From positions 2,554,270-2,618,269 of the forward strand of contig NC_015666.1 of the NCBI RefSeq assembly GCF_000217715.1: a DNA stretch of 64,000 bases, written 5' to 3'. Shown here piece after piece: positions 1 to 64,000 of this stretch (positions are counted from its first letter, which is position 1; each line of letters opens with the position of its first letter). The notes beneath the pieces were generated by a model. The model saw only the letters and a list, made by a program, of their open reading frames with translations, made no database searches and was not told the origin of the DNA. Source of the DNA: Halopiger xanaduensis SH-6. GTDB lineage: Archaea > Halobacteriota > Halobacteria > Halobacteriales > Natrialbaceae. The translations under genes and the position numbers were made by a program.

Positions 1-299
1 GCCAGCAGCTCGTCTTCTTCCTCGTCGGGTTCGCGGACGCGCTCGACGACCTCGTTGACCAGCACGACGTCGCCGACGGACCGGACCCACCGGTAGGGAA
101 CGATGACGCCCTGTCCCGAGCGCGCTTCTTCGGTGAACAGTTCCGAGTTGAGGTTGCCGAGTGCGAGCCCGGTGACTACCTGCCCGTCGATGTTCAGCTG
201 CAGGTCTTCGATTTCGCCGACGAAAACGCCGCCGTTCGAGTACACCTCGCGGCCGACGATCGAGGTGATCTCCTGGGGAGTGTCGTCTATCTCTACCAT
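1..299 (-). CDS. PRC-barrel domain protein (3' end cut by window edge)
   Basis: The reading frame runs leftwards from an ATG at 299 and is still open at base 1, so the C-terminus lies outside the window. The visible 99 residues begin MVEIDDTPQEITSIVGREVY and continue with alternating beta strands (GGVFVGEIEDLQLNIDG, VVTGLALGNLN), a pattern typical of small haloarchaeal PRC-barrel (RimM-like) proteins. The last visible residues are acidic (PDEEEDELL). An in-frame ATG at 311 would add four residues (MGQD). The molecular role is unknown; the family is linked to RNA or photosynthetic complex assembly elsewhere, which says little here. Confidence 0.75.
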   Translation of the reverse strand, partial: MVEIDDTPQEITSIVGREVYSNGGVFVGEIEDLQLNIDGQVVTGLALGNLNSELFTEEARSGQGVIVPYRWVRSVGDVVLVNEVVERVREPDEEEDELL

Positions 300-416
300 G
301 TCTTGCCCCATGCGGGGCGGACTCTTAATTGTTGGTCAGACGTGGCAGTCGCTCGAGACGAACAGTCGCGGACGAGTACAAAAATTACTCCGCGTGCAGA
401 AGAACGGCGGCCGACG

Positions 417-1583
417 TCAGTTCGACTCGAGGCCGAGGATCGAGTCGACGGCCGCGTGGTCGGTGAGCAGTTCCTGCATGAGTTCGACGGTTTCTGCGTC
501 CTGCGTGCGGCCGCTGCGGACGACGTCCTCCGCGCGCTCGACGGTCGTGAGCGTGTCCGTCTGAACCGACAGGACCGGGACCCCCTTCTCGGCGGCCTGG
601 CCGAGAACCGCTCCCGACGGTCGGTGGCCGCCGGTGAGGATCAGACAGCGGACGCCGGGCGCCTCGAGCGCGGCCGTGTGAATCTCGGCGCGGTCGCCGC
701 CGGTGATGACGGCGGCGTTTTTCGTCCGGCGGAAGCGCCGCAGGGCGCTGTCGGCGCCCATCGCACCGACCGAGAACCGCTCGACGAAGGAATCGTCGCC
801 GTTTTCGACGAGCACCGACGCGCCGAGTTCGCTCGCGAGGTCCTCGATCGTCACACCCGCGAGCGTCCGCTCGCTCGGGAGCACGCCGAAGACGGGCACG
901 TCCCGGCCCTCGAGGAAGGGGACGACGTCGGTCTCGAGCTGGTCGTAGGCGGCGTCGGGGACGTCGTTGAAGACGACGCCGGCGAAGCGGTCGCCGAAGG
1001 CGTCGGCGGCGGCGAGGACGTCGTCGACGTCGCCGGGCTGTTTGTAGGGAGCGACGAGCAGCACGCGCGCGTCGAGCAGCTCCGCGACGTCGACGTCGGT
1101 GAGGTCGACGATGCCGCCGACCTCGTACTCGCCGCCACCCTCGACGAACATGCGGTCGGTGTCCGCCGCGAGTGAATCGAACGCCTCGCCGACGCGCTCG
1201 CGGAGTTCGTCGGGATCCTCGCGGCCGCGGATCGCCTGCTCGATAAAGGTCGGCGAGTAGACGACCGGCTCTAAGTCGTGCATCTCCGCGTCGAGGTCGA
1301 GCAGTTCCCGCGCGAGCATCGGATCCTCGTCTAAGGTCTTGCCGACGTTGCTCTCGAGGCGCGTCCCCTTCGGTTTCATGTAGCCGACGCCCTCGCCCTC
1401 GGCTTGCGCGAGGCGGGCCAGCGCCAGCGTGATCGCCGTCTTTCCGACGCTCTCCTCGAGCGAACTGACGAGGATCGTGTCCGTGCCGGTGTCGGTCGCG
1501 GCGGTGCTGTCGGTCGTCTCGGTGGCCGTGTCGCTGTCGGTATCGGTGTCGGTGTCAGTGTCCGGGTTATCGGTATCAGTCAT
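417..1583 (-). CDS. DRTGG-domain, phosphotransacetylase/BioD-like P-loop protein
   Basis: 388 residues. After an N-terminal low-complexity stretch of about 35 residues made of TD repeats comes a dethiobiotin-synthetase-like P-loop fold (ILVSSLEESVGKTAITLALARL, Walker A variant ESVGKTA). The central part reads MFVEGGGEYEVGG, and the C-terminal half resembles a DRTGG domain (ITGGDRAEIHTAALE, LTGGHRPS). Proteins of this type are related to the N-terminal and middle regions of phosphotransacetylases but lack the PTA catalytic domain. It overlaps the stop of the upstream ADP-forming acyl-CoA synthetase by 8 nt, so the two are probably co-translated, and it may regulate or assist acetyl-CoA/acetate metabolism. 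The exact reaction is unknown. Confidence 0.8.
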   Translation of the reverse strand: MTDTDNPDTDTDTDTDSDTATETTDSTAATDTGTDTILVSSLEESVGKTAITLALARLAQAEGEGVGYMKPKGTRLESNVGKTLDEDPMLARELLDLDAEMHDLEPVVYSPTFIEQAIRGREDPDELRERVGEAFDSLAADTDRMFVEGGGEYEVGGIVDLTDVDVAELLDARVLLVAPYKQPGDVDDVLAAADAFGDRFAGVVFNDVPDAAYDQLETDVVPFLEGRDVPVFGVLPSERTLAGVTIEDLASELGASVLVENGDDSFVERFSVGAMGADSALRRFRRTKNAAVITGGDRAEIHTAALEAPGVRCLILTGGHRPSGAVLGQAAEKGVPVLSVQTDTLTTVERAEDVVRSGRTQDAETVELMQELLTDHAAVDSILGLESN

Positions 1584-3681
1584 CGTTGAGTTCCTCCGTG
1601 TCCACGGTGAGTCGCAGGTCGATCGCCTGTACGCCGTCGGGGCCCGCCACGAGCGGGTTCACGTCGAGTTCGAGGATCGACGGGAAGTCCGTCACCAGTT
1701 GCGAGAGTCGCTGGACCGTCTCGACGATCGCGTCGACGTCGGCCGGTTCGCGGCCGCGAGCGCCGCGCAACAGCGGCGCCGCCTGGATCTCGTCGATCAT
1801 GTCGCGCGCCTCGTCCTCGCCGATCGGGGCGACCCGAACCGACGTGTCCTCTAAGGTCTCGACGAAGATACCGCCGAGCCCGAACAACAGCAGCGGGCCG
1901 AACTGCGGATCGCGGTTCATCCCGACGATGGTCTCGGTCGACTCGCCGACGTCGAGCATCTCCTGGACTTGGACGCCGATGATCGTCGCGTCGGGCTGGT
2001 AGTTGCGCGCTCGGGAGACCAGATCCTCGTAGGCGTCGTAGACGTCCTCGTCGCCGACACCGACTTTCACCCCGCCGATGTCGGACTTGTGGGTGATGTC
2101 CGGGCTGACGATCTTCATCACGACGTCGCCGTCGATCGACTCGGCCACCTCGCGGGCGCGGTCCGGGTCGTCGACGATGTCGCCCGCGGGCGTGGGAATG
2201 CCGTAGGCTTCGAGCAGATCCATCGACTCGACGCCGAGCCGGTTGTCGTCGCGGTCGGCCGCCCGTGCTAAGATCTTGCGGGCGCGCTCGCGGTCGACGT
2301 CGAACTGCGCCGGTTCGTCGACCGTCCGCTCGCGCACGTCGCGGTAGCGCGCCAGTCCGTCGAGGCCCGCGACCGCGCGCGAGGGGTCGAAGTAGTTCGG
2401 GATGCCGAACGCCCGCAGGACCTCCTCGGCCGCGCGGGCGCGGGCGCCGCCCATCAGGCTGGTGACGACCGGCTTCTCGTACTCGTCGCGCTTCTCGATG
2501 ACCGTCTCGGCGAGGTCGTCGTACTCGAGCACCGCCGTCGGCGCGGCCACGACGACCGCGCTGCCGACGTTCGGATCGTCCAGTGCGATCTCTAAGGCCT
2601 CGCCGAACCGGTCGACGTCCGCGTCCCCGATGGCGTCGATCGGGTTGTAGACGTTGGCCTCCTCCGGCATCGCCTCGGCGAGTTCGTCGATCGTCTCGTC
2701 GGTGAAGTCGGCCATCTCGAGGGTCGAATCCCCGACCGCGTCGGTCGTCAGCACGCCCGGGCCGCCGGCGTTGGTGATGACGGCGACGCCGTCAGAATCG
2801 GGTTCCGGCAGGCCCGAGAGCGCCCGGGCGTAGTCGAACAGTTCCTGTACCGACTCGGCGCGGATCACGCCCGCCTGCTCGAGGCCGGCCTCGTAGGCCC
2901 GTTCGCTCCCCGCAATGGCGCCGGTGTGGGAAGAGGCGGCCTGCGCGCCGGCGTCGGTGCGGCCCGACTTCACGAGGACGATCGGCGTATCGTCGGTTAC
3001 CTCGCGGGCCGTCCGGACGAACTCCTGGCCGTCGTCGATGTCCTCGAGGTAGCCGATGATGACGTCCGTGTCGGGGTCGTCGCCCCACTCCTCGACGAAG
3101 TCGGTCTCGTCGAGGACGGACTTGTTCCCCACGGAGACGACGTCCTTGAAGCCGATCCCCTCCTCGTTGGCCCAGTCTAAGACGGCGGTGATGAACGCGC
3201 CCGACTGGCTCATGAACGAGATCGACCCCTCGCGGGCGTTCTCGGGGCCGAAGGTGGCGTTCATGCCGATCGGCGTCGACATGATACCCAGGCTGTTCGG
3301 CCCGACGACGTTCAGGTCGTACTCGGCGGCGATCTCGCGGAGTTCGCGCTCGCGCTTGGCTCCTTCGCCGCCGGTCTCGGAGAACCCGGCCGTGATGACT
3401 ACGACGTTTTTCGTCCCCGCCTCGCTGAGTTCCCGAACCGTTTCGAGCACCACCGGTGGCGGCACGACAACCACCCCCAGATCGATCGGCGGCGCGCTCG
3501 CTACGTCCTCGTAACACTCGAGCCCGAGTACCTCGTCGCGCTTGGGATTGATCGGGACGATCTCGCCCTCGAAGTCCGACTGCAGGTTCTCGAGGATCGC
3601 CCGACCGACTGCACCCTCGCGGTCGGTGGCGCCGACCACGCCCACGGTCTCGGGTCTGAAGAGTTCGGATAATCGTCCCAT
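1576..3681 (-). CDS. acd: Acetate--CoA ligase (ADP-forming), fused alpha-beta chain
   Basis: 701 residues from the ATG at 3681; a GTG at 3696 would add five. An N-terminal CoA-binding Rossmann domain (ETVGVVGATDREGAVG) is followed by succinyl-CoA-synthetase-like domains with the phospho-acceptor His region SSHTGAIAGS (His about 252). The C-terminal third is an ATP-grasp domain (VVMKIVSPDITHKSDIGGV, LELDVNPLVA). The family converts acyl-CoA, ADP and Pi to acid, ATP and CoA, which is the main acetate-forming and energy-conserving enzyme in haloarchaea. Length fits the fused alpha-beta form. It lies upstream of, and overlaps, the DRTGG protein gene. Confidence 0.92.
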   Translation of the reverse strand: MGRLSELFRPETVGVVGATDREGAVGRAILENLQSDFEGEIVPINPKRDEVLGLECYEDVASAPPIDLGVVVVPPPVVLETVRELSEAGTKNVVVITAGFSETGGEGAKRERELREIAAEYDLNVVGPNSLGIMSTPIGMNATFGPENAREGSISFMSQSGAFITAVLDWANEEGIGFKDVVSVGNKSVLDETDFVEEWGDDPDTDVIIGYLEDIDDGQEFVRTAREVTDDTPIVLVKSGRTDAGAQAASSHTGAIAGSERAYEAGLEQAGVIRAESVQELFDYARALSGLPEPDSDGVAVITNAGGPGVLTTDAVGDSTLEMADFTDETIDELAEAMPEEANVYNPIDAIGDADVDRFGEALEIALDDPNVGSAVVVAAPTAVLEYDDLAETVIEKRDEYEKPVVTSLMGGARARAAEEVLRAFGIPNYFDPSRAVAGLDGLARYRDVRERTVDEPAQFDVDRERARKILARAADRDDNRLGVESMDLLEAYGIPTPAGDIVDDPDRAREVAESIDGDVVMKIVSPDITHKSDIGGVKVGVGDEDVYDAYEDLVSRARNYQPDATIIGVQVQEMLDVGESTETIVGMNRDPQFGPLLLFGLGGIFVETLEDTSVRVAPIGEDEARDMIDEIQAAPLLRGARGREPADVDAIVETVQRLSQLVTDFPSILELDVNPLVAGPDGVQAIDLRLTVDTEELNDD

Positions 3682-3923
3682 CGGTCGAGAGTTCACTCCG
3701 GACGGAGTTAAACCCCGTTCTCATTCCCGCGCCGTAGGGACGAAATCCTCCTGATAGATGCACTGAAATAGCCGTTTTCGCCCGATCCCGGATGAGACAG
3801 AATAGCACCCACTCAGAGGAGCAGGTCGGCGCCGAATTCGTTCGTGACGTGGTGGTCTACTCTATGATTGTCGGCGCTGGACGGATTCGAGGACAATAGT
3901 GTGAGAGCGTCAGTTCGAGGGCG

Positions 3924-5027
3924 TCAGTGCATCGAAATCGCGGCCGCCGACCGATCCGAGAGGGCGATCGAACACAGGTAGAACAGGATAGCGACCACGA
4001 TGATCGAGCCGCCGGAGGGAAGATCCAGCCCGAGCGCGAGCGCGAAGCCGCCGAGTATCGCACACTGGCCGAACAGGATCGAACAGTACAGCGTCTCGCG
4101 GAAGCTGCGCGCGATCTGGGAGGCCGTCGCGACGGGGATCACGAGCATCCCGGCGACGAGGATCACGCCCAACACCTGCATCGCGCCGACGACGACGACC
4201 GCGGTCATCACGATCAGCAGGGTGTTGTACCAGCGCACGTTGAGCCGAGCGACGCGGGCCGCTTGCTCGTCGAACGTGATAAAAAGCAACTGCTTGTAGG
4301 TCGCGGCGACGACGGCGACGACGGCGACGCTGAGGATCGCCATCATGCGCGCGCCGTCGGCCGTGACGACCGAGAGGTTCCCGAAGAGGTACCCCTCGAT
4401 GTCGATCGCGATCGACATGGACGAACGGCCCCAGCTGATCAACAGCGTTCCGACGGCGAAACTGCCGGTCAGCATAATCGCGATGGGAACGTCGCCGAAC
4501 GCCGTCGTGTGCTCGGTGAGCCACTGCACTGCGAGCGCGCCGAGGACGCCCACGACGAGCGCGATCCATAGCAAGGAGCCGCTCCAGCCGGTTAGTCCGG
4601 TGAATATGAGGCCGACCGCGACGCCCGCGAACGCCGTGTGGGCGAGCGTCTCCCCGATCAGCGCCATCTGCCGGTGGACGAGGTAGGTACCGACCAGCGG
4701 CGCGACGATGCCGATGCAGACGCCCGTCGCGATCTGGCGCCACATGAACGCGTGCTGGAAGACGTTCGTCCCCAGGTAGTAGTCGAGCCACATCCCGACG
4801 ATGAGGAACTGCTCGAACAGGAGCGCGGCCGGCGAGAGGACGTGTCGAAGCCAGTCGAGCGCCACGAACCCGACCATCGCGGCCGCGAGGGCCGCGACGA
4901 GGCCGAGCCCCGCGAGTTCGATCCCGCGGCGCGGCTCGAGCTGTCGGATAGCGGCGCCGTCGCTGCGCGAGTGCGCGTGCGTCTCTCCGTCCATCGGTCC
5001 CGTCGTCGTGCGTTCGTCCCTGCTCAT
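3924..5027 (-). CDS. Zinc/manganese-type ABC transporter permease (ZnuB-like)
   Basis: 367 residues with about eight hydrophobic segments, preceded by a hydrophilic N-terminus of about 45 residues. Family features are VGTYLVHRQMALIGETLAHTAFAGVAVG, ATYKQLLFITFDEQAARVARLN and GAMQVLGVILVAGMLVIP, all characteristic of the ABC-3 (ZnuB/MntB/TroC) permease family. The gene starts 3 nt after the stop of the ATPase gene, so the two are translationally linked. With the upstream His-rich binding protein it makes a complete importer; the His-rich partner argues for zinc rather than manganese. Confidence 0.9.
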   Translation of the reverse strand: MSRDERTTTGPMDGETHAHSRSDGAAIRQLEPRRGIELAGLGLVAALAAAMVGFVALDWLRHVLSPAALLFEQFLIVGMWLDYYLGTNVFQHAFMWRQIATGVCIGIVAPLVGTYLVHRQMALIGETLAHTAFAGVAVGLIFTGLTGWSGSLLWIALVVGVLGALAVQWLTEHTTAFGDVPIAIMLTGSFAVGTLLISWGRSSMSIAIDIEGYLFGNLSVVTADGARMMAILSVAVVAVVAATYKQLLFITFDEQAARVARLNVRWYNTLLIVMTAVVVVGAMQVLGVILVAGMLVIPVATASQIARSFRETLYCSILFGQCAILGGFALALGLDLPSGGSIIVVAILFYLCSIALSDRSAAAISMH

Positions 5028-5030
5028 CGG

Positions 5031-5789
5031 TCAGTGGTGGTGGTGGACGACCGTGCCCGTCGCCCCGTAGGCCTCGCGCAAGGCGTCGCTCTCGACGAAC
5101 GACTCCGTGTCGCCGTGGTGGTACAGTTCCGTGTTGATACAGGCGATACGATCCGCTCGATCGGTGACGACGCCGATGTCGTGCTCGATCAGGATAATCG
5201 TGATCCCGTCCCGATTGAGCGACTCGAGCAACTGGTAGAACGCGTCCCGCGACTCGGCGTCGACCCCGACCGTCGGTTCGTCTAACGCGAGCAGGTCGGC
5301 CTCAGAGGCGAGGGCCCGCGCGATGTAGGCGCGCTGGCGCTGGCCGCCCGAGAGCTGGTTGAGTTGCTGGTCCGCGAGGTCGGTAATGCCGACCGTCTCG
5401 AGCGCCTCGTCGGCGATCGCTCGGTCCTCGTCGGTCAGCCGCGAGTGGCCGACGTGGGCGAATCGGCCCATCCGGACGCACTCCCGGACGGTGACGGGCA
5501 TGGTGCCGCCGCCGCTGGTCGCCTGCTGGGAGACGTAGCCGATGCGCTCGCCGCGCTCGAAGTCGTCGACCGGCCGGCCGAACAGTTCGACCGAACCGCT
5601 GTCGGGACTGAGCAGCCCGAGCATGAGCCGCAGCAGGGTCGTCTTGCCGGAGCCGTTGGGACCGATCAGTCCGAGGAAATCGCCCGCCTCGACGGTCAGG
5701 CTCACGTCGTCGACGGCGAGTTGCTCGCCGTAGGCGAACGAGACGTTTTCCAGCGCCACGACCGGGTCCGGATCCGCGTTCGCTGTCAC
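5031..5789 (-). CDS. Zinc ABC transporter ATP-binding protein (ZnuC-like)
   Basis: 252 residues. Walker A is GPNGSGKT (residues 43-50), the ABC signature is LSGGQRQR (about residue 145) and Walker B is LLALDEPT, followed by the switch His (IEHDIG). The protein ends in four histidines after GATGTVV, a metal-binding tail that fits zinc or similar metal transport. It is the middle gene of a three-gene importer: binding protein (88 nt upstream), ATPase, permease (3 nt downstream). The start [21 protein letters not shown] places the nucleotide-binding domain at the normal distance. Confidence 0.92.
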
Positions 5790-5877
5790 TGTAGTCTCAC
5801 CTACCTCTCAGGGGTGCGGGTACTTCGGTCTTCCACTTCCCGGTCGGCGTCGGTTCCGGTGCCGTTTCGGCGACGGT

Positions 5878-7035
5878 TCATTCTCCAACCCCCAGCGCCG
5901 CCCGGAGTGCGGGCAGGTTCAGTTCCGTCATCTGCTCGAGCCAGCCCCAGCCGCGGTCGTTCCACTCGGCGGTGGTCCCCGCGAGCGGGCTGATCGGCTC
6001 GGCCGACTCGGCGTAGCTGTTCTCGAGGAGGTGCGTGACTTGCTGGGGGAGCTCGTCCCCGTCGGTCGTCTCGAACGGATCGTACAGGATCGTCTCGATC
6101 TCGTGCTCGTCGATGAGGTCGATCGTATCCGCGAGCTGTCCCGCGGTGACCTCCGCGTTCGGCGAGACGTCGACCGGCGTGTGCAACTCGAAGCCGTATC
6201 GTTCCTCGATGTACCGGAAGGAGTCGTGGCCGGCGAGGACGGCGACGTCGCGGTCGGCCTCGGCGACGAGCGACTCGAGTTGGTCGTCGACGTCCGCGAG
6301 CCGTTGTGCGTACGCGTCCGCGTTCTCTCTGTAGGTGTCCTCGTTGTCGGGATCGGCTTCGGCGAGTCCGTCCGCGATCGTCCCGACGACGTCCTGCGCG
6401 AGCACGGGATCGACCCAGACGTGAGGGTCGTGGAACTCCGCGTCGTCGGTTTCGTCCTCGTGGTTGTGATCGTGGTCGTGCTCGTCTTCGTGGTCCGCAT
6501 GGTCGTCGTGACCCTCGTGCTCGTCGTGGCTTTCCGTGCTATCGTTGGTCTCGTGGTCGTGCTCCTCCTCGTCCTCGTGTGCGTGGTCGCCCTCGTGATC
6601 GTGGTCGTCTTCGCTCCCGTGGTCGTGATCGTGCGCCTCGTCGAACGCCAGCAACTCGTCCTCGATCCCGTCCATACCGTCGATCAGCGTGACGTGGTCG
6701 TAATCGGTCTCGAGTTGTGACGCGACGTCCTGCGCCCAGGCGAACTCGGGCGAATCGAGGTAGACGAAGACCTCCGAGTCCGCGATGTCGGCGGTGAGAT
6801 CCCCCTGGGGCTCCCAGCCGTGACCGATCTGGCCCGCCTCGACCGGGTTTTCGAACGACAGCTGATCGCCGGCGACGTGCTCGCTCCAGTCCTGGAGGGC
6901 GAAAAACGCCGCGTAGCCCCCCTCGGGACCGGTATCGGCGTCGGGTTCGCTCAGACAGCCGGCGAGACCGGCAAGCGAGGAGAGTGCGAGCGACCCCGCG
7001 CCGGCGTGCAGCACCGAACGGCGTGACAGGTTCAT
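5878..7035 (-). CDS. Zinc ABC transporter substrate-binding lipoprotein (ZnuA-like)
   Basis: 385 residues from the ATG at 7035, chosen because it gives a Tat/lipoprotein leader (LSRRSVLHAGAGSL, lipobox LAGC) and sits 25 nt after a TATA-like element. The cluster A-1 (ZnuA/TroA) fold is shown by FVYLDSPEFAWAQDVASQLE, the conserved HDPHVWVDPVLAQ motif and LAGHDSFRYIEERYGFE. Between roughly residues 140 and 212 is a loop of dozens of His, Asp and Glu, the usual zinc-buffering loop of ZnuA proteins but very long and acidic here. It captures the metal on the outer face of the membrane for the adjacent permease and ATPase. Confidence 0.92.
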   Translation of the reverse strand: MNLSRRSVLHAGAGSLALSSLAGLAGCLSEPDADTGPEGGYAAFFALQDWSEHVAGDQLSFENPVEAGQIGHGWEPQGDLTADIADSEVFVYLDSPEFAWAQDVASQLETDYDHVTLIDGMDGIEDELLAFDEAHDHDHGSEDDHDHEGDHAHEDEEEHDHETNDSTESHDEHEGHDDHADHEDEHDHDHNHEDETDDAEFHDPHVWVDPVLAQDVVGTIADGLAEADPDNEDTYRENADAYAQRLADVDDQLESLVAEADRDVAVLAGHDSFRYIEERYGFELHTPVDVSPNAEVTAGQLADTIDLIDEHEIETILYDPFETTDGDELPQQVTHLLENSYAESAEPISPLAGTTAEWNDRGWGWLEQMTELNLPALRAALGVGE

Positions 7036-7056
7036 ACGCCAGCATACGCACTCGAG

Positions 7057-7079
7057 CATAAAAGATTTGTTATACCAAA
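7057..7079 (-). promoter_or_regulatory. Promoter and palindromic candidate operator of the zinc importer
   Basis: On the minus strand a TATA-like CTTTTATG (7057-7064) is centred about 25 nt before the ATG at 7035, so the transcript is probably leaderless. Directly upstream is TTTGGTATAACAAA (7066-7079), a 14-bp inverted repeat with one mismatched pair. Its position next to the TATA/BRE suits a metal-dependent repressor of the DtxR/MntR type. Its left half TTTGGTA also begins the motif upstream of dpsA. The operator role is inferred. Confidence 0.55.
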
Positions 7080-7204
7080 CCTTGTTGTTAATAACTGGTG
7101 GCAGCTGAGAGCGTTCTGCTAGTAACCGAACCGGCAATCGCTGCACGGCGGCGGCGTCGAAAAAGACGCAGCTACTCATTGCTCTCGAGCGCACACGGGT
7201 TAGC

Positions 7205-8398
7205 TTACTCGCGCTCGATAACTCCGATCCGAAGCGTCCGAACGTGGGACAGTCCCTCCCGAAGTCGTCGTCGCCACTCGGGCTCCTGTTGGCGCTCTTG
7301 CTCGAGTTCTCGCCGAAGGCGTTCGTTCTCGCTCTCGAGGTCGCGGTTCGTCGCTTCGAGAGCGTCGATTCGCGAGTCGAGTTCGCCGACGCGGTCCTCG
7401 AGCCGGTAGCGGCGGCTGCGCTGCGCCTCGAGATCGTGTTGGAGTTGGTCGCGCTCGCGGGAGACGGTCCCGAGTTGCGCGGTCAGGTGCTCGCGCTCCC
7501 GCCGGGCATCGTCGATCATCGGCGGCCGTTTCGATTCGGGGATCGTCTCGAACTCGTCGACCGCGTCCGTCTCGTCCGCGGCGTCTTCGTCTTCGGCCGC
7601 GTCCGCGTCGGGCTCGAGTCGGCCCGCGCTGACCGCGTTGACCACGCCGCCGAGCAGCAGGATGAGCCCGCCGAAGTAGAGCCACGTGAGCAACAGCAGG
7701 ATCGCGCCGAGCGGGCCCGCGCTCTCCGAACTGCCCGCGAAGGAGACGTAGACCTGGAACAGCGACTGGAGGGCCGTCCAGCCGACGGCGGCGACGGCGG
7801 CGCCCGGCAGCACCTCGCGGGCGGAGACGTCGGCGTCGGGGAAGTAGTAGTACATCGGAAGGAAGGCGACCGTGAGCACGATCGCGAGCAGGATCGGCTG
7901 GAGCAGGCTGATGAACGGAATCGCCGGGAAGAACGCGAGGACGATGCTCGCCGCGACCGCGGCGAGCAGCGCGCCGCCGAGCGCGCCGAAGACGATCAGT
8001 CCGTCGCGGAGCTGGTCGATGAGCGAGCTCTCCGCCGTCGTCTCGTAGATCTCGGAGAAGGCCGTATCCAGTCCGCGAAAGATCTTCAGCGCCCCCCACA
8101 GGAGCACGACGAGGCCGATGATCGACGACCCCGCCGACGCGGGCGAATCCTCGATCGCGTTCTCGACGATCAGTTGGCCGCTCTCGGGGAGAAAGCCCTC
8201 CGTCGCGGCGGTGACCTCGGTGGCGAACTGGTCGCCGCCGACGATCGTGACGAGGAAGAACACGAGCACCAGCAGCGGCAACAGCGAGATGAACGCCTGG
8301 TAGGCGATGCTCGCGGCCATGAACGTGACGTTCTTCTGTTGAAAGCCGGCGAAGACCGTCTTGCCGAACGAGACGGATCGCCCGATATCGGGGCCCAT
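7205..8398 (-). CDS. YihY/virulence factor BrkB family membrane protein with coiled-coil tail
   Basis: 397 residues. The first 270 or so contain about six transmembrane segments with the YihY signature (MAASIAYQAFISLLPLLVLV, LWGALKIFRGLDTAFSEIYE, LLTWLYFGGLILLLGGVVNA). This is followed by an acidic linker and then a long heptad-rich helix (REREHLTAQLGTVSRERDQL onwards), probably a cytoplasmic coiled coil. The family was once called ribonuclease BN, but that assignment was withdrawn; its function is unknown. The coiled-coil extension is common in haloarchaeal members. It is divergent from dpsA, with a shared 256-nt gap. Confidence 0.85.
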   Translation of the reverse strand: MGPDIGRSVSFGKTVFAGFQQKNVTFMAASIAYQAFISLLPLLVLVFFLVTIVGGDQFATEVTAATEGFLPESGQLIVENAIEDSPASAGSSIIGLVVLLWGALKIFRGLDTAFSEIYETTAESSLIDQLRDGLIVFGALGGALLAAVAASIVLAFFPAIPFISLLQPILLAIVLTVAFLPMYYYFPDADVSAREVLPGAAVAAVGWTALQSLFQVYVSFAGSSESAGPLGAILLLLTWLYFGGLILLLGGVVNAVSAGRLEPDADAAEDEDAADETDAVDEFETIPESKRPPMIDDARREREHLTAQLGTVSRERDQLQHDLEAQRSRRYRLEDRVGELDSRIDALEATNRDLESENERLRRELEQERQQEPEWRRRLREGLSHVRTLRIGVIERE

Positions 8399-8438
8399 GG
8401 AAGACGAACGGCGACGGACGACGATAGGCTGCCGGCTT

Positions 8439-8461
8439 GCACGTTCGTCGTGCGTTTTTTT
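8439..8461 (+). terminator. Hairpin followed by seven T on the + strand
   Basis: GCACG (8439-8443), loop TTCGT, CGTGC (8449-8453), then G and seven T (8455-8461). It has the shape of an intrinsic terminator on the plus strand, but no plus-strand gene ends here: it lies between the divergent YihY and dpsA genes. It may end antisense transcription across the YihY gene, or may be chance. Confidence 0.35.
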
Positions 8462-8540
8462 CGGCCTGGAACGCGTCCTCTCCGCTACTCGTCACCCGCA
8501 CGACGAGGGATCGCCCCACTGGTCAGCAGGCCCTCGAGAG

Positions 8541-8606
8541 TTAGGCCTACCAAAAATATAGTCGCCTTATCTCGAAATAGTTCTTTGCGAAGTCGGAACA
8601 ATTGTT
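8541..8606 (+). promoter_or_regulatory. dpsA upstream region: DtxR-like motif, TATA and a palindrome
   Basis: TTAGGCCTACCAAAA (8541-8555) runs straight into a TATA-like AAATATAG (8554-8561), which would place a start near 8585 and leave a leader of about 70 nt. Downstream is a perfect 10-bp palindrome AACAATTGTT (8597-8606). A second, nearer TATA-like CTTTAAGT (8621-8628) could give an almost leaderless transcript. The first motif recurs upstream of the gene ending at 9602 and, with one change, of the gene starting at 27710. Regulation by iron or manganese is inferred from the motif and from dpsA. Confidence 0.5.
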
Positions 8607-8654
8607 TTTGACTGGATAAACTTTAAGTGGCTCGCGGACGATGTATTGAATACG

Positions 8655-9200
8655 ATGAGCACCCAGAAGACCGTCCGTCAGTCCGCCGATACCGTCGAGG
8701 AGAACGAGCTCCGTCTCGAGCAGGAGAAGGCCGAGCAGATCGTCGACGCGCTGAACACGGAACTGGCCAACGCCTACGTGCTGTACCACCAGCTCAAGAA
8801 ACACCACTGGGTCGTCGAAGGCGCCGAGTTCCTCCCGCTGCACGAGTTCCTCGAGGAGGCCTACGAACACGTCGAGGAGGGCGCCGACGAGATCGCCGAG
8901 CGCGCCCAGGCGCTGGGCGGCGTCCCCGTCTCCGGCCCGACGAACCTCGAGAAGCGCGCCACCGTCGAGTTCGAGGGCGAAGACGTCTACGACGTCCGGA
9001 CGATGTTCCGGAACGACCTCGAGATCTACGGGGACATCATCGAGTCGATGCGCGACAGCATCGAACTCGCCGAGAACCTCGGCGACCACGCGACCTCCGA
9101 GCTCCTCCGTGAGATCCTCGTCGACCTCGAGGAGGACGGCCACCACTTCGAACACTACCTCGAGGACGACACGTTGGTCCTCGAAGAGGCGACGAAGTAA
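8655..9200 (+). CDS. dpsA: DNA starvation/stationary-phase protection ferritin DpsA
   Basis: 181 residues. The Dps ferroxidase pattern is visible: LYHQLKKHHWVVEG followed by LHEFLEEAYEHVEEGADEIAERAQALGG, then a four-helix-bundle C-terminus ending HHFEHYLEDD. Dps proteins form 12-mers that oxidise and store iron using peroxide and so protect DNA; haloarchaeal DpsA acts mainly in iron storage and oxidative stress. The ATG at 8655 (MSTQKTVRQ) is preferred over a TTG at 8646. Iron control is likely given the upstream DtxR-like motif. Confidence 0.93.
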   Translation: MSTQKTVRQSADTVEENELRLEQEKAEQIVDALNTELANAYVLYHQLKKHHWVVEGAEFLPLHEFLEEAYEHVEEGADEIAERAQALGGVPVSGPTNLEKRATVEFEGEDVYDVRTMFRNDLEIYGDIIESMRDSIELAENLGDHATSELLREILVDLEEDGHHFEHYLEDDTLVLEEATK

Positions 9201-9202
9201 GG

Positions 9203-9260
9203 CCGGCTGCAGCCGGAATCCTGGCGGACCGCGTCTAGCGACGGCAGACCGACTCGTTTT
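9203..9260 (+). terminator. Palindrome and T-run after dpsA
   Basis: A perfect 14-bp palindrome CCGGCTGCAGCCGG (9203-9216) begins 3 nt after the dpsA stop codon, and a run of five T (CGTTTTTCAC) lies near 9255-9259. The T-run fits an archaeal terminator. The palindrome could act as a 3' stabilising stem. Neither is proven. The remaining bases up to 9437 show no convincing gene. Confidence 0.35.
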
Positions 9261-9437
9261 TCACTAGTGGACGCCGCCGAACACTCAGTATCGAGGAGGA
9301 GAAGCGGAGAGAACGCGGTTGTGTGCCGATGCGCCGGGCTGCAAACGCCGTTTCAGTCCGTCGTTCCGATCCTGATTCCGGTCGGGAACCCGCTTTCAAC
9401 CGTCGCGTTCACCCCTCGAACGACCAGAACGGCTCGT

Positions 9438-9602
9438 TCAGGGCTCGAGGTCGACGGCTAGATCGGTCGCGATCCAGCCGTCGGAGTTGTCGCGTTCGGT
9501 AAAGACGACCTTGCCGGGGCGGGTCTCGTGACTGGTCACGACCGCCGCCGGCTCCTCGGGTTCTTCGGTCTCGGGATCCTGCCTGCGAGCGGGTACGTCC
9601 AT
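9438..9602 (-). CDS. Small 54-residue haloarchaeal protein, function unknown
   Basis: Open from the ATG at 9602 to a TGA at 9438. The product starts MDVPARRQDPETEEPEEPAA and ends with a compact segment (GKVVFTERDNSDGWIATDLA then VDLEP), reminiscent of small haloarchaeal domains that carry a conserved Trp-Ile near the C-terminus. I cannot assign a family with confidence. Support for a real gene: GC-biased third positions, a TATA-like element about 28 nt upstream, and two copies of a DtxR-like box bracketing that TATA. Metal- or redox-responsive expression is therefore likely. Confidence 0.6.
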   Translation of the reverse strand: MDVPARRQDPETEEPEEPAAVVTSHETRPGKVVFTERDNSDGWIATDLAVDLEP

Positions 9603-9611
9603 CACGCTGAG

Positions 9612-9651
9612 TTAGGTTGGCCTAATTCTAAAAAGGTTTTGGTCGGCCTAA
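9612..9651 (-). promoter_or_regulatory. Promoter of the 54-residue gene with two DtxR-like boxes
   Basis: Box 1 is TTAGGTTGGCCTAA (9612-9625), a TTAGG-N4-CCTAA inverted repeat lying over the expected transcription start. Box 2 is TTTTGGTCGGCCTAA (9637-9651), just upstream of the TATA-like CTTTTTAGAA (centred near 9630 on the minus strand). TTAGG...CCTAA resembles the bacterial DtxR/IdeR consensus, and haloarchaea use DtxR-family iron regulators (SirR/Idr). One site over the start and one next to the BRE is a typical repressor layout. The regulator's identity is inferred. Confidence 0.55.
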
Positions 9652-9781
9652 GTTCTCTGGAACTGTGAGGTTCGCCCGCCGCTCAGTAATTTCGGCGAGG
9701 GCGATCCAAATCGGAACACCGAGCGCTCGGACCGAACTCGCGTGGCCTACTTTCAATCCCCTCGGGGGCGTACCGACAACT

Positions 9782-10321
9782 ATGGAGTTCGACGTCATCC
9801 GGGGCGACATCGCGAACCGGTCCGCAGACGCGCTCGTCAACGCCGCGGGCACGAGTCTCCGGATGGGCTCGGGCGTCGCCGGCGCGCTCCGACGCGGTGC
9901 GGGCGAGGAGATCAACGAGGAAGCGATGGAGACGGGACCGGTCGATCTGGGCGAGGTCGCCGTCACCGACGCGTACGACCTGGACGCCGAGTACGTCATC
10001 CACGCCGCGGCGATGCCCCACTACGGGGACGGACAGGCGACCGCGGAGAGCGTCCGCGACGCGACCCGGAACGCGCTCGAGCAGGCCGACGACCTGCGTT
10101 GCCGATCGGTCGTACTCCCGGCGCTTGGCTGCGGCGTCGCCGGGTTCGACCTCGCCGAGGGCGCCGAAATCATCGGCGAGGAAATCCGGGAGTACGAGCC
10201 GAACGTGCTCGAGGACGTCCGTTTTATCGCCTACAGCGACGAGGAGTACGATACGGTCCGCGCCGCGACGGACAAAGCCGAGCAGTCGGAGACGGCCGAG
10301 GAGAGCGAGTCGGATCGATAA
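9782..10321 (+). CDS. Macro domain protein (ADP-ribose binding/deacylase type)
   Basis: 179 residues from the ATG at 9782. Macro-domain signatures are IRGDIANRSADALVNAAGTS (residues 6-25), a glycine-rich GSGVAGALRR, VIHAAAMPHYG, and VVLPALGCGVAGFDLAEGAE, which bind ADP-ribose and its phosphate. The family removes ADP-ribose from proteins or deacetylates O-acetyl-ADP-ribose. A charged Ser/Glu tail follows the domain. It is separated by 13 nt from the stop of a convergent lipoprotein gene. Confidence 0.9.
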   Translation: MEFDVIRGDIANRSADALVNAAGTSLRMGSGVAGALRRGAGEEINEEAMETGPVDLGEVAVTDAYDLDAEYVIHAAAMPHYGDGQATAESVRDATRNALEQADDLRCRSVVLPALGCGVAGFDLAEGAEIIGEEIREYEPNVLEDVRFIAYSDEEYDTVRAATDKAEQSETAEESESDR

Positions 10322-10334
10322 ACGGTGCTCCGAA

Positions 10335-10697
10335 CTACGACCGATCGCGGATCGTGATATCGAACGTGCCGCCGAGTGCCGTAACCTCGTAGGTTGCTTC
10401 GGAATTGAGTTCGAGGCCGAACGTCGATTCGCCGTCGGTCGCCGCGTATGAACTCAGGCTCGTGGGCGCAGTCGTCTCTTGCCGTATCCCGAATTTGGCC
10501 CGGCTGCCCTCGGGCGTGAGGGTGACTTCGTATTCGGTCGCCTCCCCGGTTTCGAACGTTTCGCTCTCGTCTCCAGAGAGGCTCGTCGACAGGACAACAT
10601 CGCCGTCGTCGCCCAGCCGGTCGACAGCGGCAAGACACCCGGCGGTCATCCCTACTGCGGTCACCGCGATCGACGCGAGAAACTGACGCTTATCCAT
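10335..10697 (-). CDS. Hypothetical small lipoprotein
   Basis: 120 residues. The N-terminus MDKRQFLASIAVTAVGMTAGC is a signal peptide with lipobox MTAGC, so the mature protein is probably membrane-anchored outside the cell. The rest is beta-rich and acidic (STSLSGDESETFETGEATEY, FGLELNSEATYEVTALGG). I recognise no catalytic motif. A TATA-like stretch (TTTATGTACC on the minus strand) lies about 30 nt upstream. Confidence 0.7.
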   Translation of the reverse strand: MDKRQFLASIAVTAVGMTAGCLAAVDRLGDDGDVVLSTSLSGDESETFETGEATEYEVTLTPEGSRAKFGIRQETTAPTSLSSYAATDGESTFGLELNSEATYEVTALGGTFDITIRDRS

Positions 10698-10789
10698 CGG
10701 TAGACACGACCCCCTTTACAGCCGTTTTGGTACATAAACTGTAGCGCGATCACAACAGGCCCCGCGAGCCCGAATCGAAATCGAACGGA

Positions 10790-11794
10790 TTACTCGAGCG
10801 AGAGTCCGCGAATTTCGACCGAATTTCCGTCCTCGACGCGGCCGATGACCCGTCCGTCGGTTTCGGCGACGAGGTCGTCGGCTCGATCCTCGGGCAGCGC
10901 GACGACGAACCCGGTCCCCATGTTGAACGTGCAGTGCATCTCCTCGTCGGTCACGTTGCCCTCCGCCTGCACGAACTCGAAGACCGGCTGGGCCGGCAGC
11001 GGGTCGTCGATCACGTACTCGCGCTCGCCCATCCGCAGGAGGTTCGTCCAGCCGCCGCCCGTAACGTGGGCGGCCGCGCGAACGTCGTGCTCGTGCATCG
11101 GCTCGAGCAGGTCGGTGTAGATCCGGGTCGGCCGTAGCAGTTCCTCGCCGATGGTCCGCTCGGGATCGAGGGGGAACTCGTCGGTGTACTCGTGGTCGCG
11201 CGTGACCGCCTCGCGGGCGAGCGTGAGCCCGTTCGAGTGGATGCCATTGGAGGGGAAGCCGACCAGCGCGTCGCCGACCGCGGCTTCGCCCTCGAGTACC
11301 TCGTCCTTCCCAGCCAGCCCGGCGCAGGTCCCCGCGAGGTCGAATCCCTTTACCACTTCGGGCATGACGGCCGTCTCGCCGCCGAGCATCGTCAGATCGG
11401 CCTCCTCGAGGCCCACCGCGAGTCCCTCGCCGATCTCGTTGGTGAGGTCCTCGTCGGGTTCGTCGATCGCGAGGTAGTCGACGAACGCGACGGGTTCGAC
11501 GCCCGCTGCCACGAGGTCGTTGACGTTCATCGCGATGCAGTCGATACCGATCGTCGAGTAGTCCTCGATCGCTTCGGCCACGAGGAGTTTGGTGCCGACG
11601 CCGTCCGTGGCGAGTGCCAGATAGCGGTCGCCGATGTCGATCAGGCCGGCGTACTCCGTTCGGAGATCGCTGCCGAAGGCCTCGAGGAGGGCCGCGGTCG
11701 CGTCCTCGCTGGCTTCGATGTCGACGCCGGTATCGGCGTAGGTGAGTCGCTCCTCGTCCGCAGCCGCGCTCCCGTCGTCCGCTGGGTCAGTCAT
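10790..11794 (-). CDS. purM: Phosphoribosylformylglycinamidine cyclo-ligase (AIR synthetase)
   Basis: 334 residues from the ATG at 11794. The AIRS family signature is seen in LTYADTGVDIEAS, LALATDGVGTKLLVAEAI, DCIAMNVNDLVAAGVEPVAF, MLGGETAVMPEVV and FPSNGIHSNGLTLARE, in that order, ending with HVTGGGWTNLLRM and MGTGFVVALPEDRADDL. It closes the imidazole ring of AIR from FGAM using ATP. The preceding pathway enzyme PurL is also in this window but 33 kb away, so the purine genes are not in one operon here. Confidence 0.95.
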   Translation of the reverse strand: MTDPADDGSAAADEERLTYADTGVDIEASEDATAALLEAFGSDLRTEYAGLIDIGDRYLALATDGVGTKLLVAEAIEDYSTIGIDCIAMNVNDLVAAGVEPVAFVDYLAIDEPDEDLTNEIGEGLAVGLEEADLTMLGGETAVMPEVVKGFDLAGTCAGLAGKDEVLEGEAAVGDALVGFPSNGIHSNGLTLAREAVTRDHEYTDEFPLDPERTIGEELLRPTRIYTDLLEPMHEHDVRAAAHVTGGGWTNLLRMGEREYVIDDPLPAQPVFEFVQAEGNVTDEEMHCTFNMGTGFVVALPEDRADDLVAETDGRVIGRVEDGNSVEIRGLSLE

Positions 11795-12008
11795 GTGTGA
11801 ACGACCTCTCGGGGTGAGCAAAAGATCACCGGTCCCCGGTCCCCAGTCCGGCAGCGGCGATCCGACACCGATGCCGTCGGGACCCGCGACTCGAGTCCGA
11901 CGCACCTCGAGCAGGAACGGCTACCGAGAGCTACTGACCGCTGGATAGCGGCAAATACGGCTAAAGATATTTCCGTATCCGAATCGGAGGGGTACGCTGT
12001 CACCGACC

Positions 12009-12599
12009 ATGATGGCCACGACTCACGCGCTGATGGGCGTCGCGCTCGTGGCGCTCGTCTTCCCCGAAGTCGGCGCCGCTCCGACGGCGGGGGTCCTCCT
12101 GGCGGCGTTCGTCGGCGGGATCGTCCCCGATCTCGATATGGGGGCGGCCCACCGCAAGACGCTGCACTTCCCGGTCTGCCTGCCGGTCGCGACCGCGCTC
12201 GTCGGCGGCGGACTCCTCGCGAGCGGCGCGACCGGCGGTCTCGCGCTCGGCCTACTGGCGTTCCTCGTCTCCGCGGCGCTGCACTCGGCGATCGACGTCT
12301 TCGGCGGCGGCGTCGAACCGGAACCCTGGAAGCGAACCTCGAACGAAGCCGTCTACAACCACGCGCTCGGACGCTGGCACCGACCGAAGCGGTGGGTGCG
12401 ATACGCCGGCGCGCCCGAGGATTTCCTACTGGCCGCGGTCTGCGGCACGGTTGCGATCCGCGCCGCGGCGACGACGCCGGCGATCGATCGTCTGCTGCTG
12501 GGGACGCTCGCATTTTCGGCCGCGTTCACGCTCGTTCGCAAGCGGATTCCGGACCTCGTCTCCTACGCGAACGCGTCGCTGTCTCACTCCCGATCCTAG
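12009..12599 (+). CDS. Metal-dependent membrane hydrolase (YdjM/DUF457-like)
   Basis: 196 residues with four to five hydrophobic segments. The N-terminal MMATTHALMGVALVALVFP and the motif GGIVPDLDMG carry the His and Asp residues typical of the inner-membrane metal-dependent hydrolases once labelled LexA-binding. Another His/Asp motif, AALHSAIDVFGGG, follows, and then EPWKRTSNEAVYNHALGRWH, which is common in haloarchaeal members. Substrate unknown. A second in-frame ATG at 12012 is possible. Confidence 0.8.
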   Translation: MMATTHALMGVALVALVFPEVGAAPTAGVLLAAFVGGIVPDLDMGAAHRKTLHFPVCLPVATALVGGGLLASGATGGLALGLLAFLVSAALHSAIDVFGGGVEPEPWKRTSNEAVYNHALGRWHRPKRWVRYAGAPEDFLLAAVCGTVAIRAAATTPAIDRLLLGTLAFSAAFTLVRKRIPDLVSYANASLSHSRS

Positions 12600-12700
12600 T
12601 TCGGGCCGTTCGATCGCGACCACGACTACGACCGCGGCGCCGGGGTAGCTTCAAAGGGACGGCGGCCCAACCTCGAGGCGATGCCCGAGGTGACAGCCGA

Positions 12701-13291
12701 GTGAACCGTCTCCCACTCTGGAAACTGACCCGCAACCCCGTCGGCCGCGCGATCTACGACCGCGTGAGCGGCCGCGGACTGCAGTTCGCTTCCCTCGAGT
12801 TGTACCGGCGGCCCGCCGAATCGGACGAGCCGTTCGCCGCGAACGACGACGAGTCTTCGCGCCTCGAGTTCACCGTCCACGAGTCCCCTGCAGGTGTCGA
12901 CGCCGACGTGCCGTACAAGCCCGACGAGGCCAGCGACGCCGACCTGCTCGTCCTCGGCCGCCTCGAGGGCGACGTAGTGGGACAGGTCTTCCTGAACCGC
13001 GACGAAACCGACGTCCACGAACTCGAGGCGCGGCTGTCGATCGACGGCGCGTACGTCTGGCGGCTCTACGTCGACCCCGACTACCGGAATCGGGGATTCG
13101 GTTCAAAACTACTCGCAGGGGCGATGGACGCGGTTCGCGATCGGTGGGGGCCTGTAGAGCTGTACGCGCTGATCGCGGACGACAACCTGCCGTCCCGCCG
13201 GCTGTTCGAGGGCCACGGATTCGTTCCGGAGTCGCGGTTTCGGTACGTTCGCCTCGGACCGTTCTCGAAGCGCTGGCGCTCGCCGTCGTAG
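12701..13291 (+). CDS. GNAT family N-acetyltransferase
   Basis: 196 residues from a GTG at 12701 (MNRLPLWKLTRNPVGRAIYD). The acetyl-CoA binding motif A is clear: VWRLYVDPDYRNRGFGSKLLAGAM, with the R/Q-x-x-G-x-G/A loop NRGFGS, followed by LYALIADDNLPSRRLFEGHG, which is motif B. The N-terminal 60 residues are divergent. No other start codon gives a sensible N-terminus. Just upstream an eight-codon frame (ATG 12681 to TGA 12704) overlaps the GTG. Substrate unknown. Confidence 0.82.
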   Translation: MNRLPLWKLTRNPVGRAIYDRVSGRGLQFASLELYRRPAESDEPFAANDDESSRLEFTVHESPAGVDADVPYKPDEASDADLLVLGRLEGDVVGQVFLNRDETDVHELEARLSIDGAYVWRLYVDPDYRNRGFGSKLLAGAMDAVRDRWGPVELYALIADDNLPSRRLFEGHGFVPESRFRYVRLGPFSKRWRSPS

Positions 13292-13357
13292 CGGCGGATT
13301 GGAGGCATTCGACCGGTCGCTACGAAGGGTTTGATTCGCCACCGTGGCGGTATATTT

Positions 13358-13389
13358 GTCTATATAGACTACGTCGAATAAATTTATCC
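13358..13389 (+). promoter_or_regulatory. Palindrome GTCTATATAGAC and TATA element of the phosphatidyltransferase gene
   Basis: A perfect 12-bp palindrome GTCTATATAGAC occupies 13358-13369. It is followed by a TATA-like ATAAATTTATCC (about 13378-13389), 28 nt before the ATG at 13411, which implies a leaderless mRNA. The palindrome lies immediately upstream of the TATA/BRE, where haloarchaeal regulators often bind; its own TATATA core could also be a second promoter. Confidence 0.45.
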
Positions 13390-13410
13390 CGTCGCTTCCC
13401 GATGGCCTAG

Positions 13411-14112
13411 ATGCCTGCCATGAGTGACAGCGAACCGCCGATCGGGTGGGGACGGATCCGGGACTGGCACGCGCGGTCGACCGAATCGGTCGGGTTCTCG
13501 GACAACGCGTTCGTCCGGGCCATGAGCCTCGCGGACTACTGCAGCCTCGCGTCGCTGCTGTTCGCCTGGGCCGCCACGCTGCTGATCGTCTCCGGGGACC
13601 CGAACTGGGGCGTCGTCGCCATGTTCGGCGCCTTCCTCTTCGACAAACTCGACGGGGCGCTGGCCAGACGCGGCTACGGCTCCGACTACGGCCTCGAGAT
13701 CGACTCGTTCATCGACGTCTTCACCTACCTGGTGACCGGCGCCTTGCTCTACCACGTCGCGCTCGCGCCGAACGTCGTCGTCAGCGCGGTCGTCGGCTTC
13801 GCGATCGTCGCCTTCGGCGGCCTGCGGCTGGTTCGCCACGTCGACGAAGGGTTCGGCTCCGACGACAACGGGAGCTACTACCGCGGGATCACGGTCGTCC
13901 ACGTCAACGTCGTCGTCGTCCTCGCCTACCTGCTCGCGCAGTTCGGCCCCGGCTGGATCGGCTGGGCCGCCGCACCGGTCGTCGTCGGCCTCTCGCCGTT
14001 GATGATCTCGGACTACCGCTGCTACAAGACCGACGTCGGCCACGCGCTGGTCGCGATCGGCGGGATCGCCGCGGCGGTCGTCTGTCTCGCGCTCGAGTTC
14101 GGGTACCTATGA
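13411..14112 (+). CDS. CDP-alcohol phosphatidyltransferase family membrane protein
   Basis: 233 residues. The CDP-alcohol phosphotransferase motif DxxDGxxAR...G...D...D is complete: D78, D81, G82, A85, R86, then G94, D98 and D102 (FDKLDGALARRGYG, DYGLEIDSFID). About six transmembrane helices surround it. Haloarchaeal relatives transfer an alcohol headgroup (serine, glycerol phosphate or inositol phosphate) to CDP-archaeol; the sequence does not say which. Its TGA overlaps the ATG of the PHP gene (ATGA). Confidence 0.88.
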   Translation: MPAMSDSEPPIGWGRIRDWHARSTESVGFSDNAFVRAMSLADYCSLASLLFAWAATLLIVSGDPNWGVVAMFGAFLFDKLDGALARRGYGSDYGLEIDSFIDVFTYLVTGALLYHVALAPNVVVSAVVGFAIVAFGGLRLVRHVDEGFGSDDNGSYYRGITVVHVNVVVVLAYLLAQFGPGWIGWAAAPVVVGLSPLMISDYRCYKTDVGHALVAIGGIAAAVVCLALEFGYL

Positions 14113-15008
14113 CTCGAGCGGGAGCGCAGCGAACTCGACCGTGCGGAGCGGATAGTTCGGACGGGCAGGAACGCGTCGGCGGAGTGCGGACGGGCGAGAC
14201 TCGAGCGGGTTCGAAATCGACACCGAATGCGAAACCGAATTCGGAATCGGAACTGGAGTCACACCGTACCCCCACCGCGACCGTCTCGCTCGATCTCCAC
14301 GTCCACACGGCGGAGTCCTACGACTGCGACACGCCGCTCGTGGACGTCCTCGAGCGCGCCGCCGACGCCGGCCTCGACGGGATCTGTGTCACCGATCACG
14401 ACGCGATCGAGCAGTCGCTGGCGGCCGCGACGATCGCCCCCGAATACGGCCTGTTCGCGATCCCCGGCGTCGAGGTGTCGACGCGGGACGGACACGTCCT
14501 CGCGCTCGGCGTGGAGACTCGCCCGGAACCGGGCCGTCCGTTCAGCGAGACGGTCACGGAGATCCGCTCGCAGGGCGCCATTGCGATCGTTCCACACCCG
14601 TTCCGGCGGAGCCGCCACGGCGTCCCGGCCGACGTTATCGAGGATTGCGACGGTATCGAAGTCCACAACGCGATGTGCGTCACCGGCGTCCGCAACCGGC
14701 AGGCTGCCCGGTTCGCCGAAAACCGCGGATTCGCCGGCGTCGCGGGGAGCGACGCACACACCGCCCGTCTGGTCGGGCGGGCGGTGACCGACGTTCACCT
14801 CGAGTCGGCAGCGGTACCGGACGGCGATCCGACCGCGATCGATCGTGGTCGTATCCTCGAGGCGATCGCCGACGGCCGGACGACCGTGCGCGGCGGGCTC
14901 GCCTCGCCGACGAGCTGCGTTCGCAAGTACGCACAGAACGTCTCCGTCAAGTTTCGGACCGGCGTCCGAACCGGTATCGGCCGGTTGAGAACTGGAAACG
15001 TCGAGTAA
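14109..15008 (+). CDS. PHP domain phosphoesterase-like protein (paralogue 1)
   Basis: 299 residues. A disordered N-terminus of about 55 residues precedes a PHP domain: LDLHVHTAESYDCDTPLVDV, ICVTDHDAIEQS, IPGVEVSTRDGHVL, AIVPHPFRRSRHG and VAGSDAHTARLVG, which supply the metal-binding His, Asp and Glu. The family includes histidinol phosphatase-like and RNase AM-like enzymes. It starts inside the stop of the phosphatidyltransferase gene. A clear paralogue lies at 49271-49957; this copy adds the long N-terminus. Confidence 0.88.
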   Translation: MTRAGAQRTRPCGADSSDGQERVGGVRTGETRAGSKSTPNAKPNSESELESHRTPTATVSLDLHVHTAESYDCDTPLVDVLERAADAGLDGICVTDHDAIEQSLAAATIAPEYGLFAIPGVEVSTRDGHVLALGVETRPEPGRPFSETVTEIRSQGAIAIVPHPFRRSRHGVPADVIEDCDGIEVHNAMCVTGVRNRQAARFAENRGFAGVAGSDAHTARLVGRAVTDVHLESAAVPDGDPTAIDRGRILEAIADGRTTVRGGLASPTSCVRKYAQNVSVKFRTGVRTGIGRLRTGNVE

Positions 15009-15018
15009 TCCGCGACCG

Positions 15019-15645
15019 CTACAGGAAGATCACGGCGACCGCGAGCGCGAGGCTCGGCACGAACACGAGCGCGAAGACGCCCTTGTTCCACTCGAGGACC
15101 GATCGCCCGTCCAGCGGGCCGAACGGGATCATGTTGAACGCGGCCAGGAAGAGGTTGATCCAGAGCCCCATCTGCCCGATCGTGCCGACGACGCCGGGGA
15201 ACAGCACCAGCGGGAAGAACAGCAGGGCCAGCAGGAGGTTCGTAATCGGGCCGGCGAGCGCGATGATCGCGTTCTCGCGCTGGGTGATCTGCCCGCGGTG
15301 GTAGACGGCGCCCGGCGCGGCGAAGAGGAAGCCGGCCAGCGCGCTCATCAGCGCTAGAAACAGCATCTGGTAGTCCGCGCGGAACTCCGCGATCTGGCCG
15401 TACTCGACGGCGACGACCTTGTGGGCCAGTTCGTGCAGCAGGAAGGCGACGCCGACGGTCACCAGACTCAGCCCTGTCATCGTCGCGAGGTAGACCACGT
15501 CGATGGCGTTCGTCCGGATCGGCGTTCGCAGCAGGGCGAACGCGAGGCTCAGCGCCAGCCAGGCGACCCCGAGGTCGAACAGTTCCTGGTCGCTGAAGGT
15601 CAACTCGGGCTCCGACCGGCGACCGGACCGCGGCGGCGTGCTCAC
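15019..15645 (-). CDS. M50-family (site-2-protease-like) membrane zinc metalloprotease
   Basis: 208 residues from a GTG at 15645, which overlaps the TGA of the upstream TraB gene (GTGA). The zinc motif HExxH is HELAHK (H71, E72, H75) inside a transmembrane helix, and the second family motif appears as NMIPFGPLDGRSVLEW near the C-terminus with the third metal ligand Asp. About six transmembrane helices. These intramembrane proteases cut anchored regulators or degrade membrane peptides. Coupling to a TraB-like protein suggests joint membrane proteostasis, but that is inference. Confidence 0.85.
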   Translation of the reverse strand: MSTPPRSGRRSEPELTFSDQELFDLGVAWLALSLAFALLRTPIRTNAIDVVYLATMTGLSLVTVGVAFLLHELAHKVVAVEYGQIAEFRADYQMLFLALMSALAGFLFAAPGAVYHRGQITQRENAIIALAGPITNLLLALLFFPLVLFPGVVGTIGQMGLWINLFLAAFNMIPFGPLDGRSVLEWNKGVFALVFVPSLALAVAVIFL

Positions 15646-17417
15646 GTCAGCACCTCCCGGAGCAACGCGAGGCTGTTCTCGGCGCCGCGGACGAGTTCGC
15701 CCATCAGCGCGTCGACGCCGCCGATGTCGGGGGCCAGCCAGGGGAGCACGATCAGCGGGAAGAGCACGCTGGCGATGATGCTCCCGACGTTCGTCAGCGC
15801 GACGATCATGATCAGGCGGAACAGCGGCACGTCGAACATATCCTCGAGCGCCTGCCCGATCGGTCGCTCGGTGTCGTCGACGATCTCGTTTAGCGTCTGG
15901 ATGTCCCGGACGTTGACCGGCCGGTGTTTGAGTTCGACGTAGCCGGTGAACCAGCCCGGCGCGAGCAGCGGATTGATGCTCGTCAGCCAGGCGACCAGCC
16001 CGCCGACGCCGGCGCTGGTCCAGCGCGCGCCGGCGAGTCGGGCCAGCGCGAACGCGAAGGTCCCGTTGAACAGGAACCACGCCGCGAACAGCTTGAGCAG
16101 GAAGGCGTTCTGGACGCCCGCCATCACCAGCAGGAAGAAGAACGCGACGAACCCGAACGTCAGGAGGTAGCCGACGAGCTTCGCCGGCGAGAAGCGGCTG
16201 CTCGAGGCCGTCCCGGTCAGCGACTCCTTCGCGGGAAGCGTCTCGGGGTTCTGAAGGTAGCGTTCGATGCCGGCCTTGTGTCCGGCGCCGACGATGGCCA
16301 GCACGTCGTACCCCTGCTCGCGGAGCTCGTGGAGGTTGTGCGCGATGTAGGCGTCGCGCTCGTCGATCAGGGCGTTGGCTCCGCCGGGGCTGAACTGGCG
16401 GAACTCCTCCATCATCGCCGAAACGACGTCGCCGTCGGTCATCTCCTCGATGTCGATCTCGTCGACCTCCTCGACGTCGCCGCTGACCGCGTCGAGGACG
16501 ACGCCGAGCAGGGCGCCGACGGCGATTCCGACCCCGAGCCCGGCCAGGACGCCGACCGTGCCGCGGATCGCGTAGACCCCGGCACCCTCGAAGGCCGCGG
16601 CCGAGACCGGGCCGACGGAGACGCCGGCCGCGACGAACGCGAGACAGGCCGCGGTGCCGGCGAGGACGCTGACGGCCAACTGGCCGGCGAACGTATCGAG
16701 GAGTCCGCCCGCCGCTTGGCCCAGCCGCTCGAGCGACGGGAGAAAGAGGAAGCCGCCGACGAGCCCGAGGAGGGCGCCGACGCCGGCCGCGCCGACGTAC
16801 TGGAGCGTCGTCGACCCCGTGATGCCGAGCATGAGGAGGTCGGCCACGCCGAAGTACGGCGCGAGGAACATGGTGAAGACGAGGCCGAAGAGGACGCCGG
16901 CGGCGGCCCCGATCGCGAGGCCGATCGTTCTGGGATCGGTGACGCCGAGCGCGAGCCCGCCGACCATCTTCAACTTCTCGGTGAACGACAACCGCTGCCA
17001 GAACCGCTGGATCGTCACCTGAATGTCGCGGTCGACCAGCGCGACGCCGCTGCCGTTGCGCTCCGCGGCGTCGATCCCGGCTTTCATGTCCGCGCCGGGT
17101 TCGATGTCGAACTGGTCGCCGAGCCGCGACTGGACGTACGACAGCATCCAGTAGGCCAGGAACTGGAAGACGGTGTTGCCCGAGAGGAGGTCCTTCGCCT
17201 CGAGGTCGTCGGGAGTGCCGCCCTGCATCTGGCGGTAGCGTCCTTCGTCGAGTTCGACGGCGACCACGTCGGGTCGTTCCCGATCGACCGCTTCGTGCAC
17301 GTCGTCGACGCTCGCCTGCGAGACGTGTGCCGTCCCGAGGACGGTGACGGAGCCCTCGTCGTCTTTGGAGGGGGACGCCGGGGGCTCCGGCACGTCGGCG
17401 TCGCCTGCATCGCTCAT
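15642..17417 (-). CDS. TraB/GumN-type protein with C-terminal membrane domain
   Basis: 591 residues. The N-terminal 250 residues are a TraB domain (VTVLGTAHVSQASVDDVHEA, RPDVVAVELDEGRYRQMQGG, GIDAAERNGSGVALVDRDIQ) with the conserved GTAHVS and ELD motifs; EEFRQFSPGGANALIDERDA and VLAIVGAGHKAGIERYLQ complete it. Stretches of 6-8 transmembrane helices lie inside and after it. TraB proteins derive from pheromone shutdown proteins and are related to Tiki-type metalloproteases. It overlaps the downstream M50 protease gene. Confidence 0.85.
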   Translation of the reverse strand: MSDAGDADVPEPPASPSKDDEGSVTVLGTAHVSQASVDDVHEAVDRERPDVVAVELDEGRYRQMQGGTPDDLEAKDLLSGNTVFQFLAYWMLSYVQSRLGDQFDIEPGADMKAGIDAAERNGSGVALVDRDIQVTIQRFWQRLSFTEKLKMVGGLALGVTDPRTIGLAIGAAAGVLFGLVFTMFLAPYFGVADLLMLGITGSTTLQYVGAAGVGALLGLVGGFLFLPSLERLGQAAGGLLDTFAGQLAVSVLAGTAACLAFVAAGVSVGPVSAAAFEGAGVYAIRGTVGVLAGLGVGIAVGALLGVVLDAVSGDVEEVDEIDIEEMTDGDVVSAMMEEFRQFSPGGANALIDERDAYIAHNLHELREQGYDVLAIVGAGHKAGIERYLQNPETLPAKESLTGTASSSRFSPAKLVGYLLTFGFVAFFFLLVMAGVQNAFLLKLFAAWFLFNGTFAFALARLAGARWTSAGVGGLVAWLTSINPLLAPGWFTGYVELKHRPVNVRDIQTLNEIVDDTERPIGQALEDMFDVPLFRLIMIVALTNVGSIIASVLFPLIVLPWLAPDIGGVDALMGELVRGAENSLALLREVLT

Positions 17418-17566
17418 TAGCGGGTAAACTTGGCCCCGACTTTTACCAGTATCGGACTCGACAGTCGTGTCAGCACGGCGCAGGGCGCGACATACTCGCG
17501 GGAAACGGGACCGCAGCCTCGAGCGGGACGGTAAGACTCACCTGTCCGCTTTCGAAACGACGGGTA

Positions 17567-18043
17567 ATGACCGATCTCATCGAGACGGTAATCGAGAACC
17601 GCGAGATGGTGCAGCCGAACCACGCGAACATGCTCGACGTGGCCCACGGCGGCAACGTGATGAAGTGGATGGACGAGGTGGGTGCGATGTCCGCGATGCG
17701 GTTTTCGGGCGAAACCTGCGTCACCGCCCACGTCAACCGGATGGACTTCGAGCGCCCCATCCCGGTCGGCGACACCGCCTACATCACGGCCTACGTCTAC
17801 GACGCCGGCACCTCGAGCGTCAAGGTCCGGCTGGTCACCGAGCGCGAGGATCTGCGCACTCGAGAGCGGGAGAAGACCACCGAGTCGTACTTCGTCTACG
17901 TCGCGATCGACGAGAACAACGAACCGACGGAAGTACCCGACCTGACGGTCTCGACGGACGAAGAAGAGCGGTTACGGCAGGAGGCGCTCGCGGGGGAGAA
18001 CGGGAACGGTCACGAGCCGAATCACGAGAACGGGAACCACTGA
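17567..18043 (+). CDS. Acyl-CoA thioesterase, hotdog fold (YciA/ACOT-like)
   Basis: 158 residues. Typical acyl-CoA hydrolase pattern: MVQPNHANMLDVAHGGNVMKWMDEVGA carries the catalytic His-Asn-Gly and Asp region, then CVTAHVNRMDFERPIPVGD, YITAYVYDAGTSSVKV and TTESYFVYVAID. It cleaves acyl-CoA to free acid and CoA. The C-terminal 25 residues are a Gly/Asn/His-rich tail. Divergent from the TraB/M50 pair. Confidence 0.9.
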   Translation: MTDLIETVIENREMVQPNHANMLDVAHGGNVMKWMDEVGAMSAMRFSGETCVTAHVNRMDFERPIPVGDTAYITAYVYDAGTSSVKVRLVTEREDLRTREREKTTESYFVYVAIDENNEPTEVPDLTVSTDEEERLRQEALAGENGNGHEPNHENGNH

Positions 18044-18109
18044 GACTGGTCCGCGCCCCACTGCTTCGGCCACAGTCGCGACCGCAACCGCCTCGACCGC
18101 AACTCGATC

Positions 18110-19162
18110 TCACTCGAACCGAACCGTCTCCGCCCTCGGATCGATCTCGACGCGGCCCCCGATCGGAATCGGCGTCGTCGGCCAAGTGTGGCCGAAGTCG
18201 ACGTCGAAGGCGATCGGCGCCGCCGGGTTGTACTCGGCGAACACCCCTTCGATCGCTTCCCGCTGTTGCGTCCGATACTGCTCGCGTCGCTCCGCCGGTC
18301 GATCCTCGAGATGCGACCGTGCCGCCGGGCGTCCGACGAGGACGCCCGCGAACCGCTCGAGCAGTCCGCGCTCGCCCAGCGCGCGAAGGACGCCTTCGAC
18401 CCAGGACGGCGCCGGCAGTTCCTCCGACGTTTCGATCGCCAGAACCGTCCCGTCGAGCACGTTGTCGTCGGGCAAGTACCGGTCGGCGAGGAACTGTTGA
18501 TTGAGGATCTCGAGACAGCCGCCCCAGACACGCCCCGACACGGGGTCGTCTCCGCCGGCCCACCGCCAGCCGGGGTTGGGTTCGGTGTCGCGGGGCTCCT
18601 CGAGCGAGTCCGGGTCCGCCCAGTCGCCCGGTTCGTCGGTGAACCGATCGGCGGGCCGGAGCTCGCCGAACGACTCCTCGAAGAACGCTCGCTCGGCGTA
18701 CTCGACGGTGTGGTCGAACATCGCACCGTCCATCGCCAGTTCGGTGAAGACGCAGGGCCCGTAGTAGGAAACGATGCCGAGGTTCCACAGGTACAGCGCG
18801 ACGTTCGTGTTGTCGCTGTAGCCGTAGAACCGGGTCGGATTCTCTTGGAGGACGTCGGGCTCTAAGTGCTCGAGGACGCGGATCTGGTCGTTGCCGCCGA
18901 TGAGCGCGATAACGCCGTCGATATCGGGGTCCGCGAATGCGTCGATCAGATCCCGGGCCCGCGCTTCGGGATCGTCGGCCAGGGCGTCCGGCGCCATCGA
19001 GACGGTCGGGTACTCGACCGGCTCGAGGTCGAACACCTCGCGCAGCCGCTCGAGGCCGAGGTCGTAGACGTGGGGGAACTCGTCGGTGGGGTTCGAAGAC
19101 GGTGCGACGACCGCGATCTTGCTACCGCGCTCGAGCGGCGGCGGGGTGACGAACGATGACAT
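18110..19162 (-). CDS. S66 family peptidase (LD-carboxypeptidase/MccF-like)
   Basis: 350 residues. The S66 nucleophile elbow GYSDNT is present (Ser about 116), preceded by VIALIGGNDQIRVLEHLEPD. The Glu and His of the Ser-Glu-His triad fit AIETSEELPAPSWVEGVLRA and FDVDFGHTWPTTPIPIGG. Bacterial members recycle murein or detoxify microcin C; haloarchaea have no murein, so here the substrate is likely another peptide or acyl-nucleotide conjugate. The start MSSFVTPPPLERGSKIAVVA is normal for the family. Confidence 0.88.
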   Translation of the reverse strand: MSSFVTPPPLERGSKIAVVAPSSNPTDEFPHVYDLGLERLREVFDLEPVEYPTVSMAPDALADDPEARARDLIDAFADPDIDGVIALIGGNDQIRVLEHLEPDVLQENPTRFYGYSDNTNVALYLWNLGIVSYYGPCVFTELAMDGAMFDHTVEYAERAFFEESFGELRPADRFTDEPGDWADPDSLEEPRDTEPNPGWRWAGGDDPVSGRVWGGCLEILNQQFLADRYLPDDNVLDGTVLAIETSEELPAPSWVEGVLRALGERGLLERFAGVLVGRPAARSHLEDRPAERREQYRTQQREAIEGVFAEYNPAAPIAFDVDFGHTWPTTPIPIGGRVEIDPRAETVRFE

Positions 19163-19270
19163 CGGTCGCTGCTACCACTGACGGACGTATCGAATAAATA
19201 ACTGGATGTTGCGCCATCGGCGGCCGACGGTACCGCGGCTCGCGTCGCGGCCGACGGAGAATTAGCGGCG

Positions 19271-19480
19271 CTACTCGTCGGCGGTTCGATTCTTCGCCTT
19301 CTCGACGTACTCGCCGGCGGTGTCGCGGGTTTCGGCTACGAGTGCGCCGACGAGTCCGCCGATCGCGCCGCCGGTACTCGCCGCGTTCCGACTGAACAGG
19401 GCCCCGATGCCGGCACCGATACCGGCGCCGATGGCCGCGTATCGCGCGCGTCGTACGACGGTCGTGATTTTCGCTTTCAT
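19271..19480 (-). CDS. Small glycine-zipper membrane protein
   Basis: 69 residues from the ATG at 19480. A basic N-terminus (MKAKITTVVRRARYA) precedes a glycine zipper AIGAGIGAGIGALFSRNAA and GGAIGGLVGALVAETRD, which suggests one or two packed membrane helices, and then a charged tail. A TATA-like CATATTTAC (19505-19513 on the minus strand) lies about 28 nt upstream and supports this start. Function unknown. Confidence 0.65.
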   Translation of the reverse strand: MKAKITTVVRRARYAAIGAGIGAGIGALFSRNAASTGGAIGGLVGALVAETRDTAGEYVEKAKNRTADE

Positions 19481-19557
19481 GTGTCGTATATAGGGGCTGA
19501 TACGGGTAAATATGTTTGGTCGAGTTACAGTCACGCCGACTGACCGGGCGACGGCGC

Positions 19558-20340
19558 TCAGAGGATCGTCTCGACTTCGGCCAGCGACTCGAGGACGTAG
19601 TCCGGGTCGACGGCCGACTCGGCGAGGTCGGCCCGATCCGTGACGCCGGTGAGCACGACGGCGGTGGTCATCCCCGCACGGGCGCCGAGTTCGATGTCGG
19701 TGTCGAGGCGGTCCCCGACGACCAGCGTCTCCTCGGGATCCGGATCGTCCAGCAGCTCCACGGCCGCCTCGGCGGCCGTTGCGGAGGGTTTGCCGAGGAT
19801 GGCGTCCGGCTCGCGGCCGGCGACGGCTTCCATCGCGGCGAGGATCGCCCCCGAGCCCGGAATCGCACCGTCGTCGACCGGGATCGTCGTATCCGGATCA
19901 GTGCCGTAGAAGGGGACGTCGCCCTCGAGCGCCCGTAGCGCTTCCCGGAGCGCGTCGTAGGAGAACTCGTCGTCGAACGAGCCGACGACGACGTCGGCCG
20001 CGTCGGGATCCGCGGTGAGGGCGACGCCCGCTTCCTCGAGCAGTTCCTCGAGCCGACGCCCGCCGACGAGGTAGACCGCGTCGTCGGGGTGGATGTCGGC
20101 GAGGTACGCGGCGGTGATCGTCGCCGAGGTGAGCACGCGTTCTGGATCGACGTCGACGCCGAAGGGGGCGAGTTTCTCGCGGTAGTGGTCGCCGCCCCGC
20201 GTCGGATTGTTCGAACAGAGGACCCAGGAACAGCCCGCGTCCTCGAGGGCGCGGATGCCGTCGGTTGCGCCGGGCAGGAGTTCGTCGCCCCGAATGATCG
20301 TCCCGTCCACATCCAGAATCGCCGCCTCGTAGTCGCTCAT
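19558..20340 (-). CDS. HAD-superfamily IIA phosphatase (NagD-like)
   Basis: 260 residues. Motif I is AAILDVDGTIIRGDELLPGA (nucleophile and acid Asp in DVDGT), motif II is WVLCSNNPTR, and the C2-type cap and motif III-IV are ILGKPSATAAEAAVELL and ETLVVGDRLDTDIELGARAG. These enzymes hydrolyse small phosphates; haloarchaeal members are usually annotated as 4-nitrophenylphosphatase-like or sugar/nucleotide phosphatases. Substrate not determinable from sequence. Confidence 0.9.
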   Translation of the reverse strand: MSDYEAAILDVDGTIIRGDELLPGATDGIRALEDAGCSWVLCSNNPTRGGDHYREKLAPFGVDVDPERVLTSATITAAYLADIHPDDAVYLVGGRRLEELLEEAGVALTADPDAADVVVGSFDDEFSYDALREALRALEGDVPFYGTDPDTTIPVDDGAIPGSGAILAAMEAVAGREPDAILGKPSATAAEAAVELLDDPDPEETLVVGDRLDTDIELGARAGMTTAVVLTGVTDRADLAESAVDPDYVLESLAEVETIL

Positions 20341-20412
20341 CGGTCGGTGATACGGGCGAGGACCGATTGAGTGTTGGGGAGCGCGGAAGCGGTGGGGGAA
20401 GGGTGACGGCTC

Positions 20413-20862
20413 TCAGTCCGATCGCTCGAGTTCGGGTTCGGGTTCCGGGTCGGACCCGGCGCCGAGCTCGAGGTCTTCGGTGTCGACTCCGGCCCGATCG
20501 GCGCGCTCGTTGGCGTCGATCAGGCGCTCGAGTTTCGCCTCGAACTCCTCGTCGGAGAGGTCGCCCGCGGCGTAGCGCTCCTGCAGTTGGGTGACGGGAT
20601 CGCGGTCGTCGGCCGCTGCGGACGCCGTCGCGGTGCGATCGGCGTCGGTCTCGGCCGACCGCGCTTGCGCATCGTCGGTCTCTTCCGATCGCGTGAGACC
20701 CCAGACAAGTATGAAACTGAGAACGAGCAGCGCCAGCGTTAAGACACCGTACACCGGTCCGGCCAGCACGAACGCCGCGATGACCAGCACGTCACCTAAG
20801 ACGAACTTGATCGCGAAGAGTTCCGTGAGACTGTAACTTCGGCCGCCGGTCTCACTGGCCAT
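20413..20862 (-). CDS. SHOCT domain membrane protein
   Basis: 149 residues. Two adjacent transmembrane helices (FVLGDVLVIAAFVLAGPVYG, then VLTLALLVLSFILVWGL) are followed by an acidic Ala/Thr-rich linker and a SHOCT motif DPVTQLQERYAAGDLSDEEF...LERLI near residues 100-120. SHOCT is a short C-terminal oligomerisation-like motif often attached to membrane segments. Specific role unknown. Confidence 0.82.
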   Translation of the reverse strand: MASETGGRSYSLTELFAIKFVLGDVLVIAAFVLAGPVYGVLTLALLVLSFILVWGLTRSEETDDAQARSAETDADRTATASAAADDRDPVTQLQERYAAGDLSDEEFEAKLERLIDANERADRAGVDTEDLELGAGSDPEPEPELERSD

Positions 20863-20984
20863 ACAGGACGTACCACGGCCGGACGAATAACTGTAGGGAT
20901 ACGACCACGTTCGACGACGCGCCGATCCGACCGCGAGCGCGCGAGGTGAGAATTCTTATCCTTCGACCCGGCCTACGGACAGGT

Positions 20985-21449
20985 ATGACACTCGAGGTCG
21001 AACCCCCCGAGCCGCCGGAACTGGAGTTCGTCGACCCGAACGAGTACGACGACGCGACGATCAGCGCCGACGGCGACGTCGACTACCGCCGCGAGGAACT
21101 CCAGGAGTTCCTCGAGACCGGCGCCTGGGAGGAGGCGTTCGACGCGTGGCGCGAAGACACCGATCTCGAGGACCGGGAGTACGAGATCGCCCAGGATCTG
21201 GAACTGTTCTCGCAGTTCGACTTCTTCTGGGACGACTTCGCCGATCGCGTCGGCTACCACGCCCCCGGGATTCCGGAGGACTGGCAGGCCCGCGAGTACC
21301 ACCCCGACCTCGACACGTGGGGGACTGTCTCCTCGATCAACGCGGAACTCACGGAGTTCGGCCAGATCGTCTCGGAGGTACTCAAGGAGGAGTACATCGA
21401 CTGGGAAGCCGAATACGAACCGCCGGAGGATCTGCCGGATTTCGACTGA
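20985..21449 (+). CDS. Conserved acidic hypothetical protein
   Basis: 154 residues from the ATG at 20985 (MTLEVEPPEPPELEFVDPNE). Very rich in Asp, Glu and Trp (FDAWREDTDLEDREYEIAQD, FSQFDFFWDDFADRVG, REYHPDLDTWGTVSSINAEL), with no membrane segment and no recognised catalytic motif. A TATA-like ATTCTTATCC near 20950-20960 lies at the right distance for a leaderless transcript. I do not recognise a family. Confidence 0.72.
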   Translation: MTLEVEPPEPPELEFVDPNEYDDATISADGDVDYRREELQEFLETGAWEEAFDAWREDTDLEDREYEIAQDLELFSQFDFFWDDFADRVGYHAPGIPEDWQAREYHPDLDTWGTVSSINAELTEFGQIVSEVLKEEYIDWEAEYEPPEDLPDFD

Positions 21450-21547
21450 ACAGACTGGCCGGCCGCGTTGGGGCGTGGACTCCGACGGCTTCGAAAAGAG
21501 ACGCGCGTGAGCTAGTGTGATCGACCGCGTACTCGAGTCGAACGCGA

Positions 21548-21688
21548 CTACTCGCGGGCGACCGCGATGTTTCTCACGACCCCGTCACACTCGGGACAGG
21601 ACTCGAGCGACTCGGCCGTTTCTCGGTGGCCACAATCGCGACATTCGTAGTACGATCGGTCGGGTGAGTACGGATCCGTGTAGACCAT
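21548..21688 (-). CDS. Rubrerythrin-like zinc-ribbon mini-protein
   Basis: 46 residues from the ATG at 21688. The sequence has two CxxC knuckles, YYECRDCGHRETAESLESCPECDG, forming a rubredoxin/zinc-ribbon fold of the sort annotated in haloarchaea as rubrerythrin-like domain protein. Probably binds one zinc (or iron). Too small for an enzyme; DNA/protein binding or redox roles are possible. Confidence 0.72.
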   Translation of the reverse strand: MVYTDPYSPDRSYYECRDCGHRETAESLESCPECDGVVRNIAVARE

Positions 21689-22027
21689 AGTGGAATGGGA
21701 ACTAGTACCACGGAAAAGAATTGTCCTCAAAGGCTCTAGTACCGATTCGCACAATCTTATTCGCATAAATCCGATTAATTATCGACCGTTCGTCAAATTC
21801 TTGGCAGTCGGGCACGAGCGAATCGCACCATATTCAGTCGCTGGCGAACAGAAGAAATCGGCCGCCTCGAGTTCAGTATCCGGCGATCGATGGCTAACGT
21901 ACAGGAATAACGACCGTTGAAATCGCTGACCAATCGTCAGGCGAAAGCGAGGCGTAAGCGGCGCGACGCTCGAGCGTCGGAATGTCCCGCTTTCGCCCGC
22001 CTCGTCGGCTGACGGCCTAATCGATAC
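21689..22027. other. AT-richer intergenic stretch, possible insertion-sequence scar
   Basis: About 340 nt between two tiny zinc-binding protein genes. Base composition is visibly less GC-rich than the neighbours in 21700-21920 (for example TTATTCGCATAAATCCG), and short frames there have poor codon bias. From about 21940 a block rich in short inverted elements (GGCGAAAGCGAGGCGTAAGC; GACGCTCGAGCGTC at 21965-21978 region) may be a remnant of a mobile element end. No intact gene is seen. Confidence 0.35.
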
Positions 22028-22210
22028 TTAGCCCGTCCACTCGCCGCCGATATCGCCGGCGATGTTCGTTCGCCACTGATCGAACCGGTGCTCGCACGGT
22101 TCGTTCTCGTCGATGTGGTCGACGAATCCAGCGCCCGGTGACTGGAGTTCGTCCCCGCAGAAGGGACAGACGATCGGATCGACCCACTCTCGAGTACTGT
22201 TCGTCGACAT
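22028..22210 (-). CDS. Small zinc-finger protein (DUF7501-like)
   Basis: 60 residues: MSTNSTREWVDPIVCPFCGD, then a Cys/His set ending DHIDENEPCEHRFDQW, and the C-terminus NIAGDIGGEWTG. The CPFC plus H...C...H arrangement indicates one bound zinc. The conserved Trp-rich ending matches haloarchaeal mini-proteins that I associate with DUF7501, though that name is from memory. A strong TATA-like CTTATATAGG lies about 28 nt upstream (near 22233-22243), so the mRNA is leaderless. Confidence 0.72.
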   Translation of the reverse strand: MSTNSTREWVDPIVCPFCGDELQSPGAGFVDHIDENEPCEHRFDQWRTNIAGDIGGEWTG

Positions 22211-22427
22211 AGTGAATCGACGTACTCGAGTGTCCTATATAAGGTTCCGCTGTATATATTCAATATACCTAGATCGCCATAAAATATCCCTAGAAAATCC
22301 GTTGAAACCGGACGATCGACGGGTGTCGTGACGGCGACCGGTGTCAGCGACGCAGGCCGCAACCGGTGGTTTCTCGTCGGCCGCTTGCGCTATATTGGAC
22401 AGGAACGCGATGGAATCGGTATCGACG

Positions 22428-23648
22428 ATGGTCCGACGGCTCGCCCGGTTCGACGTCCTCGCGCTGACGGCCGCGATCTGGTTTCTCGCGAAGTTGCTCC
22501 GGTACGCGTTTCCGCCGCTGTTCGGCGCCTTCCAGACGAGTTACGGCGTCTCGAACGCCACCCTCGGAACCGCGTTTACCGGCTTCATGCTCGTCTACGC
22601 GGCCATGCAGTTCCCCTCGGGCGTCCTCGCGGACCGGCTCGGCTCGGTTGCCGTCGTGACGGCGGGCGCCGCGATCGCGGCGACCGCGGCGCTGACCCTG
22701 ATCATCGACGCGCCGTTTCTCGTCCTCGTCGCGGCGATGCTCGTCATGGGCGCGGGCACCGGCACACACAAGACCGTCTCCGTCCGGCTCCTCTCTCGAG
22801 CCTACCCCGCCCGGACGGGCAGAGCGCTCGGCGTGTTCGACACGGTCGGCACGTTCAGCGGCGTCGTCGCGCCGACCGCGGTCGTCACGGTCGCCGGACT
22901 CTCCTTCGCGTTCGGCGAGAGCTGGCGACTGATCTTTCTGCTCGCGGGGGTTGTTGGACTCACACTCGCCGTCCTATTTCGCGTTCGGGTTCCGAAACGG
23001 GTGCCGACCGAGGCGACGGCCGACGGAGCGGCCAGCGGTTTCGACGCGATCGACATCGGCACGTACGCCCGTCTCTTTCGCGACCGGCGGTTCTCGACGT
23101 TCGCCCTTCTGACGATACTGTTTTCCTTCACCTACAACGGGCTCGTGGCGTTCGTCCCGCTGTACCTGACGGACGCGGCCGGGTTCGCGGATGCGACCGC
23201 TGGCGTCCTCTACAGTGCGTTCTTCCTGGCGAGCCTGGTCCAGCTCGGCACCGGCGAACTCAGCGATCGACTCGGTCGGCTCCCGATCATCGCGGGTCTG
23301 CTCGCCGTCGCGACAGCTGCGCTGATCGCGTTTATCTCGCTGACCGGGACCGCCGGCCCGATCCTCCTCGGCGGCACGCTCGTCGCCGTCGGCGTCGGCT
23401 CGCACGGGTTCCGGCCCGTCAGGGGCGCGTATCTCATGACGGTCATTCCGGACGACGTCGCCGGCGGCGGGCTCGGCGTCGTCCGAACGATGCTGATGGG
23501 AGCGGGCGCACTCGCGCCGGCGATCGTCGGGACGGTCTCGGAACTCGCCGGCTTCCGACCGGCGTTCTGGCTCCTGGCGGCGTCGGTAACCGGTGCGACC
23601 GTCCTCGCGGTGTTCCTTCTGGTGACGGACCATCGCAGCGATCGATAG
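22428..23648 (+). CDS. MFS transporter
   Basis: 406 residues from the ATG at 22428 with about 12 transmembrane helices. The MFS loop 2-3 motif is PSGVLADRLGSVAVVTAGAA, and the second half has its equivalent GELSDRLGRLPIIAGLLA. Internal ATGs at 22341 and 22410 are alternatives; the TATA-like GCTATATTGG (about 22388-22397) puts the transcription start close to 22418, favouring 22428 (MVRRLARFDVLALTAAIWFL). The helix content and TGTHKTVSVRLLSRAYPAR resemble drug or organic-anion exporters; the substrate cannot be named. Confidence 0.85.
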   Translation: MVRRLARFDVLALTAAIWFLAKLLRYAFPPLFGAFQTSYGVSNATLGTAFTGFMLVYAAMQFPSGVLADRLGSVAVVTAGAAIAATAALTLIIDAPFLVLVAAMLVMGAGTGTHKTVSVRLLSRAYPARTGRALGVFDTVGTFSGVVAPTAVVTVAGLSFAFGESWRLIFLLAGVVGLTLAVLFRVRVPKRVPTEATADGAASGFDAIDIGTYARLFRDRRFSTFALLTILFSFTYNGLVAFVPLYLTDAAGFADATAGVLYSAFFLASLVQLGTGELSDRLGRLPIIAGLLAVATAALIAFISLTGTAGPILLGGTLVAVGVGSHGFRPVRGAYLMTVIPDDVAGGGLGVVRTMLMGAGALAPAIVGTVSELAGFRPAFWLLAASVTGATVLAVFLLVTDHRSDR

Positions 23649-23955
23649 CGTCTCGCCGCAGGCTCGCCGCCGTAGTCCACCTCGAGCAGTCGTTTGACGG
23701 CTCGAATCGTTCGCCCCCGTGAACGCGTTCGCTACCTCAACGGACCGACCGTTCCTGAGCGGTGAATATTATTTCTGATTCGAGTACAAATCTCTATCTA
23801 CCAGAGCTCGTATAATTATATAGCGAATACTGAACCGCTCTTAATCCCGTATAGAAAGTATGTAGGCCATATATCTGATTTCGTCGAGATAGGTTATGAC
23901 ACACATCGATCAAAATATGCATGTTTATATGTCGAGGTAATCCGGTGCTACGTAT
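23649..23955. other. Long AT-rich upstream region of pckA
   Basis: About 200 nt (23760-23955) are strikingly AT-rich for this genome. Visible elements: a perfect palindrome TATAATTATA (23811-23820), several further TATA-like stretches (CATATATCTG, AAAATATGCATG) and the probable core promoter GTTTATATG (about 23921-23929), 27-30 nt before the pckA ATG. No gene is seen. The size suggests regulated transcription of this gluconeogenic gene, with room for more than one bound factor. Confidence 0.5.
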
Positions 23956-25467
23956 ATGTCCGAAACCGGGACGGAGACCCGTCCACTGGCGACGCGGCTT
24001 CCCGATCCGACCGACGCATCGAACGTCCGCTACAACCCCTCCCTCGAGGAACTGCGCGAGCTCGCCGCCCCCGCGGAGACGACGACCGAGTTTGGCTCGC
24101 CCTCCTACGTCAGCGAGGTCCGGTCCCGAAGCGCCGACCGGACGAAAAACGCCGTCGACCACGAGTTTACCGACCGCGATCACGATCTGCTCGAGGCCGC
24201 GGTCGACCGCGCGGGCGACCGCGAGATGGTCTGCGTCGATCGGTTGATGGGCCGCCACCCCGACGCGACCTTCTGCTGTCGCCTGTTCGTCCCCGTCGAC
24301 CACGCGCGGATCGCGCTCGCGTGGGCGAACCTCTTCGAGCCCGCCGACGGCCGCGAGCCGGACCTCTACACCGTGCAGGACCCGGACTACGACGAGACCG
24401 CGATCCGCGTGCTCCCCGACGAAGGCGTGACCGCCGTCCTCGGCACGGACTACATCGGCGAGGCCAAGAAGTCGTTCCTCCGGCTGTTCATGTACCGGAT
24501 CAAGCAGCGGGGCGGGCTCGGCCTCCACGCCGGCAGCAAGCGCGTCCGCGTCCGCGACGCCGACGGCGACCTCCGGACCGTCGGGCAGGTCTTCATGGGC
24601 CTCTCGGCGACCGGCAAGTCGACGCTCACCTCCCACGGCTGCTGGCTCGAGGACCCCGAGGACGCCTCGATGTTGCAGGATGACGTCTGCGGACTCCTGC
24701 CGGACGGCACGGTCGCCGGCAGCGAAGGCGAGGGGCTGTTCATCAAGACCATCGGTCTCGACCCGGAGGAACAGCCCGAACTCTACGCGGCCGCAACCCA
24801 CGAGTCGGCGGTCCTCGAGAACGTCGCCGTCGACGACGACGGGAACGTCCACTTCGACGAGGATCGCTACACGTCCAACTCCCGGGCGATCGTCCGGCGC
24901 GACCGGCTCGAGAGCGCCGACGAGGAGATCGACCTCGAGCGGCTCGATCAGATCTTTTTCATCACCCGGAATCCGCTGATGCCGCCGGTCGCGAAGTTGG
25001 ACGACCGGGAGGCCGCCGTCGCGTTCATGCTCGGCGAGTCGATCGAGACCAGCGCCGGCGACCCCTCACGCGCGGGCGAATCGATTCGCGTCGTCGGGAC
25101 GAATCCGTTCATTATCGGCTCCGAAGGCGAGGAAGGGAACATCTTCCAAGACCTTATCGACGAGCTGGATGCCGAGTGCTATATCATCAACACGGGCTAT
25201 CTCGGCGACGAATCCAAAGACATCGGCGTCGAGGAATCGGTGACGATCCTGACCGAAGCCGCCCGCGGGACGATCGAGTGGACCGACGACGAGCGCACCG
25301 GGCTGACGATTCCCGATTCCGTGCCCGGGCTGGACGTCGAGGAGTACTACGTCCCGGACCACGTCGACGACTACGAGGACGCGGCCGCCGACCTGCGAGC
25401 GGAGCGCCGCGCGTACCTCGAGCAGTTTGAGGACCTGCGCGAGGAGATCACGGACGCCGTGTACTGA
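23956..25467 (+). CDS. pckA: Phosphoenolpyruvate carboxykinase (ATP)
   Basis: 503 residues. The kinase-1a P-loop of ATP-PEPCK is GLSATGKST (residues 215-223), preceded by the GTDYIGEAKKSFLRLFMYRI oxaloacetate/metal region and followed by LQDDVCGLLPDG (kinase-2 type) and NIFQDLIDELDAECYIINTG. It decarboxylates and phosphorylates oxaloacetate to PEP, the entry to gluconeogenesis. Transcription is probably leaderless. The family normally has GLSGTGKTTL; the Gly to Ala and Thr to Ser changes are conservative. Confidence 0.93.
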   Translation: MSETGTETRPLATRLPDPTDASNVRYNPSLEELRELAAPAETTTEFGSPSYVSEVRSRSADRTKNAVDHEFTDRDHDLLEAAVDRAGDREMVCVDRLMGRHPDATFCCRLFVPVDHARIALAWANLFEPADGREPDLYTVQDPDYDETAIRVLPDEGVTAVLGTDYIGEAKKSFLRLFMYRIKQRGGLGLHAGSKRVRVRDADGDLRTVGQVFMGLSATGKSTLTSHGCWLEDPEDASMLQDDVCGLLPDGTVAGSEGEGLFIKTIGLDPEEQPELYAAATHESAVLENVAVDDDGNVHFDEDRYTSNSRAIVRRDRLESADEEIDLERLDQIFFITRNPLMPPVAKLDDREAAVAFMLGESIETSAGDPSRAGESIRVVGTNPFIIGSEGEEGNIFQDLIDELDAECYIINTGYLGDESKDIGVEESVTILTEAARGTIEWTDDERTGLTIPDSVPGLDVEEYYVPDHVDDYEDAAADLRAERRAYLEQFEDLREEITDAVY

Positions 25468-25599
25468 GCCGGGCGGATTCGCCGTCTGTCGATTGGGAAG
25501 AACGGTCATCCAGTTCTTTGAGCACTCATGTCAGCGAACAGCGGCAGCGATTGCCGCACAAGAGTAGCGTTATATGCGTGCAGTTCTCACGGTCCCCTA

Positions 25600-25794
25600 A
25601 TGAGTGCACAGGTCCGAGCGCCGACGGCTCGCGTATGCGAGCGGTGCGAGCGCGCCGAATACTGGGACGAGGAACTCGAAGCATGGCAGATCGACGACGA
25701 CGACGACGACGGCGAGAAGCAGGTCGGAAACCCGCACTGTCTACACGAGTGGGACATCAACGGCGCATTTAATCCGGTCGTCGACGACGCCTAA
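25600..25794 (+). CDS. HEWD-type small zinc-binding protein
   Basis: 64 residues from the ATG at 25600. It has a CxxC pair in RVCERCERAEYWDEELEAWQ and the invariant ending HCLHEWDINGAFNPV that names the haloarchaeal HEWD family. A run of Asp residues lies between. The TATA-like GTTATATGC (about 25569-25577) is 27 nt upstream, giving a leaderless transcript. Function unknown. Confidence 0.78.
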   Translation: MSAQVRAPTARVCERCERAEYWDEELEAWQIDDDDDDGEKQVGNPHCLHEWDINGAFNPVVDDA

Positions 25795-25891
25795 CTCCCC
25801 GTCTCGCCCGATTTGGGGTCTCGAGGAAGCGGAATCGAACGACGAGGCGACGAAGGATCCTTTTTGAGCGGTCCCGACGTAGCCGCCGATA

Positions 25892-26203
25892 ATGCCGACG
25901 GTCTACATCACGGCACCGCCGGACCGCGCCGACGAACTCGCCGAACGGCTGGTCGACGAGCGATTGGCCGCCTGCGTCAACCGACTGTCGACCACCTCGA
26001 CGTACCGCTGGGAGGGCGAAATCCACCACGACGACGAGGTCGTTCTGCTCGCGAAGACCACCGACGAGGCCTACGACGACCTCGCCGACCGCGTCCGCGA
26101 ACTGCATCCCTACGACGTGCCGTGTATCGAACGGTTCGACGAAGCTGATTTGCTCGAGTCGTTCGCGGAGTGGCGCGCGGAGAGCGTCGACGGGGGCGAC
26201 TGA
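25892..26203 (+). CDS. cutA: Divalent-cation tolerance protein CutA
   Basis: 103 residues, full length for the family. Signatures are MPTVYITAPPDRADELAERL, LAACVNRLSTTSTYRWEGEI and LLAKTTDEAYDDLADRVREL, ending HPYDVPCIERFDEADL. CutA forms trimers with a ferredoxin-like fold and binds divalent copper; in vivo role remains debated. No partner genes are adjacent. Confidence 0.93.
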   Translation: MPTVYITAPPDRADELAERLVDERLAACVNRLSTTSTYRWEGEIHHDDEVVLLAKTTDEAYDDLADRVRELHPYDVPCIERFDEADLLESFAEWRAESVDGGD

Positions 26204-26334
26204 CGGAGCGGAGGTTGCGAAGCACGGGTTCGAGGAGAGACGAGGGATCGGTCGATCGATGTACGTGAGCCTATCACAGGCGACGACTGCCCGAAAAAGC
26301 AACCCTTAAAACTCGCGCACGGGTTGTGACAGGT

Positions 26335-26811
26335 ATGGCTGGAACCATCGAAGTGCTCGTTCCGGGTGGCCAGGCCGATCCCGGCCCGCCGCTCGGTCCC
26401 GAGCTCGGACCGACGCCCGTCGACGTACAGGCGGTCGTCCAGGAGATTAACGACCAAACCGAAGCGTTCGACGGCACGGAAGTTCCCGTCACCGTCGACT
26501 ACGAGGACGACGGCTCGTTCTCGATCGACGTCGGCGTCCCGCCGACGGCGGAACTGATCAAGGACGAGGCCGGCTTCGAGACCGGCAGCGGCGAACCCCA
26601 GAAGGACTTCGTCGCCGACCTGTCCGTCGATCAGGTCAAGCAGATCGCCGAGCAGAAACACCCCGACCTGCTCGCCTACGACACGAAAAACGCCGCGAAG
26701 GAAGTCGTCGGCACCTGCGCCTCGATGGGCGTGACCATCGAGGGCAACGACGCTCGAGAGTTCAAGCAGCGAGTCGACGACGGCGAGTACGACGACGTTC
26801 TCGCCGAATAA
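26335..26811 (+). CDS. rpl11: 50S ribosomal protein L11 (uL11)
   Basis: 158 residues from the ATG at 26335 (MAGTIEVLVPGGQADPGPPL). N-terminal GPELGPTPVDVQAVVQEIND and C-terminal rRNA-binding VVGTCASMGVTIEGNDAREF are diagnostic. A TATA-like CCTTAAAAC (about 26303-26311) lies 27 nt upstream, so a leaderless mRNA is expected. In this genome L11 is separated from rpl1 by 1.2 kb and a reversed gene, so it is transcribed on its own. Confidence 0.96.
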   Translation: MAGTIEVLVPGGQADPGPPLGPELGPTPVDVQAVVQEINDQTEAFDGTEVPVTVDYEDDGSFSIDVGVPPTAELIKDEAGFETGSGEPQKDFVADLSVDQVKQIAEQKHPDLLAYDTKNAAKEVVGTCASMGVTIEGNDAREFKQRVDDGEYDDVLAE

Positions 26812-26843
26812 CGGTTCTGGTCCGGTTCGGAAACCGCCCGACG

Positions 26844-26853
26844 GGCTCGTTTT
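26844..26853 (+). terminator. Possible T-rich terminator after rpl11
   Basis: GCTCGTTTTCTGCC follows the rpl11 stop by about 35 nt. A short T-run without a stem is the usual archaeal terminator, but four T is weak. The rest of the 290-nt gap up to 27101 shows no supported gene. Confidence 0.3.
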
Positions 26854-27101
26854 CTGCCGTTCCGACCGTGCCGTGCGATAGCGACGACTCGAAAGCCGCC
26901 GGCTCGGCCGGCCCGGACACCCACCTCGCGAGTGTAACAGTTCGAGGGCGTCAAACGGACGTCGGATGATTTTTCAGCGCGTAGCGACGGTAGTTACCGA
27001 CCGATCGACGGCCGTATCGACGACTGATGCCTCGAGCCGAACGGCGAAAACGCAGGAGAAACGAGATCGAACGAGCGAGAACGCAGCGGCCAGAACGCCG
27101 C

Positions 27102-27710
27102 TCAGATCTTGTTCGCGGGCGGCACGGTTCGCTCGTCGGGTCGCGTCGATCCGCGGGCGGCGAACAGGGTTCGCGCCCCGGCGCCGACTCCGAGTGCAGC
27201 GGCGAGGACGGCGAGGGCGATTGTCGCCTCGAGTGCGCCCCCGGCTGCCCCGGCGAGGAGGCTACCGACGAGAACGCCGGTGGACAGGCGGTCGTCGCCG
27301 ACTCGAGCCGCGATCGATTGGCCGATCGCGACGAGGCCGACGGCCGAAAGCGGCGGCAGCGTTGCGAGCCCGAGGACGACCAGCGGAATGCCGAAGAAGA
27401 CCCCGACGCTCTCGCCGGAGATGAGGTAGCCGGTCCCCGCGAGGGAGGCGACGACGAGCGCGGCCGGCAGTCCGATACAGATCGAAATGACCGGACTCCG
27501 CCGGGCGGTGTGGACCGAGCGGGAGCCGTACCCTTGCACGAGTCCGAGGACGAGTAGCGCGAGCAGTGCCGCTGCGAGGAATTGTCCGCCCGCACGCACG
27601 GGAAGCGCGAGCGATCGATAGGCCTCGATCCACTCGGCGCCCAGAGACGCGAGCGGGCCGGTCGTCGCCGTTCCGGCGCCGCCAACCGCGTATAAACTTT
27701 CTGGCCACAT
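27102..27710 (-). CDS. Hypothetical polytopic membrane protein
   Basis: 202 residues with about five hydrophobic segments (FLAAALLALLVLGLVQGYG, VISICIGLPAALVVASLAG, VFFGIPLVVLGLATLPPLSA, ATIALAVLAAALGVGAGA) and a short charged C-terminus. The first 45 residues are less hydrophobic and could be an extracytoplasmic head. It is inserted in reverse orientation between rpl11 and rpl1, and has its own TATA-like AATATTAG (about 27733-27740), 26 nt upstream. I do not recognise the family. Confidence 0.72.
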   Translation of the reverse strand: MWPESLYAVGGAGTATTGPLASLGAEWIEAYRSLALPVRAGGQFLAAALLALLVLGLVQGYGSRSVHTARRSPVISICIGLPAALVVASLAGTGYLISGESVGVFFGIPLVVLGLATLPPLSAVGLVAIGQSIAARVGDDRLSTGVLVGSLLAGAAGGALEATIALAVLAAALGVGAGARTLFAARGSTRPDERTVPPANKI

Positions 27711-27743
27711 ACGTCTACAACGACGGTTCAGTCTAATATTACC

Positions 27744-27757
27744 TTTGGTTGGCGTAA
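27744..27757 (-). promoter_or_regulatory. DtxR-like motif variant at the promoter of the 27710 gene
   Basis: On the minus strand TTACGCCAACCAAA stands directly upstream of the TATA-like element, as do TTAGGCCGACCAAA at 9638-9651 and TTAGGCCTACCAAA at 8541-8554. Apart from the variable N position, only one base differs from those two. Shared position next to the BRE suggests a common regulator, possibly iron- or manganese-responsive, but one case with a mismatch could be chance. Confidence 0.35.
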
Positions 27758-27902
27758 GTCGTTATCGCGGATCGTTCACACTTCCGTGGGTGACGACCCG
27801 TTTTCGCGTCGACCGCTGCGAGTTCGAGCGCGGTCGCGTATCGAGTGTGACAGCGCCGCACGCTACCGGTTGGACGGACGAACGAAGAACGCAGTTCGAC
27901 GG

Positions 27903-27996
27903 GTTTAAGTTCGACATGGCATTTTCTTCAACAGAGACAGGCCTAGCCTGTTTCACTGACCCGTAGGAGCAACCCTGCGTACTACGGAGGTGAACG
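27903..27996 (+). promoter_or_regulatory. rpl1-rpl10-rpl12 promoter and structured leader with Shine-Dalgarno
   Basis: TATA-like GTTTAAGT (27903-27910) predicts a start near 27932 and a leader of about 65 nt, unusual among the leaderless genes here. The leader holds a strong stem GAGACAGGC-CTA-GCCTGTTTC (27934-27954) and a second inverted repeat CCGTAG (27961-27966)/CTACGG (27982-27987). The right arm of the second overlaps the start of the Shine-Dalgarno GGAGGTGA (27986-27993). This layout fits translational autoregulation by L1, reported for archaeal L1 operons. I have not matched the exact 23S-like L1 site. Confidence 0.6.
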
Positions 27997-28629
27997 ATGG
28001 CAGATTCGGATATTGAAACCGCAGTGGCTCGCGCACTCGAGGAGTCGCCGAACCGGAACTTTACCGAGACGGTGGACCTCGCGATCAACTTGCGCGACCT
28101 TGACCTGAACGAACCGTCGAACCGTGTTGACGAGTCCGTCGTGCTCCCGTCCGGAACCGGACAGGAGACGCGAATCGTCGTCATCGCCGAAGGAGAAACC
28201 GCCGTCCGCGCCGAGGAGGTCGCGGACGAGGTCCTTTCGGGTGACGACGTGGCCGACCTTGACGACGACGAAGCCAAGGACATGGCCGACGAGACGGACT
28301 TCTTCATCGCCGAAGAGGCGATGATGCAAGACATCGCCCGGCACCTGGGTACCATTCTCGGTCCCCGAGGGAAGATGCCGGACCCGCTCTCGCCCGACGA
28401 GGACGTCGTCGAGACCGTCAACCGGCTCAAGAACACCGTGCAGCTTCGCTCGGGTGACCGACGTACGTTCCACACGCTCGTCGGCTCCGAGGAGATGGAC
28501 GCCGAGGACGTCGCCGACAACATCGACGTCATCCTGCGACGCCTGCACGCCGACCTCGAGAAGGGGCCCCAGAACATCGACGCCGTTTACGTAAAGACGA
28601 CGATGGGGCCGTCCGTGGAGGTGGCTTAA
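27997..28629 (+). CDS. rpl1: 50S ribosomal protein L1 (uL1)
   Basis: 210 residues. Archaeal L1 features: [20 protein letters not shown] at the N-terminus, [20 protein letters not shown] in the middle and [17 protein letters not shown] at the C-terminus. It binds the L1 stalk of 23S rRNA and, in archaea, its own mRNA. It has an upstream Shine-Dalgarno and a structured leader. The next gene, L10, starts 1 nt after its stop codon. Confidence 0.96.
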
Positions 28630-28630
28630 G

Positions 28631-29683
28631 ATGAGCGCACAGGCTGAACGCAAAACCGAGAACCTTCCCCAGTGGAAGCGAGAAGAGGTCGACGAACTCG
28701 CCGACCTGCTGGCCGACTACGAGAGCGTCGGCATCGTCGGTCTCACCGGCATCCCCTCGAAGCAGCTGCAGGACATGCGCCGCGATCTGTACGGTACCGC
28801 GGAACTGCGCGTCAGCCGCAACACCCTGCAGATCCGCGCGCTCGAGGACGCCGGCTACGACGACCTCGTCGACCACGTCGAGGGTCACGTCGGGCTCGTC
28901 GCGACGAACGACAACCCCTTCACCCTCTACAAGGAGCTCGAGGCGTCCAAGACGCCCGCTCCGATCAACGAAGGGGAAGTCGCCCCGAACGACATCGTCA
29001 TCCCCGAGGGTGACACCGGGATCGACCCCGGTCCGTTCGTCGGCGAACTGCAGAGCATCGGCGCGAACGCGCGCATCGAGGACGGTTCGATCCAGGTCAT
29101 GGAGGACTCGACGGTCCTCGAGGCCGGCGAGGAAGTCTCTGCGGATCTGGCCAACGTCCTCAACGAACTGGGTATCGAGCCCAAGGAAGTCGGGCTCGAC
29201 CTGCGCGCCGTCATCGCCGACGGCGTGCTCTTCGACCCCGAGGACCTCGACATCGACGTCGAGGCCTACGAGAGCGACATTTCGACGGCCGCTGCTCGCG
29301 CTCGGAACCTCGCGATCAACGCGGAGTACCCGACCGCGGCGACGGCGCCGACGCTCATCGCCAAGGCCACGGGCGAGGCCAAGAGCCTCGGCCTGCAGGC
29401 CGCGATCGAGGACGAAGACCTCATGCCCGACCTCGTCAGCAAGGCCGACGCACAGCTCCGTGCGCTCGCGGCCCAGATCGATGACGAGGAAGCCCTGCCC
29501 GAGGAACTGCAGGACGTCGAGGCGCCCGCTGCCGAAGCTGACGCTGCGGCCGCCGACGAAGACGAGGGCGAGGACGAATCGGCAGACGAAGACGCTGACA
29601 CCGAGGCCGGCGACGCCGACACCGACGATGATGACGAAGACGACGGTGACGGCGCGGCCGGTCTCGGCGAAATGTTCGGCTAA
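28631..29683 (+). CDS. rpl10: 50S ribosomal protein L10/acidic P0 (uL10)
   Basis: 350 residues. It opens [20 protein letters not shown] and carries [20 protein letters not shown] and [20 protein letters not shown], typical of archaeal P0, which anchors L12 dimers on the ribosome. The helical spine is followed by a hyper-acidic hinge and the tail [10 protein letters not shown]. The same tail type ends L12; in archaea and eukaryotes it recruits elongation factors. Co-transcribed with L1 and L12. Confidence 0.96.
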
Positions 29684-29707
29684 CGACCACTAACGGAGGA
29701 TACAACA

Positions 29708-30058
29708 ATGGAATACGTATACGCTGCACTCATCCTGAACGAATCGGGCGAAGAGATCAACGAAGACAACCTCACCGACGTGCTCGACGCCGCCGGCGTC
29801 GACGTCGAAGAGTCCCGTGTCAAGGCGCTCGTCGCCGCACTCGAGGACGTCGACATCGACGACGCGGTCGAAGAAGCCGCTGCCGTCCCCGCCGGCGGAG
29901 CCGCCGCGGGCGGTGCCGCTGCCGGCGGCGCCGAAGGCGGTGACGAGGAAGAGGAAGCCGAAGAAACCAGCGACGTCCCGGACACGACGGACGACGACGA
30001 GGACGACGACGAAGACGAGGGCGCCGGCGGCGAAGGCCTCGGCGAGCTCTTCGGCTAA
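29708..30058 (+). CDS. rpl12: 50S ribosomal protein L12/acidic P1
   Basis: 116 residues. It starts [20 protein letters not shown], has an Ala/Gly-rich hinge and ends with an acidic block and GEGLGELFG. It forms the flexible stalk with L10 and stimulates translation GTPases. Shine-Dalgarno-like GGAGG (about 29696-29700) precedes the ATG, 25 nt after rpl10. Confidence 0.96.
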
Positions 30059-30083
30059 GTCGGTTCCGACGAGTTAGACAACC

Positions 30084-30096
30084 TTCCGATTTTTTG
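30084..30096 (+). terminator. T6 terminator after the ribosomal operon
   Basis: A run of six T (30090-30095, in CCGATTTTTTGGCG) lies 31 nt after the rpl12 stop. This is a typical archaeal oligo-T terminator and separates the ribosomal operon from the carotenoid genes. Confidence 0.55.
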
Positions 30097-30284
30097 GCGC
30101 TAGTCAGGTTCCGAGAGCGACGGCATCGTGCAGTCTCCAACTCGAACTCGAGCACCGCCGCGTAGCCGAGCGTGTGAGACGCGCGAGATGCGTCGTTGGC
30201 CCGATTCTTTACGTCGGTCCAGTCGCCACGCTACGGTGAGACGAATCGAATGCCCGACCTAGTGATCTATCGCCGCGAGGTCCG

Positions 30285-31190
30285 ATGTCGCTGAGCTACC
30301 TCGGATTTCACGCGGTGTTTCTCTGTCCGCCGATCCTCGTGCTGGGCTGGCTCACGTACCGACGGGTTGGATTGTCGCAGACGCGACGACGGTGGCGCCG
30401 GCGAGTCGGAACCGGGCTGGCGATCATCGTCGCTCTCGCGGTCGTCTACACCACCCCGTGGACGAATCTGCTGATCCCGCGGGGCGTGTGGTGGTACGGC
30501 GAGGGCGTCGTCCGCGGAACGATCTGGCACACGCCGCTCGAGGAGTACCTCTTTTTCGTGCTCCAGCCGATTCTGACCGCGCTCGTGTTGGTTCTGGTGG
30601 GGTTTCGGCTGTCGGCGTCCGATCGGTCGTCGAGAGTGGAACTGAGGTTACCGAGACGACATCGCATCGCCGGCGCAACTGCCGGCCTCGCCGTCACCGT
30701 TGTCGGCTGGGCGCTGCTGGGGCCGGGCTCGACCGAGACCTACTACCTCGGCGCGCTGCTGTTGTGGGCCGGCCCGATCCTCGCCCTTCAGTGGGCCGTC
30801 GGCGCAACCTACCTCTGGGCGAACCGACGGCTCGTCGCGCTCGCGATCGGACTCCCGACGCTCTACCTCTGGCTCGCCGACCGGATCGCCCTCGAGCGGG
30901 GGCTCTGGCACATTTCCGAAACGCACACGACCGGCTACGCGCTCGCCGGGTTGCCGCTCGAGGAGGCGCTCTTCTTCCTGGTGACGAACGCCTTCGTGGT
31001 CCAGGGGATCGTCCTCTACGCGTGGGTGGTCGAGCGGGCGGACGAACTGCCCTCGCTCGTTGATCTCAGACGGATGGGGCGCCGCTCGAGTTGGCTGGCG
31101 CAGAAGGTTCAGAGGGAGCGAGAGCCGGAGCCAGAACCAGAATTGGAACCGGAACCGAACCCCGACGCGGACCTGACCGATGCTCCCTGA
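30285..31190 (+). CDS. crtY: Lycopene beta-cyclase (fused heterodimer type)
   Basis: 301 residues with about seven to eight membrane helices arranged as two homologous halves. Each half carries the lycopene cyclase motif: HTPLEEYLFFVLQPILTALV in the first and LAGLPLEEALFFLVTNAFVV in the second, corresponding to the CrtYc and CrtYd subunits found separately in some bacteria. It forms the beta rings of beta-carotene. The C-terminus is a Glu/Pro repeat tail. The final 11 nt overlap the downstream Blh gene, so the pair should be co-translated for retinal production. Confidence 0.9.
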   Translation: MSLSYLGFHAVFLCPPILVLGWLTYRRVGLSQTRRRWRRRVGTGLAIIVALAVVYTTPWTNLLIPRGVWWYGEGVVRGTIWHTPLEEYLFFVLQPILTALVLVLVGFRLSASDRSSRVELRLPRRHRIAGATAGLAVTVVGWALLGPGSTETYYLGALLLWAGPILALQWAVGATYLWANRRLVALAIGLPTLYLWLADRIALERGLWHISETHTTGYALAGLPLEEALFFLVTNAFVVQGIVLYAWVVERADELPSLVDLRRMGRRSSWLAQKVQREREPEPEPELEPEPNPDADLTDAP

Positions 31191-32241
31191 CGCGGCGAAC
31201 CGGGCGACACCGGAGACGGGGGCGGCGACTGCCCGCCGACGAGCGGCGTATGCGAGCCACGCTGCGGGACTGTTCACAATCATTTTTGGGCTCACGATCG
31301 GCGTCACGGGCGACTCGATCCCGCTGGCCTACCAGTACGCGCCGCTGGCCGCCAGCGTCGTCGTGCTGGGGCTCCCTCACGGCGCCGTCGACCACCTCGT
31401 CCTGCCGCGTTCGCGGGGACGCCCCGTCACGTCGCGAGCGCTGGCGGCCGTCGGAGGCTGCTATCTCGCGATCGGCGGCGCCTACGCGGCTCTCTGGTTC
31501 GTCGCCCCCGCGGTCTCGTTCGCGCTGTTCATCCTCCTCACGCTCGTCCACTGGGGTCAGGGCGACGTCTACGCGCTGTGCGAACTGACCGACGTTAGCT
31601 ATCTCGAGACGCCCGCTCACAAGGGACTCGCGCTCGTCGTCCGCGGCGGCCTCCCGATGCTCGTGCCGCTCGTCGCCTTCCCCGACCAGTACGCGTTCGT
31701 CGCGGGCACCCTCGTCGGCCTGTTCGACCCCGGCGCGGCGGCCGCGCTCGAGGGCGCGTTCCGGCCGACGGTTCGATACGCTGTGGCCGTCGGCTTCGGG
31801 GCGCTCATCGCCGCGACGCTCGCGCTCGGCTACCGCCGGACGGACGCCCTCGAGCCCTGGCTGATCGACGCGGGCGAGACGCTCGGCCTCACGGCCTTCT
31901 TCGCCGCCGTGCCGCCGATCCTCGCGATCGGCCTCTACTTCACCGGCTGGCACTCGGTGCGGCACATCGTTCGGACGCTGCTGATCGACGACGCCGCAGT
32001 CGCGGCGCTGGCCGACGGCGACGCTCGGGGCGCGATCGGTCGCTTCGCGCGCGACGCCGCGCCGTTGACGGCCGGGTCACTGGTCGTCTTCGCCGCGCTG
32101 GCGGTCGCCGTCCCGCGGACGCCCGCGACCGTTCCCGACGCGGCCGCGCTGTATCTGGTCGGCGTCGCCGTGCTGACGCTGCCCCACGTCGTCGTGGTGT
32201 CGTTGCTGGATCTCGAGCAGGGACTGTGGACCGCGCGGTAG
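31180..32241 (+). CDS. blh: Brp/Blh family beta-carotene 15,15'-dioxygenase
   Basis: 353 residues, polytopic. The Brp/Blh metal ligands occur as VVLGLPHGAVDHLVL, FILLTLVHWGQGDVYAL, FTGWHSVRHIVRTL and VLTLPHVVVVSLLDLEQG, which supply the four iron-binding His. It cleaves beta-carotene to two retinals, the chromophore of haloarchaeal rhodopsins. The ATG at 31180 lies within the 3' end of the cyclase gene. No opsin is in the window, so the retinal must serve a gene elsewhere. Confidence 0.92.
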   Translation: MLPDAANRATPETGAATARRRAAYASHAAGLFTIIFGLTIGVTGDSIPLAYQYAPLAASVVVLGLPHGAVDHLVLPRSRGRPVTSRALAAVGGCYLAIGGAYAALWFVAPAVSFALFILLTLVHWGQGDVYALCELTDVSYLETPAHKGLALVVRGGLPMLVPLVAFPDQYAFVAGTLVGLFDPGAAAALEGAFRPTVRYAVAVGFGALIAATLALGYRRTDALEPWLIDAGETLGLTAFFAAVPPILAIGLYFTGWHSVRHIVRTLLIDDAAVAALADGDARGAIGRFARDAAPLTAGSLVVFAALAVAVPRTPATVPDAAALYLVGVAVLTLPHVVVVSLLDLEQGLWTAR

Positions 32242-32298
32242 CGCGACCGACGCGTTCTGAGTGCGAATTTAAGTACGAACGAGCGACCAGCACGAGCG

Positions 32299-33570
32299 AT
32301 GGTCGGGTCAGTTACGCCGGCGATAGCCGCGTCAGTCGCGCCGATCGATCTGGCCGCCGATCCGCGGCTGACGGCGCAGTTGCTGGCGTGGACGCTCGCC
32401 GGCTGTCTGCTCGGGAGCTGCAGCGGGCTCGTGCCGGGCCTGCACGCCAACAACTTCGCGCTCCTGCTGGCCGGCGTCGCGCCAGCGGTGCCGGGCCCGC
32501 CGCTGTTCGTCGGCTGCGCGATGCTCGCGGCCGGCGTCGTCCACACCTTCCTGAACGCCGTCCCCGCGATGGCGCTGGGCGTGCCGGACGCCGAGATGGC
32601 GATCACCGCACTCCCGGGCCACCGGATGGTCCTCGAGGGTCGGGGGTACGAGGCGATCCGCCTCTCCGCGCTGGGGAGTATCCTCGCCGTCCTCGCGGCC
32701 GTTCCGCTCGCGGTGCCGATCACGCGGGGCGTAACGGCCGTCTATCCGACAGTCCGGGCACACCTGTCGCTCGTACTGGCCGCGGTCGTCGTCGCGCTGA
32801 TCGCCTCGGAGCGCACCTCGCGCCGGATGGTCGGCGGAACACTCTCGTTCGCGCTCGCCGCCGGCCTCGGCTGGCTCACGCTAGATCTCGAGCCGAACGC
32901 GCCCCTCGAGGCCGGCGGCACGCTCGCGCCGCTGTTCGCGGGTCTGTTCGGCGCGCCGGTGTTGATCGACGCGATTTTCGGGACCGGGATTCCGCCGCAG
33001 GAGGGTGACGGTATCGCGGCGTCGAAACGACTCGTCGGAACCACGGCTCTCGCAGGCGCGCTAGCGGGGGCCGTCGTCGGCTACATTCCGGGCGTCTCGG
33101 CGGCCATCGCCGCCGTCGCAGTGCTGGTGGTCGTCCCCGGCGGCGCCAGCGACCGCGGGTATATCGTCGCGACCAGCGGCGTTGACACGGCGAACACGAT
33201 CTTCGCACTGTTCGCGCTGGTCGCTATCGGCCAGCCCCGGACCGGCGTGATGGTTGCCTTCGAGCGCGTGAACGCACCCCTCGAGTTGCCGATCCTGATC
33301 GCGAGCGTCGTAATCGCCGGCCTGCTGGGATTCGTCCTCGTGATCGTCGTCGGCGACGCCTACCTCGAGGTAGTCGGACGGCTCACCTACTGGAAGCTGT
33401 CGGCGGCCGTTCTGGCGCTGTTGCTGGTCCTCTCCCTGCTGTTTGCCGGTCCTATCGGCATCGCTATTTTCGTCGTCGCGACGGCGATCGGACTGGTTCC
33501 GGTCCGATTGCGGGCGCGGCGCGTGCACCTGATGGGCGTGCTGATCGGGCCGTTGCTCTTCGGGTTCTGA
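32299..33570 (+). CDS. TctA-type (DUF112) permease
   Basis: 423 residues with about ten membrane helices in two inverted halves. The TctA-family motifs are GSCSGLVPGLHANNFALLLA in the first half and GAVVGYIPGVSAAIAAVAVL in the second. These families include the large membrane subunit of tripartite tricarboxylate transporters. No periplasmic-type binding protein or small subunit is adjacent, which is common for haloarchaeal single-gene members, so the substrate and mechanism are unknown. Confidence 0.82.
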   Translation: MVGSVTPAIAASVAPIDLAADPRLTAQLLAWTLAGCLLGSCSGLVPGLHANNFALLLAGVAPAVPGPPLFVGCAMLAAGVVHTFLNAVPAMALGVPDAEMAITALPGHRMVLEGRGYEAIRLSALGSILAVLAAVPLAVPITRGVTAVYPTVRAHLSLVLAAVVVALIASERTSRRMVGGTLSFALAAGLGWLTLDLEPNAPLEAGGTLAPLFAGLFGAPVLIDAIFGTGIPPQEGDGIAASKRLVGTTALAGALAGAVVGYIPGVSAAIAAVAVLVVVPGGASDRGYIVATSGVDTANTIFALFALVAIGQPRTGVMVAFERVNAPLELPILIASVVIAGLLGFVLVIVVGDAYLEVVGRLTYWKLSAAVLALLLVLSLLFAGPIGIAIFVVATAIGLVPVRLRARRVHLMGVLIGPLLFGF

Positions 33571-33591
33571 GACGACGGTTCCCGGTCGGCG

Positions 33592-34425
33592 CTACGCGTC
33601 GCCCGAGTCCGCCGTCCGCGCGGCCTCGACGAGCGACTCGACGCGCTCCCTCGAGACGGCGTTGGTCGTCTCGCCGCCTTCCTTGAGCGCCGTGCCGACG
33701 ATGGCGCCGTCGGCGCCCGCCGCGACGCAGTCCGCGATCGTCTCGGGCGTGACGCCGCTGCCGACGATGACGGACGCCTCGCGACCTGCGAGCGCGTCGG
33801 CGACTCGCTCGACGTCCTCGAGCGACGTCTCGGCACCCGTCCCGGATCCGGAGACGATGACGCCGTCGGCTCGGCCGCGCCCAACCGTCTCGAGGGCGGC
33901 GTGCTCGATCTCGGTCTCGCCGATCGGCGTCGCGTGCTTGACGTGGACGTCCGCGAGGATCGCGACGTCGGCGTCGATCCGGTCGCGCAGCCGGACGGTC
34001 TCGTGGGCCCGTCCCTCGAGGACGCCCTGGTCCGTCGCGGCCGTCCCGACGTGGACGTTGACCCGGACGAACTCGGCGCCGGCGGCGGCCGCGATCGACA
34101 GCGCCGCCCCGGCGTCGTTTCGCAGGACGTTGATTCCCACCGGCACGTCGACGGCGTCGGTCACCGCGGACGCGACGGCGGTCATCTCCGCGACGACGTG
34201 ATTCGGAACGGATTCGGGATAGAAGGGCGCGTCGCCGAAGTTCTCGAGGACGATGCCGTCGATGCCGCCTCCCTCGAGCCGGCGGGCGTCCTCGAGCGCG
34301 CGCTCCCGGATCGCCGCGCGGTCGCCGTCGAAGGCCGGCGCGCCGGGCAGCGCCGGCAGGTGTACCATCCCGAGGACGGGTCGGTCGACGTCGAATCGCT
34401 CGGCGAACGGCGTGACTGCGGTCAT
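33592..34425 (-). CDS. BtpA/SgcQ family TIM-barrel protein
   Basis: 277 residues. Family signature: PVLGMVHLPALPGAPAFDGD, GGIDGIVLENFGDAPFYPE, VNVHVGTAATDQGVLEGRAH, ADGVIVSGSGTGAETSLEDV and VGSGVTPETIADCVAAGADG. The last two are phosphate-binding loops of a TIM barrel. BtpA was linked to photosystem I stability in cyanobacteria; SgcQ-type members sit in sugar operons. In haloarchaea a role in nucleoside or sugar phosphate metabolism is more likely. Convergent with the TctA gene. Confidence 0.87.
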   Translation of the reverse strand: MTAVTPFAERFDVDRPVLGMVHLPALPGAPAFDGDRAAIRERALEDARRLEGGGIDGIVLENFGDAPFYPESVPNHVVAEMTAVASAVTDAVDVPVGINVLRNDAGAALSIAAAAGAEFVRVNVHVGTAATDQGVLEGRAHETVRLRDRIDADVAILADVHVKHATPIGETEIEHAALETVGRGRADGVIVSGSGTGAETSLEDVERVADALAGREASVIVGSGVTPETIADCVAAGADGAIVGTALKEGGETTNAVSRERVESLVEAARTADSGDA

Positions 34426-34601
34426 ACCGGAGGTGGCACCTCGAGGTGGTTATACGATTCGTCGTCGCCTCGTCGGCGAATCCGCACTCCGCGCGACGGC
34501 TGCTACCGCGGACCGAACGAGATCGGCACGCAATCGCAAGCCGGCAAAGCCGTCGCCGTCCGCGGTCGTTTTTCGTCCCCCGTCACTACGATCGAACGCA
34601 C

Positions 34602-35714
34602 ATGTCTGACCTCTTTTCGGACCTCTCGCTTCGCGACCTCGAGGTACCCAACCGACTCGCGGTCTCCCCGATGTGTCAGTACACCTGCGACGCCGACGGG
34701 CTGCCGACCGAGTGGCACCGCGTCCACCTCGGCAGCCGCGCCGTCGGCGGCGCCGGAATCGTCATGACCGAGGCGACAGCCGTCGAACCGCGCGGTCGGA
34801 TCACGCCCCACGACTTGGGCATCTGGAGCGACGAACACGCCGAGGCCCTCCAGCCGATCACCGAGTTCGTCCGCGACCAGGGCGGGGTGCCGGGCATCCA
34901 GCTCGCCCACGCGGGCCACAAGGCCAGCAAGACCCGCCCGTGGGACGGCAACGTCCCGATTGCGCCCGACGAGACCGACCCCGACGGCGCGGCGGGCTGG
35001 GAAGTGCTCTCCCCCTCGCCCGACGCCTACCCGCCGTTCCCGGGCGACCGGCCGGCGATGCGGAAGGCCGATCAGGACGACATCGAGGGCGTGATCGACG
35101 CCTACCGCGCCGCCGCCGAGCGCTCGCTCGAGGCCGGCTTCGAGATCGCCGAGGTGCACGCGGCCCACGGCTACCTGCTCCACGAGTTCCTCTCGCCGGT
35201 CACGAACGACCGCGACGACGACTACGGCGGGAGCTTCGAGAACCGGACGCGATTAGTTCGAGAAGTCGTGAAAGCCGTCCGCGACGTCTGGCCAGACGAG
35301 AAGCCGATCTTCGTCCGCATCTCCGGGACGGACTGGGTCGAGGATCGCGAATCGTGGGATATCGACCAGTCGGTGCGGCTGGCCGGCGACCTCGCCGAGC
35401 TGGGCGTCGACCTGCTCGACGTTAGCTCCGGCGGGCTCCATCCCGACCAGCAGGTTCCCGGCGGCCCGAACTTCCAGGTGCCGCTGGCGGAAGCGGTTCG
35501 CGAGGGCACCGACGATCTGGCCGTCGGCGCGGTCGGCGGCGTCACCGAACCCGAACAGGCCGACGCGCTCGTCCGCAACGGCCGTGCGGACCTCGTGCTG
35601 GTCGGTCGGGAGTTCCTGCGCGATCCCTACTTCGGGCTGCGCGCGGCCGGCGAACTCGAGGGTGACGCGGCGGAGAAGTGGCCGGTGCAGTACCGCCGGG
35701 CGGTGCAACGGTGA
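34602..35714 (+). CDS. NADH:flavin oxidoreductase, old yellow enzyme family (YqjM-like)
   Basis: 370 residues from the ATG at 34602. FMN-binding TIM barrel with VPNRLAVSPMCQYTCDADGL (the thermophilic-like OYE Cys at residue 25), IQLAHAGHKAS, and the substrate-binding His pair in AEVHAAHGYLLHEFLSPVTN (H186/H189). It ends with the phosphate loop AVGGVTEPEQADALVRNGRA and LVLVGREFLRDPYF. The family reduces activated C=C bonds with NAD(P)H. No pathway neighbours indicate the substrate. Confidence 0.92.
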   Translation: MSDLFSDLSLRDLEVPNRLAVSPMCQYTCDADGLPTEWHRVHLGSRAVGGAGIVMTEATAVEPRGRITPHDLGIWSDEHAEALQPITEFVRDQGGVPGIQLAHAGHKASKTRPWDGNVPIAPDETDPDGAAGWEVLSPSPDAYPPFPGDRPAMRKADQDDIEGVIDAYRAAAERSLEAGFEIAEVHAAHGYLLHEFLSPVTNDRDDDYGGSFENRTRLVREVVKAVRDVWPDEKPIFVRISGTDWVEDRESWDIDQSVRLAGDLAELGVDLLDVSSGGLHPDQQVPGGPNFQVPLAEAVREGTDDLAVGAVGGVTEPEQADALVRNGRADLVLVGREFLRDPYFGLRAAGELEGDAAEKWPVQYRRAVQR

Positions 35715-35783
35715 TAGTCCGGGCGAGTACGGACGCCCGCTAAGTCCGCACGGCGGTCGCCGCCCGCCGACTCCGAGTCGTCG

Positions 35784-36347
35784 TCAGTCGTCTTTCCACT
35801 TGATCGAACAGCCCTGCGAGGGTTTCCACTCGAGGTCGACGTCCTCGCCGGCCAGCACGGAATCGATCGCCTCGCGGACGTGGAACCGCGTCGGTTCGTC
35901 GTCGGGGTTCAAGGCGTCGTCGAGTCGGCCCTGATAGACCAGGCGGAACTCGCCGTCTTCTCGAGCGAAGAGGAACGGATCGGGCGTACAGACCGCGCCG
36001 TATTCGGCGGCGACCGCTTGACTTTCGTCGCGGAGATAAGCGTTGTACTGGACGCGGCCGTCCTCGACGAACTCCTGCATCTTCTCGAAGGAGTCATCAG
36101 GGTACTCCTCGGCGTCGTTGGGATTGATCCCGACGACCGCGACCTCGTCGTACTCGTCGGCCAGTTCGTTCAGCAGGTCGAACTTCGCCTGCGCGTACGG
36201 ACAGTGGTTACAGGTGAACACGACCAACAGCGCCTCGCTGTCGGCAAAGGACTCGAGCGTGTACGTCTCGCCGTCGACGCCCGGCAGCTCGAAGTCGGGC
36301 GCGGCGTCGCCGGCCTCGAGTTCGGTGTCGGACTCTTTCAGGACCAT
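35784..36347 (-). CDS. Thioredoxin-fold peroxiredoxin-like protein (AhpC/TSA type)
   Basis: 187 residues from the ATG at 36347. Redoxin signature: GDAAPDFELPGVDGETYTLE and VVFTCNHCPYAQAKFDLL with Cys46 and Cys49 in a CxxC-like centre, then EVAVVGINPNDAEEYPDDSF and PDPFLFAREDGEFRLVYQG. Bacterial relatives are thiol-disulphide or peroxide-linked reductases. It is convergent with the OYE gene but without operon evidence. Confidence 0.88.
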   Translation of the reverse strand: MVLKESDTELEAGDAAPDFELPGVDGETYTLESFADSEALLVVFTCNHCPYAQAKFDLLNELADEYDEVAVVGINPNDAEEYPDDSFEKMQEFVEDGRVQYNAYLRDESQAVAAEYGAVCTPDPFLFAREDGEFRLVYQGRLDDALNPDDEPTRFHVREAIDSVLAGEDVDLEWKPSQGCSIKWKDD

Positions 36348-36484
36348 ATCGGACCGTTCAATCCGCCGATGCTTAAGAATCCCGCTCGAGCGACCACCGC
36401 AGGCGCCGAATCCGGGGGTCGACCGCAAAAACGCACCGTCTGTGACGGCGTACCTATTTGTACCACCCGCAGCATCGATGGACT

Positions 36485-37084
36485 ATGAAGACGCTCGAGA
36501 TCACGGACGAACAGTACGCGTTCATCCAGCGGCTCCGCCAGGAGATTTCCGAGGAGGTCGTCGGCAAGTACGGCTTCGTCCGCGAGCGGGACGCGATCCA
36601 GTTTCTGATCGACAACATCGACGGCGAGGCCGACGTGGACATCGAGATCGACGAGGCGTTCCACTCCTCGGCGACCGCCGACGTCGCCGGCTCAGTCGGT
36701 GCCGCAATCGAAGCAGGAGCCGGCGAGTCGGCCGGGGAAGAGGTGTCCTACGACGAAACGGCCGAGCCGACCGATCCCGACGAGGCCGCGGATGACGACA
36801 CCGATGCGGCGACCGACTCGAGTACGAGCACGGATGACGCGGACGAGGAAGCCGACAGCGACGACGCGGACGCCGACAGCGACGCCGGCGACAACGAAAG
36901 CGGCGACGCCGACGACGACGAGATGCTCGACGAGATGATGAGTCTCCTCGAGACCCACGACGACAAGTGGGAGGAGTCGTCCTCCGCGGACTACCGTTAC
37001 ACCGTGACGCTGCCCGACGGCTCCACCGAAGACGTTCAGACGAAAGACGACGTGCGGGCGCTGCTGTTCAAGAACTACCGGTAG
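36485..37084 (+). CDS. Conserved haloarchaeal hypothetical protein with acidic linker
   Basis: 199 residues from the ATG at 36485. N-terminal conserved block MKTLEITDEQYAFIQRLRQE to FLIDNIDGEADVDIEIDEAF looks helical, like a small DNA- or protein-binding domain (the opening resembles ribbon-helix-helix proteins). It is joined by about 75 residues of almost only Asp, Glu, Ala, Ser and Thr to a C-terminal block LETHDDKWEESSSADYRYTV...VQTKDDVRALLFKNYR. Two conserved ends with a variable acidic linker suggest a tethered two-domain adaptor. Function unknown. Confidence 0.72.
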   Translation: MKTLEITDEQYAFIQRLRQEISEEVVGKYGFVRERDAIQFLIDNIDGEADVDIEIDEAFHSSATADVAGSVGAAIEAGAGESAGEEVSYDETAEPTDPDEAADDDTDAATDSSTSTDDADEEADSDDADADSDAGDNESGDADDDEMLDEMMSLLETHDDKWEESSSADYRYTVTLPDGSTEDVQTKDDVRALLFKNYR

Positions 37085-37191
37085 CGCGCGACTCGCTTCG
37101 GCTCCAACGCCGGACTCCCGCGCTCGCGATCCGTCCCGAACTATCGTGCAAAAGAACAACGTTTTTACTCGCGCTCGCGGTTGCCCGTGAT

Positions 37192-37677
37192 ATGAGCGAA
37201 CGCGAGGTGCTCGAGTTGCTTCGTGAGAACGCGCGATACTCCACCGCCGACATCGCGCGAATGACCGACCTCGAGGAAGACGAGGTCGAGGCAGTAATCG
37301 AGGAACTCGAGGCAGCGGGCGTGGTTCGCGGCTACCAGGCGGTCGTCGACTGGGACAAACTGGAAGACGAGCGCGTCCGCGCCGAGGTCGAGTTGAACGT
37401 GCGCCTCGACCGCGAGACCGGCTACGGCGACATCGCCGAGCGCCTCGCACGATTCCCGCAGGTCAAAGCGCTGCGCCTGGTCAGCGGCGACTACGACTTC
37501 GACATGGAGGTCGAGGGCGACTCGATCCGCGAGGTCTCCCAGTTCATCAGCGAGAAGGTCGCGCCCGTCCCCGAGATCACCCAGACGGTCACCCACTACG
37601 TGATGACCTCCTACAAGGAGAACGGGATCGAACTCGGCGACGGCGACGAGGACGACCGCCTCTCCGTTTCGCCCTGA
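37192..37677 (+). CDS. Lrp/AsnC family transcriptional regulator
   Basis: 161 residues from the ATG at 37192. N-terminal winged HTH (LELLRENARYSTADIARMTD, VEAVIEELEAAGVVRGYQAV) and a RAM ligand-binding domain (VKALRLVSGDYDFDMEVEGD). Such proteins sense amino acids and control their metabolism. A TATA-like GTTTTTACTC (about 37160-37169) lies 27 nt upstream. It is 3 nt from the aminotransferase gene, which is its likely target or functional partner. Confidence 0.92.
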   Translation: MSEREVLELLRENARYSTADIARMTDLEEDEVEAVIEELEAAGVVRGYQAVVDWDKLEDERVRAEVELNVRLDRETGYGDIAERLARFPQVKALRLVSGDYDFDMEVEGDSIREVSQFISEKVAPVPEITQTVTHYVMTSYKENGIELGDGDEDDRLSVSP

Positions 37678-37680
37678 CCC

Positions 37681-38841
37681 ATGACCTTCGAACTTGCAGA
37701 TCGCGTGCAGGCGGTCCCACCGTCGGGTATCCGCCGGTTCTTCGAGATCGCCGAGGAGCGTGACGAGGTCATCTCCCTTGGTGTCGGCGAACCGGACTTC
37801 TCGACCCCGTGGGCAGCCCGCGACGCCGCGATCACGTCCTTAGAGCAGGGCAAGACCTCCTACACCGCGAACCGCGGGAAACGGGAGCTCCGCGAGGCGA
37901 TCAGCGACTACGTCGCCGACCGGTTCGACCTGGGCTACGGCGCCGACGAGGAGATCATCGTCACGGCCGGCGCGAGCGAGGCCGTCGACCTGGCCTTCCG
38001 CGCGCTGGTCGATCCCGGCGACACCGTCGCGATCGCCCAGCCGTCGTACATCTCCTACGAGCCGGGCGTGATCTTCGCCGGCGGCGAGGTCCTGCCGGTC
38101 CCCACGAAGAAGGAGGACGACTTCCGCCTCACCGTCGAGGCCCTCGAGGCGGCCGGCGCGAGCGAGGCCGATCTGCTCGTGCTCTGTTACCCGAACAACC
38201 CGACCGGCGCGATCATGCGCGAGGAAGACCTCGAGCCGGTCGCCGAGTTCGCCCGCGAGCACGACCTGACGGTGCTGGCAGACGAGATCTACGCCGAACT
38301 GACGTACGGCGGAAACGAACACACGTCGATCGCGACGCTACCGGGCATGCGCGAGCGGACGATCGTCTTCAACGGGTTCTCGAAGGCCCACGCGATGACC
38401 GGCCTCCGACTCGGCTACGCGCTCGGTCCCGCCGACGTCGTCGGCGCGATGAACAAGATCCACCAGTACACGATGCTCTCGGCGCCGACGACGGCCCAGC
38501 ACGCGGCCCTCGAGGCGCTCGACTCCTGCGACGGGGACGTCCGGGAAATGGTCGCCCAGTACGACCGCCGCCGGCAGTTCGTCCTCTCGCGGTTCCGCGA
38601 AATCGGGATGGACGTCTTCGAGGCCAAGGGCGCGTTCTACTGTTTCCCCGAGGTGCCCGAGGGCTGGACGGCCGAGGAGTTCGCCGAGGCGGTCCTGCGC
38701 GAGCAGGGCGTCGCCGTCGTCCCCGGCGACGTCTTCGGCGCCGGCGGCGAGGGCCACCTCCGCGTCTCCTACGCGACCGGCCTCGACGACCTTCGCGAGG
38801 CGCTGAACCGACTCGAAGCGTTCGTCGAAGAGCACGTCTAA
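37681..38841 (+). CDS. Pyridoxal-phosphate aminotransferase class I (AspC-like)
   Basis: 386 residues. Fold-type I aminotransferase with ISLGVGEPDFSTPWAARDAA, VTAGASEAVDLAFRALVDPG, LVLCYPNNPTGAIMREEDLE and the PLP lysine in FNGFSKAHAMTGLRLGYALG (Lys235). It ends with HLRVSYATGLDDLREALNRL. Substrates in this subgroup are aspartate, aromatic or branched-chain amino acids. Coupled to the preceding Lrp/AsnC regulator (3-nt gap). Confidence 0.92.
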   Translation: MTFELADRVQAVPPSGIRRFFEIAEERDEVISLGVGEPDFSTPWAARDAAITSLEQGKTSYTANRGKRELREAISDYVADRFDLGYGADEEIIVTAGASEAVDLAFRALVDPGDTVAIAQPSYISYEPGVIFAGGEVLPVPTKKEDDFRLTVEALEAAGASEADLLVLCYPNNPTGAIMREEDLEPVAEFAREHDLTVLADEIYAELTYGGNEHTSIATLPGMRERTIVFNGFSKAHAMTGLRLGYALGPADVVGAMNKIHQYTMLSAPTTAQHAALEALDSCDGDVREMVAQYDRRRQFVLSRFREIGMDVFEAKGAFYCFPEVPEGWTAEEFAEAVLREQGVAVVPGDVFGAGGEGHLRVSYATGLDDLREALNRLEAFVEEHV

Positions 38842-38957
38842 CGCGTCCGAGTTCGGTCGCGGTCTGCCCGGCCGACTCGAGCAGTGAGACGCAAGACCAC
38901 CACCCGCGACCGGCCGCTACCAGCACCGTTTTCATCGTCGCTTGCGCGTTCGTCCGT

Positions 38958-40241
38958 ATGGTCGACTATCGCCCCATTCCGGATCGGCGGAAGCTCTTCC
39001 ACGAGTACCGGATGTACGCCTTCGCACCCGAGCAGGGTCCGCCGGCGTACGACCCCGAGGAACACGATACGCCGCGTGCGTTGCTGGGAAACCCGCGGGG
39101 AGTGTTCGCCGACGGCGACGACGAACGGGACGAGCGCGGGACGATCGACGGAGACGGCACGGACGCCGACCCCCGCTGCGTCTGTCGCCACTACTGGCTC
39201 GAGGCCCGCGTTCGCGGCGAACTCCATCCGACCGCCGGTCTCGCGGCGGTCGCGACACCGCCCGAGCACCGCCGCGGCGGCTACGTCGGAACGATGCTCG
39301 AGCGCTCGCTCGAGGAGTACCGCGACCGCGGGGACCGGTTCGCGGTGCTCTGGCCGTTCGAGTACGCCTTCTACCGGCAGTTCGGCTGGGACACCAGCAA
39401 TCGGGTCGCGTTCCACGAGTGCGAGCCGGGCGAGCTTTCGTTCGCGACGGCGGCGATCGATGGCGAAGGATCGTTCTATTCTGTCGATCCGGACGAGTAC
39501 GACGTCCTCGATCCCGCTTACGAGCGCTACGCCGAACGGTACGCACTGGCGCTCGAGCGCGACCGGGAGTGGTGGCGGTGTCGGCTGTTCGAGAACCACG
39601 ACACCGATCCGTTCGTCTACGCCTACGAGCGCGACGGCGACGTGCGGGGCTACCTGATCTACACGATCGACGACGACCCCACCCGCGACGGACGGACGAT
39701 GGACGTCTTCGAGCCGGCGTTCGCCGACCACGACGCGCTGCTCGCCCTCCTTTCGTTCTGTCATAAGCACGATTCGCAGGTCGAGCGCGTTCGGCTCCGG
39801 CTGCCCGCAGACGTCCCGCTACTCGATATCGCGCAGCGGCCGGACGCCGTCGAGACGACGGTCGAGACGGGGCCGATGGTGCGGATCGTCGACGTCGCCG
39901 AGGCGCTCTCGGCGGTGTCCTACCCCGACCTCGCGGCGCCCGCATCGATCACGCTCTCGGTGACGGATCCGGTCGCCGACTGGAACGAGGGGGCGTTCGC
40001 GCTCTCGGTTTCGGAGGGACGGGGGACCTGCGACCGGGTAGCGGCGGACGCCGGTTCCGACCCCGACCCCGATGCCGACGCACACCTCGACATCGGCGCG
40101 CTCTCACAACTCGTCGTCGGCTACCGATCGGCGACCGACCTCGAGCGGACGGGACGGCTCGAGACCGGCGACTCAGCCACCCTTGAGACGCTCGAGGCGC
40201 TGTTCTCCGAGACGGCGGTCTATCTCGGCGATCGGTTCTAA
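38958..40241 (+). CDS. GNAT N-acetyltransferase (Eis-like, with sterol-carrier-type tail)
   Basis: 427 residues from the ATG at 38958. The acetyl-CoA loop is AGLAAVATPPEHRRGGYVGT (R-R-G-G-Y-V-G), followed by LWPFEYAFYRQFGWDTSNRV, typical of the enhanced intracellular survival (Eis) family. The C-terminal third, with PASITLSVTDPVADWNEGAF and a beta-rich finish, matches the SCP2-like domain of Eis proteins. Eis enzymes acetylate lysines or aminoglycosides; the native substrate here is unknown. Confidence 0.82.
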   Translation: MVDYRPIPDRRKLFHEYRMYAFAPEQGPPAYDPEEHDTPRALLGNPRGVFADGDDERDERGTIDGDGTDADPRCVCRHYWLEARVRGELHPTAGLAAVATPPEHRRGGYVGTMLERSLEEYRDRGDRFAVLWPFEYAFYRQFGWDTSNRVAFHECEPGELSFATAAIDGEGSFYSVDPDEYDVLDPAYERYAERYALALERDREWWRCRLFENHDTDPFVYAYERDGDVRGYLIYTIDDDPTRDGRTMDVFEPAFADHDALLALLSFCHKHDSQVERVRLRLPADVPLLDIAQRPDAVETTVETGPMVRIVDVAEALSAVSYPDLAAPASITLSVTDPVADWNEGAFALSVSEGRGTCDRVAADAGSDPDPDADAHLDIGALSQLVVGYRSATDLERTGRLETGDSATLETLEALFSETAVYLGDRF

Positions 40242-40376
40242 CGCGGCAGGTGGCATCGGAACTCGTCTCGGTTGCAGTCCGCTACTGGACTCGAGTGACG
40301 CGCGAGCGTCGCACGCCGCGGCAATCTGCAACAGCAGGTCGAACCCTTGTCCGCGTCCCGATCCTCGATTGAGGCG

Positions 40377-40934
40377 ATGAGCGACTCCGAACACTCACTC
40401 GAGGACGCGACCGTCGCGGTCTTCATCGCCCCCGAAGGGACGGAGGAGATCGAGTTCACCGAACCGAAGGAAGCCGTCGCCGAGGCCGGCGCGACCGTCG
40501 ACGTCCTCGGGAGCGAAACCGGCGAGGCGCAGACCGTCAACAACGACCTCGAGGAGAGCGACGCCTACGAAGTCGAGAAGACCTTCGACGAGGTCTCCGC
40601 GGACGATTACGACGCGGTGATCGTCCCCGGCGGCACCGTCGGCGCGGACACGCTCCGCGCGAACGAGGATGCCGTCGAACTGCTCCGCTCGCACGTGACG
40701 GCCGGCAAACCGGCGGGCGTCATCTGCCACGGCCCGTGGCTGCTGGTCGAAGCGGACGTCGTCGACGGTCGGACGCTAACCTCGTATCCGAGTCTGCAGA
40801 CCGATATCCGCAACGCGGGCGGGGAGTGGGTCGACGAGGAGGTCGTCGACGACGACGGACTCGTGACCAGCCGCAACCCGGACGACCTCGAGGCATTTTG
40901 CGACGGGATCCTCGAGGCGTTCGCCGCGTCGTAA
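40377..40934 (+). CDS. DJ-1/PfpI family protein (type 1 glutamine amidotransferase-like)
   Basis: 185 residues from the ATG at 40377. The nucleophile elbow is AGVICHGPWLL (Cys117-His118), with the Glu of the oxidation-sensitive site in APEGTEEIEF and the loop DAVIVPGGTVGADTLR. The closest kind is PfpI/YhbO (protease-like or deglycase). A role in dealing with reactive carbonyls or damaged proteins is plausible. Confidence 0.9.
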   Translation: MSDSEHSLEDATVAVFIAPEGTEEIEFTEPKEAVAEAGATVDVLGSETGEAQTVNNDLEESDAYEVEKTFDEVSADDYDAVIVPGGTVGADTLRANEDAVELLRSHVTAGKPAGVICHGPWLLVEADVVDGRTLTSYPSLQTDIRNAGGEWVDEEVVDDDGLVTSRNPDDLEAFCDGILEAFAAS

Positions 40935-41067
40935 GGTCGCTGGATCGACGTCAGTCGATCGTCGAACACCGTTTTGACCATCTTTGAACAGCTTCGAGAG
41001 TGACGCGCCCGGTACGCGGATAGTCATCAATGGGTATATGTCCCGACCCACCGTACAGTTTGGCCAC

Positions 41068-41108
41068 GACAGTCAAATACGGCCTTCGTGAAATACTGCC
41101 TGACTGTC
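41068..41108. promoter_or_regulatory. Inverted repeat GACAGTCA/TGACTGTC around a promoter
   Basis: GACAGTCA (41068-41075) and TGACTGTC (41101-41108) form a perfect 8-bp inverted repeat with 25 nt between. Between the arms is a direct repeat AAATACGGCC/AAATACTGCC (41075-41084 and 41091-41100). The second AAATACTG could be a TATA element 28 nt before an ATG at 41123. The structure looks like a two-site operator for a dimeric regulator of the sensor gene downstream. Confidence 0.45.
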
Positions 41109-41122
41109 GGGCAATGGTGACA

Positions 41123-41263
41123 ATGAACGACAACCTTCACGCGAGCGGGGTCGACGCGCAGCCACCCGCAGGTGTAGGTTGGTTCAGCCGTCCGAATTCT
41201 GCTCCCGGATCGGACTCGAGTTCGGATTCGGGTTCAAATTCGATCGCAGGTGACCGACTGTGA
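41123..41263 (+). CDS. Possible small protein overlapping the PAS/GAF sensor start
   Basis: 46 residues: MNDNLHASGVDAQPPAGVGW, FSRPNSAPG and a Ser/Asp/Gly-rich end. Its TGA overlaps the GTG start of the sensor gene (GTGA), and a TATA-like element sits 28 nt upstream, so it could be translated from a leaderless mRNA and couple translation into the sensor gene. Codon bias is weaker than in neighbouring genes and I know no homologues, so it may be a leader rather than a functional protein. Confidence 0.35.
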   Translation: MNDNLHASGVDAQPPAGVGWFSRPNSAPGSDSSSDSGSNSIAGDRL

Positions 41264-43197
41264 CGCGGCGATCGATCCCGGCGCTCGACCGGATCACGGA
41301 CGCCTTCTTCGCCCTCGATACGGACTTCCGCTTCACCTATCTCAACGCGCGCGCCGAGTCCCTCCTCAAGCGTTCGCGCGCGGAGTTGATCGGCCGGGTC
41401 ATGTGGGACGAGTTCCCCGAAACCGTCGAGACGCAGTTCCCCGACGGCTTCCACCGGGCGATGGACGAGCAGGTTCCCGTCTCGTTCGAGGTCTACCACA
41501 CTCAACTCGAGACCTGGTTCGAGGCCAAGGCCTACCCCTCCGAAACCGGGCTCTCGGTGTACATGCGCGACGTTACCGAGCGCAAGCGACAGGAGACGTC
41601 GCTGGCCCAGCACGCCGCCGTCGTCGAGGCGATCAGCGACGGGGTCGTGACGCTGGATCGGAACCGGGAGATCGTTTCGGTCAACGGCGCGATGGAGCGG
41701 ATTCTCGGCGCGGACCGCGAAGATCTGATCGGCGAGCACGTCGAGATCCTCCCGGAACTGGCGGCGATCGACGACGACGACGCGGTCGAGATCGGCCGCG
41801 CGATCACCGACATCGATATCGGCACCGCGGAAACGCGACGCCTCGAGGCACCCTTTACCGCCGCCGACGGTACGGAGCGGATGGGCGAGTTCCGCTTCGT
41901 CCCGATCGAGGACGACGCGGCGACCGTCGCCTGCGTCCTCCGGGACGTCACCGACCAGCACGAGTACGAGCGGGTCGCCGCCTCCTTACACCAGGTCACG
42001 CGGTGGCTCCTCGACTCCGACGACCCCGAGGAGATCTGCGCGATCGCCGTCCACTCGGGCAGCGACCTGCTCGACCTGCCGATCAGCGGCGTCTGGCTGC
42101 TCGAGGAGGAGCACGGCTACCTCGAGCCCGTCGCCGGCACCGCCGGCGCGCACGACGAGTTCGGCGGCCTGCCCCGGTTCTACCCCGGCGAGGGGTTGGT
42201 CTGGGAAGCGTTCGAGGCCGGCGACGTCGAGCGGTTCGACGACCTCGCGGCCCAGGAGGAACTCTACAACCCCGAGACGCCGATCCGCTCGGAGATCATC
42301 GCCCCGATCGGTACCCACGGCGTCCTCATGACCGGCGCGCTCGAGCCTAACCGGTTCGACGAGACGGACGTCGAACTGCTCTCGACGCTCGTCGAGAACA
42401 CGCGTGCGGCCCTCGATCGGGCCGACCGCGAGCGGGTGCTCCGGGAGCGAACCGCGGAACTCGAGCGCCGTACCGAGCGCCTCGAGGGCGTCGCCGACAT
42501 CCTCTCGAACGACCTCAAGCGCCAGCTCGAGACCGTCGCCGAGGCGCTCGAGGACGGCGAGGAACGACGTTCCTCGAGCAGTCGGACGCAGTCCGACGAC
42601 GACAGGGGCGCTGCCGACGACTGGCAGTTCCCGCTCGCGGAGGACTCCGTCGAGACGACGCTCGACCGCGCCGAACGGCTCGTCGACGACGTCAAGGAGT
42701 TCGCCCGCAACGCCTCGTCCGTGCGAACCCGGAGCCGGATCCGCCTCGAGAGCGCGATCGAGGAGGCCCTCGACGGCTCGCGGTTGGACGACGACGCCGT
42801 CATCGTCGAACGGCCGGCGACGCTGCGGGCCGACTCCGACCGGTTCGTCCACCTCCTCGAGACGGCCTTCGACGACGTGGCATCCCGGAGTCGGAGCCGC
42901 AGCGACGTGACGGTGTGGATCGACGTGATCGGCGTCGAGGACGCCGACCGCTCGCGGGGTTTCTTCATGCGCGACGACGCGGCCGAGGTACATCCGGGCA
43001 CACACGACCGGCTGCTGGATCCCAGCACTGACGACGAGACGGCTATCGAAGGGCTCGGACTGGCGCTGGTCAAGGCGATCGCCGAAGCTCACGACTGGAC
43101 GCTCTCGATCGAACGCGGCTCCGAGGGCGGCACGCGGATCGAGATTCGAGACGTGATGACCCTCGAGGTGCCGGAGCCGGAGTCAACCGCCGGATAA
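41260..43197 (+). CDS. PAS-PAS-GAF histidine-kinase-like protein with degenerate H-box
   Basis: 645 residues from a GTG at 41260. PAS 1 (residues about 8-108, ending VYMRDVTERK), PAS 2 (about 120-232, ending VLRDVTDQHEY), GAF (about 240-388, with PIRSEIIAPIGTHGVLMTGA) and a coiled coil lead to a kinase-like core. The H-box position reads ILSNDLKRQLETV, so the usual SHDLRNPL His is Asn417. The N-box is also poor (LLETAFDDVA), yet a G-box-like GLGLALVKAIAEAHDW is intact. It probably signals without autophosphorylation. A HalX response regulator lies convergently next to it. Confidence 0.85.
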   Translation: MTRRSIPALDRITDAFFALDTDFRFTYLNARAESLLKRSRAELIGRVMWDEFPETVETQFPDGFHRAMDEQVPVSFEVYHTQLETWFEAKAYPSETGLSVYMRDVTERKRQETSLAQHAAVVEAISDGVVTLDRNREIVSVNGAMERILGADREDLIGEHVEILPELAAIDDDDAVEIGRAITDIDIGTAETRRLEAPFTAADGTERMGEFRFVPIEDDAATVACVLRDVTDQHEYERVAASLHQVTRWLLDSDDPEEICAIAVHSGSDLLDLPISGVWLLEEEHGYLEPVAGTAGAHDEFGGLPRFYPGEGLVWEAFEAGDVERFDDLAAQEELYNPETPIRSEIIAPIGTHGVLMTGALEPNRFDETDVELLSTLVENTRAALDRADRERVLRERTAELERRTERLEGVADILSNDLKRQLETVAEALEDGEERRSSSSRTQSDDDRGAADDWQFPLAEDSVETTLDRAERLVDDVKEFARNASSVRTRSRIRLESAIEEALDGSRLDDDAVIVERPATLRADSDRFVHLLETAFDDVASRSRSRSDVTVWIDVIGVEDADRSRGFFMRDDAAEVHPGTHDRLLDPSTDDETAIEGLGLALVKAIAEAHDWTLSIERGSEGGTRIEIRDVMTLEVPEPESTAG

Positions 43198-43223
43198 TCG
43201 GCTCGAGTCCCGAGTACTGACGC

Positions 43224-43850
43224 CTAGTGTTCCTCGTCACGAAGCACGTTACGCACCGCGTCGCGGCGGTGGCGGTCGTTCGCGAACGCGAGCACGTCCG
43301 CCACCGTCTCGTCGGCGCGGGCTCGCGCCACCGCCAGTCGATCCTCGAGCGCGGCGTAGCGCCGGCTGGCCGCGAGTTCGGCATCGGGACGGTCGCGATC
43401 GAGCAGGGCCCGCTTCGAGGCGAGTTCGTAGAACGTTCGGAGCTGATCGTCGTACGTCGCCTGCAGTGCGAGTCGGTCGACGACGCCGCGGAGGTCCGTC
43501 GCCGAGATCGGTGCGACGAGAGCGTCGTCGAGCCTTCGAGGCGCCCCGTCGAACGAGGGATCGGCCGTAACAATCATCGCAATACGGCAGTCGAAATCGC
43601 GGTCGCGGATCGTCTGCAAAAGCGTTTCAGCACCGGGGCTCGAGTCCGAATTCGAACCGCGCCGGTCGAAGACGATTACGTCGATTTCGCCGTCGATCGC
43701 ATCGATCGTTTCGTTCCGGCTTTCGACCGTCCGGACGTCGTACCCGTCCTCGAGCCATTCCGTATAGCGGGCTGCAAGGGCTGAATCGGGTTCGACGAGC
43801 AGGACGGACGGGGGCGAGGTCGGGGACGGGGGCGGGGTATCGATATCCAT
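43224..43850 (-). CDS. Response regulator with HalX domain
   Basis: 208 residues from the ATG at 43850 (MDIDTPPPSPTSPPSVLLVE). Receiver domain: SVLLVEPDSALAARYTEWLE and DVIVFDRRG with the acceptor Asp, then MIVTADPSFDGAPRRLDDAL and PISATDLRGVVDRL with Ser replacing the usual Lys in KP. The C-terminal half is a HalX helical domain (YDDQLRTFYELASKRALLDR, ELAASRRYAALEDRLAVARA). HalX regulators are haloarchaeal. It faces the PAS/GAF protein gene, and may or may not be its partner. Confidence 0.85.
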   Translation of the reverse strand: MDIDTPPPSPTSPPSVLLVEPDSALAARYTEWLEDGYDVRTVESRNETIDAIDGEIDVIVFDRRGSNSDSSPGAETLLQTIRDRDFDCRIAMIVTADPSFDGAPRRLDDALVAPISATDLRGVVDRLALQATYDDQLRTFYELASKRALLDRDRPDAELAASRRYAALEDRLAVARARADETVADVLAFANDRHRRDAVRNVLRDEEH

Positions 43851-43947
43851 CGGCGAATCGACCGCGAACGGGTCGTCGGAGGAGTCGTACCGAAGGCGTA
43901 TCAAAATACCGGCGTTTCGCCGAGATAATATTACCGTCGCGAGCCGC

Positions 43948-46122
43948 TCACTCGAGTTCGCGGTCGATCGTCGTCCGCCGGTCGCGGATCGTCGCCGCGT
44001 CGGTCTCGAGCGTTCGGTCGCCGGCGGCGATTGCGAGACGGCCGTCGGTCGTCGCCGACCCGAGGCTGACGACGGGTGCAACGCCGTCGAACGCCTCTCG
44101 GACTGCATCGGGTGCAGCGGTCTGGATCAGGACGCGACCGGGCTGTTCGTGGAACAGCGCACCTGTGGGATCGTCCGCAGGGAGGGAGACCTCGAGACCC
44201 GCTTCGTCGGAGACCATCTCGGCCAGTGCGACCGCGAGGCCGCCGTGGCTGACGTCGTGGATCGCGAGCGTCGCGTCGTCGTTCGCGACCTCGGCGACGG
44301 TCCGGACGAGCGCCGCCGGGTCGCCGGGCAGCGCGGGGAACGCGTCGCTGCCGTCGAACCGGGCGAGGTACTCCGAGCCGCCCAGGGCGAACTCGCCGTC
44401 CTCGAGTGCGAGATCACCGACGAGCAGCAGTTCCGCATCGGTGTCGGGCGCGACCGACAGCGGCGGCGCGTCGTAACCGTCCTTCGCGCCGACCATCGCG
44501 AGCGTCGGCGTCGGCGGGATCGGCCCGGTGACGGAGTCGTTGTACAGCGAGACGTTGCCGCCGACGACGGGTGCCTCGAGCGTCGCGCACATGTCCGCGA
44601 GCCCGTCGACGATCCCCTTGAAGCCGCCGTAGACGTCGGGCTTTTCGGGGTTGCCGCCGTTGAGGCAGTCGACGGCCGCGAGGGGTGTGGCGCCCTTGGC
44701 CGCGACGTTCGTCGCGTTCTCGAGCGCTACTGCTCGTGCGCCCTCGTAGGGTGCGGCGTCGGTCCAGTTGGGTGCGGCGCCAGCGGAGATGGCCAGCCCA
44801 GTTCCGGCTTCGCGAACCGCGATAATCGCGGCGTCGTCGCCCGGCCCGACGCTCGTCCGCACGCCGACCTCGTGGTCGTACTGGCGGTAAACCCACCGCT
44901 TCGAGGCCGTGTTCGGACTCGAGACGACCGTTTCGAAGGCGTCCTCGAGGTCGGCGTCGGGCAGGTCGATCTCGGGCTCCGCGGGTTCCTCGGCGGGCAG
45001 GTCGTTCATCGGCGCGCCCTCGCCGAGGAACTCGGCGTCGACGTCGACGACGGTTTCACCCTCGAACGTACAGGTGTAGTTGCCGTCGGTCACCTCGCCG
45101 ATCACGGAACAACCGAGATCGAACCGCTCGGCGATTTCTGCGACGCGCTCGACGTTCTCGGGGGCGACCTCGTAGCACATCCGCTCCTGGGACTCGGCGA
45201 GGAGAATCTCGAGCGCGTTCATGTTCGGCTCGCGCTGGTGGACGCGCTCGAGTTCGATCTCGGCGCCGAGGCCGCCCTTGGCGACCAGTTCGCTCGAGGC
45301 GCCGCCCAGCCCGGCCGCCCCGAGGTCGCGGGCGGATTCGATCAGCCCCTCCTCGATGAGTTGCTCGTTGGCTTCGATCAGCAGTTTCTCCGCGTAGGGG
45401 TCGCCGACCTGGACCGCGGGCCGGTCCTCGGTTTCGGCGTCCTCCGAGAGGTCCTCGCTGGCGAAGGAGGCCCCGCCGAGGCCGTCGCGGCCGGTCCCGT
45501 TGCCGACGAGGACGAGCTTGTTGCCGGGCTCCTGCGCAACGGCGGTGACCAGTCGCTCCTCGTCGGTCAGGCCAACGCAGGCGACGTTCACCAAGGGGTT
45601 CCCCTCGTAGTCGGGGTGGAAATCGACGCTACCGGCGACCGTCGGGACGCCGATGCAGTTGCCGTAGTGGCTGATCCCCTCGACGACGCCCTCGAACAGG
45701 TACTTGGAGTGTTCGCGGTCGAACGCGCCGAAGTACAGCGAGTCCGCCAGCGCGATGGGGTAGGCGCCCATCGAGAGCGTGTCCCGGACGATGCCGCCCA
45801 CGCCCGTCGCGGCGCCGTCGAACGGATCGACGTAGGAGGGATGGTTGTGGCTCTCGATGCCCATCGTAATGTAGGTGTCCTGGGTCTCGTCCCCGCTCTC
45901 CTCGTCGTCCGTATTATCCGGCAGCGCGACGACCGCCGCGTCGTCGCCCGGCCCGACGACGACCTGCTCGCCCTCGCTCTCGAAGGCCGACAGCAGGGGT
46001 CTCGAGGAGCGGTACGCGCAGTGTTCGCTCCAGAGGTTCTCGAACAGCGCCGCCTCGGCCCGGGTCGGCTCCCGCCCCAGTTCGTCGACGACGAGTTCGC
46101 GGTCCGAATCGGCAAGACTCAT
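43948..46122 (-). CDS. purL: Phosphoribosylformylglycinamidine synthase, PurL subunit
   Basis: 724 residues, the usual size of the small archaeal/Gram-positive PurL. AIRS-like tandem halves: [77 protein letters not shown] in the first, and [20 protein letters not shown] and [20 protein letters not shown] in the second. With PurS and PurQ (not here) it converts FGAR and glutamine to FGAM. It is transcribed away from the small membrane protein at 46310. Confidence 0.95.
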
Positions 46123-46309
46123 TCACCTAGGTGGTGAAAGCCGGCCGGTAAAGGGGTTTCTATATGCACCTTCGTGTATACTACACCGGTAATCGACGCT
46201 CAGCGGCTCGAGTGGGGACGCAACCCGGCCGTGGAGCCGTGAGAGACGGTCGCAACCGTCGCTCTCAAGGTCAACCGTTACTCCCGCCAGCGCCCTCCGT
46301 TCCGATAGC

Positions 46310-46690
46310 ATGGGAAGCAGCAGAACCACGTCCGTCCTCGAGCGGCCGCTCGCGTTCGACCCGCCCGGCTCGCGTCGGCTCCGCCTGGCGTTCGCCGCGC
46401 TCTGGGTCGTCGATCTGATCGCCGCGGCCTCCTTCTTCGTCGTTTCCTACGCGAGCGAACTCAATCCGGTCACCGTCTTCTTCTACGACCTGTTCGGGCT
46501 GGCCGGCGTCGCGCTCGCCGCCGTCTGCTACGCCGCGGTCGTCGTCGTCGTCGGCAACGTCCTCTCTGCGCCGATCGACGGCCGGTTCGTAGCGGGCGCC
46601 GTCGTGCTGTACGCCGCGTTCGCGCTCAACAACGTCGTGCTATTGCTGTTCCGTCAGGCGCCGCTGGAGATGGCCGTCGTCGCGTTGTGA
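46310..46690 (+). CDS. Small membrane protein, DUF5658-like
   Basis: 126 residues with four hydrophobic segments (LWVVDLIAAASFFVVSYAS, LFGLAGVALAAVCYAAVVVV, FVAGAVVLYAAFALNNVVLL). The pattern of an Asp at the start of helix 1 and ELNPVTVFFYDLFGLAG matches small membrane proteins I know as DUF5658-like, but this is uncertain. Function unknown. Confidence 0.65.
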   Translation: MGSSRTTSVLERPLAFDPPGSRRLRLAFAALWVVDLIAAASFFVVSYASELNPVTVFFYDLFGLAGVALAAVCYAAVVVVVGNVLSAPIDGRFVAGAVVLYAAFALNNVVLLLFRQAPLEMAVVAL

Positions 46691-46752
46691 CCCGAGCGCT
46701 CGAGTACGCAATCGGAAAACCGGCTTCGACCGGTATCGACGACTCGAGTCGA

Positions 46753-48108
46753 CTACTGGTAGGCTTCGAACTCCTCGCCGAACAGGAGGAAGTAACCGGT
46801 GCCGACGACGCCGATCACCGCGGCGATCGTAAAGGCGAGTTCCGCGCTGATGAACTCCCAGAGGTAGCCGCCCAGCGCGGCGCTGGGGATGACGATCGTG
46901 TTCCGGAGCAGGTAGTAGGTGCCCGTCACGCGACCGCCGGCGCCCTGCTCCGCGGGGCCGACGATCAGCGCCTTGTGCGAGGGGAGCCCGGCGAACCGCA
47001 GGCCCGAGAACGCGAACACGAGGATCATCGCCGTCGCGGTGTTGGCGGTGAACTCGGGGACGTTGATGAGGACGATCGGGAAGATCGCGTAGACGGCGAA
47101 GCCGAGCGCTACGACGGGCTTGAGTCCGACGCGCTCGGCGACCTTGGCCGCGGGGACCATCACGAGCAGCGCGACGAGCATCTCGACCCCGAGCAGGTAG
47201 CCGAAGAAGGCCTGCGGGGAGAGGTCGATCGGGTAGGAGAAGCCGCCGACCGCGATCGTCGTCTCGAGGCCGACCTCGTAGAGCCGCGTCACCACGAGCA
47301 CGAAGAAGGTGTAGACCATCCCGTTGGCGAATCGGACGAGCGTGTCGCCGACCAACAGCGGCCGCAGCGGATCGGGCATGTCCCGCAGGTCCCGGACGAT
47401 CTGCTCTATGCCCGCGAAGGAGCCGCCGATCGAATCTTCGCTCGAGTCGTAGAGGACGTGCTGGACGACGGTCCCCAGCGCGCCGAAGGCGACCGCGACC
47501 GCGAGGACGTACTGGAAACTAACGGTAAAGTCGGGGTGGAGGCCGATGAGCGCCGCAGCCAGAACGGGTCCAATGAGGAACGCGGTCCGGCGAAACGTCT
47601 CGGTGCTGGCGAAGCCGGCCGCCAGCCGCGAGGGGTCGGTGGCCTGCTTGACGACGGCGAAGGAGGCCCCGAGGCCGAACGACTTCCAGGCCTGCGCGAG
47701 CACCAGCCCGACGAAGATCCAGAGCCACGGTTCGATCGTGACGGGGCCGACCGGGATCGGCCCGAACTGCCCGGCAACGAGCCAGACCGCGAACCCGAGC
47801 GTCGACAGGAACCCGAACAGCGTCAGCGCGTACCGCGAGCCGATCCGGTCCGAGATCGCGCCGCCCGGATACGGATACAGGGCCGAGATGATGTTCCCGA
47901 AGGTACCGAACAGGCCGACGACGAATCCCGACGCGCCCAGCGCGACCATGTAGTCGGGCAGGAACCGGCTGGTCATCTGGAACCCCAGGCTGAACGCGAA
48001 CATCGCCAGCGATAGCACCAGCACGTCACGCTCGAGGGCGAAGAACTGCCGGAACGTATCCAGGGCGCTCGGCTCTCGCTTGTCGACCTCGATTTCCTCC
48101 GTACCCAT
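46753..48108 (-). CDS. MFS transporter next to an ars-type regulator
   Basis: 451 residues from the ATG at 48108. About 12 transmembrane segments; MFS signature PGGAISDRIGSRYALTLFGF after helix 2. A longer frame opens at 48210 (34 more residues), but its codon bias is poor, so 48108 is preferred. It is divergent from the ArsR/ArsC genes and shares their regulatory region. Export of an arsenic or other toxic compound is possible, though the sequence is not ArsB/Acr3-like. Confidence 0.85.
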   Translation of the reverse strand: MGTEEIEVDKREPSALDTFRQFFALERDVLVLSLAMFAFSLGFQMTSRFLPDYMVALGASGFVVGLFGTFGNIISALYPYPGGAISDRIGSRYALTLFGFLSTLGFAVWLVAGQFGPIPVGPVTIEPWLWIFVGLVLAQAWKSFGLGASFAVVKQATDPSRLAAGFASTETFRRTAFLIGPVLAAALIGLHPDFTVSFQYVLAVAVAFGALGTVVQHVLYDSSEDSIGGSFAGIEQIVRDLRDMPDPLRPLLVGDTLVRFANGMVYTFFVLVVTRLYEVGLETTIAVGGFSYPIDLSPQAFFGYLLGVEMLVALLVMVPAAKVAERVGLKPVVALGFAVYAIFPIVLINVPEFTANTATAMILVFAFSGLRFAGLPSHKALIVGPAEQGAGGRVTGTYYLLRNTIVIPSAALGGYLWEFISAELAFTIAAVIGVVGTGYFLLFGEEFEAYQ

Positions 48109-48298
48109 CCCGGTCACCGGCGTGTAGTCGCCATCGCGCGGGACAACGTTCGCTTCCGTAATAGGAATGTCGTGTTCGTCACAGTCCAATTCAGTTATTC
48201 CCGAAATCAATATCCGTACATAGACACCAATTCGCAGCCATATACAGCTATAACGGACATTATTACCAATTTCGGAGTGATACAGTCGGAACCATTAA

Positions 48299-48314
48299 TT
48301 GAAGAACTACTCAA
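48299..48314 (+). promoter_or_regulatory. Candidate ArsR operator over the TATA element
   Basis: TTGA (48299-48302) and TCAA (48311-48314) form an inverted repeat with 8 nt between, 11-26 nt before the ATG at 48325. The TATA-like CATTAATTG (about 48293-48301) overlaps the left arm, so a bound regulator would block transcription initiation. Autoregulation by the downstream ArsR protein is the natural reading. Confidence 0.45.
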
Positions 48315-48324
48315 CTATTCCACG

Positions 48325-48723
48325 ATGGCACAAGCGACGAAACGGCTCCAACGCTATCTCGAGGAGGAACTGGGCGAGTGTCGCGACGAGGACATAGAAT
48401 GCCGCCTCGAGGAGCTCGACGCGCTCGAGGCGACGATCGGCGCCGAGCGGGTCGAGACGGAACTGGACGTCCTCTCGGCGCTGGCAAACGAGACGCGATA
48501 CCGGATCGTCCGCGCACTCGTCGCGGCCGAGGAGGAACTATGCGTCTGCGAATTGGACGCGATCGTCGGCGTCAGCGAGAGCGGTCTGAGCCACGCGCTC
48601 TCGGAACTCGTCGACGCGAAACTCGTGGCCGATCGCAAGGACGGCCGCTGGAAGAAGTACCGGGCGACCAACCGCGCCGTGGCCCTCGTCACGGTTCTCG
48701 ACGGGTGCGTGAGCGATGCGTAA
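48325..48723 (+). CDS. ArsR family transcriptional regulator
   Basis: 132 residues from the ATG at 48325. N-terminal charged helix, then winged HTH: LDVLSALANETRYRIVRALV, EELCVCELDAIVGVSESGLS and HALSELVDAKLVADRKDGRW. The Cys-x-Cys in ELCVCELD is the arsenic/antimony binding box of classic ArsR proteins. It overlaps the arsenate-reductase gene by 8 nt and is divergent from an MFS gene, a layout in which the regulator probably senses arsenite. Confidence 0.88.
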   Translation: MAQATKRLQRYLEEELGECRDEDIECRLEELDALEATIGAERVETELDVLSALANETRYRIVRALVAAEEELCVCELDAIVGVSESGLSHALSELVDAKLVADRKDGRWKKYRATNRAVALVTVLDGCVSDA

Positions 48724-49147
48724 CGAGAGCACCGTCGTGTCCGGACCCACCATCGCCTTCGTCTGCGTCCAGAACGCGGGCCGAAGCCAGATGGCGACCG
48801 CCTTCGCCGAACGCGAGCGCGAGCGCCGCGGCGCCGATCACATCGAAATCGTCTCCGGCGGAACCGACCCCGCCGACGCCGTCCACGAGGAGGTCGTCGC
48901 TGCCATGGACGAACTCGGCATCGATCTCAGCGATCGAACGCCGCGTGAGATCACCCCCGAAGACCTGCAGGAGTGCGAGTACGTCATCACGATGGGCTGC
49001 TCGGCCGAAGGCGTCTGTCCGGCGACCTGGAGCGGCGAGAACCGCGACTGGGATCTGACGGATCCCCACGGAAAAGACGAGAAGACGGTCCGCGAGATCA
49101 GAGACGAGATCGAGGCCCGCGTCGAGGCGCTGTTCGACGAAGTGTAG
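48716..49147 (+). CDS. arsC: Arsenate reductase, low-molecular-weight phosphatase type
   Basis: 143 residues. The P-loop is FVCVQNAGRSQMA (Cys17-x5-Arg23), the acid DP motif is LTDPHGKDEKTVREIRDEIE, and the extra redox cysteines are in CEYVITMGCSAEGVCPATW, as in thioredoxin-coupled ArsC rather than plain tyrosine phosphatase. It reduces arsenate to arsenite. Its start lies within the end of the ArsR gene. Confidence 0.9.
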   Translation: MRNESTVVSGPTIAFVCVQNAGRSQMATAFAERERERRGADHIEIVSGGTDPADAVHEEVVAAMDELGIDLSDRTPREITPEDLQECEYVITMGCSAEGVCPATWSGENRDWDLTDPHGKDEKTVREIRDEIEARVEALFDEV

Positions 49148-49270
49148 CTGAAACCGAAGCCCACCGCCGTCCCGATCAACGCGGCGGGGCGATCGGATAC
49201 CGTCTCATGCAACCGAATCGACCGTTTACTAATCGGATAACTTTTGATCGCGCTACCCGAACGTCGACCC

Positions 49271-49957
49271 GTGCTGTCGGTCGAACTCCACGCCCACTCG
49301 TCGCTGTCGTACGACGGCCGGGACTCGGTCGAACTCATCTTAGAGCAGGCCGAGGCCGTCGGCCTCGACGCGATCGCCGTCACCGATCACGACGAAATCG
49401 ACGCCAGCCTCGAGGCCGCCGAGCGGGCGCCCGACTACGGACTCGTCGGCATCCCGGCGATGGAAATCTCGAGCAAGGCGGGCCATATCCTCGGCCTGGG
49501 CCTCGAGGAGGCGGTGCCGCCCGGGCTCTCCTTCGAATCGACGCTCGAGGCGATCCGCGACCAGGACGGGCTGGCGGTGATCCCCCATCCGTTCCAGGAG
49601 TCGCGCCACGGCGTGATGGGACGCATCTCCCGAGAGGAACTCGCGAAGGGCGACGCGATCGAGGTCTACAACTCCCGGCTGCTGACCGGCCGCGCGAACC
49701 GGCAGGCCGACCGCTTCGCCCGCGCGCGCGATCTTCCCCGCACCGCCGGCAGCGACGCCCACATCAGCGAGATGGTCGGCCAGGCGATCACCCGCGTCGA
49801 CGCCGACGAGCGATCCGCCGACGCGATCCTCGAGGCGATCCGCGACGGGAAGACGTCCGTCGAGGGGAAGCGCACGCCCTGGCGCATCAGTCTCCAGCAG
49901 TTCGCCGGCGGCGTGACGCGCCGCATCCGGAGCGGCGTTCTGGGGGTGTTCCGGTGA
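49271..49957 (+). CDS. PHP domain phosphoesterase-like protein (paralogue 2)
   Basis: 228 residues from a GTG at 49271 (MLSVELHAHSSLSYDGRDSV). Metal-binding motifs: VELHAHSSLSYDG, IAVTDHDEIDASLEAAERAP, IPAMEISSKAGHILGLGLEE, AVIPHPFQESRHG and TAGSDAHISEMVG. It aligns residue for residue over the core with the protein at 14109-15008. The TGA overlaps the GTG of the asparagine-synthase-like gene, so the two are translationally coupled. Confidence 0.88.
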   Translation: MLSVELHAHSSLSYDGRDSVELILEQAEAVGLDAIAVTDHDEIDASLEAAERAPDYGLVGIPAMEISSKAGHILGLGLEEAVPPGLSFESTLEAIRDQDGLAVIPHPFQESRHGVMGRISREELAKGDAIEVYNSRLLTGRANRQADRFARARDLPRTAGSDAHISEMVGQAITRVDADERSADAILEAIRDGKTSVEGKRTPWRISLQQFAGGVTRRIRSGVLGVFR

Positions 49958-51090
49958 CGACGCCGACCCTCCGCGGCGCCGACGCCGAGACCGTTCGCGA
50001 CGCCCTCGAGCGCAGCGAGCCGCTGCCCGGAACCGCCGGCTTCGCGGGCGAGGTCGACGGGCGACTCGTCCGGGACGTGCTCGGGCGCGAGCCGCTGTTT
50101 CTCGAGTCGGCCGACGCGGACGTCGGAGCGGACAGCGACGCGTGGGCGTTCGAACCGGCGCCGCTCGAGGATCCTGCGCCGTTCCCGGCGGGCGGAGTGC
50201 TGGACGCCGACGAGGCGGGGCGCGTCGAACCGGACGGCGTCGAGCGCCGCTTTACGCTTCCTGATCCCGACCCCGAACCGGATCACGAGGCCGCCCTCGA
50301 GGCGCTCGACGACGCGATCCGGACGGCGACCGACGCGGCCCGAACCGCGGACCGCGAGATCGCCGTCGCCTTCTCCGGCGGCGTCGACTCCGCGCTGGTC
50401 GCCGAACTGCTGGACGCGCCGCTGTACGTCGTCGGCTTCCCCGACAGCCACGACGTCGAGGCCGCGCGCACGGCCGCCGAGGCGATGGGACGGGATCTGA
50501 CCGTCGTCGAACTCGAGCCAGCCGACCTCGAGCGCGCGGTGCCCGAGATCGTCCGCGCGACGGGGCGGACGAACGCGATGGACGTCCAGATCGCCCTGCC
50601 GCTGTACCTGGTCGGCGAACGGGTCGCCGCGGACAGCTACGACGCGCTGGCGGTCGGTCAGGGCGCCGACGAACTGTTCGGCGGCTACGAGAAGGTCGTC
50701 CGGCTCGACCACCGCGTCGAGGCGGAGACGACCCGCGGGGCCGTCCGCGAACAGATCGAGAGTTTGCCCGACCAGCTTCCCCGCGACGTGCTGACGATCC
50801 GGGCGACCGGCCTCGAGCCGGTCGCTCCCTTACTCCACGACCGCGTGGTCGAGGCGGCACTTCGGCTGCCGGACGACCTGCTGGCCGACGAGGAGACGCG
50901 GAAGCGCGGCTTCCGGCAGGTTGCGGCCCGGTACCTCCCCGGCGAGGTCGCCGAGCGGGACAAAAAGGCGGTCCAGTACGGCAGCCTCGTCGCCCGCGAA
51001 CTCGACCGGCTCGCCCGACAGCACGGCTACAAGCGACGGATGGACGACCACGTCTCGAAGTACATCGAATCGCTGCTCGCGGACGAGTAA
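49954..51090 (+). CDS. Asparagine-synthase-like protein lacking an intact glutaminase domain
   Basis: 378 residues from a GTG at 49954. The ATP pyrophosphatase loop FSGGVDSALVAELLDA (SGGVDS, residues 141-146) and VGQGADELFGGYEKVVRLDH show the AsnB C-terminal domain. The N-terminal 135 residues have no Cys-2 nucleophile; residues 44-110 look like the second half of the class II glutaminase (GRLVRDVLGREPLFLE, PFPAGGVL). So it may use ammonia or amidate a non-aspartate substrate. Coupled to the PHP gene. Confidence 0.85.
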   Translation: MTTPTLRGADAETVRDALERSEPLPGTAGFAGEVDGRLVRDVLGREPLFLESADADVGADSDAWAFEPAPLEDPAPFPAGGVLDADEAGRVEPDGVERRFTLPDPDPEPDHEAALEALDDAIRTATDAARTADREIAVAFSGGVDSALVAELLDAPLYVVGFPDSHDVEAARTAAEAMGRDLTVVELEPADLERAVPEIVRATGRTNAMDVQIALPLYLVGERVAADSYDALAVGQGADELFGGYEKVVRLDHRVEAETTRGAVREQIESLPDQLPRDVLTIRATGLEPVAPLLHDRVVEAALRLPDDLLADEETRKRGFRQVAARYLPGEVAERDKKAVQYGSLVARELDRLARQHGYKRRMDDHVSKYIESLLADE

Positions 51091-51149
51091 GGCGACTCGA
51101 AAGCGCTCGAGCGAACGTCGCTCGAGGGAGTGAGAGGAGCGAGAGCGAG

Positions 51150-51485
51150 TCAGGACGGCAGCGGGCACAGACTCGCCGTAAAGACCACCCGCTCGTCGGT
51201 CTCGTTTTTCGCGCCGTGGTCGACGCCGCGCTCGTGGTGGACGACCCCCGGCGCCTCGATTTCCTCGCTCTCGCCGTCCTGCAGGACCGTTACACTCCCC
51301 TCGAGGACGTGGAAGACGTTCGTGCTTTCGGCGTGCTCGTGGGGCTCGAGTTCCGCGCCCGGACCGAGCGCGAAGGCCTTGACGAGCACGTCGTCGGTGA
51401 CGACCAGTTCCGTGGTTTCGACCTCGCCGTCGGCCGGCTCGAGGTCGGCGACGGCGTCGCCGTACGCGTCGAGTGACGTGGACAT
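51150..51485 (-). CDS. Cupin domain protein
   Basis: 111 residues. Conserved cupin motif 1 is GPGAELEPHEHAESTNVFHV (His-x-His...Glu/His set) and motif 2 is APGVVHHERGVDHG, with VVFTASLCPLPS at the C-terminus. A single-domain metal-binding beta barrel; many small haloarchaeal cupins are of unknown function. Convergent with the asparagine-synthase-like gene. Confidence 0.85.
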   Translation of the reverse strand: MSTSLDAYGDAVADLEPADGEVETTELVVTDDVLVKAFALGPGAELEPHEHAESTNVFHVLEGSVTVLQDGESEEIEAPGVVHHERGVDHGAKNETDERVVFTASLCPLPS

Positions 51486-51543
51486 AACTGTAGCAGGACG
51501 ATTCGATACCGACGCTATAAACGATACCGCTCGTCAGATCGAG

Positions 51544-52635
51544 TCAGTCTTCGGTTTCGGTCGGGAGCGCGTCGGCGGGCTCGTCGGAGGTGTGCTCGGC
51601 GACCGTGCGACGGTTGGCCTCGCCGATGCGGTCGGCGGCTTCGGCGACGACGTCCTCGACGTGCTCCTGGACCGGACTCTCGTCGTCCTTGACGATCGGG
51701 CCTTCGCTGCCGTCGGCGCCGAAGTCCGGGTGGATCGGGATGCGACCCAGCAGCGGCGCGTCGTAGTTGTCGACGATCGTGTCCGCGCCTTCGGTACCGA
51801 ACAGCCCGTGCTGGTCGCCGCAGGACGGACAGACGAACGAACTCATGTTCTCGACGACGCCCAGCACCGGGGTATCGTGCTTGTTGAACATCTGGATCCC
51901 CTTGCGGGTGTCCTCTAAGGCCATCTCCTGGGGCGTCGTGACGACGACCGCACCCGTCACGGGCATCGACTGCAGCAGGTTCAGCGTCGCGTCGCCGGTC
52001 CCCGGCGGCAGGTCGACGATGAGGTAGTCGAGGCGACCCCACTCGACGCCCTCGAGGAACTTCATCATGAACTTGTTGACCATCGGCCCCCGGAGGATGG
52101 CGGGATCGTCCTCCTCCTCCATCATGAAGCCCATGCTGATCACGCGGACGCCGTCCGAGCGCGGCGGGACGATGTCCTCGTCGGGCGTGACGCCGGGTTC
52201 GCTCTCGACCGGCAGGATCTTGGGCACGTTCGGCCCGTGAATGTCGGCGTCCAGCAGGCCGACCATCGCGCCGCGCTTCTCGAGGCCGGCGGCGATGTTC
52301 GCCGCGACGGTCGTCTTCCCGACCCCGCCCTTCCCCGAGGCGACCGCGATGACGTTGCGCACCCGCGGGAGCACCTCGTCGTCGAAGCCGTGTTCCTCGC
52401 CGACGTGGGCTCGCAGGTCGGCCTCGAGGCCGACCTCGTCGCAGAGCTCGCGGATCCGGTTGCCCAGCTCCATTTCGGAGGGCGCGTAGGGGGCGTTGAA
52501 CGCGAGCGAGATGCGGGCGGTCTCGTCGTCGATTACGACATCGTTGACCAGCCCGAGGGTGACGATGTCCTCGCCGATATCGGGGTCCTCGATGTCCTCG
52601 AGTTTGATTTTGAGTTCGTGTTCTGTGATGCTCAT
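51544..52635 (-). CDS. Mrp/NBP35 family Fe-S cluster carrier ATPase
   Basis: 363 residues. N-terminal MIP18/DUF59 domain (residues about 1-85, LEDIEDPDIGEDIVTLGLVN), then a P-loop NTPase of the ParA/MinD type, VIAVASGKGGVGKTTVAANI, GLLDADIHGPNVPKIL, and DYLIVDLPPGTGDATLNLLQ. The CxxC motif FVCPSCGDQHGLFG near residue 255 can bind a bridging [4Fe-4S] cluster. Role: assembly or delivery of Fe-S clusters; the nearby Fe-S/NrfD operon would need such clusters. Confidence 0.93.
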   Translation of the reverse strand: MSITEHELKIKLEDIEDPDIGEDIVTLGLVNDVVIDDETARISLAFNAPYAPSEMELGNRIRELCDEVGLEADLRAHVGEEHGFDDEVLPRVRNVIAVASGKGGVGKTTVAANIAAGLEKRGAMVGLLDADIHGPNVPKILPVESEPGVTPDEDIVPPRSDGVRVISMGFMMEEEDDPAILRGPMVNKFMMKFLEGVEWGRLDYLIVDLPPGTGDATLNLLQSMPVTGAVVVTTPQEMALEDTRKGIQMFNKHDTPVLGVVENMSSFVCPSCGDQHGLFGTEGADTIVDNYDAPLLGRIPIHPDFGADGSEGPIVKDDESPVQEHVEDVVAEAADRIGEANRRTVAEHTSDEPADALPTETED

Positions 52636-52759
52636 AGTGCGTCGATGTGCGTATCCGAATAGAAGTAGCCGACGGGGATACGTGTGATGGTTCGGGACCC
52701 TACCAGTGGCGCGGTAGCCGCCGATCTCGGCGGCCCTGGGTCCGCCTCGAACCGTCGGG

Positions 52760-53071
52760 TTATCCCGGACCGACCGGGCCGATCGGCTCGGGCATGCCGC
52801 CGTAGAAGACGATGCCGATCAGCACGGTCAGGAAGAACATCCCGACCCACATCGACGTCGTCAGCCCGACGAGGTAGGAGACGCCGAGCAGTCCGGTCTT
52901 CGTGTTTCGCGGCGAACCGACGAACCAGGCGATGATCATGACGTAGACGGGAACGAGGATGACCGCGAAGATGAGCCAGGTGCCGGTGTTTGGAAACCCG
53001 GTCACGCCCGCGGTCCCCTCGTAGCCGTGATACAGGGCCTCGAGTGCTGCAGGCCCGGCTGGGGATGGCAT
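52760..53071 (-). CDS. Small two-helix membrane subunit, copy B
   Basis: 103 residues with two strong transmembrane helices (LIFAVILVPVYVMIIAWFVG; SMWVGMFFLTVLIGIVFYGG) joined by SPRNTKTGLLGVSYLVGLTT. It is a near-duplicate of the protein at 53246-53560, very similar in the second half. The conserved start LYHGYEGTAGVTGFPNTGTW includes possible ligands His and Tyr. The pair probably forms accessory subunits of the NrfD-type complex encoded upstream. Not a recognised family to me. Confidence 0.7.
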   Translation of the reverse strand: MPSPAGPAALEALYHGYEGTAGVTGFPNTGTWLIFAVILVPVYVMIIAWFVGSPRNTKTGLLGVSYLVGLTTSMWVGMFFLTVLIGIVFYGGMPEPIGPVGPG

Positions 53072-53245
53072 ACGTTACGTTTCACGATCGCTGTCGTGGT
53101 GGTAGTGCCTGCATTTGCGCGGTCACCGCCGTGCGGCCAGCGACGCTGCACGCTCACCGGAGCACCCGCAGTCACTGCTCACGAACGGACGCACAAAAGA
53201 ACGAAAATCGGTCGAACGGCGATACGGACGGCGACGCGACGGTCC

Positions 53246-53560
53246 TTACGGACCGGGCGCCGCGAGCGGTTCGGGCATGCCGCCGTAGAAGAGAATGCCG
53301 ATCAGCACGGTCAGGAAGAACATCCCGACCCACATCGACGTCGTTAGCCCGGCGAGGTAGGAGACGCCGAGCAGTCCCGTCTTCGTATCGCGCGGCTTTC
53401 CGGTAAACCACGCGATGAGCATGATGTAGATCGGCACCAGGATCAGCGCGAAGATGACCCAGGTCCCCTCGTTGACGAAGCCGGTGAAGCCCTCGGTCCC
53501 GTCGTAGCCGTGGTACAGGACCGACGAGGCGGCGGCAGCGAGCGTCGTGGCGAAGCTCAT
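53246..53560 (-). CDS. Small two-helix membrane subunit, copy A
   Basis: 104 residues; helices LIFALILVPIYIMLIAWFTG-like region (WVIFALILVPIYIMLIAW) and SMWVGMFFLTVLIGILFYGG. Starts inside the stop of the NrfD gene (4-nt overlap at 53557-53560), so it is in the same operon. Copy B lies 174 nt further downstream. Similar in size and topology to small anchor subunits of respiratory complexes, but no assigned function. Confidence 0.75.
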   Translation of the reverse strand: MSFATTLAAAASSVLYHGYDGTEGFTGFVNEGTWVIFALILVPIYIMLIAWFTGKPRDTKTGLLGVSYLAGLTTSMWVGMFFLTVLIGILFYGGMPEPLAAPGP

Positions 53561-54966
53561 GCTTTCACCTCCGGTTCGGACGCAGCGTCAGTCGGTTCGT
53601 CGTGACCGTGCTCGTGGCCGTGGTCGCCGCGCAGGTGTTCGATCGCGTGGAGTTCGACGACCGGAACGAGACGGGAGATGCTGAGGAAGAACAGCACTAC
53701 CAGCCCGATCGTGCCGGCCAGCGAGAGCCACTCGATCGCGCTCGGGAAGTAGGTCCCGGGCACGTTCGCGTAGATGTCGAAGGTCGGGTGCAGGAACCCT
53801 TCCACGACGAACAGCAGCTTCTCGAGGAAGGTCGCCGTGAGGACGACGAAGCCGGCCGCGAGGGCGCGCTTCTTGCTGAACAGCGCCGGTCGGATGCCCT
53901 GCAGGAAGATGAACGCCAGCGTGCCCAGGACCATCAGCATCGAGGTGATGTAGATGGGGTGGCCGAGCTTGCCCGCGGTGGCGTGGGCCTGGTCGAGCGG
54001 GCCAAGGAACGACCCGTTGACCAGCTGCTGGAGCTGGAACCAGAGGAACAGCAGGCAGAAGAACCCGAGCCACAGGAGCAGCCCGCGGAAGATGTCGTCC
54101 GTGATGATGTGGTCCCAGTCGTAGGCGCGGCGGAACGCGTACGACAGCAGGATCACGCCGCTGATCGCCGACGTGAGCGCGATCGAGAGGAACTGCGGCC
54201 CCTGAATCGCGCCGGTCCAGGACGGCATCGCCGGGAGCAGGGAGAACAGCCACGGGATGACGCCGCCGTGGAGCAGGAGCGGGGCCATGATGATGACGGC
54301 GGCGGCGAGCCACCAGACCATCCGCTCGATGACTTCGTCTTCTTTCTCCGTGTAGCCGATCGTCAGCGCGTCGTAGACCAGCCCGTACAGGTCGGGAAGC
54401 TGGACGCCGCCGACCTTCGGTTCGAACGACGGGAGGTCGTCGCGCAGGCGGCTGACGTCGTACCGTAGCGTCAGGCCGAGGTAGGTCGCGGTCATCACGA
54501 AGTACGCCGTGATGACGGTCACGTCCCACACCAGCGGCGAGTTGTTGACCGTGATGTGGTAGTGCCCGATGACGCTCGTCACCATCCGGTCCGGACGTCC
54601 CATGTGGACCAGAATGTAGAAACCGGCCGCGGAGAGGCCGGCCAGCGTCAGCATCTCGGCGAGGCGCGCGATCGGCATGTATCGCTCCATGCCGAGCAGG
54701 CGAACCGCCGCGGAGAGGATGATCCCCCCGTGGGCGATCCCGACCCACCAGATGAACGCGCCGATGTACAGGCCCCACGTGGAGCCGCCGCCGCTCCCCC
54801 AGTCGCCGAGGCCGGTGACGATCAGCCCCTGCTGGAGCTGGTAGGCCCAGGCGACGAGGAACGCACCCAGCGCCAGGGCGGAGACGCCAAAGAGCGCCAG
54901 GTACTTCTTCGAGAACTTGTTGACCGGGCGGAGGATGTCCGCCTCGGAGGGCGTTTTCGTGCTCAC
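53557..54966 (-). CDS. NrfD/PsrC-like membrane quinol-oxidising subunit
   Basis: 469 residues with nine to ten transmembrane helices. The family look is clear: FGVSALALGAFLVAWAYQLQ, WGLYIGAFIWWVGIAHGGII, SAAVRLLGMERYMPIARLAE, FYILVHMGRPDRMVTSVIGH and a His-rich C-terminus (HGHEHGHDE). NrfD proteins bind quinones and exchange electrons with an Fe-S partner; similar subunits occur in polysulphide reductase, ACIII and other complexes. Its ATG overlaps the stop of the Fe-S gene (ATGA). Confidence 0.9.
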   Translation of the reverse strand: MSTKTPSEADILRPVNKFSKKYLALFGVSALALGAFLVAWAYQLQQGLIVTGLGDWGSGGGSTWGLYIGAFIWWVGIAHGGIILSAAVRLLGMERYMPIARLAEMLTLAGLSAAGFYILVHMGRPDRMVTSVIGHYHITVNNSPLVWDVTVITAYFVMTATYLGLTLRYDVSRLRDDLPSFEPKVGGVQLPDLYGLVYDALTIGYTEKEDEVIERMVWWLAAAVIIMAPLLLHGGVIPWLFSLLPAMPSWTGAIQGPQFLSIALTSAISGVILLSYAFRRAYDWDHIITDDIFRGLLLWLGFFCLLFLWFQLQQLVNGSFLGPLDQAHATAGKLGHPIYITSMLMVLGTLAFIFLQGIRPALFSKKRALAAGFVVLTATFLEKLLFVVEGFLHPTFDIYANVPGTYFPSAIEWLSLAGTIGLVVLFFLSISRLVPVVELHAIEHLRGDHGHEHGHDEPTDAASEPEVKA

Positions 54967-56642
54967 AGCGACACCCCCGCGTCGCCGACGGTCCCCTCGT
55001 CGAGGACGTCTTCCTTGCGGTTGTCGACCATTGCGACCTCACTGCCGTCGGAGCGCGTGTAGGTCACGTCGCCGTAGCTGTTCGGCCCGTCGACCTGGTG
55101 GGCTTCCGGACCGGGCTCCTGCCCGATGTACGTGATGTTCGGGTTGGTGCCGATATCCTCGAGCAGCTTGAACTTGTTGCTGGGGTTGCCGGCGTACTCG
55201 CGCAGCCGACTGGCGGCGTCGTCCTCCTCGCCGTCGCCGAGGCGCAGTTCCGACAGGACCTCCTCGCTCTCGAGGTCGACGTACTCCTCGAGCGCGTCGA
55301 GGGACTCGAGGATCGACTGCTCCGTCTCGAGGATGCTGTTGTTCTCCTCGTCGCCGGGGCCGAGCCGCTCGCTGACGATGTCGATCGCCTTCATGACGCT
55401 GACGAGATCGCTGTCGATCTCGAGCGCCTCGAGGGCGGATTCGAAGTCGTCGTCGTCGCTGAGGGCCTCGTCGATCTCGTCCGTCGACGGGACGGAGAAG
55501 CTGATGTCGATGATCGCGCGGCTCTTGCTCGGGTGTTCGCGGTGCTGGTACGCGTCGCTGCGCTCGCTCTTGACGTTGCCGAACTGGATCGCGTTCGGCG
55601 GACAAGCGCGCTCGCAAGCGGTGGTGCCGACGTACTCTTCGCCCTGCTGGCCGTCCTGCATGGACGGGCACATCGTACACTTGCTCATCGTGCCGCGGGG
55701 CGAGCGACTGTCGACCCAGCGGTCCTCGCCGTTCTCGTACTCGGCGTGGGTGATCTCCTTCGGATCGTCGACCTCCGCGCCGCCGTGTCCGGTGATTTCC
55801 TCGTGGGCCACGTCGGGTTCGTCCCACTGGAAGTAGTTGACGCCGTAGGGACAGGCGACCTGACAGTACCGGCAGCCGATACAGACGTCGTAGTCGGTCA
55901 GCACCAGCCCGTCCTTGTCGCGGGTGTGGCGGGCCGTGGTCGGACAGACCTTCTCACAGGGCGCGTCCGTACAGTGCTGGCACGGACGCACGAGCATGTT
56001 CTGCTCGACCCCGCCCATCACGTCGGGGGCCGGGGAGCCGCCGGCGGTGAGTTCGTCCTCGAAGGCCATGACGTACATCCAGTTGACGCCCTGGTCGAGG
56101 TCGTTCTCCGACGCGCAGGCGGTCATACAGGAGAGACAGCCGTCACACCGCTCGAGGTCGATCGTCATCCCCCACTGGGTGTCGCGCTCGTGGATGTCCT
56201 GCGCCTCGGTGTGGCCGCCGCCGTGGCCGCCTTCGTCGCCGGCTTCGGCGATGTTCTGCTGGCCGGCTTCGGCGGTTCCCCACGCGCCGAGCCCGACGGC
56301 CGCCGCGCCGGCGCCCATCTTCTTCATCGCGCCGCGTCGGGTATCTTCGCCGTCACCGCTGAACTTGTCGAGCATCCGGCCGACCGTCCCCTTCGCTTCC
56401 TCCTGGGCGGCCTCGAATGCCTCAGCGGTTGGGCGGTTGTCCTCGCCGAACTCCTCCATCACGTCCTCGTGATACTTCTCGTGGAATTCGGCTTCGGAGA
56501 GCTCGCCCTTGGTGACCCGCATCGCGTCCTGGGCCATTTTCATACCGAGTTCCGTATCGTACTCGGTATCGTCGAGCATCTCCTCGAGTTCGTCTTCCCA
56601 CTCGCTTCCGAGTGGGTGGAATGATTCATCGTCCGTACTCAT
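54963..56642 (-). CDS. Four-cluster Fe-S electron-transfer protein with ferredoxin N-terminal domain
   Basis: 559 residues. An N-terminal acidic helical domain (about 1-95) precedes an internal twin-arginine stretch DTRRGAMKKMGAGAAAVGLG. Four cysteine groups follow: CDGCLSCMTACASE, CQHCTDAPCEKVCPTTA, CIGCRYCQVACPYG, and CTMC with ACERACPP later. These bind four [4Fe-4S] clusters, as in the beta subunit of complex iron-sulphur molybdoenzymes. A C-terminal helical region of about 180 residues is additional. TATA-like GGCGTATACAG (about 56662-56672) gives a leaderless mRNA. No catalytic subunit is adjacent. Confidence 0.9.
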   Translation of the reverse strand: MSTDDESFHPLGSEWEDELEEMLDDTEYDTELGMKMAQDAMRVTKGELSEAEFHEKYHEDVMEEFGEDNRPTAEAFEAAQEEAKGTVGRMLDKFSGDGEDTRRGAMKKMGAGAAAVGLGAWGTAEAGQQNIAEAGDEGGHGGGHTEAQDIHERDTQWGMTIDLERCDGCLSCMTACASENDLDQGVNWMYVMAFEDELTAGGSPAPDVMGGVEQNMLVRPCQHCTDAPCEKVCPTTARHTRDKDGLVLTDYDVCIGCRYCQVACPYGVNYFQWDEPDVAHEEITGHGGAEVDDPKEITHAEYENGEDRWVDSRSPRGTMSKCTMCPSMQDGQQGEEYVGTTACERACPPNAIQFGNVKSERSDAYQHREHPSKSRAIIDISFSVPSTDEIDEALSDDDDFESALEALEIDSDLVSVMKAIDIVSERLGPGDEENNSILETEQSILESLDALEEYVDLESEEVLSELRLGDGEEDDAASRLREYAGNPSNKFKLLEDIGTNPNITYIGQEPGPEAHQVDGPNSYGDVTYTRSDGSEVAMVDNRKEDVLDEGTVGDAGVSL

Positions 56643-56981
56643 TCAGTTAGAACACCTCTGTATACGCCGTTTTCGTGCAGCAGTAACTTGCTGGGGTGCA
56701 CTTTAACATATCTATCTGTGCTCCTCTAACCCGGGACTCGCAACTAGACGCGGTTCAAATGTAGACCCGATTTCCACGGCGCGAGAATCGGGCCGAACAT
56801 ATTCGCATCTATAAGTTAGATTGCTATCGACCTCCGTTACATCTCGTGTCACACGTTACCGCAATTCGTTACGCGAAACCGGCCGAGCCATAAATCGACT
56901 CGAGGGCCGTAAACCGCTCGAGGACGGCCCGGCCGCTCGTTCGGCTCAAAATATTTGTCGCGAGCGCGCCGACCGTCACGT
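56643..56981. other. Regulatory gap with an unassigned CGAA-N4-TTCG promoter
   Basis: 338 nt between the Fe-S operon and the cupin gene. It holds the Fe-S operon TATA (about 56667) and an inverted GCACTTTAAC...CTGTGC element (56699-56723). A CGAACATATTCG site (56794-56805) is followed at once by the TATA-like CTATAAG (56809-56815) pointing right. The distance to the TATA matches those at the regulated genes, but the only start codon at the right place is GTG 56846, which opens a 15-codon frame (TAA at 56891). Function of this promoter is unknown. Confidence 0.5.
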
Positions 56982-57326
56982 ATGGCCGACGACCAGCAGC
57001 GGACGCCGACGGAAACGCGCTCGCTCGACTCCCTCGAGCAACGACCCCACGCGCGGGTGTTCGACGGCGAGCCGAAAACGATCCGGCTCGCGCTCGAGGA
57101 AGGCGACGAGATCGCACCCCACCAGCATCCGGATCGGGAAATCGTCTTCCACGTGCTGGAGGGACGCGTCTCGATTACGCTCGGCGACGACGATCACGAT
57201 CACGAGGTCGCGGCGGGCGAACTGATTCGGTTCGACGGCGCACAGGACATCGCGCCGACCGCGCTCGCGGATACCACGGCGGTACTGGTGCTCGCGCCGC
57301 GGGCTGCGACTGGCGACGCGACGTAA
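56982..57326 (+). CDS. Small cupin protein
   Basis: 114 residues from the ATG at 56982. Cupin motif EEGDEIAPHQHPDREIVFHV (His-x-His-x4-Glu) and VAAGELIRFDGAQDIAPTAL, with HDHEV between. TATA-like CAAAATATTTG (56946-56956) lies 28 nt upstream. A member of the small cupins often found with anaerobic respiration genes in haloarchaea. Its stop touches the stop of the convergent regulator gene (57327). Confidence 0.83.
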   Translation: MADDQQRTPTETRSLDSLEQRPHARVFDGEPKTIRLALEEGDEIAPHQHPDREIVFHVLEGRVSITLGDDDHDHEVAAGELIRFDGAQDIAPTALADTTAVLVLAPRAATGDAT

Positions 57327-58001
57327 TTAGTTCGCCGCGAGTTGTTCCTCGAGCGACTCCTCCCCGTCGAGCCCGGGCAGATCCTCGACGAACCGCTTGA
57401 TGATCGCCTCCTCGGCCCGGTGGAGCGTCTCGCTGCAGGTCGATTTCGCGATGTCGAGGTGTTCCGCCAGTTCCGTCAGCGAACACTGCCGCGGCGTGTC
57501 GTAGTACCCCTTCTCGACGGCGGCGGCGACGACCTCGAGTTGGCGCTCCGAGAGGAGTTGACTCTCGTGGAGCCGCTCGCGGACGTTGTCGATGCGGTAC
57601 TGGAGCCCGAAGTGCTCGAGTTGCTCGGCGAGTTCGGCGAGCCGGTCCCGCGATCCCGTCACCTCGATGGTCGCCTCGCCGTCGGCGATCTCGACGGGGA
57701 GTTCGATCGGCATCCCCGACTCCTGCGAGGAAAAGAGCAGGAGCGGCGCGGTCGTCTCGAAGTGGACCGTCGCCTCGTTGTCGCTCCACTGCGCGAGCGT
57801 GAGCTCGGTGATCTGGGGGTGCTCCGTCATGTCGTCGACGATCTCCGGTACCTTCGACCCGGCGATCCGAACGAGCGCGAACCCCGTGTCGGATCCCGGA
57901 ACGCCCGCTAACACGCGAAACGTCGCGTCGGGATACTCCGTGGAGAGCTGCTGGATCCAGAGCTGGTCGGGCATCGTGACCGTCAGTGTCGCCTGTGCCA
58001 T
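57327..58001 (-). CDS. HTH-10 (Bat-like) DNA-binding regulator
   Basis: 224 residues from the ATG at 58001. The C-terminal HTH_10 domain reads LSERQLEVVAAAVEKGYYDT, TELAEHLDIAKSTCSETLHR. The N-terminal domain (beta-rich, PDQLWIQQLSTEYPDATFRV) resembles bacterioopsin-activator-like proteins but has no N-terminal Cys cluster; the two Cys lie in the HTH. It is divergent from three DUF2249 genes, and CGAATATGTTCG (58040-58051) is centred 44.5 nt before its own start, so it probably autoregulates. Role as the regulator of the whole cluster is inferred. Confidence 0.85.
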   Translation of the reverse strand: MAQATLTVTMPDQLWIQQLSTEYPDATFRVLAGVPGSDTGFALVRIAGSKVPEIVDDMTEHPQITELTLAQWSDNEATVHFETTAPLLLFSSQESGMPIELPVEIADGEATIEVTGSRDRLAELAEQLEHFGLQYRIDNVRERLHESQLLSERQLEVVAAAVEKGYYDTPRQCSLTELAEHLDIAKSTCSETLHRAEEAIIKRFVEDLPGLDGEESLEEQLAAN

Positions 58002-58039
58002 ACGCGAATATCCTAGGTGTAGCTCTATACCCGTAGCGA

Positions 58040-58051
58040 CGAATATGTTCG
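58040..58051 (-). promoter_or_regulatory. CGAA-N4-TTCG site 1 (regulator gene)
   Basis: CGAATATGTTCG, centred 44.5 nt upstream of the HTH-10 regulator ATG (58001). A TATA-like GGTATAG (58026-58032 region) on the minus strand lies between. Spacing is the same as at the DUF2249 genes. Confidence 0.65.
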
Positions 58052-58084
58052 TCGGAATTCCTACGGCGTGGGAATTCCCCCGCA

Positions 58085-58096
58085 CGAACACGTTCG
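58085..58096 (+). promoter_or_regulatory. CGAA-N4-TTCG site 2 (first DUF2249 gene)
   Basis: CGAACACGTTCG, centred 45.5 nt upstream of the ATG at 58136. The TATA region is poor (AACACGAAT), as expected when an activator is needed. Confidence 0.65.
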
Positions 58097-58135
58097 CAGG
58101 AATGCCCAACACGAATCCGGCGGTATCCACAACCG

Positions 58136-58360
58136 ATGGCAACTAACACCGCTGACCGCACGCTCGACGTGCGCGAGATCGATGGCCCGCCGTTCGACGA
58201 CATCATGTCGGCGCTGCGCACGCTGAACGCGGGCGAACGCCTCGAGTTGATCGCGCCCTTCGAGCCGAAGCCCCTCTACAACGTGCTCGAGTCGCGCGGC
58301 TATACCTACGAGAGCGAGCAGCGCGACGGGGTCTGGCACGTGTTAATCGAGGAGGCCTGA
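58136..58360 (+). CDS. DUF2249 (TusA-like) protein 1
   Basis: 74 residues. Starts MATNTADRTLDVREIDGPPF, carries the core FEPKPLYNVLESRGYTYESE and ends VWHVLIEEA, as in DUF2249 proteins, which share the TusA (SirA) beta-alpha-beta fold. Found with NirK and other denitrification genes in haloarchaea. Possibly binds a redox- or metal-cofactor or a partner protein; function not established. It has its own promoter with a CGAA-N4-TTCG site. Confidence 0.83.
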   Translation: MATNTADRTLDVREIDGPPFDDIMSALRTLNAGERLELIAPFEPKPLYNVLESRGYTYESEQRDGVWHVLIEEA

Positions 58361-58395
58361 TCCGGCACGACGGCGATCTGCCTCGGTCCGAGATG

Positions 58396-58407
58396 CGAAC
58401 GTGTTCG
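58396..58407 (+). promoter_or_regulatory. CGAA-N4-TTCG site 3 (second DUF2249 gene)
   Basis: CGAACGTGTTCG, centred 46.5 nt upstream of the ATG at 58448. Same layout as sites 1 and 2. Confidence 0.65.
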
Positions 58408-58447
58408 GGCAAACACGGACGGGAGCGCCGAACCGACGTCCACCCGC

Positions 58448-58681
58448 ATGACGCGACTCGACGTCAGGGACATCCCGCCGGTGAACCGCCACCCGACCAT
58501 CCACGAGGAGTTCGAGGACTTAGCGCCCGGCGAGACGCTAACGATCGTCAACGATCACGAGCCGAAGCCGCTGTTCTACGAGTTCCAGGCCGAAGTCGAG
58601 AGCTTCGACGCCGACAACTACGAGGTCGAACGGGTCGGCCCGGAGGAATTCGTCGCGAAGTTCCCGAAAGTAGAGGCGTAG
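58448..58681 (+). CDS. DUF2249 (TusA-like) protein 2
   Basis: 77 residues. MTRLDVRDIPPVNRHPTIHE, then DLAPGETLTIVNDHEPKPLF and YEVERVGPEEFVAKFPKVEA. Matches paralogue 1 at LDVR(D/E)I and EPKPL. An activator site and promoter of its own precede it, so expression can differ from the neighbours in spite of the tandem order. Confidence 0.83.
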   Translation: MTRLDVRDIPPVNRHPTIHEEFEDLAPGETLTIVNDHEPKPLFYEFQAEVESFDADNYEVERVGPEEFVAKFPKVEA

Positions 58682-58716
58682 AGCCACAGCCGCGGTGTCG
58701 GTCACGGCTTCCCGAC

Positions 58717-58728
58717 CGAACACGTACG
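58717..58728 (+). promoter_or_regulatory. CGAA-N4-TTCG-like site 4, one mismatch (third DUF2249 gene)
   Basis: CGAACACGTACG: the right arm reads TACG rather than TTCG. Centred 44.5 nt upstream of the ATG at 58767, the same position as in sites 1-3, so it is likely functional though weaker. Confidence 0.5.
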
Positions 58729-58766
58729 GCACGAAAGATAGCTCGCTTCCCGTCGATCACTCGCGT

Positions 58767-59042
58767 ATGCAGTCACCCGCGTCCGTCGTCGACCGCACCG
58801 ACGCACCGACCGACCGACCGCGAGAGACGATCGACGTGCGATCGCTCGGCCCGCCTGAGCCGCTGAAGCGGACTCTCGAGACCCTCGTCGACCTGTCCGA
58901 CGAGACGGTGCTCGTCCAGCGCAACGACCGGGTGCCCCAGTTCCTCTTCCCGAAACTCGAGGATCGGGGCTACGCTCACGAGAGCGTGGAACTCGAGGGC
59001 GAGGACGAAGTGGTGACCGTTATCTGGTCGCCCGACGCCTGA
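58767..59042 (+). CDS. DUF2249 (TusA-like) protein 3
   Basis: 91 residues from the ATG at 58767. MQSPASVVDRTDAPTDRPRE is an extra leading segment; the fold begins TIDVRSLGPPEPLKRTLETL and ends ESVELEGEDEVVTVIWSPDA. The EPKPL motif of the other two copies is replaced by RVPQFLFPKLEDRGYAHE, so it has diverged. Third of the tandem set. Confidence 0.8.
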   Translation: MQSPASVVDRTDAPTDRPRETIDVRSLGPPEPLKRTLETLVDLSDETVLVQRNDRVPQFLFPKLEDRGYAHESVELEGEDEVVTVIWSPDA

Positions 59043-59098
59043 CCCCGAGCCGCGCTCGCCGGCGGCCGCTCGCATTTCTCCGCTACTCGGCACCCAGA

Positions 59099-60013
59099 CT
59101 ACTCGCCACCCAGATGCTCGAGCAGCGTCGCCGTCAGCCGCTCGGGCTCCTCGTGTTGCACCCAGTGGCTCGTCCCCTCGAACAGCTCGAGGCGCCGCCC
59201 CTCGCGGGCGCAGTAGTCGTAGCTGTCGACGACCAGTTCGGTTCCCAGCGCCGCGTCGTCGGTGCCCCAGGCGAGCAGCGTCGGCGCCTCGACGCGGTCC
59301 CGCGGTGGGTTCGTCCCGTATCTGGCGCTCGCCCGGTACCAGTTGATCATCGCGGTCAGCGCTCCGTCCCGGCTCCACGCGCGCCGGTAGTGCTCGAGAT
59401 CCGCGTCGGAGAAGGTTCCCGGCGCCGACGTCCCACGAAGGGCGCGCTCGAGGAGTCGGAAGTCGTCGTACCGGCAGCATAGTTCGGGCAACCGGGGCAC
59501 CTGGAAGCAGGCGGCGTACCAGCTCCGGCGCATCTGTGCGGGGTTCGATCGGAGGTGGCGCTGAAACACGGTCGGGTGGGGCGCGTTGACGATCGCGAGC
59601 CGATCGACGACTTCGTGGTGGCGAAGCGCGAGGTCCCAGGCGACCATCCCGCCCCAGTCGTGGCCGACGACGTGGGCGGCGTCTCGATCCGCCGATCCGA
59701 TCAGTTCGACGATATCTCGGGAAAGCTGTTTCTGATGATACGCACGCACTGGCGCTGGCTTCTCGCTCAGATTGTAGCCGCGCTGATCGGGCACGAGCAC
59801 CCGGTAACCGGCGTCGACGAGCGGACCGATCTGTTCGTGCCAGCCGTACCAGAACTCCGGAAACCCGTGGAGCAAGACGACGAGCGGGTCATTCGGATCG
59901 CCGGCGGCGACGACGTGGAGGTCGACGCCGTTGACGGTCCGCACGTCGGTCGTCGCGTCGACCGACGATAGTTTCGACGCGTCCGCTTGCGGGGACACTG
60001 CGTTCGCGCTCAT
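59099..60013 (-). CDS. Alpha/beta hydrolase (epoxide-hydrolase-like)
   Basis: 304 residues from the ATG at 60013 (MSANAVSPQADASKLSSVDA). LHGFPEFWYGWHEQIGPLVD is the oxyanion-hole HGFPE motif, VVGHDWGGMVAWDLALRHHE carries the nucleophile Asp (GHDWGG), and the catalytic His is in FEGTSHWVQHEEPERL. An Asp nucleophile suggests epoxide hydrolase or haloalkane dehalogenase rather than esterase. It is divergent from nirK. The TTG at 60043 is a less likely start. Confidence 0.9.
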   Translation of the reverse strand: MSANAVSPQADASKLSSVDATTDVRTVNGVDLHVVAAGDPNDPLVVLLHGFPEFWYGWHEQIGPLVDAGYRVLVPDQRGYNLSEKPAPVRAYHQKQLSRDIVELIGSADRDAAHVVGHDWGGMVAWDLALRHHEVVDRLAIVNAPHPTVFQRHLRSNPAQMRRSWYAACFQVPRLPELCCRYDDFRLLERALRGTSAPGTFSDADLEHYRRAWSRDGALTAMINWYRASARYGTNPPRDRVEAPTLLAWGTDDAALGTELVVDSYDYCAREGRRLELFEGTSHWVQHEEPERLTATLLEHLGGE

Positions 60014-60086
60014 ACCCGTCCGTACGACGCCGCAGGCTTTCAACCTCTGCCGTTATGGCGCAGCGATATCGATCGAGACGTCTACC

Positions 60087-60098
60087 CGAACATGTTCG
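60087..60098 (+). promoter_or_regulatory. CGAA-N4-TTCG site 5 (nirK)
   Basis: CGAACATGTTCG, a perfect 12-bp palindrome between the alpha/beta hydrolase and nirK. With the usual 45-nt spacing the transcription start falls near 60137, leaving a leader of about 40 nt that holds GAGGAG (60163-60168), a Shine-Dalgarno before the ATG at 60176. An alternative TATA (CTTATATG, 60150-60157) would give a leaderless mRNA. Confidence 0.6.
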
Positions 60099-60175
60099 AG
60101 ATGTTTCCTTCTTTCAGGGAATCGTCGATGGACCTGTACGTATGACCACCTTATATGGGAATGAGGAGAAGGACA

Positions 60176-61285
60176 ATGACCACAACCGCAGCCAACCGAC
60201 GGCAGTTCATGCAGGCGCTCGGGGCAACAGGCGTAGTCGCAATCGCCGGTTGCCTCAGCAACGACGACGTGTCGGGGAACAGTACGACGACCGAGACCGA
60301 AGCGGTCGACGAGGGACTGCCGGCGGCGAAGGCTGCCGACGTCGACCGGATCGCCCGCGATCCGACCGACATCCCGGCTCCCGTCGACTGGACGGAGCCC
60401 CGCGAACACGACATCACGATCCGCACGAAGCGGGTCACCGCCGAGATCGAACCCGGGGTCACGTTCGACTACATGACCTTCGAGGGGCAGGTTCCCGGAC
60501 CGATGGTACGGGTCCGCAAGGGCGACCGGGTAAACCTCACGTTCGAGGTGCCCGAGGAGACGAACCTCGAGGCCCACAACGTGGACTTCCACGCGGTCTA
60601 CGGGCCAGGCGGGGGTGCCGAAGCGACGACCGTCGCGCCGGGCGACGAGCCGGCCGAGATCAGCTTCACCGCCGAGTACGCCGGCGCGTTCGTCTACCAC
60701 TGTGCGATCCCCAACATGGATCAGCACATCAGCGCCGGCATGTTCGGGACGATCCTCGTCGAGCCCGAGGAGGGACTCCCCGAAGTCGATCGGGAGTTCT
60801 ACCTGGGGCAGCACGAGATCTACACCGACGGCGCAGTCGGCGAGGAGGGCCACCACGCCTTCGACTTCGACGGCATGAAGACGGAGGACCCGACCTACGT
60901 CGTCTTCAACGGCCAGGCCTACGGCCTCACCGAGGACGGCGTCGGGGCGATGGAAGCCGAAGTCGGCGAGACCGCGCGGGTGTACTTCGCCAACGGCGGC
61001 CCGAACTTCACCAGCGCGCTACACCCGATCGGCAACGTCTGGCACCGCTACTACCGCGACGGCGACCTGCTGAGCGAGCCCGATCGGAACATCGAGACGG
61101 CGCCGGTCGCGCCCGGGACCACCACCGTCGGCGAGATGGAGTTCCCCGTCCCCGGTCCGGTCAAGATCGTCGACCACGCGCTCTCGCGGGCCGGCCGCCG
61201 CGGCGCGCTGGCCGCGATCGACGTGACGGGCGAGGAAAACCCGGAAATCTACGACGAGACGCCGGCCGACAACGAGACGCAGTGA
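60176..61285 (+). CDS. nirK: Copper-containing nitrite reductase NirK
   Basis: 369 residues from the ATG at 60176. Tat lipoprotein leader: NRRQFMQALGATGVV with lipobox IAGC (Cys26). Copper ligands are in order: H134 and C176, H184, M189 (type 1) and H139, H175, H283 (type 2), within EAHNVDFHAVYG, FVYHCAIPNMDQHISAGMFG and TSALHPIGNVW; D137 is the catalytic Asp. The C-terminal domain resembles AniA-type enzymes. It reduces nitrite to nitric oxide outside the membrane. No nitric oxide reductase is in the window. Confidence 0.93.
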   Translation: MTTTAANRRQFMQALGATGVVAIAGCLSNDDVSGNSTTTETEAVDEGLPAAKAADVDRIARDPTDIPAPVDWTEPREHDITIRTKRVTAEIEPGVTFDYMTFEGQVPGPMVRVRKGDRVNLTFEVPEETNLEAHNVDFHAVYGPGGGAEATTVAPGDEPAEISFTAEYAGAFVYHCAIPNMDQHISAGMFGTILVEPEEGLPEVDREFYLGQHEIYTDGAVGEEGHHAFDFDGMKTEDPTYVVFNGQAYGLTEDGVGAMEAEVGETARVYFANGGPNFTSALHPIGNVWHRYYRDGDLLSEPDRNIETAPVAPGTTTVGEMEFPVPGPVKIVDHALSRAGRRGALAAIDVTGEENPEIYDETPADNETQ

Positions 61286-61444
61286 CGGCGACCACCCGCC
61301 CGCTTTTTCGCGGCGCCCGACGGCACGGTCACAGAGCTAGTTCTGAACGTGCACCGGCGACCTAGAAAAACGCGCTCGAGCGACGAGAGGGCGAGAGGAC
61401 GAAAGCGGCGAGAGGGCGAGAGGACGAAAGCGGCGCGACCGCCG

Positions 61445-61579
61445 TTACGTCCACACGTCCAGACACTCCGTCGAACAAAAGTGGAGGTCGATCCGTTCGT
61501 TCGGCTCGGACGCGACGTGCGTGGTCAGCGTGTATGCGATCTCCGACTCCGACTCGCAGTTATCGCATTCGCGGTGCAT
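61445..61579 (-). CDS. 44-residue zinc-finger protein
   Basis: Open from the ATG at 61579 to a TAA at 61445: MHRECDNCESESEIAYTLTT, then HVASEPNERIDLHFCSTECL and DVWT. The CxxC near the start and the FCSTEC at the end make a treble-clef-like zinc site as in haloarchaeal mini zinc-fingers. A TATA-like GAATATAGCG (about 61599-61608) on the minus strand lies 25 nt upstream. Function unknown; similar tiny zinc proteins are numerous in haloarchaea. Confidence 0.68.
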   Translation of the reverse strand: MHRECDNCESESEIAYTLTTHVASEPNERIDLHFCSTECLDVWT

Positions 61580-61716
61580 ACCGAACCCGTAGCGATGCGC
61601 TATATTCAGTATGGGCCGATTATCAGGATTAAGATCGTATTGGTATCGCTAACAGTCGGCTCAACACGGTGTGAGTATCGGCAGACAGACGAGGGGCGAC
61701 GAGCCACAACGTGGAA

Positions 61717-62694
61717 TCAGGCCGGTGCGGCTTCCTCGGCCTCGAGGAGTTCGTGGTACCGGTTGCGGATCGTCACTTCGGAGATGTTCGCGACCTCGCT
61801 GACGTCGTTCTGCGTGACCTTTTCGTTCGTCAGGAGCGCGCCGGCGTAGACCGCGGCGGCCGCGAGGCCGACCGGCGACTTGCCGCTGTGAATGCCCGAG
61901 TCCTTGGCCGTCTTGAGCAGCTGTCGGGCGCGGCGCTCGGTCTCGTCGGGGAGGTCGAGATCGCTCGCGAAGCGGGGCACGTAGCTCTCGGGGTCGGCCG
62001 GCTGGACCTCGAGGCCCAGTTCCCGGATGACGTAGCGGTAGGTGCGGGCGATCTCGTCCTTCTCGACGCGGGAGACCGCGTCGATCTCGTCTAAGCTGCG
62101 CGGGGTGCCGGCCTGCCGGGCGGCGGCGTACAGCGAGGCCGTCGAGACGCCTTCGATCGACCGTCCGGGAAGGAGGTCCTCCTCGAGGGCGCGGCGGTAG
62201 ATCACGCTGGCCGTTTCGCGGACGTTCTCGGGGAGGCCGAGCGCGGAGGCCATCCGGTCGATTTCGCCCAGCGCCTGCTTTAAGTTGCGCTCCTTGGAGT
62301 CGCGGGTGCGGAACCGCTCGTTCCAGGTGCGAAGGCGCTGCATCTTCTGGCGCTGGCGGCTCGAGAGGGAGCGGCCGTAGGCGTCCTTGTCCTGCCAGCC
62401 GATGTTGGTCGAGAGCCCCTGATCGTGCATCATGTTGGTCGTCGGGGCGCCGACGCGGGACTTCTCGTCCTTCTCGGCGGCGTCGAAGGCCCGCCACTCG
62501 GGCCCGCGGTCGATTTCGCCTTCGTCGACGACGAGACCGCAATCGTCGCAGACCGTTTCGGCGTGCTCGGCGTCCGAGACGAGTCGACCGCCACACTCCG
62601 GACACTGTTCCCGTTCGCCCGCCTGCTCGTGCGACTCCTCCTGGGTGCCCTGGCGTTGCTCGTCGCTGCGAGTTCGAATACTGGTGTCAGTCAT
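61717..62694 (-). CDS. tfb: Transcription initiation factor IIB (TFB)
   Basis: 325 residues. The zinc ribbon is [20 protein letters not shown] plus [16 protein letters not shown]; the B-reader/linker follows ([20 protein letters not shown]), then two cyclin repeats ([20 protein letters not shown] and [20 protein letters not shown]...; [20 protein letters not shown] and [20 protein letters not shown]). It recruits RNA polymerase to TATA/BRE promoters. Haloarchaea carry several TFBs; which one this is cannot be told. Confidence 0.95.
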
Positions 62695-62895
62695 TGTATT
62701 GGACTGTCAGAACCTCGGTGAAAACGCTCGAATCCGTAGTGCTCCCTAGTAACGAACGACGCTCACTTAAATACTGCGATACGATTCGCTGCCCGCAGCA
62801 CGGCCCGATCACCCGCGTCGAGCGCCGGCCGAGACGGGCCGAACCGGTCCTCGCGTATCGAAACCCTTACTCTCCGGAAGGCGGTTCGAACAGGT

Positions 62896-63174
62896 ATGAG
62901 CGACGACGCCGTCAGTCCCGAGGAGGTCCGCCACGTCGCGGAGCTGGCTCGCGTCGACCTCGAGGACGACGAGGTCGACCAGTTCGCCCGGCAGTTCGCG
63001 GATATCCTCGAGTACTTCGAGACGCTGGACGAGGTCCCCGAGGTCGACCGCGAGGCCGACCTCGCGAACGTGATGCGACCCGACGAGGAGCGCGACTCCC
63101 TCGATACGGAGGAGGCGCTGCGCAACGCGCCGGAAACCGAGGACGGCTACTTCAAGGGGCCGAACGTCTCGTAA
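62896..63174 (+). CDS. gatC: Glutamyl/aspartyl-tRNA amidotransferase subunit C
   Basis: 92 residues, full length. [20 protein letters not shown], then [20 protein letters not shown] and [18 protein letters not shown], the family's extended wrap-around peptide ending with FKxP. It stabilises GatA in the GatCAB amidotransferase that makes Gln-tRNA or Asn-tRNA. The gatA ATG follows after 2 nt. Confidence 0.93.
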
Positions 63175-63176
63175 CC

Positions 63177-64000
63177 ATGTCCGAGAACATCTACATCACC
63201 GAGGAGCGAATCGAGGGCGCCGACGACGGCCCGCTGGCGGACGCCACCGTCGCGGTCAAGGACAACATCTCTACCGAGGGCGTCCGAACGACCTGCGGCT
63301 CGGCCATGCTCGAGGAGTACGTCCCGCCGTACGACGCGACGGTCGTCTCCCGCCTCAAAGAGGCCGGAGCGACCATCGTCGGCAAGGCCAACATGGACGA
63401 GTTCGGGATGGGGACGACCACCGAAACCTCCGCGTTCGGCGCGACGGACAACCCCGCCGCGCCGGGCCGCGTCCCCGGCGGCTCCTCGGGCGGCTCCGCC
63501 GCCGCCGTCGCCGCGGGCGAGGCCGACCTCGCGCTCGGCTCCGACACCGGCGGCTCGGTCCGCTGTCCGGCCGCCTTCTGCGGCGTCGTCGGCATCAAGC
63601 CCACTTACGGCCTGGTCTCGCGGTACGGGCTCGTCGCCTACGCCAACAGTCTCGAGCAGATCGGCCCGTTCGCAAACACCGTCGAGGACGCCGCCGCGCT
63701 GCTCGACGTGATCGCCGGCGAGGACGAGCGCGACGCGACCACCCGCGAACCACAACTCGAGGGCGAGAGCTACGCCGCTGCCGCGACCGCCGACGTCGAC
63801 GGCCTCACGATCGGCGTCCCGACGGAGCTGCTCGAGGGCGCCGACGAGGGCGTCGTCGAGACCTTCTGGGACGCGATTGCGGACCTCGAGGACCGCGGCG
63901 CCGAGTACCACGAGGTCTCGCTGCCGTCCGTCGAGCACGCCGTCGAGGCTTACTACGTGATCGCGATGTCGGAAGCCTCCTCGAACCTCGCGCGGTTTGA
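63177..64000 (+). CDS. gatA: Glutamyl/aspartyl-tRNA amidotransferase subunit A (truncated by window end)
   Basis: The ATG at 63177 opens a frame of 274 codons that is still open at the window end. [20 protein letters not shown], the catalytic Lys in [35 protein letters not shown], and the Ser-cis-Ser-Lys amidase stretch [20 protein letters not shown] and [20 protein letters not shown]. Visible C-terminal part: [15 protein letters not shown]. It releases ammonia from glutamine and transfers it to the mischarged tRNA. Confidence 0.95.

Follow-up and report, generated by a model that had tools for sequence, protein, structure and literature searches.

A probable three-part DUF2249 accessory module of haloarchaeal denitrification

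Three small genes of the DUF2249 family stand beside a gene for an HTH-10 regulator in Halopiger xanaduensis SH-6, and comparison with bacterial sequences marks them as the counterpart of a known bacterial pair, DrpA and DrpB, in split form and with a promoter for each gene. From the anatomy of the locus, its conservation, its correspondence to the bacterial proteins and its co-occurrence with denitrification genes, we infer that the three genes (P1, P2 and P3) probably represent a three-part DUF2249 accessory module of denitrification in its split, haloarchaeal form, activated by an HTH-10 protein and working jointly. DUF2249 proteins recur in the denitrification clusters of archaea and bacteria, and the match of the trio to DrpA/DrpB turns these scattered genes into one three-part module. 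New in this analysis are the division of the genes into three orthologous groups, the correspondence of these groups to the domains of DrpA/DrpB, and a rigid promoter grammar before each gene; neither the three-part correspondence nor the conserved promoter grammar was found in the literature searched.

Such genes have been studied in Haloferax mediterranei, where, according to RNA-seq, denitrification induces a bacterioopsin-like activator and four DUF2249 genes, the latter by 3.2-8.7 log2 (PMC11218638). In the same organism, the semi-palindrome CGAAYATDKTYG precedes nar, nir, nor and nos, and mutation has demonstrated its role in nos and nor (PMC10062603). Points of resemblance to the present locus are the DUF2249 genes that share a nirK/nor cluster with a bacterioopsin-like activator, a related palindrome and induction in denitrification (PMC11218638, PMC10062603). 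However, that report does not divide its four DUF2249 proteins into P1, P2 and P3 groups and describes the motif before two of them, and the stricter published CGAAYATDKTYG misses all three DUF2249 sites described below. The original prediction for this DNA held that the function of these proteins in haloarchaea is not established, which is still true, although their induction in denitrification was published in 2024 (PMC11218638).

The locus and its three orthologous groups

The window is a stretch of 64,000 nucleotides, of which positions 57327-61285 hold the locus in question (Table 1). The HTH-10 gene diverges from the tandem P1, P2 and P3, which are followed by an alpha/beta-hydrolase gene and then by nirK; the P1-P2 and P2-P3 gaps each measure ~85 bp. 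Searches with open reading frames and profiles recovered every element of the arrangement originally predicted, that is, an HTH-10 regulator divergent from three tandem DUF2249 genes. Membership of DUF2249 was defined by a PF10006 profile score above the curated cut-off of 29.5 bits, and P1, P2 and P3 all score above it. The regulator gene has its ATG at 58001; a longer reading frame that starts with TTG and reaches 58142 would run across the promoters. The same H. xanaduensis chromosome carries another copy of nirK at a distant position (L203, C3 1838455).

Table 1. Genes and palindromes of the locus, with positions in the window
Feature	Position	Strand	Details
HTH_10 (bacterioopsin-activator-like) regulator	57327..58001	-	224 aa; PF04967 68.5 bits, cut-off 23.1
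P1, DUF2249	58136..58360	+	74 aa; PF10006 66.2 bits; FEP-PLY motif; no Cys
P2, DUF2249	58448..58681	+	77 aa; PF10006 86.3 bits; no Cys
P3, DUF2249	58767..59042	+	91 aa; PF10006 49.7 bits; PPEPL and NDRVPQ motifs; no Cys
nirK, copper-containing nitrite reductase	60155..61285	+	TIGR02376, 2.1e-109
Palindrome CGAACATATTCG before HTH_10	58040..58051	-	centre 44.5 bp from start codon
Palindrome CGAACACGTTCG before P1	58085..58096	+	centre 45.5 bp from start codon
Palindrome CGAACGTGTTCG before P2	58396..58407	+	centre 46.5 bp from start codon
Palindrome CGAACACGTACG before P3, one mismatch	58717..58728	+	centre 44.5 bp from start codon
Palindrome CGAACATGTTCG before nirK	60087..60098	+	centre 62.5 bp from annotated ATG
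Extra palindrome CGAACATATTCG	56794..56805	+	340-bp gap between NrfD/Fe-S complex genes (-) and cupin gene (+)

The three proteins had been predicted to be near-identical, which cannot be upheld: their pairwise identity in the window is only 27-32%, and they belong to three ancient orthologous groups, each of them monophyletic except that a Thermus DrpB domain joins the P1 group. Each group is recognizable by its own signature, which is FEP-PLY for P1 and RHP-IH together with NDH-PKPL for P2, where His15, His19 and His37 are conserved (99%, 88% and 99%, respectively). The signature of the P3 group consists of PPxPL, QxNDR-P and a terminal T-I-W. Because the P3 group is monophyletic with a signature of its own, the missing EPKPL is a property of this old group, and the suggestion that paralogue 3 has lost that motif must be given up, there having been no local loss. 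P3 as a recently degenerated copy is likewise ruled out by its membership of a conserved monophyletic group. Elsewhere, in a genome that lacks both P1 and P2 (G042, locus L198), a P3 remnant with an in-frame stop lies beside an intact HTH-10 gene, in an apparent decay of the module as judged from the sequence.

Palindromes and promoters of the separate genes

A palindrome of the general form CGAAC-NN-GTTCG stands before the regulator gene, before each P gene and before nirK. One activator-type site per DUF2249 gene, all at equal spacing, had been predicted, and this was borne out, with centres 44.5-46.5 bp before the start codons; to this we add that the promoter of the regulator itself carries a site at the same spacing, which is probably a mark of autoregulation. 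For the extra palindrome at 56794-56805, either the NrfD/Fe-S genes or the cupin gene could be the target. The window contains the sequence CGAACNNNTTCG 15 times where 2.2 would be expected, and 0 of 100 shuffles reached 15. The published consensus CGAAYATDKTYG matches three of the six cluster sites (56794, 58040 and 60087); those of P1, P2 and P3 fit only the relaxed CGAAC-NN-GTTCG, the P3 site with one mismatch. Use of the relaxed CGAAYNNRTTCG as a list of the regulon was rejected: it finds 103 palindromes genome-wide against 1 in the reversed control, but most of them have other cores.

Conservation was assessed at loci from many haloarchaeal families, a conserved site being defined as at least 8 of the 10 fixed bases at 40-50 bp before the start codon, and start codons of orthologues being set by protein alignment, independently of the site. 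Such a site precedes 62/67 P1 (93%), 103/107 P2 (96%) and 66/73 P3 (90%) orthologues, as well as 46/64 orthologues of the HTH-10 gene, while shuffled sequences yield it at a rate of 0.07-0.70% overall and at most 0.56% for P1, P2 and P3. The palindromes are not due to chance, since a site of the same spacing recurs in 90-96% of the P1, P2 and P3 orthologues. Among control neighbours, a site anywhere in 150 bp was found in 3/31 cases for the Fe-S subunit, 4/25 for mrp and 2/11 for TFB. Other genes of the region that carry it are those for the cupin (8/11) and a small membrane protein (23/42), and nirK (32/40), at other spacings.

When the P promoters are aligned on the site, AA at +10/+11, A at +17 and A/T (WW) at +33/+34 from its centre are strongly kept, P3 promoters being looser than those of P1 and P2 at +10 and +17. 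In the window, the corresponding bases are AA (BRE) at 58101-58102, A (TATA position) at 58108 and WW at 58124-58125 for P1, AA at 58412-58413 and A at 58419 for P2, and AA at 58734-58735 and ATA at 58738-58740 for P3. The haloarchaeal core promoter comprises the BRE CGAAA, TATA and a -10 WW, and leaderless starts are the rule in Haloferax volcanii, where they account for 72% of coding transcripts (PMC4983044). The spacings of the P promoters fit these elements together with what would be leaderless transcripts beginning at about the start codon.

The arrangement of the genes varies, with P1>P2 in tandem at 50 loci and P2>P3 at 39, P2 and P3 convergent at 10, and the HTH-10 gene divergent from P1 at 37 loci, from P3 at 11 and from P2 at 8. 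In other haloarchaeal families, the P genes are convergent, divergent or unlinked and dispersed, each keeping its site. These common tandems and the gaps of only ~85 bp could favour transcription of P2 and P3 mostly by read-through from P1, with the inner sites of minor importance, but we consider this improbable: conservation is as strong at the inner sites, with their core promoter elements, as at the first, and the sites are retained by genes that are unlinked or on opposite strands. The view that the trio is not a simple operon has thus gained support, as each gene has a conserved site with BRE, TATA and -10 elements that is kept when the genes are unlinked. Judging from this distribution, a separate promoter for each P gene is an ancient trait.

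Kinship with DrpA and DrpB, and the predicted fold

Alignment and profile scores identify P2 as the orthologue of DrpA, and P1 and P3 as equivalents of the two DUF2249 domains of DrpB-type proteins, P1 of the first and P3 of the second. P2 shares 61% identity over 46 residues with Thermus DrpA, for which the P2 model gives 77 bits, the P1 model 30 and the P3 model 14, and bacterial single-domain partners in general score best with the P2 model (42-77 bits). In the two-domain proteins that were scored, namely those of Thermus (DrpB, with DUF1858), Sinorhizobium, Rhizobium, Paracoccus and Mesorhizobium, the first domain is best matched by the P1 model (48-70 bits vs 10-18 for P2) and the second by the P3 model (17-45 bits vs 7-22 for P1). 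A tree that includes the bacterial domains unites P1 with the N-terminal domains, P3 with the C-terminal domains and P2 with the single-domain proteins (SH-aLRT/UFBoot 92.6/95, 92.9/100 and 95.8/100, respectively). P1 and P3 are classed only as domain equivalents and not as DrpB, being separate reading frames, unlike the single polypeptide of DrpB, and neither giving a DUF1858 profile match in the window.

The bacterial genes lie downstream of nar in Thermus, near nos in Mesorhizobium, beside a Crp/Fnr regulator and a pseudoazurin gene in Paracoccus, and, in Sinorhizobium and Rhizobium, next to nirK and NnrS. In the nirK clusters of rhizobia (Sinorhizobium meliloti pSymA, Rhizobium sp. SSA_523), the same three domain types as in the trio are encoded, but those of P1 type and P3 type are fused, and the proteins are annotated only as containing DUF2249 domains. 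The DrpA/DrpB pair of Thermus thermophilus (PMC6282519) likewise offers the same three domain types linked to genes of N-oxide respiration, whereas in the window P1 and P3 are separate genes without a fused DUF1858, a palindrome precedes every gene of the trio, and an HTH-10 protein stands as regulator instead of the CRP-like DnrT. Deletion of drpAB in Thermus abolishes nitrate control of nar and removes ~90% of nitrate reductase activity; in the double mutant the NarG protein is present with little activity, and transcription is also altered (PMC6282519). A role of DrpA/DrpB as a nitrate sensor is only a proposal of the authors, and DrpA is reported to be periplasmic (PMC6282519). By inspection, no signal peptide was seen in the haloarchaeal sequences of 74-91 aa.

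AlphaFold models of P2 (pLDDT 95.5) and P3 (pLDDT 84.2) both display a beta-alpha-beta-alpha-beta-beta topology. With the P2 model, the five chains ranked first by VIA-align all belong to the TusA family (Z 8.5-10.0), among them a TsuB domain (Z 10.0), TusA (Z 9.1) and a SirA-like protein (Z 9.0), and the top Foldseek match of the P3 model is the SirA-like 3hz7. The DUF2249 fold, as modelled for P2 and P3, is therefore that of TusA-like proteins but lacks their catalytic cysteine, the Z scores being moderate and the fold in itself showing no function. PDB sequence searches with P1, P2 and P3 gave no convincing relative, and the TusA profile (PF01206) stayed below its cut-off for P1 and P3. The TusA/SirA sulfurtransferases have a fold in common with the P2 and P3 models but differ by the cysteine of their catalytic CPxP, which is missing in the trio; in a P3-type domain of S. 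meliloti, PPEP aligns with the CPEP of TusA, placing a proline at the catalytic position. TusA-like sulfur-transfer chemistry is ruled out, as there is no cysteine in P1, P2 or P3 of the window.

The fold nevertheless lends some weight to a role in cofactor maturation and not in sensing, in which the trio, through protein contact or metal binding, would help N-oxide reductases to receive or repair their Fe-S, Mo or Cu centres, a task that TusA-like carriers perform elsewhere. Agreeing with such a role are a metal-sulfur cluster assembly factor among the bacterial neighbours, an Mrp-type P-loop NTPase of Haloferax larsenii in which FeS_assembly_P is fused to DUF2249, and the NarG of the Thermus drpAB double mutant, present but little active (PMC6282519). 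We hold maturation alone to be rather unlikely, given that P1, P2 and P3 are cysteine-free, that a proline occupies the TusA catalytic position in the bacterial P3-type domain and that transcription also changed in the Thermus mutants. The H. larsenii protein, an iron-transfer NTPase, carries its FeS_assembly_P domain N-terminally and DUF2249 C-terminally, and is encoded in a nar gene region (L143:14834-16111).

Co-occurrence, the regulator and the working of the module

Among 194 genomes of the class, P1 is present in 116, P2 in 122, P3 in 128, nirK in 103 and nosZ in 62. The full trio is found in 109 of the 135 genomes that hold any P gene, the remaining 26 having only one or two. Phi is 0.81-0.82 among the P genes, whereas it is 0.56-0.65 between a P gene and nirK and 0.41-0.43 between a P gene and nosZ, values whose significances are inflated by the relatedness of the genomes, which makes co-occurrence p-values optimistic. 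All three P genes occur in 102 of the 123 genomes with nirK or nosZ, and 7 genomes with the full trio have neither.

According to the original prediction, the three proteins would be used in different amounts or conditions, or as partners of different metalloenzymes. Three independently used paralogues, one per metalloenzyme, would be in keeping with the separate promoters, the differing conserved motifs and the incomplete sets of P genes in 26 genomes. Their sites and spacings are alike, however, and the genes co-occur with each other more tightly than with nirK or nosZ, with no split between these two, while P1- and P3-type domains are joined in one bacterial protein; on this evidence, independent use seems quite implausible. 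The one-to-one match to the DrpA/DrpB domains suggests instead that the three genes cooperate and are not independent copies.

The HTH-10 group is present in 109/109 full-trio genomes and in 63/85 of the others, or 172/194 overall, including many without the trio, so that a denitrification-specific HTH-10 gene is ruled out. In a profile search, the regulator has neither a PAS nor a GAF domain, and its BAT score (19.8 bits) is below the cut-off of 25.8. As HTH-10 proteins are numerous in haloarchaeal genomes, as the adjacent group also occurs without the trio, and as the activator of the denitrification motif in H. mediterranei is stated to be unidentified (PMC11218638, PMC10062603), the palindromes might be read by another HTH-10 protein (NarO- or DmsR-like), leaving the adjacent regulator a different role. 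We find this somewhat doubtful, since the full trio never occurs without the adjacent HTH-10 group and the adjacent gene has its own site, at the same spacing, in the 46 orthologues counted above, including those of several genomes that lack the trio. The promoter grammar and the constant presence of the HTH-10 gene accordingly provide a testable candidate activator of haloarchaeal denitrification.

On the preferred reading of a jointly working module, low oxygen or N-oxides would cause an HTH-10 activator to bind the palindromes, which in each P promoter stand directly upstream of BRE and TATA; the likeliest such activator is the adjacent protein, acting also on its own gene. The bound protein would recruit TBP/TFB, and its own gene, P1, P2, P3 and nirK would fire together as a regulon. 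Pairing of P1 with P3 is proposed because P1-type and P3-type domains are fused in bacteria, and physical contact between the two is conjectured by analogy with that fusion; both may act with the His-bearing P2 as one device, which would sense N-oxides and/or help to obtain active N-oxide reductases, as in Thermus DrpA/DrpB. Separate promoters in haloarchaea would then replace the fixed 1:1 ratio set by the bacterial fusion. It is possible, and we put it forward more tentatively than the module itself, that a complex of P1/P3 and P2 is a general device for N-oxide sensing or reductase maturation common to archaea, Thermus and Alphaproteobacteria, for which haloarchaea use three promoters, and that the activator long sought for the haloarchaeal denitrification palindrome is the HTH-10 protein encoded next to the trio. 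The match to DrpA/DrpB predicts P1-P3 contact, for which haloarchaea offer a genetically tractable test system.

Two further observations concern the surroundings of DUF2249 genes. A protein of 380-460 aa (L167:5606-6964, L145:11334-12485) with what resemble multiple membrane spans and no Pfam family is encoded beside them in rhizobia, Paracoccus and Thermus and at more than 30 haloarchaeal loci with DUF2249 genes; it is absent from the 64-kb window. Elsewhere in the H. xanaduensis genome (contig C1, 276.7-277.7 kb, L098), a gene for a 361-aa protein made of four DUF2249 domains adjoins a molybdopterin-oxidoreductase-like gene, and similar proteins of 3-4 DUF2249 domains are encoded in many haloarchaeal genomes.
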